A stretch of 64,000 bases of DNA from Methanothermobacter sp. (GTDB taxonomy: Archaea > Methanobacteriota > Methanobacteria > Methanobacteriales > Methanothermobacteraceae), in the NCBI RefSeq assembly GCF_030055435.1, contig NZ_JASFYG010000001.1, forward strand, positions 206,154-270,153, written 5' to 3'. The stretch's first letter is position 1; each line of letters opens with the position of its first letter. Below are positions 1 to 64,000 of this stretch, piece by piece. Below the pieces are notes generated by a model. That model saw only the letters and a program-made list of their open reading frames with translations. It was not told the DNA's origin and searched no databases. The position numbers and the translations under genes are program-made.

Positions 1-190
1 CAACCCTCCGGTTACCCAGTGTCCCGAACTCTGCCTCAACCTGGGTCTCTGTCCGGCTTATTGCTATGAGGAATGTGAATATGAGGACAGATGCGAACAT
101 GAAGAGGTTGAATGGTGTGAGGTAGAGCACTATGTCCCCGAAGGGTATCTGGCCCAGCAGCTCACCGCCAAGGGAGGCTATATCCATCAT
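1..190 (-). CDS. ehaH: Energy-converting hydrogenase A subunit EhaH (N-terminal fragment, cut by window edge)
   Basis: Only about the first 63 residues are inside the window. The peptide starts [11 protein letters not shown] and has a hydrophobic membrane segment near residues 28-48. It starts at an ATG-ATG pair overlapping the ehaG stop, with GGGGGTGAT just upstream. The name comes from gene order: it follows seven small membrane genes in eha order. EhaH is known as one of the conserved integral membrane subunits linking the [NiFe]-hydrogenase module to ion translocation. The fragment alone would not identify it. Confidence 0.75.
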
Positions 191-849
191 TCATCACCCC
201 CTGCTTCCATCATCTCCTCCCTTGCAAGGACCCCGATGAGGCCCATCTTGCTCGCCACCTTGATCAGTATACCGCAACCTGAGAGGAATAGTGCGGGGAG
301 CCAGAGCTGTGGTGCTGTGAAGAATATTATGAAACCTGCAAGCCAGAGGCACCAGGTTATACCTGAGACACCCGCTATCCCATTCCACTCAGCCACCGGC
401 AGGCCACGGGCCTTCCTGGTTGCAGCGTAGAACAGGACACCTGCACCTGCAACCGCACCCCCAGTGAAACCTGTGAGGAACACGCCGTAGGCTATGAGTA
501 CAAGGGCCAGGAAGTTGGGGGCTGTCCTGAAGACCTCAAGTTCCATTGGCACGCGTTCAATCTCCTCCACCTCACCTCGAATCCTCATCTCCCTTGAGAT
601 GAGTATCTCTGATATGGCCATTATCTCTGCCAGTTCAACCACGAGCCCGGGGAGTATGAGGGCCTCTGCAAGGTCGGTTCCAACCGCTGCAACGATGACG
701 AGCATTGCTATTCCCACTATATCGGTGATTATGAGTGCGCTGAGGTCGTTCTTCTGGAATGATATCCCGAGGAGGGCTATGAACCCTGCTATGAGTCCCG
801 TGTAGACCGCCGGCACGAAGAGTGAAACTGTGAATTCCGGCACCATCAT
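187..849 (-). CDS. ehaG: Energy-converting hydrogenase A subunit EhaG
   Basis: This 220-residue polytopic membrane protein has about six hydrophobic segments and no soluble domain. It is a membrane-arm subunit of the Eha [NiFe] hydrogenase, which uses an ion gradient to drive H2-dependent reduction of low-potential ferredoxin and so replenishes methanogenesis intermediates. A charged loop rich in Glu and Arg lies near residues 84-104. The ATG-ATG start overlaps the ehaF stop and has GGAGG eight bases upstream, so the gene is translationally coupled. Assignment rests on size, hydropathy and position; small Eha membrane subunits diverge quickly. Confidence 0.85.
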
Positions 850-1325
850 GGTTTACGCCTCCTCACAGTGAAGTTAAGGGCGACCCATGATGCTATGGTG
901 AATGCCATCATGAGTATGCTTGACTCAAGTACCGTATCAAGGCCCCTTGTGTAGTAGAGTATCTCATCTATGAGGCCCCCTGGGGATGAGTATATTGAGG
1001 TCCCGAAGTAGTGGGTCAGGCCCTTGATGGCTATCGCTATCGGTGACAGGTAAGCCGTGATCTTACCCAGGTTAACCTCAAACTGGGGGTACTGGGACTT
1101 CACGTTGCCGGGTTCCTTGAGTGGAACCCCGCCGCGGTCGTAGGGTGCCAGGGGGTCCTTGCTGTTAATCTGCTCCTGTGGAAGTGGTCTCGGGTAGAGC
1201 TGGTTCTCATTCAGTGTTAATGGCACCAAAAAACCCACAAGGAGCACGAGTCCAAGTGAGAATGCAAATAGGCGGGGTATCCTCTTGGGGTTTGCCAGTT
1301 CGTTGAGGATTCTTCCAAGGCTCAT
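846..1325 (-). CDS. ehaF: Energy-converting hydrogenase A subunit EhaF
   Basis: This is a 159-residue membrane protein beginning [21 protein letters not shown] hydrophobic segment follows near residue 24, then an extracytoplasmic-looking Pro-rich loop (residues 45-90), then one or two more membrane segments. The open frame extends another 80 codons upstream, but that stretch is basic, Cys/His-rich and antiparallel to ehaE coding sequence. The start at 1325 is better: it overlaps the ehaE stop as ATGA and has GGAAGG upstream. The gene sits between ehaE and ehaG with four-base overlaps on both sides, so stoichiometric translation is likely. Confidence 0.85.
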
Positions 1326-1582
1326 CCTTCCACCCCCATCTCCTCGAGCCTTATAACGGCCCTGAGGAGTATCAGTGTCATGATTGTTGTGGCCGCGATG
1401 AAGGTGAGGAGTGCCAGTGTGTGGTTGTAGGTGAGGAATATGAGTGAAACACCAACCGCCGGTATCTCGGTGTTCAGTATCCTGACTATTGGGTCCCTTA
1501 CACCGGGGCCTCCGACGGTTGCAATGGAGCCTATTATTACAAGTGCGGCCCCTGCATAGAACCATATCTGGGTTTCAAGCAA
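1322..1582 (-). CDS. ehaE: Energy-converting hydrogenase A subunit EhaE
   Basis: This small membrane protein (86 residues from TTG, 89 from GTG at 1591) has three hydrophobic segments. I prefer TTG at 1582 because AGGTG lies six bases upstream; for the GTG at 1591 the same AGGTG would overlap the start codon. A GG(V/P)GVRDP loop follows the first segment. It is a membrane subunit of Eha. Its upstream region is unusual: a 52-bp unit repeated almost three times separates it from ehaD, so the coupling typical of this operon is stretched here to more than 100 bases. Confidence 0.8.
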
Positions 1583-1608
1583 GTTTCCCACCTCTCACAT
1601 CCAGTAAG

Positions 1609-1754
1609 TGAATATCAGACAAGATCCTCACCCCTCGCTACCCTCACATCGGAGTAAACATGAACATCAGACAAGATCCTCACCCCTCGCTACCCTCACA
1701 TCGGAGTAAACATGAACATCAGACAAGATCCTCACCCCTCGCTACCCTCACATC
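1609..1754. repeat. 52-bp tandem repeat, 2.8 copies, at the ehaD-ehaE junction
   Basis: Units begin at 1609, 1661 and 1713; the third is partial and ends near 1754. The last copy on the plus strand encodes the C-terminus of EhaD (RVARGEDLV and stop). The other copies are untranslated and repeat that C-terminal coding sequence, the stop and the spacer. The unit is not a multiple of three, so it could not have been added inside a reading frame. Copies differ by only one or two bases, which points to recent expansion. Confidence 0.95.
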
Positions 1755-1991
1755 ATTGATTCTCATAACAGCCATAAGCAGTATCACAGTTGATATGGGG
1801 TCGAACAGGGCCGCTGCCGTGGCCACATCAAGGTATCTGGCCGCCGCGAGGACCATCACAAAGCCCCCCTGAAGCAGAGAGAACATTATTACCTTATCAA
1901 GGGGCCTTGGAAGGAGTATGATACCTGCGGCACCTGTGAATATCACGAAAATTCCTGTATTTGTAAGGTTAATGAGGTCAAGCGGATTCAT
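1719..1991 (-). CDS. ehaD: Energy-converting hydrogenase A subunit EhaD
   Basis: This is a 90-residue membrane protein starting MNPLDLINLTNTG with three hydrophobic helices, similar in size and layout to the NuoK/MrpC-type small antiporter subunits that Eha resembles. I place the start at ATG 1991, which has GGTGAT just upstream. The frame stays open to a GTG at 2015, but that stretch contains the ribosome site itself. The gene is flanked by tandem duplications at both ends: a 55-bp duplication repeats its ribosome site and start upstream, and a 52-bp repeat copies its 3' end downstream. Confidence 0.82.
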   Translation of the reverse strand: MNPLDLINLTNTGIFVIFTGAAGIILLPRPLDKVIMFSLLQGGFVMVLAAARYLDVATAAALFDPISTVILLMAVMRINDVRVARGEDLV

Positions 1992-2077
1992 AACCATCAC
2001 CAGCAAAATCTTCACCTAATCCCTTAATGAGGTCAAACGGATTAATAACCATCACCAGCCAGATCTTCATCTAATCC
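1969..2077. repeat. 55-bp tandem duplication at the ehaC-ehaD junction
   Basis: Two 55-bp copies run 1969-2023 and 2024-2077. Each carries the end of ehaC (GATTAG), the GGTGAT ribosome site and the first codons of ehaD. In the copy nearer ehaC the ehaD ATG has become ATT, so the real start is in the other copy. The upstream copy can still be read as a short peptide of about 28 residues from ATG 2073, ending inside ehaD. The copies differ at about eight positions, so this duplication is older than the 52-bp one. Confidence 0.93.
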
Positions 2078-2322
2078 TCGATTAATATTTCATCCCCTAC
2101 ACGGTCAAGGGTGTGTGCAATGGCATTGGATGTTATGGTTGATGCCACGAAGTAGACAGCTGCAAGGATAGCTCCGAATGCCGTTCCAATGTAGAGTGCA
2201 ATCATTGCAGATATCCCGAAACCCATTGCATTGAGGTAAAGCAACCTTTCTGCCCTGTCCTGTGCTAGAAGAGTCCTTAATGCCATAAGAACAACTATTA
2301 TCCCTGTTATCTGGAGTAGCAT
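2071..2322 (-). CDS. ehaC: Energy-converting hydrogenase A subunit EhaC
   Basis: This 83-residue membrane protein starts [19 protein letters not shown] and has two or three helices. The frame opens at a GTG three codons earlier (2331), but AAGGTG sits six bases before ATG 2322, which decides the start. The C-terminus IED ends at a TAG whose surroundings are duplicated downstream. It belongs to the run of short hydrophobic subunits at the 5' end of eha. No catalytic motif is expected. Confidence 0.82.
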
Positions 2323-2334
2323 AATCAACACCTT

Positions 2335-2838
2335 CTATTTCAGGTCTGTGTACCTGTTCATCCTCCTGGCTATGGCGCCAAGGAGCCTTGATGATCCCCT
2401 GTGGTTTAACCCCTGTATTGTGGTTATCGCAATAACCATTCCAGCAACAAACATTTCAGGTTTCAATCCGGCAAGTGATGAGATTGCTATTATGACTGTG
2501 ATTGAAAGTGCGCCTGTAGTACCGGCATATCCCGGGTCTGCGCAGAGCCTGTTCCCTATGAACACCAGGAGCGCAGCTATAAGACCCCCCTCAGGTATGC
2601 CCATCAGGTAACAGCCAATCGCCCCAAGAAGTGTGCCTGCGGATGCGTCAGGAGAGCAGACTATGTTTCCCTGGAAGAAACCCCCTGCAAGGTCCCCTCC
2701 CCTTCTCATTATATCCCTTCCAATATAATCAGCCCCCCTGACACCTGGTTTCTCTGGGAGGCCCATCCATGTATCTATGATAACAAAGTTCAGCCAGGAT
2801 ACCGCTGCTGCAACTGCAACTCCAACAAGTTCATTCAT
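2335..2838 (-). CDS. ehaB: Energy-converting hydrogenase A subunit EhaB
   Basis: This is a 167-residue membrane protein. After an N-terminal helix comes a polar loop with [18 protein letters not shown] (about residues 33-50), then Gly/Ala-rich helices and a basic C-terminus. ATG 2838 overlaps the ehaA stop (TGATG), with GGAGG seven bases upstream; a GTG one codon earlier is possible. As the second gene of the operon it should be translated by coupling from ehaA. Assignment is by order and character. Confidence 0.82.
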
Positions 2839-3134
2839 CACAAGTCCTCCGGTCTGGGGAATATGTCCTCAAGGAAGTAGGCCGTCATGAGAGCTGCCAG
2901 AACCCCTGAAACCACACCAAGATCGACCCCACCGTACATACCTGTGACACCAAGTTTTATGCATATCGCCACAAGCCCCATGGCAATTACGGGTGCCGGG
3001 AAGATGGCTGAAGGGGTCCAGGAATGTCTGGCCGGTCTTTCAGGTGCCAGAGGCAGCCCCAGTATCACTGAAATGATTATTGAGGAAATAATGCCTGTTA
3101 TGTAACCTGAAAGATATGTAACATGAATAATCAT
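2838..3134 (-). CDS. ehaA: Energy-converting hydrogenase A subunit EhaA, first gene of the eha operon
   Basis: From ATG 3134 this is a 98-residue protein with three or four membrane helices and a Pro/Arg-rich loop near residues 34-44. A longer frame starts at TTG 3158, but that codon lies inside the TATA box, so it cannot be on the transcript. The TATA box is centred about 27 bases upstream of ATG 3134 and no ribosome site precedes the ATG, so I infer a leaderless mRNA. The gene opens a chain of overlapping subunit genes running out of the window. Confidence 0.8.
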
Positions 3135-3155
3135 GATAAAAGAATAATAATCCAA

Positions 3156-3172
3156 CATATATAAATCTTTTT
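3156..3172 (-). promoter_or_regulatory. TATA box/BRE of the eha operon
   Basis: Read on the minus strand, an A-rich BRE-like stretch is followed by TTTATATATG. The spacing predicts transcription starting at or within a base or two of the ehaA ATG at 3134. It is the only strong TATA element between ehaA and the divergent gene at 3365. Confidence 0.7.
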
Positions 3173-3364
3173 AAAACCACTTTCTGGTATTGAAGAGGAA
3201 TTTTAATACGATTTTTGCTGTTTTTAGGAGAGAATGCCTCTGTACTCCTCAGATTATGTAATAAAAATTTGCTCAGATAATATCTACTTTAGTGACATAT
3301 TTCACAATAAACTGTAAGTTCATGTGAAACAATAGAAACCTCCAGAAAAAATGGGGTGATCTGT

Positions 3365-3886
3365 ATGGGTATCCATCTAAAAACCCTCCCTGTTCCTATA
3401 CTGCTCTTAATCCTTCTCACAAACCCCGTGAGTGGGGCTTCAGCAGTGCAGGAGGTCCGGGTAACCGTACCTGAGAGTGTGGAGATAATGGTCCTCTGGA
3501 AGGGAGAGGAGGTCGGGAACTCATTCACCCTCACCGCAACAGTGGAACCCGGAAAAGAATACACCTGGCCAGGAGGACCCCAGGGACTCCAGATAAAAGA
3601 CCTATCCAACGTACCCATAGACCTCTACATAAAAGCAGAAGGAGACCTCCAGGGACCAGAAACCATACCCATACAGAACCTCAAATACGCCAACTACGGC
3701 ATAAACCTCCCCAAAACACCACTCACAACAACCTACACACCCGTCAGAAGGAACTGGGTGGTTAAATCTGAAGATGAATCATTAATACCCGTGGACCTTC
3801 ACCTCACGGTGCCACCTGGAACAGCCGCTGGAGTCTACTCTGTGAGAATATATCACATAGCTGTTAAATCACCGGGTGAACCCTGA
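3365..3886 (+). CDS. Secreted protein of unknown function, paralogue of the 4100 gene
   Basis: This 173-residue protein has an N-terminal signal peptide (MGIHLKTLPVPILLLILLT, predicted cleavage near NPVSGASA). The rest is a beta-rich exported domain with alternating hydrophobic residues and no Cys. ATG 3365 is preferred to GTG 3356 because GGGGTGATC lies just upstream of it. Residues from VQEVRVTVPESVEI to TTTYTPVR are encoded by 301 bp identical to the gene at 4100, while the signal peptides and C-terminal thirds differ. The gene diverges from eha. I do not recognise the family; an Ig-like surface domain is plausible. Confidence 0.75.
   Translation: MGIHLKTLPVPILLLILLTNPVSGASAVQEVRVTVPESVEIMVLWKGEEVGNSFTLTATVEPGKEYTWPGGPQGLQIKDLSNVPIDLYIKAEGDLQGPETIPIQNLKYANYGINLPKTPLTTTYTPVRRNWVVKSEDESLIPVDLHLTVPPGTAAGVYSVRIYHIAVKSPGEP
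3449..3749 (+). repeat. 301-bp perfect repeat, copy 1 (other copy 4178-4478)
   Basis: Every base matches 4178-4478 at an offset of 729. Identity breaks sharply at both ends, inside the coding sequences and in the same reading frame. This pattern fits recent gene conversion between the two secreted paralogues. Confidence 0.97.
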
Positions 3887-3890
3887 AATA

Positions 3891-3903
3891 ACTCTTTTTT
3901 ATT
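3891..3903 (+). terminator. Oligo-T terminator after the 3365 gene
   Basis: Six consecutive T follow about a dozen bases after the stop codon, the usual form of an archaeal intrinsic terminator. No stable hairpin is seen. Confidence 0.4.
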
Positions 3904-4099
3904 AATGAACACCTGTTATAGTCTAGAAATCACTCAGATGAACTATTTTAGGTAGATCAATAAACAATTAGATGATGATGCCCTGGAGCAGATTTAACTC
4001 CATGATAAATACCGCAACCGCAGAAATAATAAATAATAAATTATAAGGGAAAACTTAATAAATAATTACAGATGTATATAGTGATGAGGGGATCTTCCG

Positions 4100-4609
4100 A
4101 TGTCAGATTACAGCTGGATGGGGGTTCTTTTTATACTGCTGCTTCTACCCATAGCCTTTTCCACAATGGGTGCAGTACAGGAGGTCCGGGTAACCGTACC
4201 TGAGAGTGTGGAGATAATGGTCCTCTGGAAGGGAGAGGAGGTCGGGAACTCATTCACCCTCACCGCAACAGTGGAACCCGGAAAAGAATACACCTGGCCA
4301 GGAGGACCCCAGGGACTCCAGATAAAAGACCTATCCAACGTACCCATAGACCTCTACATAAAAGCAGAAGGAGACCTCCAGGGACCAGAAACCATACCCA
4401 TACAGAACCTCAAATACGCCAACTACGGCATAAACCTCCCCAAAACACCACTCACAACAACCTACACACCCGTCAGAAAAAACTGGACCGCGAGAGATGA
4501 TAGAAAAGCTGTTGTTCCGGCTGACATCTACCTCACAATTCCACCCTTCACCGCGCCCGGGGAATACAGGGTCAGAGTATACCACCTGGCTATAAAGTCA
4601 CCCACATAA
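4100..4609 (+). CDS. Secreted protein of unknown function, paralogue of the 3365 gene
   Basis: This 169-residue protein has a signal peptide (MSDYSWMGVLFILLLLPIAF, cleavage near STMGA). The mature part shares an identical 100-residue core with the protein at 3365. The last 30 residues are similar but diverged (DIYLTIPPFTAPGEYRVRVY against DLHLTVPPGTAAGVYSVRIY), so the whole protein is homologous and only the core has been homogenised. GGGGAT precedes the ATG. The 213-bp gap before it is AT-rich with a TATA-like TTAATAAATAA around 4056-4066, so the gene probably has its own promoter. Confidence 0.75.
   Translation: MSDYSWMGVLFILLLLPIAFSTMGAVQEVRVTVPESVEIMVLWKGEEVGNSFTLTATVEPGKEYTWPGGPQGLQIKDLSNVPIDLYIKAEGDLQGPETIPIQNLKYANYGINLPKTPLTTTYTPVRKNWTARDDRKAVVPADIYLTIPPFTAPGEYRVRVYHLAIKSPT
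4178..4478 (+). repeat. 301-bp perfect repeat, copy 2 (other copy 3449-3749)
   Basis: This is identical to 3449-3749, with abrupt ends inside the open reading frame. See the entry at 3449. Confidence 0.97.
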
Positions 4610-4743
4610 CCTTCTATTTTAATCTGTACCACCATCTGAACTGAAATAGGTCCGCCTAAGCGCACATGTGAGAGACATGAAAATATTTATCAGTTCAGAA
4701 ATGCCAATAATAGGTCAATTTACCAGAGTCAGGAGAATCTCAG

Positions 4744-6552
4744 TTGAAAGTCAGGCGGGAATTTATATTATTAATTACAGGTATAATCTCAGCGGCCCTT
4801 ATAAACGCTCCATTATTTCATTTAAGGGTTCTTGGAATAGTATCCACAATAGTTGTGGCGGGTTACAGCCTCCTAACCATCACAGGTTTCGATAGCCCTC
4901 TTATAACACCTGTGGCAGGCATATTATTAATCACGCTCAACGCTTTTCTCCTTAACTATACGCCCCTCAGGAATTTAAGACCACTTTATGCGCTTCCAGC
5001 CATAATCATACCATTGATTGGCCTTATAATCCGCCTGAGAAATAAGGGCGCTCCTCTAGAGGATACCCAAACAATAACCGCAAGGGAACTTGCAAGAAGG
5101 TCTGGTAAAAAGCAGGTGAAAGGAGGGGAAGAACCTGAGATCATAAGACTCGGGCTATCCTCAAGGGATCTCCTGATTGCAGGTATAATATCGTCCTCGA
5201 CACCCATCATCATAAGCCTCACACACCTCAGGCCTGTAAGGTTCATCCTTGCAGTCATTCTCATAGTTAGCACTTCATATCTAGTGGCATCAGCCTTCCT
5301 AACGGGGCTGAGGGAGATGGGAAGAGTTAAGCAGACAGGCTCAATTGTCCTCTTCGTCTCCATCCTGACACCCATAGCATGCTTACTTATACCTAGGGGC
5401 TATGGTCACATATTCCTTGGTGTCACAGGTATACTGACAGCACTCACAGCCTACATCAGAAGGTCCATGAAGAGGATAAAAATCATAGAGTCCCTCCAGC
5501 ATACAGAGATGGACATCCTGGAGAAATACGGCCTCGTGGAGGAGGAAGTCACACTTGAAATACCTGAAATTTCAGATAATGACCTCAGAGTAGGTGACCC
5601 ATCCTTCATAAAGAAAAAGGCTCTTAAAATGAGAAAAATAAGGGAAATAAGCCCTCCAACAGGAAAAATTGAGGAGGAAGACGTTGAAGGGGAACTCAGA
5701 AATACCTCAGAGCATGGATTACCTCCGGGACATGAAAAAAAAGTATCCATTGGCGGTTTCAGTGACCTTGCAATTCTATCCATCCTGAGTATCCTGACCA
5801 TTATCCTTCTTCAGGGTGCCGTGGGGGAGGCGCTCTTCTACCTCCAGGTGCTCTTCATCCCTGGCTACATACTGATATCAGCCATCGCACCTGAGAAGAT
5901 CCAGCTCAGTATCCCTGAGAGGCTGTTTCTGGCATTCTCCACGAGCATCATAATCTCATCAGCCATCGCCATCCTCATGGGGGGAGAGGTTACATTCAAA
6001 CCATTACTTGCAAGGACAATAGCGGGCCTCAGTCTTGCACTGACACCTCCTGCATTTATAAGGAGGTGGAGGCGCGGTGAACTCGCCTACTCCGCCGATA
6101 TAAGAAGCATACCATCACCCCGTAACCTCTCAAGGGATGGTAAGATCTCACTCCTCCTCTCAATCATACTTGTAGCGCTCATTGCAGTAACAGTCTACAT
6201 AACCCTCAACCCGGCACCCTCTGAGAGGTTCACAGAGTTCTACATCCTGGGACCCGCTGGAAAGGCCTACGGGTACCCTGAGAACCTCACAGCAGGTGAG
6301 AATGCCAGTGTAATTGTGGGTGTGGTTAACCGTGAGTACCGCAACGAGACCTACCTCATGGTGGTGCGTCTTGGCGGAGATATTTTAAGGAATGAAACAA
6401 TAAGGTTGAGTGATAAGGAGAAATGGGAGAGGAAGATAAACTTCACAGTTACAGAGACCGGGGAAAACCAGAAACTCGAATTCCTTCTATACAGGTTACC
6501 TGATAAAAGGAAACCCTACCGGTCTCTTCACCTATTCATCAACGTCAGGTAG
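4744..6552 (+). CDS. DUF1616 family polytopic membrane protein
   Basis: This 602-residue protein has four or five helices in residues 1-100, a basic linker, more helices at about 140-225, a charged cytoplasmic stretch (about 240-345) and a second helix group at about 350-490. It ends in an extracytoplasmic beta domain (FTEFYILGPAGKAYGYPENL onward) typical of DUF1616. The segment LFIPGYILISAIAPEKIQLSIPERL, spanning about residues 373-397, also matches the family's helix and ER pattern. TTG 4744 is preceded by AGGAG. It lies four bases before the epimerase at 6556 and is probably co-transcribed with it and the flippase. DUF1616 proteins are often found in archaeal surface-glycan loci; the biochemical role is unknown. 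Confidence 0.75.
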   Translation: MKVRREFILLITGIISAALINAPLFHLRVLGIVSTIVVAGYSLLTITGFDSPLITPVAGILLITLNAFLLNYTPLRNLRPLYALPAIIIPLIGLIIRLRNKGAPLEDTQTITARELARRSGKKQVKGGEEPEIIRLGLSSRDLLIAGIISSSTPIIISLTHLRPVRFILAVILIVSTSYLVASAFLTGLREMGRVKQTGSIVLFVSILTPIACLLIPRGYGHIFLGVTGILTALTAYIRRSMKRIKIIESLQHTEMDILEKYGLVEEEVTLEIPEISDNDLRVGDPSFIKKKALKMRKIREISPPTGKIEEEDVEGELRNTSEHGLPPGHEKKVSIGGFSDLAILSILSILTIILLQGAVGEALFYLQVLFIPGYILISAIAPEKIQLSIPERLFLAFSTSIIISSAIAILMGGEVTFKPLLARTIAGLSLALTPPAFIRRWRRGELAYSADIRSIPSPRNLSRDGKISLLLSIILVALIAVTVYITLNPAPSERFTEFYILGPAGKAYGYPENLTAGENASVIVGVVNREYRNETYLMVVRLGGDILRNETIRLSDKEKWERKINFTVTETGENQKLEFLLYRLPDKRKPYRSLHLFINVR

Positions 6553-6555
6553 TGT

Positions 6556-7497
6556 ATGATCATGAAGGGCATGGATGTTGCTGTAACAGGAGGACTTGGA
6601 TTTATAGGTTCACACCTCACAGATGAACTACTCAAAATGGGAAACAGGGTCACTGTAATTGATGACCTCTCAAGCGGGAAGAGGGAGAACCTCAACGACC
6701 CGGAGCATGAAAATCTTGAGATAATAGAGGGGAGTATCAATGACGTGGACCTTGAGTCTGTATTCATGGATAAGGATTACGTGTTCCATCAGGCAGCCCT
6801 TGCAAGCGTCCCTGAAAGTGTGAGGGACCCCCTGAGGTGCCATAGGATTAACGCCACGGGAACCCTGAAGGTTCTCCTTGCTGCCTGCAGGGCCGGAGTC
6901 AGGAAGGTTGTGAATGCCTCAACCTCAGCTGTCTATGGTAACAACCCTGAAATGCCCCTCTCTGAGGACGCAAAGCCCATGCCCCTCTCCCCCTACGCAG
7001 TATCCAAGGTCACAGGGGAGTACTACTGCAGCGTATTTGAGGACTATGGCCTTGAAACCGTTTCCCTCAGGTACTTCAATGTTTATGGTCCCAGACAGAG
7101 ACCCGACTCCCAGTACGCCGCCGTCATCCCCAGGTTCATAGACGCCCTCCTCCAGGGCAGACAGCCGGAGATCTATGGCGACGGGGAGCAGAGCCGGGAC
7201 TTCATCTATGTGGGGGATGTTGTGAGGGCCAACATCTTCCTTGCAGAGTCACCTGAAACCGGCGTCTTCAATGTGGCTGGTGGAAGTGCGGTTACCGTTA
7301 ACAGGCTATTTAAGATAATATCCAAAATCCTTGATTCAGATTCAAAACCAGTGTACCTTGCTGAGAGGCCTGGGGATGTGAGACACTCCCTTGCAGACAC
7401 CTCAAGACTTGAGTCTGCAGGCTTCATGCCAGAGGTTGAACTTGAGGATGGACTCATCAGAACTGTTGAGTGGTTCAAGGATGAAAATGAAATATGA
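6556..7497 (+). CDS. NAD-dependent nucleotide-sugar 4-epimerase (GalE/WbpP type)
   Basis: This 313-residue extended SDR protein has the Rossmann motif TGGLGFIGSHL near residue 10, NAD-ribose-binding DDLSSGKRENL, the active-site pair SAVYGN and YAVSK (Tyr and Lys around residues 150-154), and RYFNVYGPRQ. These are characteristic of UDP-glucose or UDP-GlcNAc 4-epimerases. It acts in the cytoplasm making nucleotide sugars. It overlaps the following flippase by four bases. Exact substrate cannot be set from sequence: the two other epimerase-like genes here (11892, 13783) are in the same fold family but differ in the loops. Confidence 0.85.
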   Translation: MIMKGMDVAVTGGLGFIGSHLTDELLKMGNRVTVIDDLSSGKRENLNDPEHENLEIIEGSINDVDLESVFMDKDYVFHQAALASVPESVRDPLRCHRINATGTLKVLLAACRAGVRKVVNASTSAVYGNNPEMPLSEDAKPMPLSPYAVSKVTGEYYCSVFEDYGLETVSLRYFNVYGPRQRPDSQYAAVIPRFIDALLQGRQPEIYGDGEQSRDFIYVGDVVRANIFLAESPETGVFNVAGGSAVTVNRLFKIISKILDSDSKPVYLAERPGDVRHSLADTSRLESAGFMPEVELEDGLIRTVEWFKDENEI

Positions 7498-8930
7498 ACC
7501 TCCAAGATGGGATTACAATGAGCCATGCCAGAACCCTCGCAAAAAATACCCTGTTTCTCCTCACAGCCACCATCTTCACCAACTTTGCGGCCTTTATCTG
7601 GAACGTCTACCTCGCAAGGTACCTTGGCAAGGAAGGTTTCGGTATACTCTCAGCGGCACTTGCCCTCACAGGCATATTCAGCATACTGGCTGACCTCGGG
7701 ATGGGGACCTACATTACAAGGGAGATTGCAAGGGACCCGGGTAGGGCCAGGGAACTTGCATCTGCTGGACTTGGTAACAGGCTGATCCTTTCACTAATTG
7801 TCCTGGTTATGATAATCCTCTTACCTGTAACAGGTATCTACAGGGGATCGGCTGCTGCGGTTATAATGTTCATAGGGGGTTACATGCTTGTTAACGCCTT
7901 CAGCTCATTCTTCAACAGCATGTTTCAGGGCTTCCAGCGGATGGAGTATCAGACAATCTGGAACATTCTCAACAGTTTCTTCATACTTATAGGGGTTCTC
8001 TCGGTAATCTGGCTGGGGGGTAGTGTTGTACATGTTGCCATCGCCTACCTCATTGCAGCGATTCTCTCTCTCACCTACTCAGTCTTAATATTCACAGGAC
8101 GCTTTTTCAAACCAGGCGTGGCTTTCAGCTGTGAACTGATAAGAAAAGGACTTCCATTTGGTATAACCAGTGTATTCTACCTGATCTACTTCTGGATAGA
8201 CTCTGTTATGCTCTCATTCATGAAGGGTGATGTATCCGTTGGTCTCTACAGTGCACCCTACAGGCTTCTCACAGTCATAAGCTCTCTCTATACAGTATAT
8301 CTGCTGGCAGTCTTCCCCATAATGTCCAGGTTCCATGTTGAGAGTTCCGATTCCCTCAGATTAACCTACAGGAAATCCTTAAAGTACCTGCTTATACTCG
8401 CGATACCCCTAATATCCATGGTTTTTACACTGGCAGGGCCCATAATAGAACTGATATTCTCATCAGAATACCTTGACTCTGTACCTGCATTACGGATTCT
8501 CATAACTGCAACCACATTCATGTTTGTAAACGGAATAACATCAAATCTTCTGGGTTCAGCCGATAGACAGGACACGGTTACACGTGTCACAGGTGCTGGG
8601 GCGCTCTTCAATGTAACCGTTAACCTGATACTAATCCCGCGCTTTGATTTTGTTGGGGCGAGTGCCGCTACCGTGATGACAGAATTTCTGATGATGATCC
8701 TCTTCCTTAAGGTGGTGAGGGAAATGGATTATGGTCCTTCAGTGGAAGATATCCTGATGGGCTGGAAACTTCTTCTTCCAGCCATTGCCTCTATCCTCAT
8801 TCTTTTAATTCCAGCACATATTATACTGAAGGCGGCCCTTGCCCTGCTGGTTTATGTGGCTGGAATCCTCCTCACAGGGGCCATTGACCATGTTGACAGG
8901 GCAATAATGAGGTCAATAATCAGGGGCTAA
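7494..8930 (+). CDS. Wzx-like polysaccharide flippase (MOP superfamily)
   Basis: This 478-residue protein has about 14 hydrophobic segments. The N-terminal NTLFLLTATIFTNFAAFIWN and ARYLGKEGFGILSAALAL patterns are typical of RfbX/Wzx O-antigen transporters. It would translocate lipid-linked oligosaccharides across the membrane. The ATG overlaps the epimerase stop as ATGA. A second ATG at 7518 has only a weak GGGAT upstream. It closes the plus-strand unit and converges with the UPF0104 gene, 30 bases downstream on the other strand. Two more flippases (19573, 52477) occur in the window. Confidence 0.88.
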   Translation: MNLQDGITMSHARTLAKNTLFLLTATIFTNFAAFIWNVYLARYLGKEGFGILSAALALTGIFSILADLGMGTYITREIARDPGRARELASAGLGNRLILSLIVLVMIILLPVTGIYRGSAAAVIMFIGGYMLVNAFSSFFNSMFQGFQRMEYQTIWNILNSFFILIGVLSVIWLGGSVVHVAIAYLIAAILSLTYSVLIFTGRFFKPGVAFSCELIRKGLPFGITSVFYLIYFWIDSVMLSFMKGDVSVGLYSAPYRLLTVISSLYTVYLLAVFPIMSRFHVESSDSLRLTYRKSLKYLLILAIPLISMVFTLAGPIIELIFSSEYLDSVPALRILITATTFMFVNGITSNLLGSADRQDTVTRVTGAGALFNVTVNLILIPRFDFVGASAATVMTEFLMMILFLKVVREMDYGPSVEDILMGWKLLLPAIASILILLIPAHIILKAALALLVYVAGILLTGAIDHVDRAIMRSIIRG

Positions 8931-8960
8931 AAGAGTCAGATCTCAACACAATTGTAAGGG

Positions 8961-9977
8961 CTATGTCTTAAAATCAAGTATGTAGGATCTTACCTCATCA
9001 AGTATGTCACCTGCATAGTATGATGAGAGTATCGCCCCCAGTACCGTCACTGACCAGAAGGATATGAGGCGATCAACGAGGGCTATGCTACCCGCCAGGA
9101 AACCTGGCACCCCAAATAAAACAAAGAGTCCAGCCATTGAAACCTCCATGGAACCCATACCACCAGGGAGTGCTGATAGTATTCCTATGAGGTTTGCAAG
9201 GAGGAATATAATGACAACCGCAGAGAATGGTATCTCAGTACCGAAGGATATGAAGACAAGGTACAGCCTCAGGCACTCCATGAGCCACGATAGAAGTGAG
9301 AGCCAAAATACAGCTCCAAGTGCCCTGAAGCTGGAGTAGGACCTTGTGTAACCTATCATATCCCTTATACCTGATGTGAGTCTGGCGTAGAGTTTCTCCA
9401 GGGTCTTCTCTGAGACTGGGAGTCTTTCAATGACCCTGTGTATTCTATGGTAGATCCTCAGGCTCTTCTCCTCCCTCCAGTTGACAAGGTATATGATGTA
9501 GGCTATGAGGGCCGAGAGAAATGCTCCGAAGAGGGCTATTATCCTTATTTTCGGCACGAAAACTGCGGCGCCAAATAAGAGGAATCCTCCTATTCCAATA
9601 TCAAAGAATCTTTCTGTTAAACCTGCTGATAGGCCCTCTGAGAGGTCTGTGCCATTCAGTTTTTTGCCTGCAACGGCATTCATGACCTCACCGGCACTCC
9701 TTATGGGGCTGAGGTTACCTGCAAAGAGGCCTATGGACTTCACAGTAAAGTTGGTCCCGATCCTCCAGGGCTGATCTATCAGCACACCCCACCGAAGCCC
9801 CCGCACAGCCACAACTCCAAGGTGGATTAGAAATGCCAGGACTATCAGTCTCCAGTCTGCCATGCGTACTGCCCTAAGAACCTTGAGGGGGCCCATCCAT
9901 AGTAGGAGGGCCAGAATGAGAAGCACACTGAGTATAAAGAAGTAAATTTTTTTCATGAAAACCATCCCATGCCCCAT
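8961..9977 (-). CDS. UPF0104/lysylphosphatidylglycerol synthase-like membrane protein
   Basis: This 338-residue protein has eight or so helices. It has the family hallmarks RGLRWGVLID after the second helix, a GLFAGNLSPIRSAGEV segment near residue 85, a conserved ER(F/I) motif (TERFFDIG) and LSALPGGMGSMEVSM near the C-terminus. Members include AglD-neighbour and MprF membrane-domain relatives, often linked to glycolipid synthesis or translocation. The start may be at ATG 9977 or, more like the family, ATG 9956 (MKKIYFFIL). It follows the GT2 gene at 9994 by 16 bases, so the two probably act on the same lipid carrier. Confidence 0.8.
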   Translation of the reverse strand: MGHGMVFMKKIYFFILSVLLILALLLWMGPLKVLRAVRMADWRLIVLAFLIHLGVVAVRGLRWGVLIDQPWRIGTNFTVKSIGLFAGNLSPIRSAGEVMNAVAGKKLNGTDLSEGLSAGLTERFFDIGIGGFLLFGAAVFVPKIRIIALFGAFLSALIAYIIYLVNWREEKSLRIYHRIHRVIERLPVSEKTLEKLYARLTSGIRDMIGYTRSYSSFRALGAVFWLSLLSWLMECLRLYLVFISFGTEIPFSAVVIIFLLANLIGILSALPGGMGSMEVSMAGLFVLFGVPGFLAGSIALVDRLISFWSVTVLGAILSSYYAGDILDEVRSYILDFKT

Positions 9978-9993
9978 AAAGACATATGCCAGG

Positions 9994-10674
9994 TCAGTTC
10001 ATGGCAGGTGATAATTTCCTGAGGAAAAGTCTTATAACGAATCTTATGTACCGTATCACATCAGCGGTGCCGATGTAGGACTTCTCATCCCCATACTTGC
10101 ATGTTACCGGGACCTCGGCTATTCTAAGACGGTGCCTTGATATTTCACATAATGCCTCGGATTCATATACATAATCATCGTAGGGTATGTCAACTATCAG
10201 CTGGGCGTATTCAGATGAAATTGCCCTGAAACCGCTCTGACTATCTGTTATACTGTAACCGGTTGCAAGCCTCAGTATCCATGTTGTTATCCTGTTTGAT
10301 AGCTGTCTGTGGAGGGGCATCGTATGGTGGTTGCTCCTTATAAATCTTGAGCCAATGATGAAGTCCCCCCCATTAACAGCCCCTGCAAGGCGGGGTATCA
10401 GGGAGGGATCATGCTGTCCATCAGCGTCCATGAAGACGATGACATCATATGACCCCTTGAGTGCCTCATGTATACCCGTCTTTAGGGCAGCACCCTTACC
10501 CATGTTCTCAGGGTGCCTTACCACCGTTGCACCGGCCATCTCTGCAAGTTTCCCTGTCTGATCCGTGCTCCCATCATCCACCAGTATAACATCCCCATGT
10601 TCAAGGGCACCCCTCACAACCGACTCAACGGTTCTCTCCTCATTGAATGCAGGTATAACCGTGACTATCCTCAT
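9994..10674 (-). CDS. GT2 glycosyltransferase, dolichyl-phosphate mannose/glucose synthase-like
   Basis: This 226-residue GT-A enzyme has VIPAFNEERTVESVV at the N-terminus, the nucleotide-binding VDDGSTDQT, and the metal-binding DADGQHD around residue 80, followed by GSRF. It lacks a C-terminal membrane domain, so it should act at the inner face of the membrane, transferring a sugar from a nucleotide donor to polyprenyl phosphate. Its ATG directly follows the stop of the GT4 gene at 10675, with GGTGG upstream, so translation is coupled. The donor sugar cannot be told. Confidence 0.88.
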   Translation of the reverse strand: MRIVTVIPAFNEERTVESVVRGALEHGDVILVDDGSTDQTGKLAEMAGATVVRHPENMGKGAALKTGIHEALKGSYDVIVFMDADGQHDPSLIPRLAGAVNGGDFIIGSRFIRSNHHTMPLHRQLSNRITTWILRLATGYSITDSQSGFRAISSEYAQLIVDIPYDDYVYESEALCEISRHRLRIAEVPVTCKYGDEKSYIGTADVIRYIRFVIRLFLRKLSPAMN

Positions 10675-11862
10675 TCAACCACCATCTTCCACAAGGCCCT
10701 TAAGTGTATCCTCAAACCTGTCTGTTATGATTTCCCAGTCGTTGGATTCAACGAACCTCCTTCCCCTCATTCCCTCCTCCTGGAGTCTGTCTGCCAGTTT
10801 AACTGCAACCTCAAGGGTTTCCTCCGGCCTCTCAATGTAGTGTATACCGTTACCCTCACCGAACTCCATGAAGATACCGGGGAGCCTTGTGGCTATCACA
10901 GGTTTTGCCATTGCAAGGTACTCATAGAGTTTTATGGGCACTATGTCCTGCATTATCTCCTCATCAATGTATGCTGGCAGTATGCAGATGTCAGAGGCTG
11001 CAACGAAGGAAGGTATCTCTGTGTAGGGCTGTCTACCTGTGAGTATGAGGCTTTCAAGGTTGTTCTCATCCCTTATCCTCTCAAGGTCAGCGTAGGCATC
11101 GCCATCCCCCACCACCATGAGCTTAACGTTGGGGTACTCCTCACGCCTCTCTGCCATGGCAGCTGCAAGTTCCCTGAGCCCCGAGAATGTGTAGAGGAAT
11201 CCCATGAAGAAGAGCAGGATGTCTGAATCCTCAACACCATACCTCTCCCTTATATGGGAACCGTCGAGGTTCGGGTCGAACTCTGCAAGGTCTATGCCCG
11301 CGTCTATCACCGCTGTCCTCCCGGCGCCGAGTTCAACTGCAAGCTGGTCCAGCTTCCTGTTTATGGTGAGGACCATGCTGGAGTTCTCAATCGTCTTCCT
11401 CATGAGAAGCTTCCCGAATCCCTGAAAGGCCCTCTCAGGTATGAGGGTGTAGAGGACATCTATGAGGTAATAGACAAAGGGTATTCCCCTCCTCTTGGCC
11501 TCCACAGAAGCCAGGTATGAGTTGATAAGGCCGAATCCCACAATGACGTCCGGTTTGAATTCCCTGAGCTGTCTCCTTATCTCCCTCCCATGGGTGAATG
11601 GTATTGAGAGGTAGTCAAGTACAGGGAACTTCAGGTGCCCTGGCCTTATAACGTCCACATCTGCGTCCTCCCTGACCTTATGGACTCCCCTGTAAACCCG
11701 CCGGGGGTTCCATAGTCCCCCTGAGTCGTCCTTCCTCCAGTCGATGGGGTAGTCTATGACCCTCACCTCATGGCCCCTGGCAGATAACCTGTCAAAGAGG
11801 TGGTGCTGCTGGTGGGGATTCCTCTCTATCCAGTCAGATTCCTGTACAACGAGTATCCTCAT
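10675..11862 (-). CDS. GT4 (group 1) glycosyltransferase
   Basis: This 395-residue GT-B enzyme has an N-terminal acceptor domain (ILVVQESDWIERNPHQQHHL) and a C-terminal donor domain with FMGFLYTFSGLRELAAAM and the retaining-transferase EX7E-like region PAYIDEEIMQDIVPIKLYEY, followed by AMAKPVIAT. It is a soluble, peripheral enzyme using a nucleotide sugar. The upstream epimerase (11892) ends 30 bases before it, so the genes from 14724 down to 8961 form a likely minus-strand operon. Confidence 0.88.
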   Translation of the reverse strand: MRILVVQESDWIERNPHQQHHLFDRLSARGHEVRVIDYPIDWRKDDSGGLWNPRRVYRGVHKVREDADVDVIRPGHLKFPVLDYLSIPFTHGREIRRQLREFKPDVIVGFGLINSYLASVEAKRRGIPFVYYLIDVLYTLIPERAFQGFGKLLMRKTIENSSMVLTINRKLDQLAVELGAGRTAVIDAGIDLAEFDPNLDGSHIRERYGVEDSDILLFFMGFLYTFSGLRELAAAMAERREEYPNVKLMVVGDGDAYADLERIRDENNLESLILTGRQPYTEIPSFVAASDICILPAYIDEEIMQDIVPIKLYEYLAMAKPVIATRLPGIFMEFGEGNGIHYIERPEETLEVAVKLADRLQEEGMRGRRFVESNDWEIITDRFEDTLKGLVEDGG

Positions 11863-11891
11863 GGGTGATCAGTCCAGTGGAGGGGGTGGTC

Positions 11892-12884
11892 CTAGAATTC
11901 GGCGCTCCCCTTTATGAGTTCCCAGTTTTCCCTGAACCACTCATGGGTCCTCTCAAGTCCCTCCCTGAAGGAAACCTTTGGCTCATAGTCCAGGAGCCTT
12001 CTGGCCTTCTCTATTGATGATAGCAGCCTTGTCTTGGCATCCCAGTCCCTTCGTGGCCTGTAGACAACACCTGCAGGGTTCTCTGTCAGTTCATTTATTA
12101 TGGTGGCCATCTCAATGACCCTGTGCTCCCTGCCTGATCCAAGGTTTATCGCCTCACCTACAGCCTCCTTCCTAACACCCATGGCCATGAGTCCGCTCAC
12201 GATGTCCTCAACGAAGGTCCAGTCCCTTGTCTCTGAACCGTCACCTGTGATTGGGAGTGGCTGCTGGTTCATGGCCCAGTAGAAGAAGTTTGGTATGACG
12301 TTCCGGTACTTGCCGGGCACCTCACCGGGGCCGAAGACGTTGAAGAACCTTGCATTGACTATGGGCATGTCATAGAGGTTGTGGAAGTAGTTGGTGTAAA
12401 GTTCCCCCAGGAGCTTCGTGACCTGGTATGGTGTGTGCAGTGATATCGAGATGTCATGTTCCTCGAAGGGTATCTTTGAGTCCAATCCATAGACACCGCA
12501 GCCTGAAGATGAGTATACGAACCTTTCGACGCCCACGAGCTGCGCATACTCCAGTACCTTGAGTATTCCAAGGCCGTTCACCAGGAGGTCCTTCTCAGGG
12601 TTGTCCACACTGTTCTGGTTGGCGAAGTGTGCAGCCAGGTGGAAGACGTACTCAGGCCTCTCCCTGAATACACGCTTGAGAACCTCATCGTCCAGTATGT
12701 CACCCTTCACAAACTCTATATTCTCATGTACCGGTATGTTCCATTCGTAGCTTGATGAGAGGTTATCAAGTATGATAACCCTTGCCCCATTCTCTGCAAG
12801 GCGGCCTGAGAGGTTGCTTCCAACGCAGCCGGCTCCACCGGTTACAAGTACACATTTACCATCATAAGCCCTGAATTCATCCAT
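11892..12884 (-). CDS. NAD-dependent epimerase/dehydratase (nucleotide sugar)
   Basis: This 330-residue extended SDR has VTGGAGCVGSNL (residues about 11-22), SSSGCGVYG and the catalytic YQVTK, then ARFFNVFGPGEVPGKYRNVI. The start at ATG 12884 is set by GGTGAT four bases upstream; the frame is open to 12911, which would include the ribosome site. The sugar-binding loops differ from the gene at 6556, so a different nucleotide sugar is likely, perhaps UDP-glucuronate or a dTDP-hexose. It sits between a GT2 and a GT4 gene, consistent with supplying their donor. Confidence 0.85.
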   Translation of the reverse strand: MDEFRAYDGKCVLVTGGAGCVGSNLSGRLAENGARVIILDNLSSSYEWNIPVHENIEFVKGDILDDEVLKRVFRERPEYVFHLAAHFANQNSVDNPEKDLLVNGLGILKVLEYAQLVGVERFVYSSSGCGVYGLDSKIPFEEHDISISLHTPYQVTKLLGELYTNYFHNLYDMPIVNARFFNVFGPGEVPGKYRNVIPNFFYWAMNQQPLPITGDGSETRDWTFVEDIVSGLMAMGVRKEAVGEAINLGSGREHRVIEMATIINELTENPAGVVYRPRRDWDAKTRLLSSIEKARRLLDYEPKVSFREGLERTHEWFRENWELIKGSAEF

Positions 12885-12907
12885 AAGAATCACCTTCCAT
12901 TTAATGG

Positions 12908-13780
12908 TCATCTGTAGTGGAGGATCATCCTCCTCACAGAGTCAAGTATAATGCCCGTGAACATGAAGAATGTTCCAAATAGGGTGAGCATGACAGCCAC
13001 TATTGTGGGGCCCATATTCACGCTCACACCGGTTATGTAGTCCCTTATGAATATAAGAGTCAGGACAGCCCCTGTGATGCCTATCAAGATGCCAGGGAGG
13101 GTGAAGTAGTAGAGGGGCCTTTTGAGTTCAATGTCCCCTATTATCCTCAGGAGCACAGAGACACCGTGGCTTATAGGGTTCCTGGTGGACCCATCAACAT
13201 CGTACCTCACACCAACCTCCACCTCCACTATCCTGAGACCCGCCTCGGCTGCATCTGAGAGCATCTCACTCTCAACCACAAAGCCGGGGTCCCGGAATCT
13301 GAAGTGAGGTATACTGTCTGCTGAGAAGGCCCTGAAACCACTCTGTGTATCGGTTATCTCAAGGCCGGTGGCGATGTTGGTGGCCCTGTCAAGTATCCTC
13401 TGGCCCACCCTCCTGTACCTCGGGGTGTTCTCATCCCTTCCATGAAGGTAGCGGCTTCCGTTCACGATATCAGCCTCACCCCGCAGTATGGGCTCCACAA
13501 GTTTCGGTATCTCAGCGGGGTTGTGCTGGCCGTCGGCGTCAAGGGTGACCACTATATCTGCATCTGCAGCCTGAAAACCTGTCTTGAGGGCAGCACCCTT
13601 ACCCATATTCTTATGGTGCCTTATCACCCTCGCCCCCGCCATCTCGGCCACATGTGCCGTCCTGTCAGTGGATCCATCATCAACCACTATAACCTCATCC
13701 ACATGCTCCCCTGTGAGGAGCGCCACCGAACCTATGGCGACCTCCTCATTGAAGGCAGGGATCACAGCAGCTATCCTCAT
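12908..13780 (-). CDS. GT2 glycosyltransferase with C-terminal membrane anchor
   Basis: This 290-residue protein has a GT-A domain (VIPAFNEEVAIGSVA, VDDGSTDRT, LDADGQHNPAEI, GSRYLHGRDENTPRYRRVGQ) with two predicted membrane helices after residue 220, as in archaeal dolichol-phosphate sugar transferases. ATG 13780 is preferred to 13816 because GAGGACTGAAG lies just upstream and the longer form would overlap the previous gene. It is paralogous to the GT2 at 9994 but carries the extra membrane domain. It sits in the minus-strand glycan operon between two epimerase genes. Confidence 0.87.
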   Translation of the reverse strand: MRIAAVIPAFNEEVAIGSVALLTGEHVDEVIVVDDGSTDRTAHVAEMAGARVIRHHKNMGKGAALKTGFQAADADIVVTLDADGQHNPAEIPKLVEPILRGEADIVNGSRYLHGRDENTPRYRRVGQRILDRATNIATGLEITDTQSGFRAFSADSIPHFRFRDPGFVVESEMLSDAAEAGLRIVEVEVGVRYDVDGSTRNPISHGVSVLLRIIGDIELKRPLYYFTLPGILIGITGAVLTLIFIRDYITGVSVNMGPTIVAVMLTLFGTFFMFTGIILDSVRRMILHYR

Positions 13781-13782
13781 CT

Positions 13783-14724
13783 TCAGTCCTCTATCCTGTA
13801 ATACCACTTCATCCACTCAACGGTGCGCCTTATACCCTCCTCAGGTGGGACCTTGGGGTCGTGTTTGAGGTCCCTCTCAGCCTTTGAGAAGTCCATTGTC
13901 TTGACCTTGGTGGTGAAGGGTTCTGACTCCTTGTAGGTGACTATTGAGTCATCTATACCCACGGCCTCAAGGACCATGTCAGAGTACTCCTTTATGTCGT
14001 GCTCCCATTCCCTGCGTCCGCCAACATTGTAGACCTCACCCGGTATGAAGTTGTCCACTATATTTGCAAATGTCCTCACAGAGTCCTCCACATAGTCTAT
14101 TATTCTCCTGTGCCCCTTGTAGACCGTATATGGCTTCCTGTGGAGGGCGTGGTAGATGAATATGGGTATGAATCCCTTATAGGGGGAATATGTCTCATGG
14201 GGTCCGTAGCAGTTCACCGGCCTCACACGGACTGTCTCTGTCCCGAACATTTTGGCCGAATTCATGCACATGAGTTCACCTGCCCACTTGGTGATGGCGT
14301 AGTCGTTCATCTGGTAGGTGTCACTTATAGGGTTCTTGACCATCACGTCCTCACTCATGACACCACTGTAGTCACCGTAGACCTCTGCAGAGGAGAAGAA
14401 GATCATCCTGAAGCCCAGTTTCTCCTGCATCCTCAGCATGTGCTTTGTACCTATAACATTGGTCTTCCAGAGGTTCTCATAGTAGTCCTCACCGTTCCAC
14501 CTTCCGTACTCAGCCGCCAGGTGGTAAACGTAATCAAATTTATCGTCCTCAAATATCCTTTCAACCTGCCTGTACTCCCTTACGTCTGCCCTCATGTAGT
14601 CCTCACGTTCGGTGTGCATGAGGTCAACCGCCAGGACCTCGTGGCCCCTATCTCTGAGTTCATTGACAAGGTTTGTGCCTATGAATCCGGCGCCGCCGGT
14701 TACGAGTATCCTCTGAGTCTCCAT
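13783..14724 (-). CDS. NAD-dependent epimerase/dehydratase (nucleotide sugar)
   Basis: This 313-residue extended SDR has VTGGAGFIGTNLV, FFSSAEVYGDYSG, the catalytic YAITKWAGE and RPVNCYGPHE. The AVDLM stretch after the Rossmann motif replaces the usual DNL/DDL. ATG 14724 follows AGGAGTGAT; a longer form from 14757 is possible. A TATA-like TTTATATGAC near 14809-14818 makes this the first gene of the minus-strand operon running to 8961. The residues shaping the substrate pocket differ from the other two epimerases, so it may be a dehydratase for a deoxy or amino sugar. Confidence 0.84.
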   Translation of the reverse strand: METQRILVTGGAGFIGTNLVNELRDRGHEVLAVDLMHTEREDYMRADVREYRQVERIFEDDKFDYVYHLAAEYGRWNGEDYYENLWKTNVIGTKHMLRMQEKLGFRMIFFSSAEVYGDYSGVMSEDVMVKNPISDTYQMNDYAITKWAGELMCMNSAKMFGTETVRVRPVNCYGPHETYSPYKGFIPIFIYHALHRKPYTVYKGHRRIIDYVEDSVRTFANIVDNFIPGEVYNVGGRREWEHDIKEYSDMVLEAVGIDDSIVTYKESEPFTTKVKTMDFSKAERDLKHDPKVPPEEGIRRTVEWMKWYYRIED

Positions 14725-14950
14725 ATCAGCATCACTCCTTTTAATGAATGATTCCATATCAGAATAAGGCTACTATCCACGTCAAATCTGAACTAATATT
14801 GATCCATGTCATATAAATACTTGAAGAGATGGTCAGCCAGTGGGCTATGTGACCCGTGACTCCTCTACAAATAGGAATAATGAAATGGACGGGTTCACAT
14901 CCCCCCTTATTACACCTAAAGATGTAATCCCTGGAAGCACACCCACAAAC

Positions 14951-16549
14951 TCAGGGTCTTATCTTCTCTGCGATTGCAATTCCACCTCTGGAGTATATAA
15001 CCCTGTATCCAGCTGGTAGTTGTGTCTGCTCTGTGTTGAATATATAGTAATCAGGGCTCAGATCACAGAAGTATTCTATGCACATCTCCATTTTCTGGGG
15101 ATGGAACCTTCTTGTAAAGACATAATCCCCAAGGTACCATGTGAAAGCAGGGCCCCTGTCTGATGCCACAACCTTATCCTTGAAGAGGGGATCATGACTC
15201 ATCAGCCAGCTGGCCGCCTCCTTTTCAGCATCAACAACAGCATAGTGTTCTGGCATGCCCGCCATGTAATAGAATGCAGATGAGAGCATCAGCAGAACAA
15301 CCATAGATGAGAGTGCATCTGATGCATGCCTCCACCTGACCAGTGCTGATAACTGGTTGATTGAAAGTGAAATACCATAAGCAACTGCCGGGAGGGCTGT
15401 TATAAGGTACCTGTCAACCTTAACAGGATGGAAACTGTGCATGGAGAGGTACGCAAGGAACCAGACGGCCATTGCAAGGTCAACGTATATTTTATCTTCC
15501 CCTCCCGTTATCCTGAGGATTGAAAGGGCCCATATGACTATCAGGACCTCACCGAGCACAAATGATATTCTCCCGAAAGTCAAGATGAATACTACTGAAA
15601 CCAAAAGGAATACTACTTTTTTATTGGTCTGTGCAGATAATATGATGTCCCTGTTTCTCCACAGAAGCACTGAGAAACCCCCCAGCAGGAGGGCGAGGAT
15701 GATGAATGCTGTGGGTGATGGCCCTGCAAGGGATGGATTTATCACCTTCAGATAATCACTGGATGGTATGGCCGAGATGTACTCTGGGATGTGTTTGAGG
15801 TAGTAGAGGCTGTCAACACTGTATCCCGGGTTTATTGACGTTGCTGATCCTGTTGCAGTACCCGTGAACTGTTTTATAAATGGGAAGGGTGTTTTAATGT
15901 TTCTGTAGAAGAAGTACCCGAATGGGAGATACAGGAGAAGGCCCACTGCGATTCCCTTCACAATGTCAGATAACTTTGACCTAATGTTGGGGTCAGTGAA
16001 TATTATAAGGCCGATGGGGAGGATCATGAGACCCGCAGTGTACCTTGTGAGGAATGCCGCCATTGCAACCGGAAATGTGAGATAGTAGAAGCGGCTGTCG
16101 CGTCTCCTTCCAAGAAGGGCCAGGTAGACCGCCCATATGGAGAGTGCTATTGAGGGCACATCCAGGGCCCCGGTGGCAGCCCATGATAAAACAACACTGA
16201 AGGATGCAAAGGAGATGCTTCCTGCAAGGCTCTCCAGTTCACTGAATCTGATCCTCAGGAGGAGGTACATTCCAATGACCGCGGCGACGTAGAAGGCAGA
16301 TGCAACTGCAAACACAACCTTCTCACCAGTAAATCCCAGCCTGAAAAATATGGAGATCACAGCCGGGAGGAAAGGTGGAAGGTAAAGCGCATCACCGGGT
16401 CCAAGGTGGGCCATCTTCATTGCATTGTTAACATAGAGGAATATATCCCAGTAGTATATACCGACACTGCTCTGAATTTCAAAAAGAATTAGAGCTATTA
16501 TAATTGCCACAAATGTAACGGCTGAAATAATTTTTCTGTCGCCTGACAT
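14951..16549 (-). CDS. GT39-like integral membrane glycosyltransferase
   Basis: This 532-residue protein has at least ten helices. The first loop carries YYWDIFLYVNNAMKMAHLG, with an Asp in the position of the catalytic acidic residue of PMT/ArnT/GT39-type enzymes, followed by LYLPPFLPAVISIF. A second extracytoplasmic domain is at the C-terminus. Such enzymes use polyprenyl-phosphate sugars on the outer face of the membrane, which would fit the dolichyl-phosphate sugar synthases nearby. The 194-bp gap downstream separates it from the operon starting at 14724. Membership of GT39 proper is an inference. Confidence 0.75.
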   Translation of the reverse strand: MSGDRKIISAVTFVAIIIALILFEIQSSVGIYYWDIFLYVNNAMKMAHLGPGDALYLPPFLPAVISIFFRLGFTGEKVVFAVASAFYVAAVIGMYLLLRIRFSELESLAGSISFASFSVVLSWAATGALDVPSIALSIWAVYLALLGRRRDSRFYYLTFPVAMAAFLTRYTAGLMILPIGLIIFTDPNIRSKLSDIVKGIAVGLLLYLPFGYFFYRNIKTPFPFIKQFTGTATGSATSINPGYSVDSLYYLKHIPEYISAIPSSDYLKVINPSLAGPSPTAFIILALLLGGFSVLLWRNRDIILSAQTNKKVVFLLVSVVFILTFGRISFVLGEVLIVIWALSILRITGGEDKIYVDLAMAVWFLAYLSMHSFHPVKVDRYLITALPAVAYGISLSINQLSALVRWRHASDALSSMVVLLMLSSAFYYMAGMPEHYAVVDAEKEAASWLMSHDPLFKDKVVASDRGPAFTWYLGDYVFTRRFHPQKMEMCIEYFCDLSPDYYIFNTEQTQLPAGYRVIYSRGGIAIAEKIRP

Positions 16550-16577
16550 AATTACAACCTGTCTATTGTTTTTAACT

Positions 16578-17747
16578 TCAATGCCATTTATCAGATATCA
16601 CGGCATACTTATGATCGGCCACCTGCCGATAGACACTCTCAAAAACCGATGATATGAATTCAGGGTCAAATTTTTTTGCTGATGGATCAAAAAGATTTCT
16701 TTTTTCTAAGACGTTTCTTATACCCTTTCGCAGGCCTTCCACTGATGGTTCCGTAATAATGCCATCATGTTCATCCATCCACTCAGAGATCCCACAGCGG
16801 GACGTTACAACTGCTGGGGTGCCGCAAGCTATTGCTTCTGCTGCAGCATTCCCAAAGGATTCATATTCCGAAGATGATGGAAGTACAAATACGTCAGCAG
16901 CGTTGTAGACCTCAAATTTCTCCTTGCCATAAATGGGTCCTGTTAAAATTACTCTTTCCTCAACTCCAAGTTCTCTAATGAGTTTCAGCAGCCTCCCCTC
17001 ATAGTGGTCATCCGGTCCTGTTATCACAAGAACAGAACCCTCATTGATCTCCCTGAATGCCCTCAGGAGCATTTGAAGTCCCTTCCTCTCATGAATTCTT
17101 CCCAAATATAGTATGATTTTCCTATCTTCAAGTCCCCATTTTTCTCTAAAAGTCCCCTTCAATGGTTTCTCAGGTATATCCACAGGGTTGGGTATTTTTA
17201 TAATGGATTCAGGTTTAAGTTTAGGGTAAACCTGGAGGTAGAATTTTGATTCTATATCTGATGTTGCTATGATCCTGGAAGCCCCGTACATTACCCTGTT
17301 ACCTGCTATTAAATCAAATAATCGTTTAAGCGTTCCTCTTGACATGGTAGGTACTGATCCATGGGGCTGAACGATGTATGGAACATTCCTATTTGCTGCC
17401 AGCATCGATACAGCCACCGCAAGAAACGTTCTATGCTCATGTATATGTACAATGTCAAAGTTATCAATCTCCCTTCTGGCAGTGAGTGGTAGCTTAAGGG
17501 GAAGGGGAAGGTTCATATTTCCAGCAAGGTACAGGGATAGATTCCTGAAATAGTATGTCTTTATACCATCAACATCAACAGGTACATCTGTCGCTACGGA
17601 AAGCCGTCTCTTGAATCCGTCTGTTGTGTAAACCGTGACATCATGACCTGCTGCAACCTGCCTTGATGCTAGATCATAAACTGAACGTGGAGGACCGCCT
17701 GCCTCCCATGATGGCTTAAAGTATGGTGCAACGTGAAGTATCTTCAA
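16578..17747 (-). CDS. GT4 glycosyltransferase
   Basis: This 389-residue GT-B enzyme has the N-terminal acceptor motif PYFKPSWEAGGPPRSVYDLA and HIHEHRTF, the donor-domain start ILYLGRIHERKGLQMLLRAF, and the E-x7-E motif in SSEYESFGNAAAEAIACG, which marks the family clearly. The start is TTG 17747 with GGAGG eight bases before it. It is followed 28 bases later by the membrane transferase at 14951. The gene is divergent from the nucleotidyltransferase at 17863 and shares its AT-rich intergenic region. Confidence 0.9.
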   Translation of the reverse strand: MKILHVAPYFKPSWEAGGPPRSVYDLASRQVAAGHDVTVYTTDGFKRRLSVATDVPVDVDGIKTYYFRNLSLYLAGNMNLPLPLKLPLTARREIDNFDIVHIHEHRTFLAVAVSMLAANRNVPYIVQPHGSVPTMSRGTLKRLFDLIAGNRVMYGASRIIATSDIESKFYLQVYPKLKPESIIKIPNPVDIPEKPLKGTFREKWGLEDRKIILYLGRIHERKGLQMLLRAFREINEGSVLVITGPDDHYEGRLLKLIRELGVEERVILTGPIYGKEKFEVYNAADVFVLPSSSEYESFGNAAAEAIACGTPAVVTSRCGISEWMDEHDGIITEPSVEGLRKGIRNVLEKRNLFDPSAKKFDPEFISSVFESVYRQVADHKYAVISDKWH

Positions 17748-17862
17748 GATTAAAGCCTCCTACTGAATCAGAGATGAGTAACAGATAACCATCACAATAC
17801 AGTTAAATAGTATGCAACATAAAATGGGTTTAAGTTGTTCTTCATTTAAAGATTTCTGAAAG

Positions 17863-18558
17863 GTGATTTTTATTAGGGTTATTATTCTTGCTGCGGGTGT
17901 TGGGAGTAGACTGGGTTATGGAATACCAAAGGCACTCGTTGAACTGGCCAATGGTAAGACAATAATCGACCAGCAGATAGAAAACATCACACAGATAACC
18001 AAACCTGAAAACATCAGAGTAGTCCTCGGATACAAGGGACATCTCCTGGAGGAACGATACCCCGACCTCGAATTCATCTACAACCACCGCTACGCAGAAA
18101 CAAACACATCCAAGAGCCTCCTCATCGGACTGAACGGCATAGACGACGACGTAATCTGGATGAACGGAGACGTGGTCTTCGACCCCCAGATACTGCAGAT
18201 GATCATGGAAACCCCATATAAAAACCTCATATGCGTTGACAACAAAAAAGTCGGAGAAGAAGAGGTCAAATACAGCCTCAACACTGAAGGATTCATAAAA
18301 GAACTCTCCAAAACCGTCAGCAAACCCCTAGGCGAAGCCGTGGGGATCAACAGAATTGCCCGGAACACCGTGCCAAAATTCATCCAGGCCCTAAAGGAAT
18401 GCGATGACCAGGACTACTTCGAAAGGGGCGTTGAAATACTCATCGAAAGTGGTGAAAAATTCAAACCCCTCAACATCGGAGAAAAGTTCTGCGTAGAGGT
18501 TGACTTCCCAGAGGATCTCAGAGAGGCAAAAAGATACTTCAGGGAGACCCACAGATGA
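17863..18558 (+). CDS. MobA-like nucleotidyltransferase, candidate CTP:glycerol- or polyol-phosphate cytidylyltransferase
   Basis: This protein of about 230 residues has the signature ILAAGVGSRLGYGIPKALVE and a later metal-binding WMNGDVVFD, as in LicC/TarI-like NTP transferases. It overlaps gpsA (18555) by four bases, so it plausibly activates the product of GpsA or another phospho-alcohol to a CDP derivative for the CDP-glycerol transferases at 20868 and 24329. Known glycerol-phosphate cytidylyltransferases (TagD) are of another fold, so this is inference. The start is odd: an in-frame TGA lies at 17857, GTG 17863 is part of the AGGTGAT ribosome site, and the expected start (before RVIILAAG) is an ATT at 17872. 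Confidence 0.75.
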   Translation: MIFIRVIILAAGVGSRLGYGIPKALVELANGKTIIDQQIENITQITKPENIRVVLGYKGHLLEERYPDLEFIYNHRYAETNTSKSLLIGLNGIDDDVIWMNGDVVFDPQILQMIMETPYKNLICVDNKKVGEEEVKYSLNTEGFIKELSKTVSKPLGEAVGINRIARNTVPKFIQALKECDDQDYFERGVEILIESGEKFKPLNIGEKFCVEVDFPEDLREAKRYFRETHR

Positions 18559-19526
18559 AGGTCACAGTTATCGGAGCAGGAAGCTTTGGAACAGCCATAT
18601 CACAGGTTCTAGCTATGAACACCGATAAGGTCCATTTAATGGCACGCAGACCCCAGATCGCTGACACCATAAACAAAAAACATGAAAACACAGCATACCA
18701 TCCCGGAGTAAAACTCAGGGAGAACATAGAAGCAGTCCTCATGGACAGGACTGAAATTATAGACGAATCCGAATACATATTCCTGGCGGTGCCCTCAGGC
18801 AACCTCCGAAAAATACTGAGATCCCTCGAATCCAATCTGGAGGATAAAAAGATCGTATCCTGCATAAAAGGAATAGAACATCCCAGCCTGAAACCCATGT
18901 CCTCCGTCATCCGCGAAGAGACCGGATCCTCAAGAGTTTTCAGCATATCCGGACCCAACTTCGCAGACGAACTCATAAGAGGCATAACATCAGGTATAAC
19001 CATTGGCGCCGATGCCAGCTACCTAGACGAGATTTCAGGGCTTCTCAGGGCCCCAGGTATTATCCTCGATCACTCAGAAAACATTGAGGGGGTTGAGTTC
19101 TGCGGGATACTCAAGAATGTGTACGCCGTTGCCATGGGTATACTGGATGGGCAGATAACCGGCGAGAATCACAGGTACTCTCTTTTAACACTATGTTTCA
19201 GGGAGATGACCCGTATACTCAATGAGATGGGTTACGGCGAACTTCATGACAGGTTCTGTGGATTCGGAGATTTCTTGCTAACAGCATCAACCGATAAGAG
19301 CCGTAACAGGACCCTTGGCCTGATGCTGGGCAAGAAGATGAGACTCAGTGAGGATTCAACCATAACCATCGAGAGCCTCCGTTCAATAAGGGCCATAAGG
19401 GAACTTACAGATGATATTGACCTTCCAGTGCTCGAAATGGTCCACAGGACAATGGAGGAACCTGAAAAAGTTAACACCTACATAAGGGACTTTCAGGATA
19501 AAATCTTTAGAGGCATGGAGTTCTAA
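18555..19526 (+). CDS. gpsA: NAD(P)-dependent glycerol-3-phosphate dehydrogenase
   Basis: This 323-residue protein has the Rossmann motif GAGSFGTAI, FLAVPSGNLR, CIKGIEH, SGPNFADEL and the catalytic Lys in CGILKNVYAVAMGI, then GFGDFLLT and NRTLG. All are hallmarks of GpsA. It reduces dihydroxyacetone phosphate to sn-glycerol-3-phosphate. Archaeal lipids use the opposite isomer, made by a different enzyme, so a GpsA here must feed something else. Its overlap with the nucleotidyltransferase and the two CDP-glycerol transferases nearby point to a glycerol-phosphate wall polymer or modification. Confidence 0.88.
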   Translation: MKVTVIGAGSFGTAISQVLAMNTDKVHLMARRPQIADTINKKHENTAYHPGVKLRENIEAVLMDRTEIIDESEYIFLAVPSGNLRKILRSLESNLEDKKIVSCIKGIEHPSLKPMSSVIREETGSSRVFSISGPNFADELIRGITSGITIGADASYLDEISGLLRAPGIILDHSENIEGVEFCGILKNVYAVAMGILDGQITGENHRYSLLTLCFREMTRILNEMGYGELHDRFCGFGDFLLTASTDKSRNRTLGLMLGKKMRLSEDSTITIESLRSIRAIRELTDDIDLPVLEMVHRTMEEPEKVNTYIRDFQDKIFRGMEF

Positions 19527-19572
19527 AAAGGATCCGGTATATCAAAACGGAGGATGTGGGTGTGCAGGGAAT

Positions 19573-20826
19573 ATGAGATTCAGGGATCTTATCAGTGTTC
19601 TTAAATCAGAGGAATACAGGGTCCTGGCTGAGAACTTTCTCTCACTTTCAACCCTTCAGGTCCTTGTGTACATACTGCCCTTCATCACACTTCCCTACCT
19701 CACAAGGGTCCTGGGTGTCTATAATTATGGTCTTGTTAACTTCGCCATTGCATTCAACACCTACTTCCTGATACTAACCGATTACGGCTTTAACCTCTCT
19801 GCTGTCCGTGAAATATCCATGAACAGGGACGACCCCGAACGCATATCTGAGATATTCAGCTCAGTCATGATAATCAAGGGCATCCTTGCAGTTATCAGTT
19901 TCTCCATACTCCTTGCCCTTGTATTCATGGTCCCCCGGTTCACCGCCACATGGCCCATATACATCTTCGCATTCGGACTTGTCGTGGGGAACGTTATATC
20001 ACCCACCTGGTTCTATCAGGGCATGGAAAGGATGAAGTACATAACCCTCCTCAATGTCCTCACCAACGTTATATTTGTCGCCGCCATCTTCCTTTTCATA
20101 AAGAAACCCTCTGATTATCTCTATGTGCCCCTGTTTCAGGCCCTCGGCACAATCACCGCGGGGGTGATTTCCCAGTGGATCATAAGGACAAGGTTCAATG
20201 TCAAATTCCATTTACCCCCATGGAGGACTGTGTATGAGGCCTTCAGGGACAGCACCCAATTCTTCCTATCAAGGGTATCTGTTTCTGTTTACACTAGCAG
20301 CAATTCCTTCTTTCTTGGACTTTTTGCAGGTAACACGGCTGTGGGTTATTATTCTGCAGCTGAGAAACTGTACGTTGCAGCCCAGGGCCTTTACAGTCCC
20401 CTTATGCAGGTGACATACCCCTACATGGCCAAGACACGCAACAAGATATTCCACCGCAGGGTGCTCAGGTATTCCCTTATCCTGAATACCATACTCTGCG
20501 CGGGTATAATTATCTTCGCCCCAACCATAATAGGAATACTCTTCGGAGCCCAGTACACACCAAGCATCAATGTCCTCAGGCTCCTTGCAGTGGCCCTCAT
20601 GGTGGTGATACCCTCAATTCTCCTGGGTTACCCATTCCTCGCGGTACTGGGGCAGCAGAGGTACGCCAACGGCAGCGTCATGATAGGATCAGTAGCACAC
20701 CTCCTGATGCTCCTTGCAATATCACCCTTCATAAACATCTACCTGGTGGCAGGTCTCGTTATAATAACAGAAACCATAGTCCTCAGCATCAGAATCTATG
20801 GAATCAAAAAACACAACCTCTGGTAA
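19573..20826 (+). CDS. Wzx-like polysaccharide flippase
   Basis: This 417-residue protein has about 12 helices. The pattern LPYLTRVLGVYNYGLVNFAI near residue 40 and the SPTWFYQGMERMKYIT region are typical of RfbX-type O-antigen flippases, here closer to the bacterial PST type than the flippases at 7494 and 52477. It lies 46 bases after gpsA on the same strand and is likely co-transcribed with it, giving a nucleotidyltransferase-gpsA-flippase unit. It converges with the glycerophosphotransferase at 20868. Confidence 0.87.
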   Translation: MRFRDLISVLKSEEYRVLAENFLSLSTLQVLVYILPFITLPYLTRVLGVYNYGLVNFAIAFNTYFLILTDYGFNLSAVREISMNRDDPERISEIFSSVMIIKGILAVISFSILLALVFMVPRFTATWPIYIFAFGLVVGNVISPTWFYQGMERMKYITLLNVLTNVIFVAAIFLFIKKPSDYLYVPLFQALGTITAGVISQWIIRTRFNVKFHLPPWRTVYEAFRDSTQFFLSRVSVSVYTSSNSFFLGLFAGNTAVGYYSAAEKLYVAAQGLYSPLMQVTYPYMAKTRNKIFHRRVLRYSLILNTILCAGIIIFAPTIIGILFGAQYTPSINVLRLLAVALMVVIPSILLGYPFLAVLGQQRYANGSVMIGSVAHLLMLLAISPFINIYLVAGLVIITETIVLSIRIYGIKKHNLW

Positions 20827-20867
20827 AACCAGAGAACTGCAAGAAAAAATATATGTTATAGTAATGA

Positions 20868-21995
20868 TCAATCCTCGCCCCATACCAGTTTGTAGACCCT
20901 TTCTGATGAGCGGTCATCCTGGTACTGGTTCACCAGTTCATTTATCATCCTGCGCTCATCACGGTAATAATCCTCATCATTGATGCACTTTTCAAGTTCA
21001 GCCAGGAATTCACTGAAAGTCCTGACCTTTGGACCGGGGGTCCAGAACTCAAAGGGCTCAAGCACAAAACCCCTTCTCCTGCGGTACTCTTCAAGGTCAG
21101 GAACAGCAAAAACAATGGGCCTATCAAGGAGAAGAAAATCAAAGTAAACCGAAGAATAATCCGTCACCAGAACATCAACACCACCCAGAATATCATAGAG
21201 ATCAGCATGTCTTCGCGTAAGTTCATCGCTTTCTATAAGCAGAACATTATCCATCCTTTTGAAGAACTTTCTGGCCTCATCCTCCTCGAGGGGGTGAAAC
21301 TTCACCAGAAAAAGTATATCGTTTTCCTGGAGGAACCTCGAAAATTTATCGGCATCAAAATCGTGAAAATTGAGATGATGGGATATTAAATTGCCGTCGT
21401 CTATGAATTCCGATGATCTGAATGTCGGTGCAAAGAGGATGATGGTTCTATAGGAATCCGGGTTCACAGACAGGATCTCTGAAAGTCTTCCCGGCCTGAA
21501 GAGCTTATCATTTCTTGGCTGACCTGTTATGTGTATGCGGCGGGCGTCCTGGTTGAAACAAGCCGCAAGGGCATTCTTCATAATCGTCGAGGTCGCGATT
21601 AGATAGTAATTCTCATCATCAAAACTGACCGGGGGTTTGAACTCCCTTCCATTGGTTTCAGTGTAGGCCATGGCCTTGAGTGGCATGCCATGCCAGAGAT
21701 TAACATACCTCTGCCTTGAAACACGTATCTCAGCCATCCTCCCATGTGTTGATACTATAGTCCCTGCCCTGAGTATTCTAAAGAGTGCCCTCAATGAGTG
21801 ACGCTTTTCCTGTTTTACATCAGGGACGTCTGCAGGTTCATCAACGATCCATACACACTCTTTATCCTCAATTTCCTTTATAAAATCAAAGAGGGCCATG
21901 CTGTTACCTGAAAAATCAGGTGCACTGTCAAACACGATCATTTTTTTATCTTTCGGTATCATTAAATTTATGATCTTAAGTAAGGGTGTCAACAT
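20868..21995 (-). CDS. CDP-glycerol glycerophosphotransferase family protein (TagB/TagF-like), copy 1
   Basis: This 375-residue protein has the family motifs NLWHGMPLKAM (about residue 110), HITGQPRNDKLF, LVKFHPLEEDE and the hallmark DYSSVYFDFLLLDRPIVF. Members move glycerol-phosphate or ribitol-phosphate from a CDP carrier onto a teichoic-acid primer or chain at the inner membrane face. ATG 21995 is set by AGGAGG five bases upstream; the frame extends to 22028. It is a single-domain version, shorter than polymerase TagF. The 3'-terminal 319 bp are identical to the gene at 24329. Confidence 0.85.
   Translation of the reverse strand: MLTPLLKIINLMIPKDKKMIVFDSAPDFSGNSMALFDFIKEIEDKECVWIVDEPADVPDVKQEKRHSLRALFRILRAGTIVSTHGRMAEIRVSRQRYVNLWHGMPLKAMAYTETNGREFKPPVSFDDENYYLIATSTIMKNALAACFNQDARRIHITGQPRNDKLFRPGRLSEILSVNPDSYRTIILFAPTFRSSEFIDDGNLISHHLNFHDFDADKFSRFLQENDILFLVKFHPLEEDEARKFFKRMDNVLLIESDELTRRHADLYDILGGVDVLVTDYSSVYFDFLLLDRPIVFAVPDLEEYRRRRGFVLEPFEFWTPGPKVRTFSEFLAELEKCINDEDYYRDERRMINELVNQYQDDRSSERVYKLVWGED
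20878..21196. repeat. 319-bp perfect repeat, copy 1 (other copy 24336-24654)
   Basis: Offset 3458, no mismatch across 319 bp. It covers the 3' end of both glycerophosphotransferase genes, ending abruptly upstream. A second patch, 21508-21618 against about 24905-25015, is also near-identical with a few mismatches, while the sequence between the patches has diverged. The pattern is that of gene conversion. Confidence 0.97.
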
Positions 21996-22125
21996 ACTAT
22001 CCTCCTGCATTCTAAAAATAAATAACATGATTTACCTGATCCTAATATCAATAAATACACTTATCTAAAATACAGTTAGATGCATTGACTGATTCACCTA
22101 TAAAAATCTTTGACTGAGGGAGTAT

Positions 22126-23133
22126 ATGAAGATTGCAATGATAATACCCTTTGACCCCTCCACAAGGGGTGGTGTTCTGAGGGCTGTTAAATCCCAGGAA
22201 GTGGTCTACAGATACCTGGGGGCTGAAGTTGAAACCTTCTATGCATCAGAACTTGATAGAACTGATCTCAAGGGCTATGACATCATCCACGTCCATGGTC
22301 CGCTCAAGGTAGGAGGTCTTCTTAAGATCCGCAAAAGCGGCGTCCCGGCTGTGCTGACCGTGCATGGGTGGGTCATCAATGAGGCCCTAACTGCACTCAG
22401 AATGGACCCCATTGGCAACCTCCACTATATCCTCCGGCTGATAAACTGGGCGCTCCACATGCTCATATTTATACGCATAGTTTACAGGGGCAGAATAACA
22501 ACTGTTTCAGAGATAAAAAGGAAAATGAACCATCTGGATGCTATGGTTATTCACAATGCACTCATCACACATGAGATTGACAAAAAGGTTTCCAAATGTC
22601 AGGAAATTGGAAAAAATTGCTTAACAGCAGTTACATATGTAAGTATAGGCGGATCCATGGTCAGCAGCATCCCCAGACTGGTGGAAATTGTTGAAAAGGT
22701 TAACAGAAAGACATCAAAAAGATTGAGGCTCCTCGTATTTGGCGATGACCGTGGATACGACACAGATAATGTGAAATTCATGGGTTACCGTGATGATTTT
22801 CTCTGCTACCTGAAATCAGCTGACATCATGCTTCTGGGATATGAAATGAGTGAACTCGGGTACGCCATCCTTGAAGCAGGGTACCTTGGAGTTCCCATTG
22901 CAAAGTTCAGGGGTGAATACGAGGAACTTGAGGACGGTGTTCATGGCATAATAGCAGATGACGAAGATTACATGGTCCAGAGGCTGAGAGAATTCATAGA
23001 GGACCCATCAATAGGTTCTGCGTGGGGTGAGAACCTCAAGGATTATATATTAAAAACAAGATCCGTGGATGTTATAGGAAAGAGGTGGAAGCTGCTGATT
23101 GAGGAACTCAGACAATCTTATCAAGGAAACTGA
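22126..23133 (+). CDS. GT4-like glycosyltransferase
   Basis: This 335-residue GT-B-like protein has PFDPSTRGGVLRAVKSQE at the N-terminus (compare the GG-x-x-R motif of GT4), DIIHVHGPLK, and a degenerate donor site, GYEMSELGYAILEAGYLGVP, where the first Glu of E-x7-E is kept. The donor domain is shorter than usual. It is the only plus-strand gene between the two glycerophosphotransferase genes. Its 3' end overlaps the convergent GT4 gene at 23108 by 26 bases. GGGAG lies close before the ATG and a TATA-like CTATAAAAA at 22098-22106. Confidence 0.78.
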   Translation: MKIAMIIPFDPSTRGGVLRAVKSQEVVYRYLGAEVETFYASELDRTDLKGYDIIHVHGPLKVGGLLKIRKSGVPAVLTVHGWVINEALTALRMDPIGNLHYILRLINWALHMLIFIRIVYRGRITTVSEIKRKMNHLDAMVIHNALITHEIDKKVSKCQEIGKNCLTAVTYVSIGGSMVSSIPRLVEIVEKVNRKTSKRLRLLVFGDDRGYDTDNVKFMGYRDDFLCYLKSADIMLLGYEMSELGYAILEAGYLGVPIAKFRGEYEELEDGVHGIIADDEDYMVQRLREFIEDPSIGSAWGENLKDYILKTRSVDVIGKRWKLLIEELRQSYQGN

Positions 23134-24328
23134 ACCATCTTTCCTTTACAGTTCCTGGACTGAAATCCACAGACCTCTTTCGCGCCCTTCCAGAGTAAAA
23201 ATCAAGGATATCTCTATCAGATAACAATCTTCTTATAGTTTCAACCCATAACCTTTCCTCTCTGGAAAGTTTATCATGAACACCCCTTTTTCTACCGTCA
23301 AATGCAGGGAGCAGAACTCCATAATCTGCAAATTCCGTATTATCTGTTTTAAATAAAGGATCTGAATTAGGGGCCAGTATTTCCCTTGGTCCGCCACAAT
23401 CTGCACTTGCAACAGGCACGCCCAGAGCCATTGCTTCAATTAGGGCCATTGGAAGAGCCTCCCTCAATGATGGTAACACAAAAAGCTCTGAATGTCCAAT
23501 GAATCCATAAGGATCCCTCTGAAATCCCATGAAATAAACATCATAATCATCTGGCTGGCCACCTGTGAACGTTTCAAGACCGAGACCCCGTGCCAGCCCA
23601 TGAAGATACCCCCGAAGTTCCCCATCACCGAGTATCATCAGTTTAAGCTGGGGCATTGTTTTTTTAAGCTCTGAAAAAACCCTGAGAAGATGCCAGTGCC
23701 CCTTGGCATAAGTTAACCTTCCTGCTGTTACAATAACAGGGTCTCTGAAAACATCATCCCATCCCTCTGGCATGCTCATCCTATCCGCCAACTCACAGAC
23801 AGGTACAGAGTTTGGTATGACTGATATAAGATCAGGATTTATGCCATAATGATCGGTGAGATCACGAGCAGACTCCTCTGAAACGCAGACAATTCCCTCA
23901 GCGCGTGGGTAGATCATCCTCACCATGGTCTTCACGATCCTCCCATATATGTCAGCAAGGTTTTCATTTCTTGAAAGCATGGTATGGTGGTTAACAATGG
24001 GTCTGTCAGCTGTTGCTGTGAGTATATTCTGGATGCCCAGGGCCTCTGAGATGGATATGGATACGTCAAGTTCAAGTTCAGATTTGATTCTTCTCAGAGC
24101 CCTCAACCTGTTTATGAAAAGTCCCGTCCTAGTGATGATGCTATGCTCCTTTGAAGCTGCTGGAACATCCAGAACATGGAAGTCTCCACTCCAATTCTGG
24201 AGGGGTTCATGTCTATACACAGTGATTATGTGCACTTCATGACGCTCTGAGAGAAGGTGAGACAGGTTGGAAGCTGCTCTGGCCGCTCCGCTATCATCCA
24301 GTGAAGGGATTATGATTCCTATCCTCAT
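23108..24328 (-). CDS. GT4 glycosyltransferase
   Basis: This 406-residue GT-B enzyme has IIPSLDDSGAARAASNLSHL at the N-terminus, the donor-domain VTAGRLTYAKGHWHLLRVF and the E-x7-E-like LPSLREALPMALIEAMALGVP. The ATG directly follows the stop of the glycerophosphotransferase at 24329 (GGGGTGATTGAATG), so the two are made together and probably work on the same glycan or teichoic-like chain. Acceptor and donor cannot be named from the sequence. Confidence 0.88.
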   Translation of the reverse strand: MRIGIIIPSLDDSGAARAASNLSHLLSERHEVHIITVYRHEPLQNWSGDFHVLDVPAASKEHSIITRTGLFINRLRALRRIKSELELDVSISISEALGIQNILTATADRPIVNHHTMLSRNENLADIYGRIVKTMVRMIYPRAEGIVCVSEESARDLTDHYGINPDLISVIPNSVPVCELADRMSMPEGWDDVFRDPVIVTAGRLTYAKGHWHLLRVFSELKKTMPQLKLMILGDGELRGYLHGLARGLGLETFTGGQPDDYDVYFMGFQRDPYGFIGHSELFVLPSLREALPMALIEAMALGVPVASADCGGPREILAPNSDPLFKTDNTEFADYGVLLPAFDGRKRGVHDKLSREERLWVETIRRLLSDRDILDFYSGRARKRSVDFSPGTVKERWFSFLDKIV

Positions 24329-25444
24329 TCAATCACCCCATACCAGTTTGTAGACCCTTTCTGATGAGCGGTCATCCTGGTACTGGTTCACCAGTTCATT
24401 TATCATCCTGCGCTCATCACGGTAATAATCCTCATCATTGATGCACTTTTCAAGTTCAGCCAGGAATTCACTGAAAGTCCTGACCTTTGGACCGGGGGTC
24501 CAGAACTCAAAGGGCTCAAGCACAAAACCCCTTCTCCTGCGGTACTCTTCAAGGTCAGGAACAGCAAAAACAATGGGCCTATCAAGGAGAAGAAAATCAA
24601 AGTAAACCGAAGAATAATCCGTCACCAGAACATCAACACCACCCAGAATATCATGGATGTCCATGGCTGGATCAAGAACCTGGATATTTCCCGACTCATC
24701 GGCTCGAAATCCCTCATCAAGAGGGTGGAGTTTCACCAGAAAAACTGCATCATGTTCTCTGAGGAATTCCTTGAGCCTATCCTCCACATAATCCTCCAGG
24801 GAAAATATTGATGCATCTTCACCCCCATCCCTGTAGGTGGGTGTGTAGAGGATCACTTTTCTGAAATCATCCCATGAAGACTTTGAGAGTGTTCTGAAGA
24901 GTTTATCATTTCTTGGCTGACCTGTTATGTGTATACGGCGGGCGTCCTGGTTGAAACAAGTCGCAAGGGCATTCTTCATAATTGTCGAAGTCGCGATTAG
25001 ATAGTAATTCTCATCAGACACCCCCTCCAGGAGTATCGAGGGAGCCCTTTCAGCATAACCCATTGCCTTAATTGGCATGCCATGCCAGAGGTTAACGTAG
25101 ACCTGATTTTCTGACCTTATCATGAGGTGGTAGCCGTGGGATGTAACAATGTACCTTGATCTCAGGAACTGCCAGAACTCTGAAATGGTGTTTCTCACAT
25201 ACTGTGGGGCATCAAATCCATCCTTTGGTTCATCAACAACCCATATCATTCTGTAGTTCTCATTGCGTGTCTTCATATACCTGTAAAGCTGGGCGGGATT
25301 GTCTGAGATACTGGGTATGCTTTCAAACAGTATCTGATCGTCTCTTTTTGGTATAAAGTGATTTAAAATGACTATGATTGACCTAAGTATCCTTCCTATC
25401 AGTGAATGCAGCAGAAAATTCACCAGAGACTCATAGAATGACAT
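24329..25444 (-). CDS. CDP-glycerol glycerophosphotransferase family protein (TagB/TagF-like), copy 2
   Basis: This 371-residue paralogue of the 20868 product has the same motifs: NLWHGMPIKAMGYAERAP, HITGQPRNDKLF, LVKLHPLDE and DYSSVYFDFLLLDRPIVF. The C-terminal 107 residues are identical because the DNA is identical; the N-terminal 150 residues have diverged, so acceptor specificity may differ. In bacteria, primase (TagB) and polymerase (TagF) pairs arise this way. GGAGG precedes the ATG, and the promoter region is shared with the sensor kinase at 25536. Confidence 0.85.
   Translation of the reverse strand: MSFYESLVNFLLHSLIGRILRSIIVILNHFIPKRDDQILFESIPSISDNPAQLYRYMKTRNENYRMIWVVDEPKDGFDAPQYVRNTISEFWQFLRSRYIVTSHGYHLMIRSENQVYVNLWHGMPIKAMGYAERAPSILLEGVSDENYYLIATSTIMKNALATCFNQDARRIHITGQPRNDKLFRTLSKSSWDDFRKVILYTPTYRDGGEDASIFSLEDYVEDRLKEFLREHDAVFLVKLHPLDEGFRADESGNIQVLDPAMDIHDILGGVDVLVTDYSSVYFDFLLLDRPIVFAVPDLEEYRRRRGFVLEPFEFWTPGPKVRTFSEFLAELEKCINDEDYYRDERRMINELVNQYQDDRSSERVYKLVWGD
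24336..24654. repeat. 319-bp perfect repeat, copy 2 (other copy 20878-21196)
   Basis: Identical to 20878-21196; see that entry. Confidence 0.97.
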
Positions 25445-25485
25445 CGTATTCCTCCAGCAGAAACCGTAAAGATATATTTAGAGTT

Positions 25486-25508
25486 ACCTTTATATACCCA
25501 TATACCAC
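25486..25508. promoter_or_regulatory. Bidirectional TATA region between the glycerophosphotransferase and sensor kinase genes
   Basis: The plus strand reads CCTTTATATACCCATATACC and its complement also holds TATATAAAGG, so a TATA-like element can be read both ways. Distances suit a start about 25 bases away on either side, giving a short leader for the kinase mRNA. A regulator binding here would affect both genes. Confidence 0.5.
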
Positions 25509-25535
25509 CTCATTTTATGTATAAGTGTTGAAGAT

Positions 25536-27683
25536 GTGTGGAGGATGAACATCTACAGCACCCTATCTGTACTGGCATTTGTATCCTACCTCATAATGGG
25601 GGCCTACCCTCTGAAGAGAAACAGGGGCAACCTGGAGTGGAGCTTCCTCCTAATAGCCCTTGCCATGGCCTGGTGGGCCCTCACACTATCAATCTTCTAC
25701 ATGACATCCTCGATGGAAGAGGCACTCTTCATGTACATCCTATCGGGGGTTGCCCGTCTCCTGATGCCCGCACTCTTTCTCAACTTTGCTCTGGTGCTCT
25801 CTGCTGGTGAAAGAAAGATAAATAAGGTCGCCCCACTCATAAGCCTGACCCCATCCTTCCTTTTCATCTACCTGCTCCTTAAGACCGCACTCACAACACC
25901 TGTAATAGTATTTGATGACGGCCTCTGGAACATAGAGCTTGAGAAGAACGGGATCTGGTGGCTGCTCTTTGAGATCTACCTTTTGGGGTACTTTGCAGCC
26001 GCTGTGTCCATAATATGGAATCATGCAAGGACGGCCCCATCCTACCGTGAGAGGAAGATGTCCACCATAATATTCATGACATCCTCCCTCAGCCTCATTG
26101 CATGCTGGGTGCTCAACTCCTTCCTCCCCTCTGTTGGGGTGCACAGCATTCAGGTCCTCAGCCACATAATATCACTCCTGGCCATGGGGGGTATAGCCTA
26201 CGCCCTGCTCCACTACCCACCCATCACCATAAACCCATCAATCGCCGGGGAGAGCATAATAGATAAGGTCACAGACCTTGTTGTTCTCCTGGACTCCCAG
26301 GGAAGGGTTATCAGGTTGAACTACAGGGCAATGAAGGAGCTTGGAGTTGAATATGCAGAGGACTGGAAGTCCCTTGTTGCACCTGAACACCATGAGATCC
26401 TTGAAGCAGAATTTGAGTTTATAAGGCAGAATGCCAGTGGAAAGGGTGACTACCACCACAGACCAATCAAAATTGACTACATCACCTCCAGGGGGAGGAG
26501 GATACCTGTAAAGCTCTTCATATCACTCATAAGGGAGGACACCGACTCAATCGGGTACTCCCTGGTTGCCCAGGACCTCCGCCACACACTCAGGCTCAAG
26601 GACAGGATAGAGGAGTCAAGGGAATATGAGAGACTCACAAGGATGAGGCTACACGAGTTCAGGGTCATCAATGAGGCCATAACCCTGATAAATCACAGTG
26701 AAAGCCTTGAGGAGCTCTTCAGGAACGTCTTCAGCCTCACCCACGAACACCTATCCCTTAAAGAGGGGCAGGCCTACATCATGGATGATGGGAAGCCGGT
26801 AGCTGCGGAGGAGAACTGGCATGGACCAGGGGAGATTGACCCACAGAGTATCCTGGAGGGCCTCTCACTTGAAAATGTCTTTGTGGATGATGGGATAGTT
26901 TCAGTTGCCATGAGGCATGGGGATGACCTCCTGGGATTCTTCGTGTTCAGGAACGGTCACGAACCAGATGAATACGAACTTAAGCTCCTTGAGACCATTG
27001 GGGCTGAAGCAGCGTCCACACTCAAAAGGATATTCTACCAGGAGAAACTCCTGAAATCCCTCGAGGAGAAGGAACTGCTTCTCCGTGAGATACACCACCG
27101 GGTCAAGAACAACCTACAGGTTGTATCAAGCCTCCTGAACCTTCAGAGCAGTTACATAAAGGACCCCCAGATTGTGAACACCCTCAAGGACAGCCAGGGG
27201 AGGGTGATGAGCATGTCCATGATACATGAGAAGCTCTACAGATCAGAGAACCTCTCTGATATAGATGTGAGGGGCTACATTGAGGGGCTTGTGAGGAGCA
27301 TCATGTTCTCCTACCAGAAGCCTGACCAGAAGGTTGATGTGAGATTCGATATTGATGATGTTAAACTGAACATTGACACCATAATGCCCCTGGGTCTTAT
27401 AGTCAATGAACTTGTAACGAATGCCTTCAAGTACGCCTTCCCCAACGGTAATGGTGAACTCCTTGTCTCCCTAAAAAGGAGGGGTGACCGGTTCGTCTTA
27501 AGGGTTGCTGACAACGGTGTGGGCCTACCCCCCGACTTCAACCTTGATAATCTCAGAAGCCTCGGCATGCTCCTTGTGAGGAACCTCACCGGCCAGCTGG
27601 ATGGGAAACTTGAGTATACCTCAGGCAATGGCACGGAGTTCCAGATAGAATTTTCAGAGATAAGGTACACCGAAAGGTTTTAA
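25536..27683 (+). CDS. Membrane sensor histidine kinase, 7TM-PAS-GAF-HisKA_2-HATPase
   Basis: This 715-residue protein has seven helices in residues 1-225, a PAS domain ([20 protein letters not shown], about 235-350), a GAF-like domain (about 370-500), the HisKA_2 motif [20 protein letters not shown] (phospho-His about residue 520) and an HATPase with [13 protein letters not shown] and VADNGVGLP. HisKA_2 kinases of this type are common in methanogens. No response regulator is adjacent. Start: GTG 25536 lacks a separate ribosome site; GGAGG lies directly against the next ATG (25545) and six bases before an in-frame ATC (25551). The gene at 38392 is a broken paralogue. Confidence 0.88.
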
Positions 27684-27880
27684 GAGACCTTATCCGCTGA
27701 TATGCTGATTTTGATTCTTTAAAGCGTATAATGTGTGTAAAGGGCGCTGAATTTTATTTTACTGGAAAATCGTGGAAAAACGTTCAGAATCATATCAAAA
27801 TCTATAAATAAAATCAGAAAGAAAGATATATCCCTGCAGGATTCCTTCCTGCACCTGGAGGCGATAGTATATCCCGTGGT

Positions 27881-29485
27881 ATGCAACTCCTGTGCATGCT
27901 GTTGGCATGCATGGTGTTACTCAATACCGGAGAGATCTATGCCCAGAACACACAAGGTGAAGAAGCACTGCTTCCTGATAACATGACACCGAAGACCTGC
28001 AGTACAGTTATGGAGAAGAACTCCACAGTAGCAGAGATCAGGGGCAGCCTGGAGAATGCAAGTACTCCAGTAGCTGCAGCGGGTCCATCAGTCTCACGGA
28101 CCGATGTTGAGGACGCGGCAGTTCGTGTCAATGCATTCATTGCAAAGAACAGGCGTCTGCCCCTCACCGTGGAGGTGGGGGATGTGAAGGTGAACCTGGC
28201 ACAGTTCCTGCAGCTAGAATCACAGTATCTCCTCAACAGGACACCCAGATTGAACCAGGTACAGGTACCGTCAGAAACATCTGGAACCGTGCTCAAAGGC
28301 TCAATTTACCTGAAGGACTACCTTGAAGTTGCAGGTAGGGTGCTCCAGAGTGGAGGCGCACCTGGATACATCAGCTTCAGGGACCAGAGGATAGGATTCC
28401 AATCTCTTGTGTGGCTATTTGCAAGGGCAATTAATTTTAAAGTGACAAATCAACGCCTTCCAAATTATATCAGACTCGACACACTGAATTCAGTAAAGTC
28501 ATCCACCCCCGCCAGTAACAATTCCGGCAGCAGCGATGCTGCCAGTGGCAACTCAGGGTTCACAAGGGAACAGATACTTTCCGCGGCAAAATCACTGAAA
28601 ACATACATTGACCAGAAGCAGAGCCTACCCGGGTATGTGCAGGTGTCAAATCAGAGGCTTGGTATAGCCCAGTTCCTGCATCTAATGGTTAAATGCCTCA
28701 ACCAGATAAATCTGGGGAAGAATACCCCTATAACACCGGTTAAAGCCGGTGAGGCAGCAAACCCTGCAGGGGATGCTACAGGTACCATAAAAAGGGAGGA
28801 GTACCTGAAGATTGCATCCCTGGTTGAGGGGTTCATGGAAAGGAACCAGAGAGCCCCAAACTATGCAGGTTCAGGTAAAGGTAGAATCTCGTATGAGAGC
28901 CTTGTATACTCAATTTCAAGGATTCTGAGCTTCTACAGCGACAACAGAAGACTACCAAATGCTGTGACCGTGACGAAGCTGGCGTCCTCACTGAAAAATC
29001 GGCCAGAAAACGACCCCTACATGGGTGAAAGTACAGGGAAGTACCTTTCATCATCAGCCAACTGTCCTGTGGATAACGAGAGGATAAGGTCCCTTGCAGT
29101 AAGCATTACCAGTGGACTTACATCAAAATTTGCAAGGGCATCGGCCATCTTCTGCTGGGTTCGTGACCATATAGACTACAGCTTCTACTACAACACAAGG
29201 TACGGTGCCCTGGGGACACTTCAGAACAGGACAGCCAACTGTGTGGACCATTCACACCTCCTTGTGGCCCTTGCAAGGGCTGCTGGGATACCTGCAAGGT
29301 ACGTTCACGGGACCTGTAACTTCACATCAGGGAACACCTACGGTCATGTGTGGGCCCAGCTCCTTGTTGGCGATACATGGTACGCTGCAGATGCAACGAG
29401 CTCAAGAAACAGCCTTGGAATTGTAAACAACTGGAACACTTCCAGCGCAGTTATAAAGGGCATATACGCAAGTTTACCATTTTAA
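27881..29485 (+). CDS. Secreted PMBR/transglutaminase protein, pseudomurein endoisopeptidase-like
   Basis: This 534-residue protein has a signal peptide (LLCMLLACMVLLNTGEIYA), a short Ser/Thr-rich linker, then four or so pseudomurein-binding segments between about residues 65 and 365, recognisable by the RLP-x-Y-V/I and SLV/FL patterns. It ends in a transglutaminase-like domain with Cys454 (TANCVDHSHL), His489 (YGHVWAQL) and Asp504 (WYAADAT). The layout matches phage PeiP and PeiW, which cut the isopeptide bond in pseudomurein cross-links. No phage genes are nearby, so it is likely a cellular wall-remodelling enzyme. The ribosome site GGAGG points to ATA 27869, not ATG 27881. Confidence 0.85.
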   Translation: MQLLCMLLACMVLLNTGEIYAQNTQGEEALLPDNMTPKTCSTVMEKNSTVAEIRGSLENASTPVAAAGPSVSRTDVEDAAVRVNAFIAKNRRLPLTVEVGDVKVNLAQFLQLESQYLLNRTPRLNQVQVPSETSGTVLKGSIYLKDYLEVAGRVLQSGGAPGYISFRDQRIGFQSLVWLFARAINFKVTNQRLPNYIRLDTLNSVKSSTPASNNSGSSDAASGNSGFTREQILSAAKSLKTYIDQKQSLPGYVQVSNQRLGIAQFLHLMVKCLNQINLGKNTPITPVKAGEAANPAGDATGTIKREEYLKIASLVEGFMERNQRAPNYAGSGKGRISYESLVYSISRILSFYSDNRRLPNAVTVTKLASSLKNRPENDPYMGESTGKYLSSSANCPVDNERIRSLAVSITSGLTSKFARASAIFCWVRDHIDYSFYYNTRYGALGTLQNRTANCVDHSHLLVALARAAGIPARYVHGTCNFTSGNTYGHVWAQLLVGDTWYAADATSSRNSLGIVNNWNTSSAVIKGIYASLPF

Positions 29486-29513
29486 GGGTTAAAAACCCTT
29501 ATTTCTTTTTTTA
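29484..29513 (+). terminator. Hairpin/T-run terminator after the 27881 gene
   Basis: AAGGGTT and AACCCTT form a short inverted repeat that includes the stop codon, followed at once by TTATTTCTTTTTTT. Position and T-run fit an intrinsic terminator. Confidence 0.65.
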
Positions 29514-29647
29514 ACATGGCATTCCCACTAAGAGAATCCCATCAAACAATTTAAGAACATCCCAGTTTCTCTTTTAATTAAGACTTATAGGCTAAATACA
29601 CACTATATAGATAAGAGCATTGGATCGTCATAAAACAGGGTGTTATC

Positions 29648-31285
29648 ATGGAGTTTCCGCTACTCAGGGAGATAGTCATCATATTCAGCCTCGCGCTGAT
29701 TGTCCTCATTGTACTGAACCGGGCTAAACTTCCAACCATACTGGGCTTCTTTGTAACAGGGGTCATAGCCGGCCCCTCGGTCCTTGGCCTCATATCCTCT
29801 GGCAGCATAGAGAGCCTTGCAGAACTCGGTGTCATACTCCTCCTATTCACCATCGGACTCGAAATGTCCCCGGAGAGGTTCGGTGAATTCAGGAAGACCG
29901 CCCTCATTGGGGGTACGCTGCAGATAGGACTTACAGTGCTGATCGTGGCATTCCTCACACTGATACTCGGGTTGAACCCTGGAAAGGCCGTCTTCATGGG
30001 TTTTCTCATCGCCCTGAGCAGTACCGCCGTTGTACTGAAGGTCCTCCAGGACCTCCATGAGACAGAGACACCCCACGGTCAGGCCTCCCTGGCCATCCTC
30101 ATATTCCAGGACGTGGCGGCGGTGCCCATGATACTCACCATACCATTCCTTGCAGGTGCCGGTGGCTCAACACCCATTCACACCCTCCTTACAGGTGGCG
30201 CTGTGCTCCTTGGAACCCTCCTCTCCGCCAGGTGGATCGTCCCAAGGCTCTTCGATGTTGTTGCAGCCACAAGGAGCAGGGAGATATTCCTCCTCACCGT
30301 CATACTCGTATGTGCATCTGTAACCTGGCTCACCGGAAGTGCGGGACTATCACCGGCACTGGGCGCCTTCCTCGCAGGCCTCATCGTTGCAAATACAGAC
30401 TACGCCCACAGGGCCCAGGGGACCATACTGCCATTCCAGGAGGTCTTTCTGAGTTTCTTCTTCGTATCCCTCGGGATGCTCCTTGATGTCGGGTTCTTTA
30501 TCGGGCACCTGCCCCTCATAATCCTTGCACTCATTGGTGTTATGATGATAAAGCTCGCCCTCAACAGCTTCGTGGGCTTCATCATGGGCTTCTCAGCAAG
30601 GGTTGTGGTGCTAACAGGGGTTGTCCTGGCACAGATAGGTGAGTTCTCATTCATACTCTCTGAGTCAGGTCTCAGGTACGGGCTGATGGACCGCTTCACA
30701 TTCCAGGCCTTCCTGTCGGTTTCACTCATAACCATGGCCCTAACCCCCTTCCTCATATCCCTTTCACCCAGGATCTCAGAGAGGATCATCCAGGCGGATA
30801 TCCACCCCCGGATAAAGAACGGGAGGAGGTACCGTAAACCTGAGGTCAACCTCGAGGACCACCTGATCATCATTGGTATGGGCATAACCGGGAGGAGGCT
30901 TGCAGAAACCTGTGAGGACCACGACATACCCTACATAGGCATAGACGTTAACCCTGAAACTGTCAGGAGGGCCAGGGATGAGGGCCTCAATGTATACTAT
31001 GGGGACGGGACCCATGTGGGTGTTCTCAGGCATTTCAATGTCCCTGAGGCCGCGGTTATGGTGGTGGCCATTGCAGACTACCGTTCAACTGTCCACGCGA
31101 TCCATGAGGCCAGGGCACTGAATGATAGGATGAAGATAATCGCCCGTATAAGGGGATTTGAGAATACAGAGAATTTATACACTGCAGGGGCAGATGTTGT
31201 CATCTCAGAGAAGCGTGAAGCAACAGAGAGGATATCGGAGGAGATATTCAGCTGTTACAGTGGTGTCTGTGAACTTGAGGAGTGA
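29648..31285 (+). CDS. Kef-type K+/cation:proton antiporter (CPA2) with TrkA-N domain
   Basis: This 545-residue protein has a 12- to 13-helix CPA2 transport domain (RAKLPTILGFFVTGVIAGPS, GLEMSPERF, GALLLALSSTAVV-like FLIALSSTAVVLKVL, SLGMLLDVGFF) followed from about residue 410 by a RCK/TrkA-N domain with GMGITGRRLAETCED, which binds NAD(H) or nucleotides and gates transport. GGTGTTATC precedes the ATG. It is a cytoplasmic-membrane antiporter for K+ or Na+ and protons. It stands between two wall-hydrolase genes, each with its own promoter, and is probably monocistronic. Confidence 0.9.
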   Translation: MEFPLLREIVIIFSLALIVLIVLNRAKLPTILGFFVTGVIAGPSVLGLISSGSIESLAELGVILLLFTIGLEMSPERFGEFRKTALIGGTLQIGLTVLIVAFLTLILGLNPGKAVFMGFLIALSSTAVVLKVLQDLHETETPHGQASLAILIFQDVAAVPMILTIPFLAGAGGSTPIHTLLTGGAVLLGTLLSARWIVPRLFDVVAATRSREIFLLTVILVCASVTWLTGSAGLSPALGAFLAGLIVANTDYAHRAQGTILPFQEVFLSFFFVSLGMLLDVGFFIGHLPLIILALIGVMMIKLALNSFVGFIMGFSARVVVLTGVVLAQIGEFSFILSESGLRYGLMDRFTFQAFLSVSLITMALTPFLISLSPRISERIIQADIHPRIKNGRRYRKPEVNLEDHLIIIGMGITGRRLAETCEDHDIPYIGIDVNPETVRRARDEGLNVYYGDGTHVGVLRHFNVPEAAVMVVAIADYRSTVHAIHEARALNDRMKIIARIRGFENTENLYTAGADVVISEKREATERISEEIFSCYSGVCELEE

Positions 31286-31600
31286 ACATCCACTTAAAGG
31301 TGTTCAGATCAATCCATGCGCTGACTGGAGGCGGCACACTGGCTTCCCGTAGGCTATGAGGATAATTCAATGGGGTTCATGGGTTCATGAACCGAAAAAT
31401 ATACCCTCTTTAGAGTTCTAAAGCTGAATCTGGACCTCTATATTTGTCCTTCATTTAATCATGTAGTGGTCAGGCCACACCCATGCATGGCACTGAAAAA
31501 AAGACATCATAGCGTTTATTTTGATTTGAAAGACTCTAATATTGTTTTTTTCATGATTTTAAACCACAATATTTATATATAATACATTTTTTAAGAGTGT
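31286..31600 (+). promoter_or_regulatory. 315-bp intergenic region with TATA box for the 31601 gene
   Basis: No gene is supported here. The right end has TTTATATA at 31572-31579, placed to start transcription almost exactly at ATG 31601, and an A-rich BRE before it. A 12-bp perfect palindrome, GGTTCATGAACC, lies at 31382-31393, with a half-site GGTTCAT repeated just upstream (31374-31380); it could be an operator. GTGGTCAGGCCAC near 31467-31479 is a smaller inverted repeat. Confidence 0.55.
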
Positions 31601-33784
31601 ATGTGGGGTTTCCAAAACCCCCATGGAGGCGGTAAAATTTCGGGAAAACTGAATCTACTAATAGCCCTAGTTATGGTGCTATCATTTCTGGGCTCAAATG
31701 TGGCAGGTGCCGTTGAGATATCAGATAACGAAACACTTAATGGGACAGAAACCAGTGATAACCAGACATTAACAGAGGGTGACAGCCAGACATCAGATGA
31801 TACAGATAACCAGACATCCGCCCAGACAGAGGAAACAGGCACACCCCATGGGGCCATCTGGGTTAAAGCCTACGATATGGGGAAGGTGAACCTCACAGAA
31901 CTCAAAAAGATGGGTATAAAGGATGTCTTCCTTGAGCAGCTGGCCTTCAATGACGCCAGGTTCAGCAGGAACCTCACCTCGTTCCTCGGCAATGCATCAG
32001 AGCAGGGGATAAGGGTGAGCGCCTGGGTGATCTGCCTCAAGGATGCCAGCGGAAAATGGGTTGACCCAACCGGAAGATACGCCTACAATGTTACAAAGAC
32101 ACAGAAGGTCACGGTAAAGGAGCCATACAAGTACTACTACACCGTGACAGTGAAGAAGGCCTACACCAGGTATGTGAAAGAGAGGTACAGGGTATGGTAC
32201 AGGGACGGCGGTAAACTAAGATACACCTGGAAGTACCGCTACGTTAAAAAGACATACTACAGGTACGTTAAGGAGACACGGTACACCATAAAGTACCGTA
32301 CAGTTACAAAAACCGTTAAGACCACCGAAACAGTGTACAGCTACAACCGGACCTACGCAGAGAACTTCATAGATAACCTGACAAAGCGCGCCCTCTCATA
32401 CATCAGTGTACCTGGCGTTGGCGGGGTGCACCTGGACTACATCCGATATCCAGGAAACGCCTACCAGGTCCCCAACTCCACAGAGACAATAACCGGAATA
32501 GTTAAGAGGATAAGTGAAGCCGTAAAATCAGTGAACCCCAACCTTCTCCTATCAGCGACTGTGATGCCAGAGAAGGCCTCAAACGCCTACTACTATGGAC
32601 AGGACTACACAAAACTTGCAGAGTACCTGGATGTACTGGTTCCCATGGCCTACAGGGGTAACTACAATACAGGAACATCATGGATAAAGAATGTAACGGC
32701 CTACATCAAGAGCAAGAGCCTCAATGCCCAGGTCTGGACCGGAATTCAGACCTACAGGTCAGATGATGATGTAACACCAGTACCTGCAGATGAACTCAGG
32801 GCCGATATAAACGCGGTTCTGAGTGGAGGTGCAGATGGGTACGCCCTCTTCAGGTACGGCCTGATAGACAGGGAATTTATGGGTGTAGCACTATCCACAA
32901 ACACAATGCCCTCCGCCGCCAATTCAGTAACCGCAGAGATGTTAAGGGATGCCGCCAGCAGGTTCAAGAGTTTTGTGGAGTCAAACTACAGGCTCCCCGG
33001 TTACGTGAATATAAATGGAGTTCAGGTCAAAAACTCTGAGTTCCTCTATCTGCTGGCAGGGTTTCTCACAGGCGCCGACCTGGAAATCAGGTCATTCAGT
33101 GAGGGATCAAACACAACCCTGGTGGCAGCAGGGACAATTCAGAGGGACGGCTACCTTAGAATTGCATCGGACGTCTGGAACTACATGTCAGCAAATGGCA
33201 GGGCTCCCTCAAGCATATCATCCAGTGCCGGGAGTCTGAGCTTCAATACACTGGTTTATCTGCTATCGAAGGTCGTTGCATTTGAGGGTGCAAACGGAAG
33301 GCTGCCAGACCATGTGACCATCGACAGTTCAATTTTCAGGGGAAAGTACCTTGCATCATCAGCCAACTGTCCCGTTTACAACCCGGAGATAAGGTCACTT
33401 GCAGCGAGCATAACAAAGGGTCTTTCATCGACACTGCAGAAGGCAACAGCCATATTCAACTGGGTGCGTGACCATATAGACTACAGCTTCTACTACAATA
33501 CAAGGTACGGTGCCACCGGCACGCTGAAAACCAGGACAGGTAACTGTGTGGACATAACACACCTCCTTGTGGCCCTCTCAAGGGCTGCGGGTATACAGGC
33601 AAGGTATGTCCATGCCAAGTGCACATTCCTCTCAGGTAACACCTACGGCCATGTCTGGGCCCAGTTATACGTGAACGGAAAGTGGGTAAACGCCGATGCA
33701 TCAAGCAAGATGAACTCCCTTGGAGTCATAAAGAACTGGAAGACTGCAACCATAAAGGGCTACTATGCGGGACTGCCATTCTAA
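31601..33784 (+). CDS. Secreted GHL10-like glycosidase / PMBR / transglutaminase fusion
   Basis: This 727-residue protein has a signal peptide (KLNLLIALVMVLSFLGSNVAG) and an acidic Thr/Asn-rich linker. It then has a TIM-barrel resembling GHL10/DUF187 glycosidases (VHLDYIRYPGNAY near residue 277, LLLSATVMP, VPMAYRG). A Tyr/Lys/Arg-rich insert occupies about residues 167-246. Two PMBR segments (about 447-585) precede a transglutaminase-like domain with Cys649, His684 and Asp699. Both the glycan and the peptide cross-link of pseudomurein could be targets. The start is leaderless ATG 31601, or ATT 31637, which has GGAGG seven bases upstream and begins the protein right at the signal peptide. Confidence 0.82.
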   Translation: MWGFQNPHGGGKISGKLNLLIALVMVLSFLGSNVAGAVEISDNETLNGTETSDNQTLTEGDSQTSDDTDNQTSAQTEETGTPHGAIWVKAYDMGKVNLTELKKMGIKDVFLEQLAFNDARFSRNLTSFLGNASEQGIRVSAWVICLKDASGKWVDPTGRYAYNVTKTQKVTVKEPYKYYYTVTVKKAYTRYVKERYRVWYRDGGKLRYTWKYRYVKKTYYRYVKETRYTIKYRTVTKTVKTTETVYSYNRTYAENFIDNLTKRALSYISVPGVGGVHLDYIRYPGNAYQVPNSTETITGIVKRISEAVKSVNPNLLLSATVMPEKASNAYYYGQDYTKLAEYLDVLVPMAYRGNYNTGTSWIKNVTAYIKSKSLNAQVWTGIQTYRSDDDVTPVPADELRADINAVLSGGADGYALFRYGLIDREFMGVALSTNTMPSAANSVTAEMLRDAASRFKSFVESNYRLPGYVNINGVQVKNSEFLYLLAGFLTGADLEIRSFSEGSNTTLVAAGTIQRDGYLRIASDVWNYMSANGRAPSSISSSAGSLSFNTLVYLLSKVVAFEGANGRLPDHVTIDSSIFRGKYLASSANCPVYNPEIRSLAASITKGLSSTLQKATAIFNWVRDHIDYSFYYNTRYGATGTLKTRTGNCVDITHLLVALSRAAGIQARYVHAKCTFLSGNTYGHVWAQLYVNGKWVNADASSKMNSLGVIKNWKTATIKGYYAGLPF

Positions 33785-33838
33785 ATCATAATTTACTTTT
33801 CTTTTTCCGGCGTCTCATGAAAAAATAAAGGGATTAAA

Positions 33839-35880
33839 TCAGTGATTTTCCCATTTCATGATGGTCTTTGTTTCCACCCGGTATATGGTCCTTGTTTTCC
33901 ATTGCCATTTAACCCTGTATTTCCATTCTCCGCCCTTCAGATACCAGTACCTATAATAGGATCTGTAGCGTATCTTACCCGCGGGAACTTTAACTGTGTA
34001 TCTGTACTCTCTGAGGGACCTTCTATGAATCACACTGGATGACGACATATAATCCTCTGTGCCATTGAATCGAACCTGGAATGTATAGTTGCCCGGCCCT
34101 GGCACGATGTATCTGATTAGAGCAACGCCATTTGAATCTGTTAAAGCTGATGCCACAGTACGATTATTCACCTCGAGGTGAACCATTCGCCTGGCGAGTT
34201 TCCAGTCCCCGCACTTAAGTTCCGCCCTTATCAGTATCTGCCTATTCTCTGCTGTTAATGTTGTCAGCAGTGCTGATGGGTTAGAGAATTTTGAAAGAAA
34301 CACATCCCATACACCAGTACCTGCTGTGCCAGTTGTATTGCCCCTGTAACCCGTTTTATTCTGCAGTGCATCTGCGGTCACAGGGAAGTCTGAAGATTGC
34401 GTTTCGCCGTAGACATAGAAACCCCCATTTGCAAGGGCCACCCCCCATCCATGGTCATCAGGTTTAACCGTCGCCGGAGCGCCTGGTCCAGTTATGGCAC
34501 TTCTTCCCCCAAGGTAAGAACTGTAAAGGAGTCTCTTACCTGATGGATCAATCTTTATTATGAAAACATCGTCTGAGCCAGCATTGGCCTTCTGGTATGC
34601 GTCCTCTGTCACAGGGAAATCCATTGAATTTGTCTGACCTGTCACGTATGCGCACCCATCACTGTCCACTGTAATGAACCAGGCTGCATCGAGTCCTGTT
34701 CCCCCTATGTATGAAGAGTAGATAAGACCTCCCGCAGGGTTAATCTTCATTACAAATCCATCATAGTTTGGAGTGCTTCCAGTGAAGCCTGTGCCCATGT
34801 AGAATGGGGAGAATGCATCCCGGGTTACTGGAAGGTTATCTGAACTTGTATAGCCAGTTATGTAGATATTACCATATTTATCGAGTTCCATCGCTCTTCC
34901 AGTATCATAACTGTCCCCTCCAAGGTATGTGCTGTAGATTAGAGCCGAACCATTACTGTTGAGCTTCACCAGGAAGGAATCCTGTGTTCCCCCCTGATAC
35001 GACTTTAACATTGCATCAGGTGTAACCGGAAAGTCCGTTGAAACCGTTTCCTCACCCAGAATGTAGGCATTACCGTCACTGTCCACCCTTATATCCTGGG
35101 CCTGTTCCGCCTGGCTACCCCCAAGGTATGTGCTGTAGATTAGACCCGAACCATTACTATTGAGCTTCACGACAAATGCGTCGAAACTATCCTGATACTT
35201 CTGCATGTTATCTCCACTGTAACCATCAGAAGTCTCCCATATGGGTCCCATCTTACGTGTCTGGAATGCCCCTGATGTTACTGGAAAATCAGGTGAATTT
35301 GTTGTCCCCGCAATGTAGGCACAGCCGTCTGAATCAACTGCTATACCCCATCCGCGATCCACTATTCTTCCCCCAAGGAATGTTGAGTAAACAAGACCAC
35401 CCGTGGAGTTAATTTTGAGTGCAAATGCGTCTGTTACACCACCATATGTCTCCATATATGCATTGGGTGTTGTGGGGAAATTTGATGACTGTGTCCAGCC
35501 AGTGACATAAACATTTCCGTTTCTGTCAACTGTGAGTGCGTTTGCAGTATCAGTACCACTACCACCGATTATGATGTTCCATATTACAGTACCATTGGGG
35601 TGCATCTTAACAACATATGCATCATTACCTCCACCAGGCCCATACCTTGCTGTGACAGCAGGAAAATCATTTGGTGGTGTATTGGCCGATTTTGTGTTAC
35701 CTGCGAAGTATATGTAGCCGAGTTTATCTGCATAAAAACCCCTCCCCTTTTCATGTTCACTGCCTGCAAAGTAGCTGCTGTATGACAGGAAGGGAGTATC
35801 TGGAGCTGATTTTATCGTAATTGTTGCATTACCTGATGACCCGTTATGATTACTGTCACCATCAAACCGGGCCATTGCAT
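33839..35880 (-). pseudogene. SBBP beta-propeller surface protein, 3' part of a frameshifted gene
   Basis: The 3' reading frame (open from 35875, 678 residues) holds seven SBBP repeats of the form YLGG-x-DxA-x-DSDGNAYxxGxTxSxDFPVT, enough for one seven-bladed propeller, then an Ig-like domain (about residues 535-615). The last 60 residues are rich in Tyr, Trp, Lys and Arg (WYLKGGEWKYRVKWQWKTRT) and resemble the insert of the 31601 protein. It has no start of its own: the first residues, ARFDGDSNHNGSSGNATITI, are the second half of an Ig-like domain whose first half is in the other frame at 35812-36501. One lost base near 35880 explains it, or a sequencing error. Confidence 0.8.
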
Positions 35881-36501
35881 GTAGTTGCCGGTAAATGTGG
35901 ACGTGAATTTAAACAGAGCTATCCCATTCACATCAGTCGTTGAATTACCCATTTCAGAGCCATTGACAAAGAACCTGATGTTTCTGCTCCTGAGTGGATT
36001 TCCATTACCATCCCTGAGACGTGCTGTAAGCCAGACTGTCCCCTGGGTTGGAGTGCCTGTTGTGGCTGCAAGTTCTGTAACAGTGGTTCTGGTGTTATTC
36101 ACATTGAGGAGTATAGTTGTGGTGCCGGTCACATTTTTACCTGCCTGATTGACCCCATGAGCTGTTATCCTGATACTGTACTGCCCATTTGGATAGCCTG
36201 TCGTATTCCAGGTATAACTCCACCCATTGGTCACGTTTAGCACATCAAAGTCGGTGTTATTGATTGTAACCACGACCTTCCCTATGGCGGTGTGATTATC
36301 CGCCAGGTGAGCCTTACCCCTTATTGTAACAGCGTCACCAACCCTCGCATTATGTGAGGGAGACTCCACTGTAACGACAGGGTACTGTCCATAGTTGGGG
36401 GTGGTCTCTATTTCATGTGCCGAGGCTGTGCCCGCCGCTGCTAAAATTAAAATAGAGACAGCCAGCAGCAAAAAATTGGTTCTTATGTTATTCACCTCCA
36501 T
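35881..36501 (-). pseudogene. SBBP beta-propeller surface protein, 5' part of a frameshifted gene
   Basis: The frame begins with a signal peptide (RTNFLLLAVSILILAAAGTASA) followed by two Ig-like domains, the first with VVTVESPSHNARVGDAVTIR, the second with TTVTELAATTGTPTQGTVWL. It reads correctly to FTSTFTGNY at about 35881, then leaves the domain and stops at 35812. Adding one base would join it to HAMARFDGDSNHNG of the 3' part. The start is odd: ATG 36501 is inside the GGAGGTGA site, which instead sits eight bases before an in-frame ATA (36486) directly before the signal peptide. A TATA-like TTTATATAAT lies near 36543-36552. Confidence 0.78.
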
Positions 36502-36570
36502 TTATTATTAAATTTATTCAATAATACAACAATATATTAATAATTATATAAATTTTATTATTAAAATGGG

Positions 36571-36662
36571 GTGGAATCAGCCATGAAAAGTAGTAACCCT
36601 GCAATCCCACCTTAAAACCCTAACTGGCACCCGGGTGAAATCAACCCATAAAAGTAGTAACC
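36571..36662. repeat. Imperfect 28-bp direct repeat, 64 bp apart
   Basis: 36571-36598 and 36635-36662 agree at about 24 of 28 positions and both end in AAAAGTAGTAACC. They lie between the upstream TATA region of the surface-protein gene and the end of the broken kinase. Their role is unknown; a pair of regulator sites is possible. Confidence 0.6.
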
Positions 36663-36672
36663 ACCGCTGATT

Positions 36673-37570
36673 TCAAAATCTGTCCCAGTACTTAAGTTCC
36701 CTGAACCTCAGAGATACGGTTGTGCCGCAATCAGAGATTATCTCAAATTCGCCCTCAAGCTGATCAGCAAGGGCCCTCATGAGGGATAAACCCACTGTAC
36801 CCTCAGGACCTCACCCATACCCCTACCATCATCCTCAACAGTGAGGTGCATCACATCACCTGGATCAATACTTACACGTATCATGCCCCTACCATCAGGG
36901 AACGCATGCCTTATGGAGTTGGTGAGGGCCTCATTGATGAACAGGCCCAGGGGTATTGCGGTCTCCAGGTTCAGCCTCACATCGGCATCCACCTCAAAGT
37001 CCACCCCGTAGACCGAATGGGCGCTTATCAGCCTCTCAATCAGCCTGGTTATGAAGTAGGACATGAGAACACCTGAGAAGTCGCCACTGTCATAGAGGGT
37101 CTCATGGATGATTGCCATCGCCCTCACCCGGCTCTGGGCGTCCATCAGGACTTGGCGGGTATCCTCATCTGCATTCATTGCCTGGATGTTCAGGAGGCTT
37201 ATTATGATCTGGAGGTTGTTCTTGACCCGGTGGTGCACCTCACTGAGGAGGGCGTCCCTCTCCATGAGTGCATCCTCAAGGGACCTCTTGGCCACTATCA
37301 GGTCTGTTATGTCTGTGAGCGAGACTATAAACCCTGCATATTCGCCACCCTGAAACCTGGGAACCATCCAGCCAGTGTAGTGCCTCCCGTTGATGTCCAT
37401 CCTGTCAATTATCACAGGCCCCCTTTCGCCGCTGTACTCAGGAAACTCCACCACACCAAGCCTCTTCATTGCCGTGTTCTGGTATATGGTGTTCCCATCA
37501 GCGTCGACCACTGCAACTGCCTCTGCCAGGTTCGCAAGAACATCCCTGAAGAAGCGCTGGGTCCTCTGAG
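36673..37570 (-). pseudogene. HisKA_2 sensor kinase, 3' part of a frameshifted gene
   Basis: The main open segment (36777-37511) carries a PAS domain (VVDADGNTIYQNTAMKRLGV and VSLTDITDLI), the HisKA_2 motif [20 protein letters not shown] and an HATPase (NEALTNSIRHAFPDGRG, VEDDGRGMG). Two frame changes are visible. Upstream, RFFRDVLANLAEAVAVVDAD continues the PAS in this frame but joins the membrane part only by shifting near 37570. Downstream, after GRGMG the frame stops, while another frame gives PEGTVGLSLMRALADQLEGE and runs to a natural stop at 36673. The gene is thus interrupted twice. Confidence 0.8.
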
Positions 37571-38392
37571 GTCCCTCCTGTAGGCCTCCCTCCTCAGATC
37601 GATCCGGTTAAGTTCCACAGCGACGATTATGACAGAGATTATTATGAGGGATGCCGTCATGTCCATGAGGAAGACCTCACCGAACCCCGGGAACACGTAA
37701 TCCCTTATCTTAAGCGTTACAAGGCCCAGTACGGTTATGCTGGCTATCATCATTGGCAGTATGAGCCTCACTATGTGGCCGCCAACAAATGATGCGTGAA
37801 GTGGCGCCATAACCCCCCTTTCAGGGTAGAGTGAAAGTATGGAGATTGCTATGAGTATGTGAAGCACCGCAGTGTAGAGTGCCATGAGAAAGTACTCCCC
37901 ATAGACACCTAGGCCCGCCGCGTAACCCAGAAGGACGCAGTAGGAGATCACACCAGCAGGGAAGGTGATGATCTGGGCAGCGCTGAACCTTGATGTGGAG
38001 AAGAGGAAGAGGACAGCGGCGTATATAAGGAAGAGAGCCACTGTTATGATCCTTGAGTTATAACCGTATTCGGCACCCTGAATGTAACCGGAAAGTGTCA
38101 GGATGTGGAAGACCAGGAGGAAGGTCCCTGTAAGTATCGCGGGAAGCCTGAAGCCCCTTGATAGGGCTATGAGGGAAGCTGCGATGGGTATGAAGAGGGC
38201 TGCTGTTACCGGCTGGGTGGGTGGGGATCCCAGGATATTGCCCATGAGATGCTGGTTACCGGTTGCCCAGCCCCCAAGTATGAGGGTGGATATCACCATT
38301 ACTGTTGCTGAAGCAGAAACTGAGAGCCTCCTTGCAAAAAGAACAGAATCAGACCACTCCATATTCAACCCAAGGAATATTATCTCCCCCAT
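37571..38392 (-). pseudogene. HisKA_2 sensor kinase, 5' membrane part of a frameshifted gene
   Basis: This part encodes eight or so helices, ending with VELNRIDLRREAYRRDLRG. The frame then runs on to 37466 as low-complexity basic sequence that does not resemble a domain. With one base added near 37570 it would continue into QRFFRDVLANLAEAV and the PAS domain. The intact gene would be of about 570 residues. The membrane part is not clearly related to that of the kinase at 25536 though the kinase cores are similar. The start is ATG 38392 or ATG 38362. Confidence 0.75.
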
Positions 38393-38534
38393 TATTAATA
38401 AAATCTTCGTAGCGGATTATTAAAAGTTATACTTATGGGTGGCTTACCAGGTGAGGTAAGCATTTATTAACATTCAGTGAAAAAGTTATATTTAATAAGT
38501 TTTATAGTACTCTTATATGGGTGGGGGTTGACAT

Positions 38535-38672
38535 ATGAAGCGTTTCCTCTGCCCTCTCCGCAGGGCAAATGTATCATCCGGGCTTCATGGAAGCCACCGG
38601 GAACGGTTTTACTATCTTGTATGCCCATCATGCGGTGCAAGGGTTTGCCTGAACGATGAAAGGATCCTCTGA
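38535..38672 (+). CDS. Small zinc-ribbon-like protein
   Basis: This 45-residue peptide starts MKRFLCPLRRANVSSG and ends with VCPSCGARVCLNDERIL. Cys6, Cys30, Cys33 and Cys38 could bind one metal ion; CPSCG is a classic knuckle. GGGGG lies seven bases before the ATG and TTTATAGT (38501-38508) is well placed as a TATA box. A longer frame in another phase (38477-38659) has no comparable motif. The gene is not linked to others on either side. It may be a regulator or a small metal-binding protein. Confidence 0.55.
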   Translation: MKRFLCPLRRANVSSGLHGSHRERFYYLVCPSCGARVCLNDERIL

Positions 38673-38822
38673 GGTCTGATAAACCCAGCTGAAAATTTGT
38701 ATGGTCAGATTCTGCTTGAGGTCCAGTGCACGAAAAGTTGTCCTGGGTAAGAGAACAATACCCTTGTGGAGGAACTCATGCTATTTAATCAATGAGCAAC
38801 ATAAGGTCAACTGGTGAAATCC

Positions 38823-39701
38823 ATGAAAATATGGGCAGTTATCCTCCTCCTTGCGGTCCTCACGGTCCCCCCAAGTACAGCCCTCAACAACCCTGTCCTT
38901 GATGAACCGGGATACGGAATGATAACCGAGAGCCACGGTGAGGGAAGCCAGAGATACTGGATCTTCAAACCATCAAAACCCGGGAGTTACCCTGTGGTGG
39001 TATTCATCCATGGCTGGGCCGCCACAGAGCCCCTCTTCTACATGGCCTGGATAAGGCACCTTGTGAGGGAGGGGAACATCGTAATCTACCCCCGCTACCA
39101 GAACCTTCTCGATACAACACCAGATGCCTTCACCGATAACGCCGCATCTGCAGTTGGGGAGGCCCTCAGGAGGGTCAGGGGAGACTGGAACGGTGAACTC
39201 TTCCTTGCAGGGCACTCGGCCGGGGGTATAATAGCCCTCAACCTAGCATCCCGCCAGGATATACCTGACCCTGATGGTATCCTGGCTTTGCAGACAGGGG
39301 ACTCGGAGGGGGGCAGGAAATTCGAGAACCTCAGGGGTATACCCCAGGACACCCTCCTTGTGGTTATGGCCGGCGACAGGGATAATATAACAGGGACTTT
39401 GGACTCCTACAGGATAATGAGGTCCACGCCCCAGATACCCGGGGACAGAAAGCTGTTCCTCCTTGTGCGCTCAGACCGCAACCTGGTGGCTGATCACCTG
39501 TCACCCCTTGCGGTTTCAGATGAATTCGGGGTGCTGGTGGACAACCTGGACTACAGTGGCTACTGGAAGGTCCTGGATATGATGATGGAACTTGCACGTG
39601 AAAATAAAACCCTCGCAGATGCCGATACCGGCAGACTCCTTGGTATGGGCAGCTGGGGTGATGGTAGACCCGTGAGGAGGATGGAGATTGTTGAATACTG
39701 A
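38823..39701 (+). CDS. Secreted alpha/beta hydrolase
   Basis: This 292-residue protein has a signal peptide (MKIWAVILLLAVLTVPPSTA) and an alpha/beta hydrolase fold: oxyanion strand VVVFIHGWAA, nucleophile elbow FLAGHSAGG (Ser about residue 132), acid in VVMAGDRDNITG, and His in VADHLSPL. It resembles the dienelactone hydrolase/chlorophyllase branch. ATG 38823 is chosen over GTG 38814 because GGTGA sits six bases upstream. It is followed 12 bases later by the anchored protein at 39714, so the two are co-transcribed. The substrate is presumably an ester in the envelope, not known. Confidence 0.82.
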   Translation: MKIWAVILLLAVLTVPPSTALNNPVLDEPGYGMITESHGEGSQRYWIFKPSKPGSYPVVVFIHGWAATEPLFYMAWIRHLVREGNIVIYPRYQNLLDTTPDAFTDNAASAVGEALRRVRGDWNGELFLAGHSAGGIIALNLASRQDIPDPDGILALQTGDSEGGRKFENLRGIPQDTLLVVMAGDRDNITGTLDSYRIMRSTPQIPGDRKLFLLVRSDRNLVADHLSPLAVSDEFGVLVDNLDYSGYWKVLDMMMELARENKTLADADTGRLLGMGSWGDGRPVRRMEIVEY

Positions 39702-39713
39702 TGGAGGTTTCCC

Positions 39714-40331
39714 ATGGATAGGAGGATTCTGATAGTTGCAGGTGTTATAGCTGGACTCATAATCGTCACGGTACTCGCGGTTGAGGTCTTCGATGAGGCC
39801 ATATTCGCACAGATACCCTACACTTACACCTCATACACATCAATCCCGGCTAATAAGCCGGGTGAGGGCTCCCTTGGGGGCTACTACTCAATAAATGGTA
39901 GGGGGAGGGACTTCAGGTTCCAGATAGTGCTCCCAGGTGCAGAGAACCTTGACACCCATGAGGCTAACGGTACAAGGATATGCTACAATGAGAGCGGTCT
40001 TAGTGGGGTGGGCCACATAGACCACATCGACGTCACCTGGGATACCCTGATATCACTCCTGAGGGGCGACCTGAAGTCTGCCATGTTCAGAACACCCCTA
40101 AGCGGCCACTACAATATGACCTGCGCCGCATGGGATGGCGGCGGTAAGTTCATGAACAACGGGACAGACTTCAGGGGTGACTTCAGGATAAACGGTGTTG
40201 AGACCTTCTTCGGCGGTAACTTCACCCTGAAACCTGAGGCCGGCCGTATCGTGCTAAGCGCAGACTACATATACTACCCCCAGGGAAAGCCAGAGGAGGC
40301 CAGGAGGGTTAAGAAGGACTTCTACATGTAA
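39714..40331 (+). CDS. Membrane-anchored extracytoplasmic protein of unknown function
   Basis: This 205-residue protein has one N-terminal helix (ILIVAGVIAGLIIVTVLAVEV), so it is a signal anchor, and an exported domain with Gly-rich beta strands and the pair HIDHIDVTWD. GGAGG precedes the ATG by six bases. Only two Cys (CYNES and MTCAAW) are present and might form a disulphide. I do not recognise the domain. It lies between the secreted hydrolase and the cupin gene, separated by 12 bases each, so the three form an operon. Confidence 0.7.
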   Translation: MDRRILIVAGVIAGLIIVTVLAVEVFDEAIFAQIPYTYTSYTSIPANKPGEGSLGGYYSINGRGRDFRFQIVLPGAENLDTHEANGTRICYNESGLSGVGHIDHIDVTWDTLISLLRGDLKSAMFRTPLSGHYNMTCAAWDGGGKFMNNGTDFRGDFRINGVETFFGGNFTLKPEAGRIVLSADYIYYPQGKPEEARRVKKDFYM

Positions 40332-40342
40332 TTTGACTGGGG

Positions 40343-40720
40343 ATGGTTCATCTGATTGTTAAAAACCCTGATGACCGCGAATATAGGAGGGTCCTGGATG
40401 GTACCCTGCTCTCTGAGATCATCCACCCCAGGAATGACCCTGTGGGGATGAACTTCAGCCTCGCCCATGCCATACTCAGGGAAGGTGAGGCCTCACTTCC
40501 CCACCGCCTGGGGGAGTCCGTGGAGGTCTACTACATCCTCAGGGGTGAAGGGGTCATGCACATAGGGGATGAGGTGAAGGAAGTAAGTGGGGGCGACGCA
40601 GTCTATATTCCCCCTGGCTGTGTCCAGTACATTGAGAACAGTGGTGAGGGGGACCTCTCATTCCTGTGCATCGTATCCCCACCCTGGAGGGGTGAGGACG
40701 AGGAACTTGTCACTGACTGA
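40343..40720 (+). CDS. Small cupin-fold protein
   Basis: This 125-residue single cupin has motif 1 PHRLGESVEVYYILRGEG and motif 2 GDAVYIPPGCVQYIENSG. The metal-ligand set is incomplete: motif 1 has H-x5-E but lacks the second His of the usual H-x-H pair, and motif 2 has no His (GCVQY in place of G-x-x-H). It may bind no metal or use it differently. It has no signal peptide, so it is cytoplasmic. The last gene of a three-gene unit, it may be a sugar-nucleotide or phosphate isomerase relative; no function is certain. Confidence 0.78.
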   Translation: MVHLIVKNPDDREYRRVLDGTLLSEIIHPRNDPVGMNFSLAHAILREGEASLPHRLGESVEVYYILRGEGVMHIGDEVKEVSGGDAVYIPPGCVQYIENSGEGDLSFLCIVSPPWRGEDEELVTD

Positions 40721-40785
40721 CAGCACAGCAAAATTTTAAATCCAGAACGCCTTTAATTATTTATCCCGATTAAAAAAAATGTTTT

Positions 40786-43700
40786 TTAGATTACCACGTA
40801 GTGTGGTAATCTTCCGTTTGAACCGTAGAATCCGATTATCCTGCTGTACAGGTAGACGAGTCGTGAGTAGGGGACCCTTCCACGGGATGTCACAGCATAG
40901 TTGGGGGCCCTTCTATTCCTGGTTATGAAGTCCCTTATGTTTACAGCGTACCTCAGGTATGCGCTCATGTAGAGTTTACCTGGCATGTAGATACCCCTGG
41001 GTGCGGTGGGGTAGCCCACGGCTCTGGGTGTTACAGGCCTCTTACTGCCGGCACCAAGGTTGATGGCTGTCCTCACAAGGATGTCAAGGACCTCCGGTGG
41101 GGAGTAGTTCCTGCCTGCTATTCTAACGGTAACTGGCAGCCTCCTGTATTTGCCGTAGTACCATGTGATGTATCTTGTGGCTGAGATAACCTGGTCAGCG
41201 GTTATGCCGCTGGACGTTACCGTTACGGTGATGGGTGGGAGGGTGTCAACTGTGACCCTGTAGGTGCCTGCGCTGAGTGTCCTGGTATATGTTAATGTGG
41301 TTGATTCTCCGCCATTGAGGTTAACTGTCCTTGAGTCGACCTTCACGCCGTTTATCATGAGATCAGCTGTGTATGAACCTGCCAGGTCCCCTGTATTCGT
41401 GACCCTGACCGTCACGGTGATACCGAGTGGTGCGGGTCCTGATACCGGTGAAACCCTCAGGTTACTTAGCTGGAAGGTTGCCGGTTTGAGGACGGTTACA
41501 GCCACCGGAGTAAGACCATCAACCGTGACATTGTAGGTTCCCCTTGAGAGGACCCTGGTGAAGGTAACCCTGACGGTCTCACCGGCATTGACTGTCAGTG
41601 TCCTTTGAGAGACCACTGCACCATTGACCATGAGGCTGGCGGTGTAGTCACCTGCAACATCCCCGGTATTTGTGACATCCACGGCGACGTTAACATTCAG
41701 GGACTCAAGACCCGTCACAGGATCAACCTCGAGGTTATCCAGTACAAAGGTCGCCGGTTTGAGGACAGTAACAGCCAGGGGTGCAAGACCATCAACACCC
41801 ACCATGTACACGCCGGGGTCTGTGAGGTCCATGAGGAAGCTAACCTCAGGTGATGATGCAGGGTTAAGTGTGATATCCCTGAAGGCCACCACCACCCCAT
41901 CGACGGTGAGGTTAACCCTGCATACACCTGCAACCTCCCCGGTATTTGTGACATTCACCGTGACGTTTACCCTGAGGGGTGCCACACCGGTGGCGGGTGT
42001 AACGGTCAGGTTATCAAGGCTGAAGGTGGCTGGTTTAAGTACGTGGAGTGTGGATGTGTCCTCTGATGGGAGGTGGGTGTCATCACCCGGGAATTCTGCC
42101 CTGGTGGCGTATGTGCCAGGTGCCCCCGTAGTGATGGTGAACCTGGCTTTTCCTGTGTTATCTGTGAGGGCTGATCCCAGGAGTACGCCCTCAAGGTAGA
42201 ATCTGATCTCCCTTCCCTCAACTGGTCCTCCCTGTGATGTGAGTGTCGCAACGAGTTCGGCTATCTCCCCGGCCACTGCCTGCGCCCCCTGGAGGGTTGT
42301 GGTGGTGGGGTACTTCTCTGTGAGGGGCGCGAAGGTGCTGAAGGTGTTGATGTTGTCTGCGTAGACGTACCTCTCGGTGGTGTTCACCCCTGTCTCTGGA
42401 AGCTGGTTCCAGGTTCCTGAGTGGCGGAAGACCCGGAGGCCTGTCTCATTTTTACCTGCAACGTCACCTGGTGTGTAGTGGAACCTGAGGTAATCAAGGA
42501 TTGTTGCTCCTGCTGATGATATGTCCACATATTTTGTGATGTTAACCCATCCTGCAGGGTCTGCTGGTGGTGATTCAACTCCCCTCAGGATGATCCCGGC
42601 GGTGTACCTGAAGCTCAGTAGTGTGGGGTAGAGTAGGCCCACCCTGAGGCGTGTGAAGGTGTTTGATGTGTCTGGGTCAGCCTGGAGGTCAGGACCCGTG
42701 GTGCTGGTGATGGTGTTGTCGATGAATTCAGAGCCGGTTACGCCCTGGAGGTACATGCCTCTGCTGTTGGAGGTTAGTGTGTTGTTCTGGATTGTTAATT
42801 CAGGGCTATCAACCCCACGTAACCATAAACCCCAGTCCTTACTACCGGTCACAGTATTATCCCGTAGGGTTACAATTCCACGGACATCCACCAGGTAGAG
42901 CCCAACACCATTACTATCGGATATCGTCGTGTTTTTCACAGTCAGGTTACCGCTATCAGCAGCGGACATTGTCACATAGACACCATTACCAGTGGAACCA
43001 GTAACAGTCAGGTTATCAAGCACCACATTCCTCAGGGTGTTATAACCCTCCAAGAAGACACCATAACCCCTACTGTTAACCACATGGGAGTTGCGGATGG
43101 TCATACCATCAAGGAAACCACCCCAGCTCCAGCTAACCCTCCGGATACCATCACTACAATTCACAAACCAGGAATCATCCACAGTCACATTCCTCAAAGT
43201 GGAACCCTCAACCAGATAGAGACCCTGCTGACCACTACCAGTAACATTAACACCCACAAGAGTCACATTAGACGCCGTGCCACCAACACGCACACCCTGC
43301 AAGGTAGAGTTACCGATACTAAGACCCCTCAGGACGAGATCATCACAGTCAACAGCCACAACCCCATAATTAAACTGCCTCACACCATTACCAAACACCA
43401 GACCCTCAACAGTCACACCATCAGCATTCTGAAGCTCCAAACAATTACCACCATTATCACGGATAAGGAGAGCCTCAGGGTTCACCATGAAATCATTCAC
43501 ACCCCTTAGATACACACCATTACCATTATCCCATATAGTGTTGTTCTGGATTGTTAATTCAGGGCTATCAACCCCACGTAACCATAAACCCCAGTCCGTA
43601 CTGCTGGATACAGTGTTATCCCGTAGGGTTACAATTCCACGGACATCCACCAGGTAGAGCCCAACACCATTACTATCGGATATCGTCGTGTTTTTCACAG

Positions 43701-45999
43701 TCAGGTTACCGCTATCAGCAGCGGACATTGTCACATAGACACCATTACCAGTGGAACCAGTAACAGTCAGGTTATCAAGCACCACATTCCTCAGGGTGTT
43801 ATAACCCTCCAAGAAGACACCATAACCCCTACTGTTAACCACATGGGAGTTGCGGATGGTCATACCATCAAGGAAACCACCCCAGCTCCAGCTAACCCTC
43901 CGGATACCATCACTACAATTCACAAACCAGGAATCATCCACAGTCACATTCCTCAAAGTGGAACCCTCAACCAGATAGAGACCCTGCTGACCACTACCAG
44001 TAACATTAACACCCACAAGAGTCACATTAGACGCCGTGCCACCAACACGCACACCCTGCAAGGTAGAGTTACCGATACTAAGACCCCTCAGGACGAGATC
44101 ATCACAGTCAACAGCCACAACACCATAATTAAACTGCCTCACACCATTACCAAACACCAGACCCTCAACAGTCACACCATCAGCATTCTGAAGCTCCAAA
44201 CAATTACCACCATTATCCTTTATAACACTCTCAGAACCATTGATGGTAATATTATTGATGTTTCGCAGGTAGATACCGCCAGCAGAGTTATTGTAGGCAT
44301 TGTTTCTCTGGAAGGTTAATTTGGGATTATTCTGGCCTGTTAACCATATTCCCCAGTTAGTATTGTTACTGAATGTGCTGTTTTCAAGGGTGTTGTTTCC
44401 TCTGAGCTCTGCGTATAATCCGCTTCCCCGATTGTTGGTTGAAGTGACATTAACTATTGTGGCATTTTCACTGTTTGTCTCCATGGTTATCCTTAAACCA
44501 TCCTGTGAGCAGTCCCTGATAGTGGTATTATTCACAACCACATTACGCACAAAATAACCATAATAACTCCGAGCATGCAATAAGACCCCATGACCAGTCG
44601 CATTGACCACAGTAACATTCTCAAGCCTCAAAACATCCACACTTGAACTGTAATCCTTCTCAATACCACTGGCACCGGTGGAGTCAAAAACAGAATCACG
44701 CACAACCAGACCAGAAACACTGGCACCAGCATCAACCATCAGACCCTGCTGGGAAGTCCTGTTCACAGTGACACCGGAAACAGTCACATTAGATGATGCC
44801 CCGCGAATAAGCACACCACGCTGAATACCAAACCCTGTAGCAACCCGGGCAGCCGCATCATCAAAGACCGCATCACGAACAGTCACAAAAGACACGCCCT
44901 CAAAAACCACAGGATAACCCGCATTATCAGTCAACTGAGAACCGCTCAGAATCACAGGAGCAGACTCACCACCAACACGCCTCAGGTAAACACCATTACG
45001 ATTACCCACAAAACGGTTACCCCCAGAAAGGACAAACCCAGCAACATTATCACCAACAACCCTCAAACCATAATAACCATCAACACCCCCACCAAAACCA
45101 TTACCAGAAAACACATTATCATCCAATAAAAGGAGACCCCTACTCTCAAAATACGCACCATGCTGCCTGTTACCACTAAAAGTACTGTTACCCACCGTAA
45201 CATTCTCACTATTAGGCTCCATAACCACCCTTAAACCATCCTGTGAGCAGTCCCTGATAGTGGTATTATTCACAACCACATTACGCACAAAATAACCATA
45301 ATAATTGTAAGCCTGCAGGAAAACCCCATGACCGGTCGCATTGACCACAGTAACATTCTCAAGCCTCAAACCATCCAGTGTGGAAGCGTAATATTTCTCA
45401 ATAGCACTGGCACCGGTGGAGTCAAAGACAGAATCACGCACAACCAGACCGGAAACACGGGAAGAAGAATAGAGCAGCAATCCCTGATTGTATGTCCTGT
45501 TCACAGTGACACCGGAAAGAGTCACATTGGAGGAAACGCCATTAATAACAACACCAAGGCTGGGGCCGGTTATGTTAAGGTCCCTGAGGGTAACATTCCC
45601 TGCCCCATCCACGGATACACCCGCAGCGGCTGTTGCGCCGACGAGTCTGAATCCCTGGATGGTGGCTCCTGAACCCGTGGATTGAACCCTGAAGACCGGG
45701 CTTGAGGGATTAAGTGATCCGTTAACGGTTACAAGACCCGCACTCCTTATGGTGAGGTTGGTCTTGTTTACAGTGACGCTCTCATGGTATGTGTAGGGGT
45801 TCCCGCCATCGTCGTGGACGGTTATTGTATCTCCACTGACGGTGGACCCATTATCAATTGCAGCCTGAATCGATGTGAAGTTGTAGCCTCCGCCTGGACC
45901 TACAGTCCATTCAGCGGCAGATGAAGATGAAATGGAAACTAAAACAACGAATAACACCAGCAAAAATACCTTAATTGACGGAAACGACTTTGAAATCAC
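40786..45999 (-). CDS. Giant surface protein: parallel beta-helix, Ig/CARDB-like domains and PMBR wall anchor
   Basis: This 1737-residue protein has a signal peptide (VFLLVLFVVLVSISSSSAA), then a long right-handed beta-helix region (about 30-1200) made of NVTLxGVTVNxTxxQGL-type coils. An Ig-like domain (TTTTLQGAQAVAGEIAELVA) follows, then three CARDB-like domains each starting KPATFxLxNLxVxP at about 90-residue intervals, and at the C-terminus two or three PMBR (RRLPVTVRIAGRNY, RRAPNYAVTSRGRVPYSRLV, GRLPHYVVI). It is exported and held to pseudomurein by its C-terminus. The helix contains a 253-residue duplication with almost identical DNA. GTG 45999 has GGGGGAG upstream. Confidence 0.85.
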   Translation of the reverse strand: MISKSFPSIKVFLLVLFVVLVSISSSSAAEWTVGPGGGYNFTSIQAAIDNGSTVSGDTITVHDDGGNPYTYHESVTVNKTNLTIRSAGLVTVNGSLNPSSPVFRVQSTGSGATIQGFRLVGATAAAGVSVDGAGNVTLRDLNITGPSLGVVINGVSSNVTLSGVTVNRTYNQGLLLYSSSRVSGLVVRDSVFDSTGASAIEKYYASTLDGLRLENVTVVNATGHGVFLQAYNYYGYFVRNVVVNNTTIRDCSQDGLRVVMEPNSENVTVGNSTFSGNRQHGAYFESRGLLLLDDNVFSGNGFGGGVDGYYGLRVVGDNVAGFVLSGGNRFVGNRNGVYLRRVGGESAPVILSGSQLTDNAGYPVVFEGVSFVTVRDAVFDDAAARVATGFGIQRGVLIRGASSNVTVSGVTVNRTSQQGLMVDAGASVSGLVVRDSVFDSTGASGIEKDYSSSVDVLRLENVTVVNATGHGVLLHARSYYGYFVRNVVVNNTTIRDCSQDGLRITMETNSENATIVNVTSTNNRGSGLYAELRGNNTLENSTFSNNTNWGIWLTGQNNPKLTFQRNNAYNNSAGGIYLRNINNITINGSESVIKDNGGNCLELQNADGVTVEGLVFGNGVRQFNYGVVAVDCDDLVLRGLSIGNSTLQGVRVGGTASNVTLVGVNVTGSGQQGLYLVEGSTLRNVTVDDSWFVNCSDGIRRVSWSWGGFLDGMTIRNSHVVNSRGYGVFLEGYNTLRNVVLDNLTVTGSTGNGVYVTMSAADSGNLTVKNTTISDSNGVGLYLVDVRGIVTLRDNTVSSSTDWGLWLRGVDSPELTIQNNTIWDNGNGVYLRGVNDFMVNPEALLIRDNGGNCLELQNADGVTVEGLVFGNGVRQFNYGVVAVDCDDLVLRGLSIGNSTLQGVRVGGTASNVTLVGVNVTGSGQQGLYLVEGSTLRNVTVDDSWFVNCSDGIRRVSWSWGGFLDGMTIRNSHVVNSRGYGVFLEGYNTLRNVVLDNLTVTGSTGNGVYVTMSAADSGNLTVKNTTISDSNGVGLYLVDVRGIVTLRDNTVTGSKDWGLWLRGVDSPELTIQNNTLTSNSRGMYLQGVTGSEFIDNTITSTTGPDLQADPDTSNTFTRLRVGLLYPTLLSFRYTAGIILRGVESPPADPAGWVNITKYVDISSAGATILDYLRFHYTPGDVAGKNETGLRVFRHSGTWNQLPETGVNTTERYVYADNINTFSTFAPLTEKYPTTTTLQGAQAVAGEIAELVATLTSQGGPVEGREIRFYLEGVLLGSALTDNTGKARFTITTGAPGTYATRAEFPGDDTHLPSEDTSTLHVLKPATFSLDNLTVTPATGVAPLRVNVTVNVTNTGEVAGVCRVNLTVDGVVVAFRDITLNPASSPEVSFLMDLTDPGVYMVGVDGLAPLAVTVLKPATFVLDNLEVDPVTGLESLNVNVAVDVTNTGDVAGDYTASLMVNGAVVSQRTLTVNAGETVRVTFTRVLSRGTYNVTVDGLTPVAVTVLKPATFQLSNLRVSPVSGPAPLGITVTVRVTNTGDLAGSYTADLMINGVKVDSRTVNLNGGESTTLTYTRTLSAGTYRVTVDTLPPITVTVTSSGITADQVISATRYITWYYGKYRRLPVTVRIAGRNYSPPEVLDILVRTAINLGAGSKRPVTPRAVGYPTAPRGIYMPGKLYMSAYLRYAVNIRDFITRNRRAPNYAVTSRGRVPYSRLVYLYSRIIGFYGSNGRLPHYVVI
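42779..44217. repeat. 759-bp tandem duplication inside the beta-helix gene
   Basis: Copy A 42779-43458 and copy B 43538-44217 are offset by 759 bp, exactly 253 codons. From 42852 to 43458 the copies differ by a single base; near 42837-42851 there are several mismatches. A second, shorter internal repeat pairs 44491-44585 with 45229-45323 (offset 738 bp, 246 codons). Both keep the reading frame and lengthen the beta-helix by whole turns. Confidence 0.95.
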
Positions 46000-46372
46000 C
46001 TAAGATCTCCCCCAATGTGCTTGAAAAGGAAGTCGATCACAGAACTAGCGACAAACCCCCCGCAAAAGGAAGTCGATCACAGAACTAGCGACAAACCCCC
46101 TCTACTCATTTTATGCACTTTAAAATATATAAAATTTTCGCGGGTAAATGAAAATAGACCGTATAATCTTCAATTTATTTAAAATGATTTAAAATAGTGA
46201 TTGATAATGTAAAAATTGGTCATATTGTCCAAATCTCGCCCGGTGATCATTAAACACGATGAGATCATAGTTCAGGAGAATAAAGAGAACCAATGAGTAT
46301 TAGGGATAAAAAAATCCAGTGACCATATAATTTCGCCACCACAATCTTAAAAAAAAATAAAAAAATGAATGG
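46000..46372 (-). promoter_or_regulatory. 373-bp intergenic region: promoter and tandemly repeated leader of the 40786 gene
   Basis: No gene is supported. On the minus strand a TATA box TTTATATATT lies near 46124-46133, so the mRNA would start around 46100. The leader then holds a 37-bp sequence repeated exactly with a 40-bp period (46024-46060 and 46064-46100), containing CTAGCGACAAACCCCC on the plus strand. The remaining 46140-46372 is AT-rich, with a run of A at 46350-46368, giving a T-run on the minus strand just after the stop of the CobN-like gene and so a possible terminator. Confidence 0.7.
46024..46100. repeat. 37-bp direct repeat, 2 copies, 40-bp period, in the leader of the 40786 gene
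   Basis: The two copies are identical over 37 bases and separated by CGC. They lie between the TATA box and the start codon of the giant surface-protein gene, within the predicted 5' untranslated region. Confidence 0.95.
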
Positions 46373-49300
46373 TTATATTCTGTTTCTTCCACCTCCCATG
46401 AAGTAACCCACGCCAGCTAGGGCGACCAGTGCAATAACACCGATTATGGCGTAGATCGGCATTCCGGTACTGGAACCCTGAGAAGAAGAAGCCCTGCTCA
46501 CCTCATAGGCCTTCCCTGCCCCGGCAGCAGGTGACTCCTGGGCGCTCTTAACCTCGGAAACTGAAGTTCCAGCATCATTGGAGATCCCGGCGCCCCTTCC
46601 TGGTGATGGATTTCGCCCGGCTGAGGTTGAACCTCCACCAGAATCTCCCTGGTTTGGAGTTGATGGTATATCAGGTGTGGATCCTCCTGCTGGGGCGAAT
46701 GCTGAGCTCCCTGTGGCCACATACAGTTTCTCCTTAACCCTTGCAAGGAGGTCAGGGTTGAGGTACTGCATGGCCCACTCCATCATTGCGATATTGCCGC
46801 AGCTGCAGTCACAGCAGGCAACACCATTCTCTGCCATCGCCTGTGCCCATGTGGATGCAAGGAGCCTTAGTGTTGCATCATCAGCCTTCCAGTGCCCCTC
46901 ATGTGCTGCCTGGAGCATGGTCCCTGTGATGGATATCAGTGCATAGGAGTTCTTACCTGAGAGCCACTCCCTGACACCGAGGCCATTAACGTCCCTTATG
47001 TAGGTGTCTGCAAGTTCATCCCATGCCCATGAAGGCACACCTGAGGGTGATGTGACCTGCCAGAGCCAGAGGGACCTCACAGCCGATGAGAGTCTGTTGG
47101 CACCGGCGTAACCCTCAGACATGAGACCCCTCACATATTCTGGGTTGAGGTAGCGTGTCCTCATGTCAATGGCAATTGTCTGCTGGAGTGAGAGGATCTC
47201 AGGTGTGCCTGTGGCCACTGTTATTATGTTAACTGCAGGTGTGCTGCCTGTGAGTTTCCTTATCGCCAGTGAAAGGCCGCCCAGGTAGTCTGCCATGTCA
47301 TCGTTCTCTGTGACACCCACAAGGTAGGTGCTCCTTCCCTGGTAGACCGCTGATACGCCCCTGAGGAGGTCTGCCAGGAGGTCAACGTTCTTAACACCCC
47401 AGCCGGTCTCTGAGTAGGATGTCCCCATGCGGCTCATAAAGAGGTCTGCGAGTTCATCTGTGCTGTTGTAGGTCCAGGACATCTCACCCGCCTCCTTGAC
47501 TCCTGTGCCGTAGGATCCCAGGGGTGGTGCGAATATCCTGTAAATGGCCAGATTCCCCGCATCTGAGGCGTTCATACCGGCCCCAAGGTACTTCTGGACC
47601 AGTTCAAGCCAGTGCACTGCCACTCTGTTCATCTCAAGGGGGTCACTTCCTGCTGTGAAGAGTTTAAGTGTCCTGAGGGGTTTAACGGCCGCCTCAAGGG
47701 CCTCTGAAACCTGTGGGTATCCTTCAAGTATGGTGGTGTATGATGCTGCGAGGGCCAGCCTGAATGCCCTGTCCATTGTAACAGCGACCTGGCCGTAGAC
47801 GTCCCTGAAGAGTCCGCTTACCGTGACCACCGCGTCTATACGTGGCCTTCCAAGTTCACTGAGTGGTATGAGTTTCACCCCTGTAACTGTACCTGAGCTG
47901 CTCCATACTGGCTTCACACCCAGGAGGTTCAGGACAAAGGATACCATGGCACCGTCGTCCCTGGCTGTGTCCACGCCCCAGATTACCACTGCAAGTTTCT
48001 CCGGGGGCTCGGTGTAGGTGGCGAGGACCTTCCTCACTATCTCAGCCCCCACACTGTAGGCTGCCTGTGTTGGGACGGTGCTGGGGTCTATTGTGTAGAA
48101 GTTCCTTCCTGTGGGGAGGCCTGATGGGTTCATGAGGGGCTCCCTTCCGGGTCCTGGTTCAACGTAGCCGCCCCTGAGTGCGTTCAGGAGGGATGACATC
48201 TCCCCCGCTGTGCTCCTCCTGATTAATGCTATGTACTCTGTTGCTGCCTGGAGTTTGCTGAGTATGTCAGGTGAATCTGTGAGGTTCTCTGGTCCTGAGC
48301 CGTCTACAAGTGCCCTTACCATGGTAAGCGTCCTGTTTTCGATAACTGCACGCTGGTCCAGTGTGAGTTCCTCGTAGATCCAGCCGTATTCTGCTGCCAG
48401 GAGCCTGTATATGGAGCTGTCTCCTGTTGAGATCATTGAGGATACCATGTATGCTATTGCATCGCTGCTCCACTCCCTCCCGAAGGTGTGGAGTCCCACC
48501 GGTATCAGTGTGGACTCGATCCTCATTAGGTACCCTGATATGGTGGTTATGAGTTCATCTGGAGTTGAATTCTGGATGCTGATGCCGAGTTCATCTTCGA
48601 GGTTCAGTTTAAGGGATGTGTTCCGTATCTCGGCCAGGTACTGGTTTTTGAGCTGTTCATCAGCCTTCTTGTAGTTTGATATTAACTCCTTGAGTGTGAG
48701 GAGTTCGCCGTAGAGTCCTGTTGATTTCATTGCCGGTGTCAGGTGGTCGATGATGACTGCGAGTCCACGCCTCTTGGCTGCCAGTCCATCCGCTGCATTA
48801 TCCACGCGGTAGATGTAGATTGATGGTGTCTCATCCACCACTATGTCCGGGAAGTCGAAGCCTGCGAGCATGACCTCCTTTCCCGGGAGCCACTCGTAGC
48901 TTCCCATGGTACCCATGTGTATCATTGCGCTGGCATTGAATACCGTGTTTATCCATGCATAGTAGGCCAGGTACTGGTGGTGTGGTGGGAGTACACCCAC
49001 GTTGTAGAGCATCTCAGGGTTGGCCTCCCATCCCCTCTGGGGCTGGGGTCCTATGAAGACGTTCCCCTCCAGTATACCCGGTATAACAATGTATTTCCTG
49101 CCGTTCCTTGTTACGGTCATCACATTCCCCGGGGGTTCTCCCCAGCCACAGAGACCGGGTATTCCTAGGAGCATGAAGGAGTTCCTTGCAGCCTGGAATG
49201 TGCTCCACAGGCTTGAGTTGCCGCCTATAATTCCACTGAGTGCCGTGTACATGACTTCAAGTAATTGCAGCCCCTCTGAGGCTTTGTCTGATGACTTTAT

Positions 49301-51046
49301 GTTGTCCTTCATCTCAGCGTACCATGAGTTCAGGGCCTTCATGAGGGTCTCCGCCTTAACATTCCTCTGGAGGCCCATTTTCAGGAGTTCCTCCATGTAT
49401 GCTGTGGGGCCCTCTGTGACGTATCTTCTTGCTATGGGGTTGAGGCCCTGGAACCATCTGAGGTATTCCTCTGCATCCCATAGTATGACGCCTGTGGTGT
49501 TTGCGAGTCTCTCGAGTTCACCGGGTGCCCAGTTTGCAATGTTTATCCCCCTCTCAACCATGAGGGTTACGAGTTCAGCTGCTCCTGTGATGTTCCCGAC
49601 CCTGTATCCCTCCTTATTCAGGTTGAGGAGTATCTCATGGATGCTCTCGGGTACGTTGAGGTAGCTTGCCCCGATCTCTGATTTGCCTGGCGGGTAGTTG
49701 TAGTATATGATGGCTATCCTCTTATCCCCTGCCGGCGTTAAACTGAGGTTTACCCAGTTTGTGAGTCTCGCTGCCAGTTTCTCCACCCTCTCGGGTATGG
49801 GTGAGTAGGAGTAGGTGTAGGCACCTGTTACTCTGTCGCTCTGAAACTCTGCCGCGGCTATGATTATGGGCTCTATGAGTCCCTGGGTCTCGGGGAACCC
49901 TGCCTGTCCCATGATGTCATCCTGGCTCCAGGGTGTGACGCCGTCACTGGAGAGTAACCAGTCATCCACCGTCCTTGTGTTCACTATAACACCCCGGAGG
50001 ACCGGCACGTTGAGGAACCTAAGGAGTGCCTTCACCTTCTCTGAGGCTGAGCCCCCGAGGAGGTAGGTGCTGAATGAGACCAGCGCCTGGATCCTTGGAG
50101 TGTAAAGCGTGGTGTTGGCCTCAAATGATGCCAGGTCTGGTGCTGTTGTGAAGAACCTCACCATGGCAGAGTAGGTGTTTTCACCGTACCTTGCAACCGC
50201 TGATATTATGTTGTACCGGTTTCTGAGCTTCTCTATGAGGCTGTCTATATGGGCTGTTCCCCCTCCGAGCATGTTGCTCTCGGATTCGATGAACCCTATG
50301 GTGGGCTTTGCAGGGTCCAGTGGATAGTCCCTGAGGTAGTCTGTGAGGTTCTCATAGAGCTTCCCGTCACGGTACAGGAGTTCCCTTGGAACCGCCCTTG
50401 GCGGGTCGTAGGTGACGTTGAGGGTGATGTTCCTTCCCCTAGCCCATACATCAGCTGCCCAGAGTATCTGGTTCCTGTAGCTGGGGACGTTCCTGTAGCA
50501 GTAGTATCCCTCCCCCTGGGCCCAGAGGGCTATCTGGGGGTACTGGTTAACGTAGGCCTCCAGGAGTGGGAGGGGCTGGAGCACCCTGAGGGCCCTGCTC
50601 ACTGTGCTCACCACAGTGTCCGGGACGCCGTTGAAGACCAGTTCATCGTTTATCCGGCTCATCTTAACGAGTTCAAGTCCGCTTGCGCCATCGAAGACTG
50701 CGAAGAATTTTCCGTTGAGGATTTCGGGTTTTGCTGTTATGACCCTTAGCATCCTTGTGTAGTCCTCTGTCCCCAGGTAGTTGCAGATTATAACGTCCGA
50801 GGAGTTTATGAGTGCCTCCACCTCCTCGGGTGTGGAGTTGACTATCTGGGGTGAGCTCCTGACCCTGATGGTGATGTTCCTATCAGGGTACTCCTGGAGG
50901 ACCCTGTGGGCCGCCTCATTCACAACCCTGGTCCCCTCGATGGAGTGTATGACGAGGACATCCACGGTGCTGTTGTCTGCTGCATCGGCTGTACCCTGGA
51001 ACATGAATACGAGTAACACTGCAATCACTATTACCCTTGAATCCAT
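46373..51046 (-). CDS. Secreted, membrane-anchored CobN/magnesium-chelatase H-like protein
   Basis: This 1557-residue protein has a signal peptide (VIVIAVLLVFMFQGTADA). The CobN/BchH domain covers most of the length: PEEVEALINSSDVIICNYLG, EWLPGKEVMLAGFDFPDIVV (about residues 715-735), AKRRGLAVIIDHLTPAMKS. The C-terminus has CCDCSCGNIAMMEW (about 1407), a Ser/Gly/Pro-rich linker and a final helix (AIIGVIALVALAGVGYFM) with basic tail. In CobN and BchH the H-x-G-x-H-G motif is strict; here it is HMGTMG. With no ATPase partner outside the cell it is unlikely to insert a metal as CobN does. GGAGGTGAT precedes the ATG. Confidence 0.85.
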   Translation of the reverse strand: MDSRVIVIAVLLVFMFQGTADAADNSTVDVLVIHSIEGTRVVNEAAHRVLQEYPDRNITIRVRSSPQIVNSTPEEVEALINSSDVIICNYLGTEDYTRMLRVITAKPEILNGKFFAVFDGASGLELVKMSRINDELVFNGVPDTVVSTVSRALRVLQPLPLLEAYVNQYPQIALWAQGEGYYCYRNVPSYRNQILWAADVWARGRNITLNVTYDPPRAVPRELLYRDGKLYENLTDYLRDYPLDPAKPTIGFIESESNMLGGGTAHIDSLIEKLRNRYNIISAVARYGENTYSAMVRFFTTAPDLASFEANTTLYTPRIQALVSFSTYLLGGSASEKVKALLRFLNVPVLRGVIVNTRTVDDWLLSSDGVTPWSQDDIMGQAGFPETQGLIEPIIIAAAEFQSDRVTGAYTYSYSPIPERVEKLAARLTNWVNLSLTPAGDKRIAIIYYNYPPGKSEIGASYLNVPESIHEILLNLNKEGYRVGNITGAAELVTLMVERGINIANWAPGELERLANTTGVILWDAEEYLRWFQGLNPIARRYVTEGPTAYMEELLKMGLQRNVKAETLMKALNSWYAEMKDNIKSSDKASEGLQLLEVMYTALSGIIGGNSSLWSTFQAARNSFMLLGIPGLCGWGEPPGNVMTVTRNGRKYIVIPGILEGNVFIGPQPQRGWEANPEMLYNVGVLPPHHQYLAYYAWINTVFNASAMIHMGTMGSYEWLPGKEVMLAGFDFPDIVVDETPSIYIYRVDNAADGLAAKRRGLAVIIDHLTPAMKSTGLYGELLTLKELISNYKKADEQLKNQYLAEIRNTSLKLNLEDELGISIQNSTPDELITTISGYLMRIESTLIPVGLHTFGREWSSDAIAYMVSSMISTGDSSIYRLLAAEYGWIYEELTLDQRAVIENRTLTMVRALVDGSGPENLTDSPDILSKLQAATEYIALIRRSTAGEMSSLLNALRGGYVEPGPGREPLMNPSGLPTGRNFYTIDPSTVPTQAAYSVGAEIVRKVLATYTEPPEKLAVVIWGVDTARDDGAMVSFVLNLLGVKPVWSSSGTVTGVKLIPLSELGRPRIDAVVTVSGLFRDVYGQVAVTMDRAFRLALAASYTTILEGYPQVSEALEAAVKPLRTLKLFTAGSDPLEMNRVAVHWLELVQKYLGAGMNASDAGNLAIYRIFAPPLGSYGTGVKEAGEMSWTYNSTDELADLFMSRMGTSYSETGWGVKNVDLLADLLRGVSAVYQGRSTYLVGVTENDDMADYLGGLSLAIRKLTGSTPAVNIITVATGTPEILSLQQTIAIDMRTRYLNPEYVRGLMSEGYAGANRLSSAVRSLWLWQVTSPSGVPSWAWDELADTYIRDVNGLGVREWLSGKNSYALISITGTMLQAAHEGHWKADDATLRLLASTWAQAMAENGVACCDCSCGNIAMMEWAMQYLNPDLLARVKEKLYVATGSSAFAPAGGSTPDIPSTPNQGDSGGGSTSAGRNPSPGRGAGISNDAGTSVSEVKSAQESPAAGAGKAYEVSRASSSQGSSTGMPIYAIIGVIALVALAGVGYFMGGGRNRI

Positions 51047-51148
51047 TATCTTATCACCTCCATGTTTTAACTGCAGAATAAGTATTATTGATGTGTTAAT
51101 TTAAAATTAGTTATTACTAACTTTTGGTATAAATGAAAAATAGTAATA

Positions 51149-51733
51149 TTAATCGTCCATGAAATCAACATGGATGCTCTCAGAACCGTTCTGATTGACC
51201 ATTGTAACGTTAACGTCCCTGTCAGCCTCCACGTGTACACTCACACTGATCCCGCTGTCATTCACGGTAGAGTTTCCATCATCAGTTTCATAGAATCCAT
51301 CCAGGGCACCCACAGATACAAGGGATAGTGCCAGGGCAAGGATCAGGAGGAATGAGAGGATGGCCCACTCGCCGGCTGTCCCTGTCTTTATCCTTCTGTT
51401 CCTGCGGAGGCAGTGGTAGGGTGTGTCATTGAGGGGGTATAGCAGGGGGCATCCGCGGACCGTGAAGAGGTCCAGGGCCAGGTGGGATGATACCCCGACA
51501 AGGAGGGGCACCCCGATCCCTGGACTCCCCAGTGATAGGAGCAGAAGGGGTGGTAGAATTAGAAGTGTGTGTCCGATGCCCCTGTGCCTCCCGGCGAGGA
51601 AGTCGAGGATGTCAGGGAGCACTGATGCAGCACCGGCGAGGAGGGCCCCGTTGATGAGGGAATTTACAGGGTGGATGAGGTTTACCATGAGGAAGAGTGC
51701 CACTGCAGCTGTTATGTGGGTCCTGAACCTCAA
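51149..51733 (-). CDS. YbcI/DUF457-type membrane-bound metal-dependent hydrolase
   Basis: This 194-residue protein has four helices and the conserved pattern of the LexA-binding/DUF457 group: RTHITAAVALF, VLPDILDFLAGRHRGIGHTL, SSHLALDLFTVRGCPLLYPL. These His and Asp residues probably bind metal. After the last helix an acidic extracytoplasmic tail of about 45 residues (ETDDGNSTVNDSG, VHVEADRDVNVTMVNQNG) is unusual for the family and may be an added exported segment. TTG 51733 has GAGGTGATAACC upstream. It follows the 51740 gene by six bases. Confidence 0.8.
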   Translation of the reverse strand: MRFRTHITAAVALFLMVNLIHPVNSLINGALLAGAASVLPDILDFLAGRHRGIGHTLLILPPLLLLSLGSPGIGVPLLVGVSSHLALDLFTVRGCPLLYPLNDTPYHCLRRNRRIKTGTAGEWAILSFLLILALALSLVSVGALDGFYETDDGNSTVNDSGISVSVHVEADRDVNVTMVNQNGSESIHVDFMDD

Positions 51734-51739
51734 AGGTTA

Positions 51740-52336
51740 TCACCTCAGGATGTAGTTCATTGTCCTGAATGATATGAGGGCAAACCAGAGCGCCCCTGTT
51801 ATGAGGATCCCGTATTCCAGGCCCACCTTGAAGTATCCCAGTGCCATGAGTATGGATATGAGTACCATGAATGCCCAGGTGACGTCAATGGCGTCGTCGT
51901 CCAGGCACTCATGGGGGTTTAGCCTCTGGAAGGTTGAGTAGAAGGGCCTCACCTCACCCCTCATGGTACCGTTGAGGGCGGCCATGTAGTTGACGTTGCC
52001 GTTCTCATGGAGCCAGAGGTACTTCATTGCGGCCTTCTCTGTGAGGTCCTCGAAGTGGTCCATGAAGACCCAGGTGTCGCCCCTGGTTGATGCTATCTCA
52101 TTCATTATCTCGGTTATGGTGAGTTTATCACTGGACCCTGGTTTGTGGGCCCTGAGTATCTGGAGGAGCCCCGCCTTGAGGGGCATGGGTGTTACCAGGT
52201 ATACCAGTGTGGCCCCGGGGGCGATTTCACCCGCCTTAATGGCCTCAAGTATTTCCTGGTAGGCCTCGAGGGCGTTTCCGCCGCATTCAATAACGTTGCC
52301 ATCCTCAAGGCAGGAGACAATGTTTATGATTTTCAT
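51740..52336 (-). CDS. Unknown membrane-anchored protein with alpha/beta N-terminal domain
   Basis: This 198-residue protein has an N-terminal alpha/beta domain without Cys clusters (CLEDGNVIECGGNALEAYQEI, VYLVTPMPLKAGLLQI, STRGDTWVFMDHFEDLTEKA). Two closing helices (residues about 155-195) make it C-terminally anchored. I do not recognise the family. A TATA-like TTTAAATAA at 52358-52366 is about 26 bases from ATG 52336 with no ribosome site between them, so the mRNA is probably leaderless. It is co-transcribed with the DUF457-type gene. Confidence 0.7.
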   Translation of the reverse strand: MKIINIVSCLEDGNVIECGGNALEAYQEILEAIKAGEIAPGATLVYLVTPMPLKAGLLQILRAHKPGSSDKLTITEIMNEIASTRGDTWVFMDHFEDLTEKAAMKYLWLHENGNVNYMAALNGTMRGEVRPFYSTFQRLNPHECLDDDAIDVTWAFMVLISILMALGYFKVGLEYGILITGALWFALISFRTMNYILR

Positions 52337-52476
52337 ACAATAAAGTATTAATTAATATTATTTAAATTTTTCGTATGAGATGGTTTTATACTGTGGGTTT
52401 ACAGAGAGAATATGAAAAGGGATTTGAATAAGTTACACATATCATTCAGAACCATGGTAACTGTGAAAGTGATTTT

Positions 52477-53907
52477 ATGAACCAGATCCAGAGGATAGTG
52501 AAGAATATCGGTGTTACAGGACTTGCACAGGTTTTAACTGCACTGATGTCCTTTGTACTCCTTATTTACCTTGCAAGATTCCTCGGGGAGGCTGAATTCG
52601 GAAAGTACAGCTTCGCATTTTCCCTTACCACGCTCCTGGCTACACTAACAGACCTCGGGGTTAACCAGTTACTTGTAAGGGAAATAGCAAGGAATAAGGA
52701 TATCTCAGAGGAGTACGTCAACAACGCCGTCATGATGAAGGTTCCCCTCGCCGCCATAACATTCATGGTTATAGTGGCTGTTTCCTTGATTTTAAACCTT
52801 AAAACCGATGTTATGGTACTCCTGTATCTCTTTGGAGTCTACAGTGTCCTCCTCACAGTTTCAAACACATATGTCTCCCTTTTCCAGGCCTGGGAGCAGA
52901 TGGAGTATGCTGCCATACTCCAGATCATTGAAAGGGTATTCACGGTGGCCCTTGGCCTTGCCGTGCTCATTCTGGGCTATGGTGTCATTGCTGTTGCCTG
53001 TGTATATGCTGCTGCCGGGGTGCTGGATGTTGTTATTTCAGTTGCCATAACCTCAAGGAGGTTCCTGAGGCCATCATTAAGTTTCAATCCTTCTCTTCAG
53101 AGGAAACTCATTGTTATGGGGCTTCCATTCGGCCTTAACTCACTATTTGCAATGTTCTTCTTCAAGATAGACACGGTGCTTCTTGGTATCATGAAGGATG
53201 ATGTGGCCGTCGGTATCTACAATGCGGCCTACAACCCGCTGCTGAGTCTCAGCATGATCGTCTCCGGGATGGTGGCTGCTGCCATCTACCCTGTGATGTC
53301 AAGGTACTTCACCTCTGATACCGATTCCCTTGAGACCTTCACAATGGTATCCTGCAGGTACCTCTCGATACTTGGTTTCCCGATAGCCGTCGGGTGCCTG
53401 GTACTTGCTGATAGATTCATAGAGTTATTCTATGGTGGGGGGTACCTTGGAGCCACCCTGGCTTTCCAGATACTGGCCCTATTCATACCCATCAGGCTTG
53501 TGAGCACAGTCACGGGGACCCTCCTGACCTCCATCAACAGGCAGGGTTACAGAATGCTGAGTGTGGGCCTTAGCGCCGTTCTGAATATAATACTCAACGT
53601 TGCACTCATACCTGCCTACAGTTATATCGGTGCAAGTGCTGCGACTGTTATCTCCGAGTTTTTCCTTTACCTCCTCTTCCTCTTCTATATCTGGCGCCAC
53701 TATCGGGGGGTGAATGTGAGCAGCACCTTCACGACGCCCGCCGTTGCATCCATAGTTATGGCCCTTGCAATTTATCCCGTGAGGGATATGAGTCTCATGA
53801 TAACGGTTGCTCTTGCATCATGCGTATACTTCACTGTCCTTGCGGTTATTGGGGGTTTCAGGGAGGAGGACCGGATGATTATAATGAATGTTCTGGGGAG
53901 AGAGTAA
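52477..53907 (+). CDS. Wzx-like polysaccharide flippase
   Basis: This 476-residue protein has about 14 helices, with LLIYLARFLGEAEFGKYSFA, DLGVNQLLVREIARN and GLPFGLNSLFAMFFFKIDTV. It is a close paralogue of the flippase at 7494 (same length and motif order). GTGATTTT precedes the ATG and TTTTATAC at 52384-52391 is a likely TATA box. The stop TAA overlaps the start of the FrhB-like gene by one base, linking the two. It would flip the glycan made by the divergent cluster on the minus strand to 63998. Confidence 0.88.
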   Translation: MNQIQRIVKNIGVTGLAQVLTALMSFVLLIYLARFLGEAEFGKYSFAFSLTTLLATLTDLGVNQLLVREIARNKDISEEYVNNAVMMKVPLAAITFMVIVAVSLILNLKTDVMVLLYLFGVYSVLLTVSNTYVSLFQAWEQMEYAAILQIIERVFTVALGLAVLILGYGVIAVACVYAAAGVLDVVISVAITSRRFLRPSLSFNPSLQRKLIVMGLPFGLNSLFAMFFFKIDTVLLGIMKDDVAVGIYNAAYNPLLSLSMIVSGMVAAAIYPVMSRYFTSDTDSLETFTMVSCRYLSILGFPIAVGCLVLADRFIELFYGGGYLGATLAFQILALFIPIRLVSTVTGTLLTSINRQGYRMLSVGLSAVLNIILNVALIPAYSYIGASAATVISEFFLYLLFLFYIWRHYRGVNVSSTFTTPAVASIVMALAIYPVRDMSLMITVALASCVYFTVLAVIGGFREEDRMIIMNVLGRE

Positions 53908-55133
53908 TGAGGAATGCTAGTGAAGTTGGAGATCTGTGTACAGGTTGCGGTACATGCACCGCATTATGCCCAACGCAGGCCCTTGAGATGCGTGTCAATG
54001 AGAAGAAAGGGGTTTATGAGCCAGTTTTAACTGGTGAGTGCAATGAGTGTGGAGTCTGCCTGAGGGTCTGCCCTGGACTAGGTGTGGATTTCAGGAAGCT
54101 CAACATGGAAGTTTTTGGGAGAGAACCAGATGATATCCTCTTGGGGAATTATGAGGCCTGCTACGTGGCACACTCCACCGATGAGAAATTGAGGTATGAC
54201 TCATCCTCGGGGGGTATGGTGACGCAGGTACTCCTCTACCTCCTGGAGGAGGGCCTCATAGATGGTGCCCTTGTAACCCGCATGAACCCTGAGAGGCCCC
54301 TTGAACCTGAACCATTCATTGCAAGGACCCCTGATGAGATAATTGAGTCGAGGGGGTCCAAGTACTGCCCCGTACCCGCTAACGTCGCCCTCAGGGAGAT
54401 AATCGATGTCCCCGGTATGTATGCTGTTGTGGGCCTCCCATGCCACATTCATGGTATCAGGAAGGCTGAACTCCTGAACAGGAAGCTGAGGGAGCGTATA
54501 GTCTATCACCTCGGGATTTTATGTAACAATACACCTAATTTTAAAGCTACCGAATTTTTACTTAAACATATAAAATTGAAAAAGGAAGAAATTAAGAAAA
54601 TAAATTATCGTGGTAAAGGATGGCCAGGATTTTTAAGTATTAAAGCAAAAAAGGATTTAAAAATTCCTCAACCTGAGTACTGGGATTCAGGTTTTGGGCT
54701 ATTCTTCTGCTCCGTTAGATGTAAACTTTGTATTGACCATTTCTGTAAATTTTCTGATGCTTCCTTTGGTGATTACTGGATGGAAACTAGAAAAAATGAC
54801 GGTTTATCACTTGTTATAATGAGAAAAAAAAATTTAATGAAAATCATTTCATCAATGAATCCTGAAAAAATATGTAAAAAGACGGTTTCTCCTAAAAAAT
54901 TAAAGGAAACGCAGGGCAAAACTCCAATAATAAAAATAAATTTCTACTTTTACTCAAAAAAATTAAGAATATACAAAATACCATCTTATAATGAGAAAGT
55001 GCAAAATGGAGACTTTGTACTTTTCCTCAAAGATTTCATCACTTGGAACATCGGTCATGCTATGAGTGAGAATAAACATTTATTGCATCTTTTAGAGTTT
55101 TATTCAAAAATGTTAAAAATTCTCATAAAATAA
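53907..55133 (+). CDS. FrhB-family iron-sulphur flavoprotein (F420 hydrogenase/dehydrogenase beta subunit-like)
   Basis: This 408-residue protein begins MRNASEVGDLCTGCGTCTALC, one 4Fe-4S ferredoxin motif, followed by a second (CNECGVCLRVC), and has the FrhB domain (SSSGGMVTQVLLYLLEEG, SRGSKYCPVPANV, GLPCHIHGIRKAE). Such FrhB paralogues often sit beside polysaccharide pyruvyl transferases, as here (convergent, 21-bp overlap at 55113), and are thought to serve as oxidoreductases in glycan synthesis. Start ATG 53907, with GGGGAGAG before it. The codon use changes sharply at about 54520: the N-terminal half is like the host, the rest is very AT-rich. Confidence 0.82.
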   Translation: MRNASEVGDLCTGCGTCTALCPTQALEMRVNEKKGVYEPVLTGECNECGVCLRVCPGLGVDFRKLNMEVFGREPDDILLGNYEACYVAHSTDEKLRYDSSSGGMVTQVLLYLLEEGLIDGALVTRMNPERPLEPEPFIARTPDEIIESRGSKYCPVPANVALREIIDVPGMYAVVGLPCHIHGIRKAELLNRKLRERIVYHLGILCNNTPNFKATEFLLKHIKLKKEEIKKINYRGKGWPGFLSIKAKKDLKIPQPEYWDSGFGLFFCSVRCKLCIDHFCKFSDASFGDYWMETRKNDGLSLVIMRKKNLMKIISSMNPEKICKKTVSPKKLKETQGKTPIIKINFYFYSKKLRIYKIPSYNEKVQNGDFVLFLKDFITWNIGHAMSENKHLLHLLEFYSKMLKILIK

Positions 55134-56390
55134 TGTATTAACTAAATTTATAAGCTCCCAAATTTTTTCCTTTTCAGCCGCGATCTTCTCCTTTAGCTGC
55201 AGTTTTAAATAACCTTTTTTATCACAAAGTTCATTAAACTTTACAATAATCTGCTCAACATCCACATTTCTAATATCTAAAACATAATCCCCCATTCCCA
55301 CTCTATCCATTATCCCTTTAGTTTTATGACTGTAAGATATAGCCAATGAAGGTATGCAGAGCGAGGTAGATGCAATTAGTGTATGAGTTAAAGAACCTAC
55401 AAAAAAATCACATCTGTTTATGATACCCTTAAGTTCCTGAGCAGTGTAGTCACCATTTATAGAGAAAATTTGATCCTTATTTTTACATTTCTTTTTAATA
55501 TCATCCGCCAGAGACCTTGTGTCATAACCTTTATCAAATGTAACATTAGGAACAAATAGAACACAAAATTCTTTCTCTCCAGTAATATAATCGATAAAAC
55601 ATCGTATTATGTTAAAATATTCATCCTTTTTTGTTTTTGAATATTTATGCAACGCTGGGTTTACCGATATACCTACAAATTTTTTATTTAAAATATATGT
55701 TTCAGAAACCCCCTCTTTTATCAATAGATTATTAATTAACTCATCATCAGCTTTGTTTAAAAGAAAAGCAAGATCTGGAATGAAAAAAACTTTTGAAGAA
55801 TCGATATCAAGTTCTTCTAGATATTTATAACTGTTTTTTTCTCTCAAAAAAATTATTTCAGAATTCTTTAATATAAACTTAGCAAGTTTTCTTGTTAATA
55901 AATTGTTAAAAGGACCAATAGACTGCGGAAACATCACTATTCGATTTCCTAACATGATAGAAATTAAGTTTTGCGAAAAAAGAGACAAAAATGGTACAAT
56001 ACCATACAAGTCAGAAAAAACATCCCCAAAATTACAAGATACTACCAAATCAGCGTTTTGATACCATTTAAAGATTTTATGATGACTGAAAAGATTACAT
56101 CTAAAACCCAATTTCCTTGTTAAAAGGTAAAATAATGAAAACACTGTTATAACAAAAAGCCTGATGAAATATACATAAACATTAGAATCTCTATTTATAA
56201 AGAAATCTCGGTGTATTTCTACTGTCATCTTTTTCCTATGATATGACTCTGGAAATGTATGCCATATTCTTATTTCGCAATCTCTAAACGCCTTTCTCAA
56301 TACCTTGATTACTCCAAAGGTAATTGCACTGACACCTCTGTTATCTGCACAAGGTGTCAGTCCTAATGCTAAAATTTTCATCTTTTTCAT
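55113..56390 (-). CDS. Polysaccharide pyruvyl transferase family protein
   Basis: This 425-residue protein has the CsaB/WcaK pattern: GLTPCADNRGVSAITFGVI at the N-terminus, MFPQSIGPFNN, NSEIIFLREKNSYKYLEEL, ISVNPALH and a C-terminal GSLTHTLIASTSLCIPSLAISYSHKTKG spanning about residues 330-360. Members transfer pyruvate from phosphoenolpyruvate to a sugar, giving a negatively charged ketal on surface glycans. GGTGAACTC precedes the ATG, which overlaps the stop of the gene at 56387. It is the last gene of the minus-strand cluster. Its AT-rich codons mark it as part of the imported block. Confidence 0.83.
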   Translation of the reverse strand: MKKMKILALGLTPCADNRGVSAITFGVIKVLRKAFRDCEIRIWHTFPESYHRKKMTVEIHRDFFINRDSNVYVYFIRLFVITVFSLFYLLTRKLGFRCNLFSHHKIFKWYQNADLVVSCNFGDVFSDLYGIVPFLSLFSQNLISIMLGNRIVMFPQSIGPFNNLLTRKLAKFILKNSEIIFLREKNSYKYLEELDIDSSKVFFIPDLAFLLNKADDELINNLLIKEGVSETYILNKKFVGISVNPALHKYSKTKKDEYFNIIRCFIDYITGEKEFCVLFVPNVTFDKGYDTRSLADDIKKKCKNKDQIFSINGDYTAQELKGIINRCDFFVGSLTHTLIASTSLCIPSLAISYSHKTKGIMDRVGMGDYVLDIRNVDVEQIIVKFNELCDKKGYLKLQLKEKIAAEKEKIWELINLVNTLFYENF

Positions 56391-58420
56391 GAGTTCACCC
56401 TAATAACTTTTGCATTACCATTATCATAAACTACGTTAGCAGTATCTAAAAATCCTCTTAACACTCTATAACCAACGGGTTTTAAAAAGTAGTTATTACC
56501 AACAAACACTTTGTATCTAATGTCATCATTTATAATGAAATATCTTGCATTAAAGTCCTTTTTTGCCAATTTTAGGAATTCAGAAGGCGATTTATACAGA
56601 GAAACTAAATATTTAGTTGGTTCCCGGCTATTCATTTGAGCATCGCGTAAAATGATCGTGTTTGTATTATTATACTTAAAAATCAATGAAAGAGTTTTCA
56701 TATCACATAAAACAGGTTGGTCAACATTAAAAGAAGACCAATTTGCAACTGAAACATCAGAATCTTCACTAAAGAAGTAAGTTTGAGAAGGAGTACTTAA
56801 AACAATAGGGACTGTTAATATATTCAAAATTGCCAACAAGATTGCGACATTTACTGCTATTTTGTTGTTTGTCGCTTCTTTTAAGTACCTTAAGAAGATT
56901 GACGATGTTATTAAAAGGAACGATACCCCAAAAATAATAAATGATCTATTAGGCAGATCATAAAGTGATAAAAGTATTGATAAAATCAAGATAAAAACCA
57001 AAAATGAGATTAAATAAGTCTTTTCTGTATCATTAATTATTTTACCACCCTTATCCCCTCTTAGTTTATTAGCAAATATAAATGTTAAAAGAACTAATGG
57101 AATCAAAACTATAATGTTTAAGTAAAAATAAGAAGGGTTGTAATAAAGATAAGGACTTAGTTTATCCCTCGCCGAGGAATAACCAAAAAAGCCCATGAAA
57201 TAATTAAAAAGTCTTATAAAAGCAACATCTTTTTGAATAAGAGCCGTATTTTTAATAACCGTCGCTAAAGTACTGGCTTGTAATGTTAAAAATACATTCA
57301 AAAAAACAAAAAACATTAGATAGGTAATTCCACCCTTCAAAGCAAATTTAAGAGAATTTTCATTGTATATTTTATAAAATACTAGGTATAGCATTTTTAA
57401 TAAATAAAGTAACAAGAAAGTCAAAGTAATTGCTATAGTGTAAAATGCCATGGTATGGTAAAATCTTAACAATAAAGGTGTTAATACTAACAAAATCAGA
57501 AAATTTTTTGATCCCTCCCTTTTAAAAATTCTAATTAAGAAAAATAGGTAAAGAATTAGCATTCCTGTACTTAAGACGGAGCCATTTAAATAAAAATTAC
57601 TTGTTAAAACAAAAGGGTTTAATAAATACAGAGACGAAAAAAATAGAGAAATAAAAATATCTTCATTTAAGTTGTATAAAACAAAAAGGATGCATGAAAA
57701 TGTTACCAGTGTCGTGAATGGATAATTAGTATTTTGTATACCTAAAATAAAGAGTTCAGATGAGATTAAGGTTCTCATATAATCCGAAACTAAATAATGA
57801 TTTACAACATCAAGGATACTATTATCTGCAAAAGACTGAGAAACCTTAATGGGTATGTGACCCGTCTTTATGATTAAATTTTCTATATAAATGTATCCAT
57901 GATTCCATAGGCTTCCCTCAATCCTCCCTACGTTAACAAGAACCAAAAGGAATATAAGGATTAAAAAAACAGAAATGCCTAAAAAAAGATAATCACGTTT
58001 CCCAGCTGGAACAATTAAAGTGGGTGAGAAAGGTTTTTTAGTGAGTCTCCTTAAAAAAATCGCTAATGAAAAACATAACATAACAAAAGAAAATAGTGAA
58101 ACTAATAGAGGGACAAACAGAATTCCTGTTGTCTTATCTAAAACATAACCTATCAACGGTAATATGGAAAAACTTATAGGGACTGATAATAAAATTCTTT
58201 TTATAATATCAAAATCATTTTGCTCAGGATAAAGTAAACTTATAAAAGAATAACCTAATAAAAAAAATGTAAATGTTATTATAAAAGATGATTTAAATAA
58301 TGATTTTGGAAAACTCAAAATAACAAATAAGCAAACTAAACTCAATAGAGCTAAAATAAATATATCCTTATCATTTCTTAAAATACTTACTAAATTCATA
58401 TTAGATAAGTACAGTTTCAT
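56387..58420 (-). CDS. Large polytopic membrane protein with DUF1616-like N-terminus
   Basis: This 677-residue, AT-rich, Phe/Leu/Ile-rich protein has about 14 helices. Residues 25-130 (LALLSLVCLFVILSFPKSLF, LLGYSFISLLYPEQNDFDII and LSVPISFSILPLIGYVLD) follow the DUF1616 N-terminal pattern. The middle has a loop with NHGYIYIENLIIKTGHIPIK and HYLVSDYMRTL, of the kind seen in membrane glycosyltransferases, and the C-terminus is an extracytoplasmic alpha/beta domain. It may be a glycan polymerase or transferase. It overlaps the pyruvyl transferase gene by four bases. Confidence 0.65.
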   Translation of the reverse strand: MKLYLSNMNLVSILRNDKDIFILALLSLVCLFVILSFPKSLFKSSFIITFTFFLLGYSFISLLYPEQNDFDIIKRILLSVPISFSILPLIGYVLDKTTGILFVPLLVSLFSFVMLCFSLAIFLRRLTKKPFSPTLIVPAGKRDYLFLGISVFLILIFLLVLVNVGRIEGSLWNHGYIYIENLIIKTGHIPIKVSQSFADNSILDVVNHYLVSDYMRTLISSELFILGIQNTNYPFTTLVTFSCILFVLYNLNEDIFISLFFSSLYLLNPFVLTSNFYLNGSVLSTGMLILYLFFLIRIFKREGSKNFLILLVLTPLLLRFYHTMAFYTIAITLTFLLLYLLKMLYLVFYKIYNENSLKFALKGGITYLMFFVFLNVFLTLQASTLATVIKNTALIQKDVAFIRLFNYFMGFFGYSSARDKLSPYLYYNPSYFYLNIIVLIPLVLLTFIFANKLRGDKGGKIINDTEKTYLISFLVFILILSILLSLYDLPNRSFIIFGVSFLLITSSIFLRYLKEATNNKIAVNVAILLAILNILTVPIVLSTPSQTYFFSEDSDVSVANWSSFNVDQPVLCDMKTLSLIFKYNNTNTIILRDAQMNSREPTKYLVSLYKSPSEFLKLAKKDFNARYFIINDDIRYKVFVGNNYFLKPVGYRVLRGFLDTANVVYDNGNAKVIRVNS

Positions 58421-58511
58421 ACACCAATACCCCTTACCTTTCTATACACAATTCCTTTTGCTTCTAAACTTTAAATTTACATACTAATATACGACAGCAA
58501 TCCTGCAGATC

Positions 58512-59720
58512 TCATATTGATTTTTCATCATAAAATGTTTGAACAACTTCATTGTAAATACATCGAATTTCTTTTGTTGTAAGTTCAACATCAAATAATT
58601 TAGAGGATTGGTATGCGCCTTTCTCAAGATTCCTCAGAATAGAGGGATTTATTAAATTTTCCAGTATTCCTGAAAGTTCATCAACATTTTTAGGTTTAAA
58701 CAAAAAGCCATTATAATTATCAACTATAATCTCAGGTATTCCTCCAATATTACTTGCTACAACGGGTACTGAATTTGTAAAGCTTTCAATAATAACCATT
58801 CCAAAAGCCTCATACCATATTGAAGGTAAAACGGACACATTTGCCATCCTATAGAGACTCTGAAGTTCCTCGCCTCTAAGAAACCCATGAAATTTTATCC
58901 TATTGTCATCTTCAGCAAGTTTTCTGAGTTCACCCTCCATTGGACCACTACCCACTATATGGAGTCTTAAATTATCGCCATCAACCTTTTTGAAACTTTT
59001 TATAAGGATATCGGGTCCTTTGTGTTTTGAAAGTGACCCTACAAATAGTATGTCTATTGTATCATAGGTTTTCTTGTACCGTTTAGGAGTATATTCTATG
59101 GGGTTTGGTATCACTATTTTCTTTGCATTCCTGAATAAACCCTCTGCTTCAAGTTTATCAAGAACAAATTTTGAGGGTGCCGTAACAACATCTACTTTGT
59201 CTCCCATGATTGTACTTTGTATTGCATTATAAAGCTTACAAGCAGGATTTTTTCTGTAACATATTTCCCCATTTCCATTAAGAAGGTTGCTTCTTATACA
59301 TATAGGGGAATAATCGTGTGCTGTGAATATGAGTGGAATTTTTAGGTTCCTTAAAGCCCTGAAAACCAGTGGGGACAGACCCCTGTAGTTATGTAAATGT
59401 AAAATGTGAGGTTCTTCCTTTTTAAGTATTTTTTTGACCTCTTTATACGCCTTAATATTTATTAAGTCTATCAACTGCCACAAAAGCCTTTTGAACATAT
59501 GGTGCCTATGAAATTCTGTTATTGAATAAATATTTAAAGGTAGGCGGTATACTTTTACGCCATTGAGAGTCTCATATAAAGGTTCTTTTTTATTATTTGT
59601 GGTTATAACAAAAACTTCATTGCCCCCTTTCACAAGTTCCTTGGCTAATTTTTCAACCACAATTTCTGCCCCACCTAATATCTGGGGGGGATATAAACTT
59701 GAAATAAGACATATCTTCAT
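58512..59720 (-). CDS. GT4 glycosyltransferase
   Basis: This 402-residue GT-B enzyme has SSLYPPQILGGAEIVVEKLA at the N-terminus, HLHNYRGLSPLV, FVGSLSKHKGPDILIKSFKK and the E-x7-E motif in SIWYEAFGMVIIESFTNSVP. It is a retaining, cytoplasmic enzyme. GAGGAC lies before the ATG. It follows the GT4 gene at 59733 by 12 bases and is separated from the gene at 56387 by 91 bases of AT-rich DNA. Codon use is AT-rich, unlike the GT4 genes at 10675 or 16578. Confidence 0.9.
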   Translation of the reverse strand: MKICLISSLYPPQILGGAEIVVEKLAKELVKGGNEVFVITTNNKKEPLYETLNGVKVYRLPLNIYSITEFHRHHMFKRLLWQLIDLINIKAYKEVKKILKKEEPHILHLHNYRGLSPLVFRALRNLKIPLIFTAHDYSPICIRSNLLNGNGEICYRKNPACKLYNAIQSTIMGDKVDVVTAPSKFVLDKLEAEGLFRNAKKIVIPNPIEYTPKRYKKTYDTIDILFVGSLSKHKGPDILIKSFKKVDGDNLRLHIVGSGPMEGELRKLAEDDNRIKFHGFLRGEELQSLYRMANVSVLPSIWYEAFGMVIIESFTNSVPVVASNIGGIPEIIVDNYNGFLFKPKNVDELSGILENLINPSILRNLEKGAYQSSKLFDVELTTKEIRCIYNEVVQTFYDEKSI

Positions 59721-59732
59721 TTGGGCTCGTCC

Positions 59733-60890
59733 TCACTGGAATTGCTTTAATGTATCTTCAAAAACCTTTTCGGTCATCCTAACAGACTTTTCCCAAGAAT
59801 AATTATTAAGAACCATCTTTCTGCCAGTGGCACCCATCATGTCAGTAAGTTCTTTATCGTCCAAAAGTTTCTTCATTACATCGCCAATCACTTCGGGATC
59901 TCCTGGCGAAACTAGAAGACCTGTTTCACCATCCCTGATTACATATTTTATACCGCCCACGGCCGAACCTATTACCGGTGTACCACAGGCATTCGCCTCT
60001 ATGAGTACCATTCCAAAACCTTCTTGAATTGTTGTTGAGGGAAGTACTAAAATTTCAGCTTCCCTGTAAAGGTTAATAAGGATCTCCTCCTCAACGAATC
60101 CCGTGAATATTACTCTATCAATAATTCCAAGTTTTTTACATTTTTCCAGATAATATGGAATCATATCTCCTTTACCAACCATGACCAGATAAGAGTCCGT
60201 ATCTTTATAAATTTCTTTAAAGGCCCTTAGGAGTGTGTTAACACCCTTGTGTGCCGTAGATTTATTCATAACTCCGACAAAAAGTATTATGTCTCTATTT
60301 TCAGGTATCCCATATTTCTCTCTTATCGATATTAACGGAACCCTGTTATATTTTTCCAAATCTACACCCGGTGGTACCCACTCCATTTTATGTTGAAATT
60401 TTCTTAAAAGTGGTGATTCATTGTAGCAATAAGGCGAAGGCGTTATTATTTTGTCAACCATTCTTAAGGTAATTTTATTAAGTGTATGGTTGTAAACTGT
60501 GGAAAATAACTTCAAAAAGCCATCTGTATGGACATCATTATGCCATGTGAGCACTGATGGAATTTTACATATCCTACAAGCCATCGTAGCCATGTCTGGA
60601 AATAGAGGTAGGTAATAGTTAATATTGCATAAATCAAAATTGTTTCTCCTCATATAATTCACCATTTCTCTGATTCCAGTTAAAGCTACGGGTGTTGTTG
60701 AAATTTTGAAGTGATGACTTAATGTATTCACTTCAATTTTATCATGGTTCAAAGGATGCGTTTCTTCGTTACTTGTACATAAAACTGTCACTTCGTGATC
60801 TTTTGAAAGACCTTCAGCAATTTTGTACATGTAAAATTCGGCACCACCACCTTCTGGATAAAAGTAAGGGGATACCATTAAAATGTGCAT
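59733..60890 (-). CDS. GT4 glycosyltransferase
   Basis: This 385-residue GT-B enzyme has SPYFYPEGGGAEFYMYKIAE, a GGGAE acceptor-site loop, LTWHNDVHTDGF, FVGVMNKSTAHKGVNTLLRAF and the E-x7-E motif in TTIQEGFGMVLIEANACGTP. GGAGG six bases before ATG 60890 and a one-base overlap with the radical SAM gene show coupling. It probably adds a hexose early in the glycan made by this cluster, but donor and acceptor cannot be told. Confidence 0.9.
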   Translation of the reverse strand: MHILMVSPYFYPEGGGAEFYMYKIAEGLSKDHEVTVLCTSNEETHPLNHDKIEVNTLSHHFKISTTPVALTGIREMVNYMRRNNFDLCNINYYLPLFPDMATMACRICKIPSVLTWHNDVHTDGFLKLFSTVYNHTLNKITLRMVDKIITPSPYCYNESPLLRKFQHKMEWVPPGVDLEKYNRVPLISIREKYGIPENRDIILFVGVMNKSTAHKGVNTLLRAFKEIYKDTDSYLVMVGKGDMIPYYLEKCKKLGIIDRVIFTGFVEEEILINLYREAEILVLPSTTIQEGFGMVLIEANACGTPVIGSAVGGIKYVIRDGETGLLVSPGDPEVIGDVMKKLLDDKELTDMMGATGRKMVLNNYSWEKSVRMTEKVFEDTLKQFQ

Positions 60891-62335
60891 TAATTGCCTC
60901 CTAAATATCTTAAGAACATTTTTGCAGAGTAAGTTAATCTTCTTAACTCATCAAGACCGTTCTTTCTAAATATCTGCCTTAAAGCAAGATTAATGTAAGA
61001 TGGTGAAAGGTAATAACCCTTCAGGATTGAATTAACTTCCTCAGTTATCTCATCTTCACTTAAGTCATTATATTTTATAATGGATTTCTGGTGCCCCTGA
61101 TCATCAAGGTACTCATTTGGATCATCTGTAACAAGATACCCATTTTCAACACACCATTCATAAAATTCAGTTCCTGGAAATGGAGATGCAACAGAAACCT
61201 GAAGAATTTCAGGTTTAATCTCCTTTATGAGCCTCTTTGTGTTTTCAATTGTCTCATGTGTCTCACCAGGAAGGCCTATGATAAAGTCCCCATGAACAAG
61301 GAGCCCTGCACGCCTTGCATCAATGGCAAACTGTCTTATCTCATCAACTGTGATGCCCTTTTTTATGTTCCTGAGGATCTCATCATTTCCTGATTCAAAA
61401 CCTGTTATCAATAGCCTGCAGTTTGCCCTCTTCATTTCCCTCATGGTCTCATAATCAAGTCCGACCCTGGCATTGCATGCCCAAGTTATTTTTAGATCCC
61501 TCTCGCGGTACTGGGCGCAGAAATCTCTCACTCTTTTCTTATCAACTGTAAATGTATCATCTTCAAAGAAGACCTCCTTGACCTCTGGAAGGTTCTTTTC
61601 AATCCATTCAAGTTCATCAAGGACATTTTCTATGCTTCTAACCCTATATTTGCGGCCCATCAATGTCTGGGGCCATGAACAGAATGTGCAGTGAAATGGG
61701 CACCCTCTACCTGTGAATATCTGCACCTCCGGATAAAGAGAACTGCCAAGGAAATAATCCCTGATATTAAGAAACTCCTTATATACCTTTGATACGAATG
61801 GAATGCTGTCCAGATCCTCAGAGGAACTCATATCCCTTTCAGGGTTGTGCTGAACTCTGCCGTCGACTACATATGATATTCCCTTCACATGGCTAATGTC
61901 ATCAGATTCTTCAAGAGCCCCTGCAAGCTCCCTTAGGGTGAAGTCGTATTCATATCTTGTTACGATGTCTATACCATCGCTTGCAAGTATTCTATCTGCA
62001 AACTGTGACCCTGGTGGACCTACCAGCACATTTTTGCATTCATAGTGATTCTTTATGAATTCAGCGACTTCAATATCATTATTTAAACTCGGAAAACTGC
62101 TATCAATTACAAGGAGGTCGGGTTCGAATTTCTCAATATCCTGAAGGACATCGTTCCTATCCCAGCCCCATGCTGGGGCGTCAACCAGTTTGATTTCATG
62201 ATCCTCCATTATAACTGCAGCAGCATATGATAACCAGATGGGATAATATAATGTGCCACCACGACCCGTATCCTGCCACCGCATTCCACGACCAAAATGT
62301 GGGAAGTATGGGGGATTTAAAAGGTAAACCTTCAA
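60890..62335 (-). CDS. B12-binding-domain radical SAM protein
   Basis: This 481-residue protein has an N-terminal cobalamin-binding-like domain (residues 1-145, with DLLVIDSSFPSL and VLVGPPGSQFA) and a radical SAM domain with Cys212, Cys216 and Cys219 (GRGCPFHCTFCSW), then EVFFEDDTFTVDKKRVRDF and ITGFESGNDEILRNIKKGIT. Enzymes of this class often methylate unactivated carbons; in glycan loci they may modify a sugar or lipid. The DxHxxG motif of B12-binding domains is not obvious, so cobalamin use is uncertain. The start is TTG 62335 with GGTG upstream, overlapping the stop of the GT2 gene. Confidence 0.85.
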   Translation of the reverse strand: MKVYLLNPPYFPHFGRGMRWQDTGRGGTLYYPIWLSYAAAVIMEDHEIKLVDAPAWGWDRNDVLQDIEKFEPDLLVIDSSFPSLNNDIEVAEFIKNHYECKNVLVGPPGSQFADRILASDGIDIVTRYEYDFTLRELAGALEESDDISHVKGISYVVDGRVQHNPERDMSSSEDLDSIPFVSKVYKEFLNIRDYFLGSSLYPEVQIFTGRGCPFHCTFCSWPQTLMGRKYRVRSIENVLDELEWIEKNLPEVKEVFFEDDTFTVDKKRVRDFCAQYRERDLKITWACNARVGLDYETMREMKRANCRLLITGFESGNDEILRNIKKGITVDEIRQFAIDARRAGLLVHGDFIIGLPGETHETIENTKRLIKEIKPEILQVSVASPFPGTEFYEWCVENGYLVTDDPNEYLDDQGHQKSIIKYNDLSEDEITEEVNSILKGYYLSPSYINLALRQIFRKNGLDELRRLTYSAKMFLRYLGGN

Positions 62336-63297
62336 CTAAAAACACCTCTTATCATTCCAACGCCATAGAGAAATATCCATAGATTGATTAAACTGAAAAA
62401 TTTCAGTGAACTGCACTCAGAACTTCTTGTATAAAGGATTGAAACAAGAAGTGTGCCCAGTAGATAAGCAATAGCCAGAATTACAAGAAAAGTTAGAAAA
62501 ATGTTGCTGAATACTGAAAGCACCAGTAAGCCAATTATAGTGACTATCAAAATTACAGGGGCGAAATGGAACCATCTTCCCATTTCCGGATGTAACCTGG
62601 TTGACTGCATCCTACCAAGCCCATAGTTGTATGCCATTTTAATGAACTTCTTCCAGTTGGGCCTCCTGTAATGCTTAACCCTTGCATGGGGCGTGTAAAT
62701 TATCCTGTAACCCCTTTTCCTTATCCTGTAGTCAAGTTCTTCATCGTCTGTTGTTATGAGGTCATGGTTAAATCCGTTGACCTCCTCAAGAACCTCTTTA
62801 CGGTACATCACATTACAGGTGGGGTTATGGTGAATCTCCCTTACAGTGTCGCCCTCATAGGCGTACCTCGCACCGGGTCTGCTCAGGAACGATAATGCGA
62901 GACCCACGCATCTGGCGAATGGAACATCATCTTCTGGCGTTAAATTGGGGCCTCCAACTGCAGCCACATCCACATCAAAGGGTTCAGATAACCTTAGAAG
63001 CCAGTCCCTCTCAACAACACAATCAGCATCTGTGAATGCTATAAAGTCACCCTTAGCTCTTCTGAAACCTATATCACGGGCCTTTGACACACCAACACCA
63101 TCTGTTTCAATGTACTGGTAATTGAAGGACCAGTTCCTATTCTTAACAAGTTCTGCTGTATTATCGGTTGACCCGTCGTTCACTATGACAACTTCAAATA
63201 GTTCCCCTGGATAATCCAGTTCCTCCATTGCAGAAAGACACCTCTCAAGGATGTCTGCCTCATTCCTCATCGGTACAACAACTGAGATCCTTTTCAA
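62332..63297 (-). CDS. GT2 glycosyltransferase with C-terminal membrane domain
   Basis: This 321-residue GT-A enzyme has VVVPMRNEADILERCLSAM, VNDGSTDNT, FTDADCVVERDWL and GGPNLTPEDDVPFARCVGLA, with two or three helices after residue 235. The residues ITTDDEELDYRIRKRGYRI (a D-E-D-like acid base plus R-x-R motif) are typical of processive or polymer-forming GT2 enzymes and of rhamnosyl transferases. TTG 63297 has GGTG upstream. It is followed at once by the radical SAM gene and preceded by another GT2 gene nine bases away. Confidence 0.88.
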   Translation of the reverse strand: MKRISVVVPMRNEADILERCLSAMEELDYPGELFEVVIVNDGSTDNTAELVKNRNWSFNYQYIETDGVGVSKARDIGFRRAKGDFIAFTDADCVVERDWLLRLSEPFDVDVAAVGGPNLTPEDDVPFARCVGLALSFLSRPGARYAYEGDTVREIHHNPTCNVMYRKEVLEEVNGFNHDLITTDDEELDYRIRKRGYRIIYTPHARVKHYRRPNWKKFIKMAYNYGLGRMQSTRLHPEMGRWFHFAPVILIVTIIGLLVLSVFSNIFLTFLVILAIAYLLGTLLVSILYTRSSECSSLKFFSLINLWIFLYGVGMIRGVFS

Positions 63298-63305
63298 CTT
63301 AACAC

Positions 63306-63998
63306 CTATTGAATTGAGCGTCTGAGGAACTTCCTCTTAAGCATGTACTCTATGTGTCTCCAGCCGTCCTTGAAGGAGTGGAGTTTGGCCTCCCCACCCC
63401 TCTGCCTGTAGGGTATGGGTATCTGGCTGATCCTCAGGCCCTTCTCAGATGCTTCGATGACCATTTCGATTGCAAATTCCATCCCAGGTGCCTTAAGGTT
63501 GAGCCTCTCAAGGGCCTCCCTGGTGAAGGCCCTCATCCCACAGTGGGTGTCCCTCACATTGTTCCTGAAGAGTATGTTGAGCATCCTTGAGAGTGCCGGG
63601 TTCCCTATGTACCTGTGAAGGGCTGGCATGGCGCCATCCTCCATCATACCATTCATACGGTCCCCGATGACAAAGTCATAGCCCTTCTCTATCTCAGCGA
63701 TGAAGTCAGGTATCATCTCAAATGGGTATGTGAGGTCGGCGTCCCCCATAACCAGTATGTCTCCCCTGGCCTCCCTGAAGCCCCGAAGATATGCGTTGCC
63801 GTAGCCCCTCTTCTCCTCCCTTACAACCCTTGCACCTGCAGATGCAGCTTCAAGTGCCGTGTTATCGGTGGAAGCGTTATCAACCACAAGCACCTCCACA
63901 TCGTATCCCCTGATTTCAAGTTCATCCACAGGGACGGACTTAACTGTTCTGCCGACAACCCCCTCCTCATTGAGGGCAGGTATTACTACTGATATCAA
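63306..63998 (-). CDS. GT2 glycosyltransferase, dolichyl-phosphate sugar synthase-like (possibly cut at the edge)
   Basis: This GT-A enzyme has [42 protein letters not shown] and [14 protein letters not shown], then [20 protein letters not shown]. The sequence GDADLTYP replaces DADGQH of the GT2 enzymes at 9994 and 12908, and is usual for the DPM1-like subgroup that adds the first sugar on lipid carriers. The start at TTG 63998 is two bases from the window edge and has no visible ribosome site, so a few residues or a different start may lie outside. Confidence 0.82.
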
Positions 63999-64000
63999 CA

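Follow-up and report, generated by a model that had tools for sequence, protein, structure and literature searches.

The window (the whole 64,000-nucleotide stretch of Methanothermobacter sp. DNA analysed here) carries on its forward strand an open reading frame (ORF) of 727 codons, 31601–33784, open throughout, which encodes a signal peptide followed by a (beta/alpha)8 barrel, three pseudomurein-binding repeats (PMBRs) and a C71/transglutaminase domain. Pfam matched PMBR (PF09373) in three stretches (E 1e-24), Transglut_core at residues 598–700 (E 1e-24, 87 bits), Peptidase_C71 at 610–725 (23.0 bits against a cut-off of 22) and DUF4015 (PF13200), a ‘putative glycosyl hydrolase’ family, at 270–366 (30.3 bits against 27); an NCBIfam search of the protein gave no match. 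The original prediction of a barrel with LDYIRYP (residues 278–284), PMBRs and a Cys-His-Asp set in one chain is borne out, with Pfam, model and residue conservation all in agreement.

Table 1 Features of the barrel–PMBR–transglutaminase gene and its surroundings (window positions).
Feature	Position	Strand	Basis
TATA-box-like TTTATATATA	31572..31581	+	Sequence; promoter function inferred
Stem-loop of the GTGGGGTTT..AAACCCC type, immediately 5' of the Shine-Dalgarno	31601..31624	+	RNAfold
Shine-Dalgarno GGAGGCGGT	31625..31633	+	Sequence, orthologues
Probable true start ATT (AUU)	31637..31639	+	Orthologues, codon census, order-wide element
Signal peptide (I/M)SGKLNLLIALVMVLSFLGSNVAGA	31637..31711	+	Sequence, hydrophobic core scan
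(beta/alpha)8 barrel, DUF4015/GHL10/GH18-like	31847..32881 (residues ~83–427)	+	Pfam, AlphaFold2 (pLDDT 87), Foldseek
Tyr/Lys/Arg-rich insertion, beta3-alpha3 loop	32084..32341 (residues 162–247)	+	Model and composition
Asp279, candidate catalytic acid, end of beta4 (LDYIRYP)	32435..32437	+	Conservation, alignment to 5oq2
Second candidate acid, Glu324 in MPE, following beta5	32570..32572	+	Conservation
Pseudomurein-binding repeat region (three PMBRs)	32921..33340	+	Pfam PF09373, own HMM
C71/transglutaminase-type peptidase domain	33392..33781	+	Pfam, triad, PeiP as top Foldseek match
Peptidase triad Cys649, His684, Asp699	33545, 33650, 33695	+	Invariance in relatives
PMBR–transglutaminase paralogue without barrel, two genes upstream	27881..29485; probable start ATA 27869–27871 behind GGAGGCGAT	+	

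This is the sole barrel gene in its genome (1.67 Mb, 10 contigs), which holds four further paralogues of the PMBR/transglutaminase or transglutaminase-only type. A Na/H exchanger gene lies between the upstream paralogue and the barrel gene, and four genomes of the genus (G145, G147, G148 and G149) share this trio, a synteny that ruled out the barrel gene being a provirus remnant. Elsewhere in the window, 40786–45999 on the minus strand encodes a beta-helix surface protein of 1737 residues with two PMBRs at its C terminus.

Residues 440–727 were modelled with a pLDDT of 75 and gave PeiP (8z4f) as the top fold match in the PDB; PeiP and PeiW were also matched by profile with the peptidase half (E 2e-10 and 1e-6). 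The three triad residues are invariant in the paralogues and in a PMBR protein of virus Drs3. Having this triad and a score above the family cut-off, the domain belongs to C71, and cleavage of the Ala-epsilon-Lys isopeptide bond is its predicted activity. Three PMBRs were the minimum for binding in MTH719 (PMC3124540), a minimum that the window protein reaches with its three stretches, and it is predicted to bind the wall. In another gene of the family (L090, 2939–6322, minus strand; orthologue in G150), the PMBR block occurs four times in tandem with a period of about 161 residues, in nearly identical copies.

Exported transglutaminases have been named the best candidates for pseudomurein cross-linking (PMC11915815), and the Transglut_core score of the domain exceeds its C71 score (87 against 23 bits). 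Both points would suit an enzyme of wall assembly rather than breakdown, in which the transglutaminase domain cross-links peptides and the barrel, as the wall matures, trims or transfers glycan. We consider this unlikely: the closest solved fold, PeiP, is a hydrolase; related transglutaminase domains are found in tail modules of viruses and in one viral PMBR protein, settings in which a cutting function is expected; and the same barrel is joined in viral contigs to unrelated C39-like peptidases. Cutting is favoured over cross-linking by PeiP as top fold match, by the PeiP and PeiW profile matches and by the related domains in viral tail modules. The latter are peptidase domains of transglutaminase type, seen on two viral contigs (L172, 3467–4348; L173, 3458–4348) at the C-terminal end of proteins from the tail module, which are probably tail-associated wall cutters.

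The barrel was modelled by AlphaFold2, together with eight relatives from viral contigs, at a pLDDT of 87 and a pTM of 0.73, with eight strands in order. Foldseek with this model returned Cwp19 and then the C-terminal domain of PgaB as best solved structures, followed by GH5 and GH18 enzymes, and a profile of 26 barrel relatives matched GH18 chitinases, the DUF4015-like structure 4s1a, the spore-cortex enzyme YaaH and Cwp19. The prior description of the barrel as GHL10/DUF187-style holds for the Cwp19-like fold and for the DUF4015 score (23 of the 26 relatives pass that cut-off) but not for the Pfam score of GHL10 itself: at the GHL10 (PF02638) cut-off the window protein was not listed, and the best relative (L093) reached 27.3 against 27.9 bits. 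Structurally, the model has what GHL10 enzymes have, a TIM barrel with an Asp at the end of beta4 (Asp196 in Cwp19). GH18 is a poorer fit, as GGVHLDYIRYP is without the Glu of DxxDxDxE and the score was 27.6 against a cut-off of 29.6 bits. DigH is, like Cwp19, a member of the GHL10 group. Cwp19 acts on the wall as a lytic transglycosylase (PMC6016235), and denuded wall glycan is cut by the glycosyl hydrolase DigH (PMC12288456); by analogy, the barrel may be comparable in action to a GHL10 wall enzyme, though it falls short of the GHL10 cut-off and the GH18 cut-off and motif.

Asp279, the counterpart of Cwp19 Asp196 in the alignment to 5oq2, is kept in 73 of 73 barrels, as are Gln334 and Asp344; Glu324, Tyr280 and Arg282 are each kept in 71, both exceptions being the same two proteins every time (L096 and L098). 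In the model, strands 1, 3, 4, 5, 6, 7 and 8 carry the invariant residues at their C-terminal ends or immediately beyond, on what is the catalytic face of such barrels. Structure prediction, the check proposed beforehand, thus placed candidate catalytic acids on the modelled barrel, with Asp279 and Glu324 both conserved and predicted on that face. The authors of the Cwp19 structure favour Asp196 as catalytic without settling on a second residue (PMC5765458); at the position of Cwp19 Arg132, the barrels studied here have Lys or Tyr.

Missing the GH18 catalytic Glu of DxxDxDxE, and having two degenerate-looking members, the family might instead be a module for glycan binding or adhesion, devoid of catalysis. 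The two members (L096, 4385–6562; L098, 4453–6723; both minus strand) have a degenerate barrel site, yet intact PMBRs and peptidase triad, and from their sequences they look like natural dead paralogues. Together they have lost six sites (Tyr280, Arg282, Glu324, Met349, Tyr351 and Phe417), which shows that function ties these sites to one another in the other 71 barrels. The pair is therefore the exception that reveals the constraint, and Asp279, Arg282, Glu324, Gln334, Asp344 and Tyr351 are kept elsewhere; we regard a dead barrel as quite improbable.

Residues 162–247 are not part of the barrel proper but an 86-residue insertion with a high content of Tyr, Thr, Lys, Val and Arg (24 Lys/Arg against 5 Asp/Glu; 20 aromatic residues). 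AlphaFold2 drew it as one beta-hairpin with strands of ~43 residues (pLDDT ~88), projecting after strand 3 beside the active site; this shape is a prediction, as AlphaFold may over-extend alternating sequences of this kind. Five genomes of the genus have the insertion, as do six other sampled genera (G008, G138–G143); it is absent from G150 (same genus, cleanly), from most other relatives and from the viral contigs. A paralogue (L004/L162) has a similar cassette in place of PMBRs, between signal peptide and peptidase, and the hairpin may represent a second kind of wall-binding part. Next to the barrel gene, 33839–35875 on the minus strand encodes an SBBP beta-propeller protein that ends, at the C terminus, in a comparable cassette rich in Tyr and Arg (YRYTVKVPAGKIRYRSYYRYWYLKGGEWKYRVKWQWKTRTIYRVETKT).

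In the pseudomurein-making class, the barrel profile matched 134 of 152 genomes (E <= 1e-8), against 4 of 145 other archaeal genomes (E <= 1e-5, best 4.5e-23), and PMBR matched 141 of the 152 and none of the 145; the barrel family therefore tracks pseudomurein makers almost as tightly as PMBR does. It was not found in two genomes of the same genus (G144 and G146), which shows it to be dispensable. Had the fusion been unique, as the original prediction implied, it would not recur across the class as it does: the same three-part order was found in 34 of 66 sampled genomic barrels, a non-random sample of mostly top-scoring matches over many genera that does not give a frequency. A further 11 had PMBRs without a transglutaminase domain and 21 had neither; here only HMM matches above 100 bits were counted as transglutaminase domains, as those of 16–38 bits inside barrels are false. 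Some barrels stand alone or are paired with Ig-like domains. The barrel–PMBR–transglutaminase order was also present in Methanobrevibacter-like genomes and in a Methanothermus-like genome, and since the latter belongs to another family the fusion appears to be old. A scan of the genome contigs with the single protein gave as its sole match a distant Bacillota transglutaminase protein, and tblastn with the barrel against phage and plasmid sequences returned no phage match and one haloarchaeal family-10 glycosylhydrolase.

Among viral sequences, eight IMG/VR contigs carry a barrel gene. In one (L062, 3708–4712) a PMBR–barrel gene sits between the portal and head maturation protease genes, with terminase upstream; in two others (L056 and L061) a barrel–PMBR protein with a C39-like C terminus adjoins the integrase, the usual place of a lysin. 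Viral-contig proteins L051, L052 and L055 have the barrel at the N terminus plus PMBR and C39-like parts. The C39-like Pfam match is weak, with E 0.002–0.04 in close relatives of the L056 and L061 proteins, below the cut-off; PeiR, a proven lysin, combines PMBR and C39 without a barrel (PMC6189367). That one barrel family is paired with PMBRs and with two wall peptidases unrelated to each other, both in hosts and in viruses, is the best indirect evidence for its acting on the same wall.

A different glycan, such as the bacterial peptidoglycan of competitors, an S-layer or an extracellular polysaccharide, might be the target, as fold relatives act on peptidoglycan or poly-GlcNAc and some archaea secrete peptidoglycan hydrolases (PMC12352652). 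The same study lists few peptidoglycan hydrolase homologues in the Methanobacteria class (PMC12352652), and the barrel is fused to PMBRs, nearly confined to pseudomurein makers and found on contigs of their viruses, with one copy inside a head-gene cluster, all of which makes another substrate improbable.

The best-supported reading of the barrel is a putative pseudomurein glycan hydrolase, to which we give slightly better than even chances, and we lean with similar caution towards the protein as a whole being a two-headed pseudomurein hydrolase: a secreted, wall-bound, autolysin-like remodelling enzyme of predicted activity. After export, the PMBRs would anchor the enzyme on pseudomurein. The C71/transglutaminase domain (Cys649-His684-Asp699) would hydrolyse peptide cross-bridges, as PeiP and PeiW do, while the barrel, using Asp279 with Glu324 or another conserved residue, would cut the N-acetylglucosamine/N-acetyltalosaminuronic acid backbone, by analogy with its fold relatives DigH and Cwp19, which cleave the wall glycan of bacteria. 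Extra contact with the wall is probably provided by the long hairpin, basic and aromatic, that lies next to the active site. The idea that one enzyme cuts both glycan and peptide thus gains from the acid set, the Cwp19/PgaB fold, the PeiP-like half, the tracking of pseudomurein makers and the viral context; we infer the substrate, the bond cut and the type of reaction (hydrolase or lytic transglycosylase), and glycan activity itself is a prediction.

The gene model of the ORF is probably wrong at its 5' end: judged from sequence comparison, translation starts not at the annotated ATG 31601 but at the AUU at 31637, behind a strong Shine-Dalgarno. Orthologues have GGAGGCGGT-AAA-ATT at the same place, or, at the start position, ATG (L096, L098 and L102) or GTG (others), and Methanobrevibacter-like genomes mostly use TTG as the start of the same genes. 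In five orthologues (L087, L090, L095, L099 and L100), the stretch ahead of the signal peptide lacked any in-frame ATG, GTG or TTG. In a codon census of 43 signal-peptide ORFs with GGAGG and no canonical start 4–13 nt on, which was not keyed to ATT and whose loci are biased towards the barrel/transglutaminase family, ATT was found in 30 and ATA in 7 (5–9 nt). The motif GGAGGCGGTAWAATT, searched in 151 genomes, occurred at 69 places among the matches listed, in 25 genomes and 11 genera, against 1 for the reversed pattern. Checked places (L154–L202) opened a signal-peptide ORF exactly at the ATT in 33 cases out of 34, and 19 of them had no canonical start upstream; the proteins behind the element are secreted and transglutaminase-like, PMBR-containing or Lys/Tyr-rich. 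The annotated starts of these order-wide genes are probably wrong too. In one contig (L103), small secreted genes of near-identical sequence follow one another, each having the ATT-start element (IKRHSIFALLFALG...), at sites 402, 1875 and 3247, and also at 8679.

Translation could instead begin at ATG 31601, for example leaderless, with GGAGGCGGTAAAATT serving as a DNA or RNA regulatory element; this ATG is in frame, lies about 25 nt past the TATA box centre and recurs in a close orthologue (L086). That it does so in the ORF at hand is, in our judgement, highly doubtful, given the five orthologues without an upstream in-frame start, the frame that is not kept upstream of the Shine-Dalgarno (spacing varies by 1–2 nt between orthologues), the ATG or GTG that orthologues have at the ATT position and the 33 of 34 motif copies that open a signal peptide at ATT. 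ATG 31601 also falls within the 5' arm of a stem-loop (RNAfold, 31601–31640, −10.9 kcal/mol). Similar stem-loops of differing sequence end just before the Shine-Dalgarno at other loci (L079, L086–L090, L003, L151, L158 and L171), and stem-loops precede the AUU start in Methanothermobacter-group and Methanothermus-like genes, not in Methanobacterium-like ones. As a general feature of AUU genes the stem-loop was ruled out, being clear in those two groups only (overall mean z −1.3). Starting, as it probably does, from AUU behind a strong Shine-Dalgarno, translation may be a means of holding a potentially lytic enzyme at a low amount.

To our knowledge, all known pseudomurein lysins cut peptides, and we found no enzyme cutting the pseudomurein sugar backbone in the literature searched. 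Nor did that literature yield a report of an archaeal AUU start; a review of archaeal initiation gives AUG, GUG and UUG only, with AUU unmentioned (PMC7531240). We put at a little under even the chance of the broader proposal, that Methanobacteria and their viruses have a class-wide glycosidase family cutting the pseudomurein backbone, together with a conserved AUU start and strong Shine-Dalgarno on secreted transglutaminase-like wall proteins. If true, the barrel family would be the first to cleave pseudomurein glycan, opening up the growth, division and viral lysis of pseudomurein archaea and adding a tool to break methanogen cells. The AUU would act to throttle translation of wall-cutting enzymes and, as a start codon conserved in an archaeal gene group, would be the first other than AUG, GUG and UUG; if it is real, archaeal initiation takes a codon absent from reviews, and the annotation of many secreted wall proteins in the order is in error, with a wrong N terminus and the signal peptide lost.

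Among known systems, PeiP and PeiW share with the window protein the order of PMBRs followed by a Cys-His-Asp peptidase of transglutaminase fold, but they are viral, with four PMBRs and no barrel, whereas the window protein is chromosomal and has a signal peptide for secretion, three PMBRs and an N-terminal barrel with hairpin. The GHL10 wall enzymes Cwp19 (Clostridioides difficile) and DigH (Escherichia coli) have in common with the window barrel the TIM barrel and the Asp at the end of beta4; the window barrel differs in scoring below the GHL10 cut-off, in its DY(I/L)RYPG and MPE motifs, in its pseudomurein-binding repeats and in the wall polymer concerned. It does pass the score of DUF4015, a family without assigned function, within which the Methanobacteria barrels form a tight, separate branch that does not reach most other archaeal DUF4015 proteins. 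In Methanobrevibacter smithii, one adhesin-like protein has been listed with a putative glycosyl hydrolase domain, with no function given (PMC11532034). The C-terminal domain of PgaB, a poly-GlcNAc hydrolase and the second-best fold match, has a beta7 catalytic Glu that is not kept in the window barrel, and its substrate differs. Finally, PeiR (Methanobrevibacter ruminantium provirus, C39 plus PMBR) has the composition of the non-barrel part of the viral-contig proteins L051, L052 and L055, which differ from it in having an extra N-terminal barrel.
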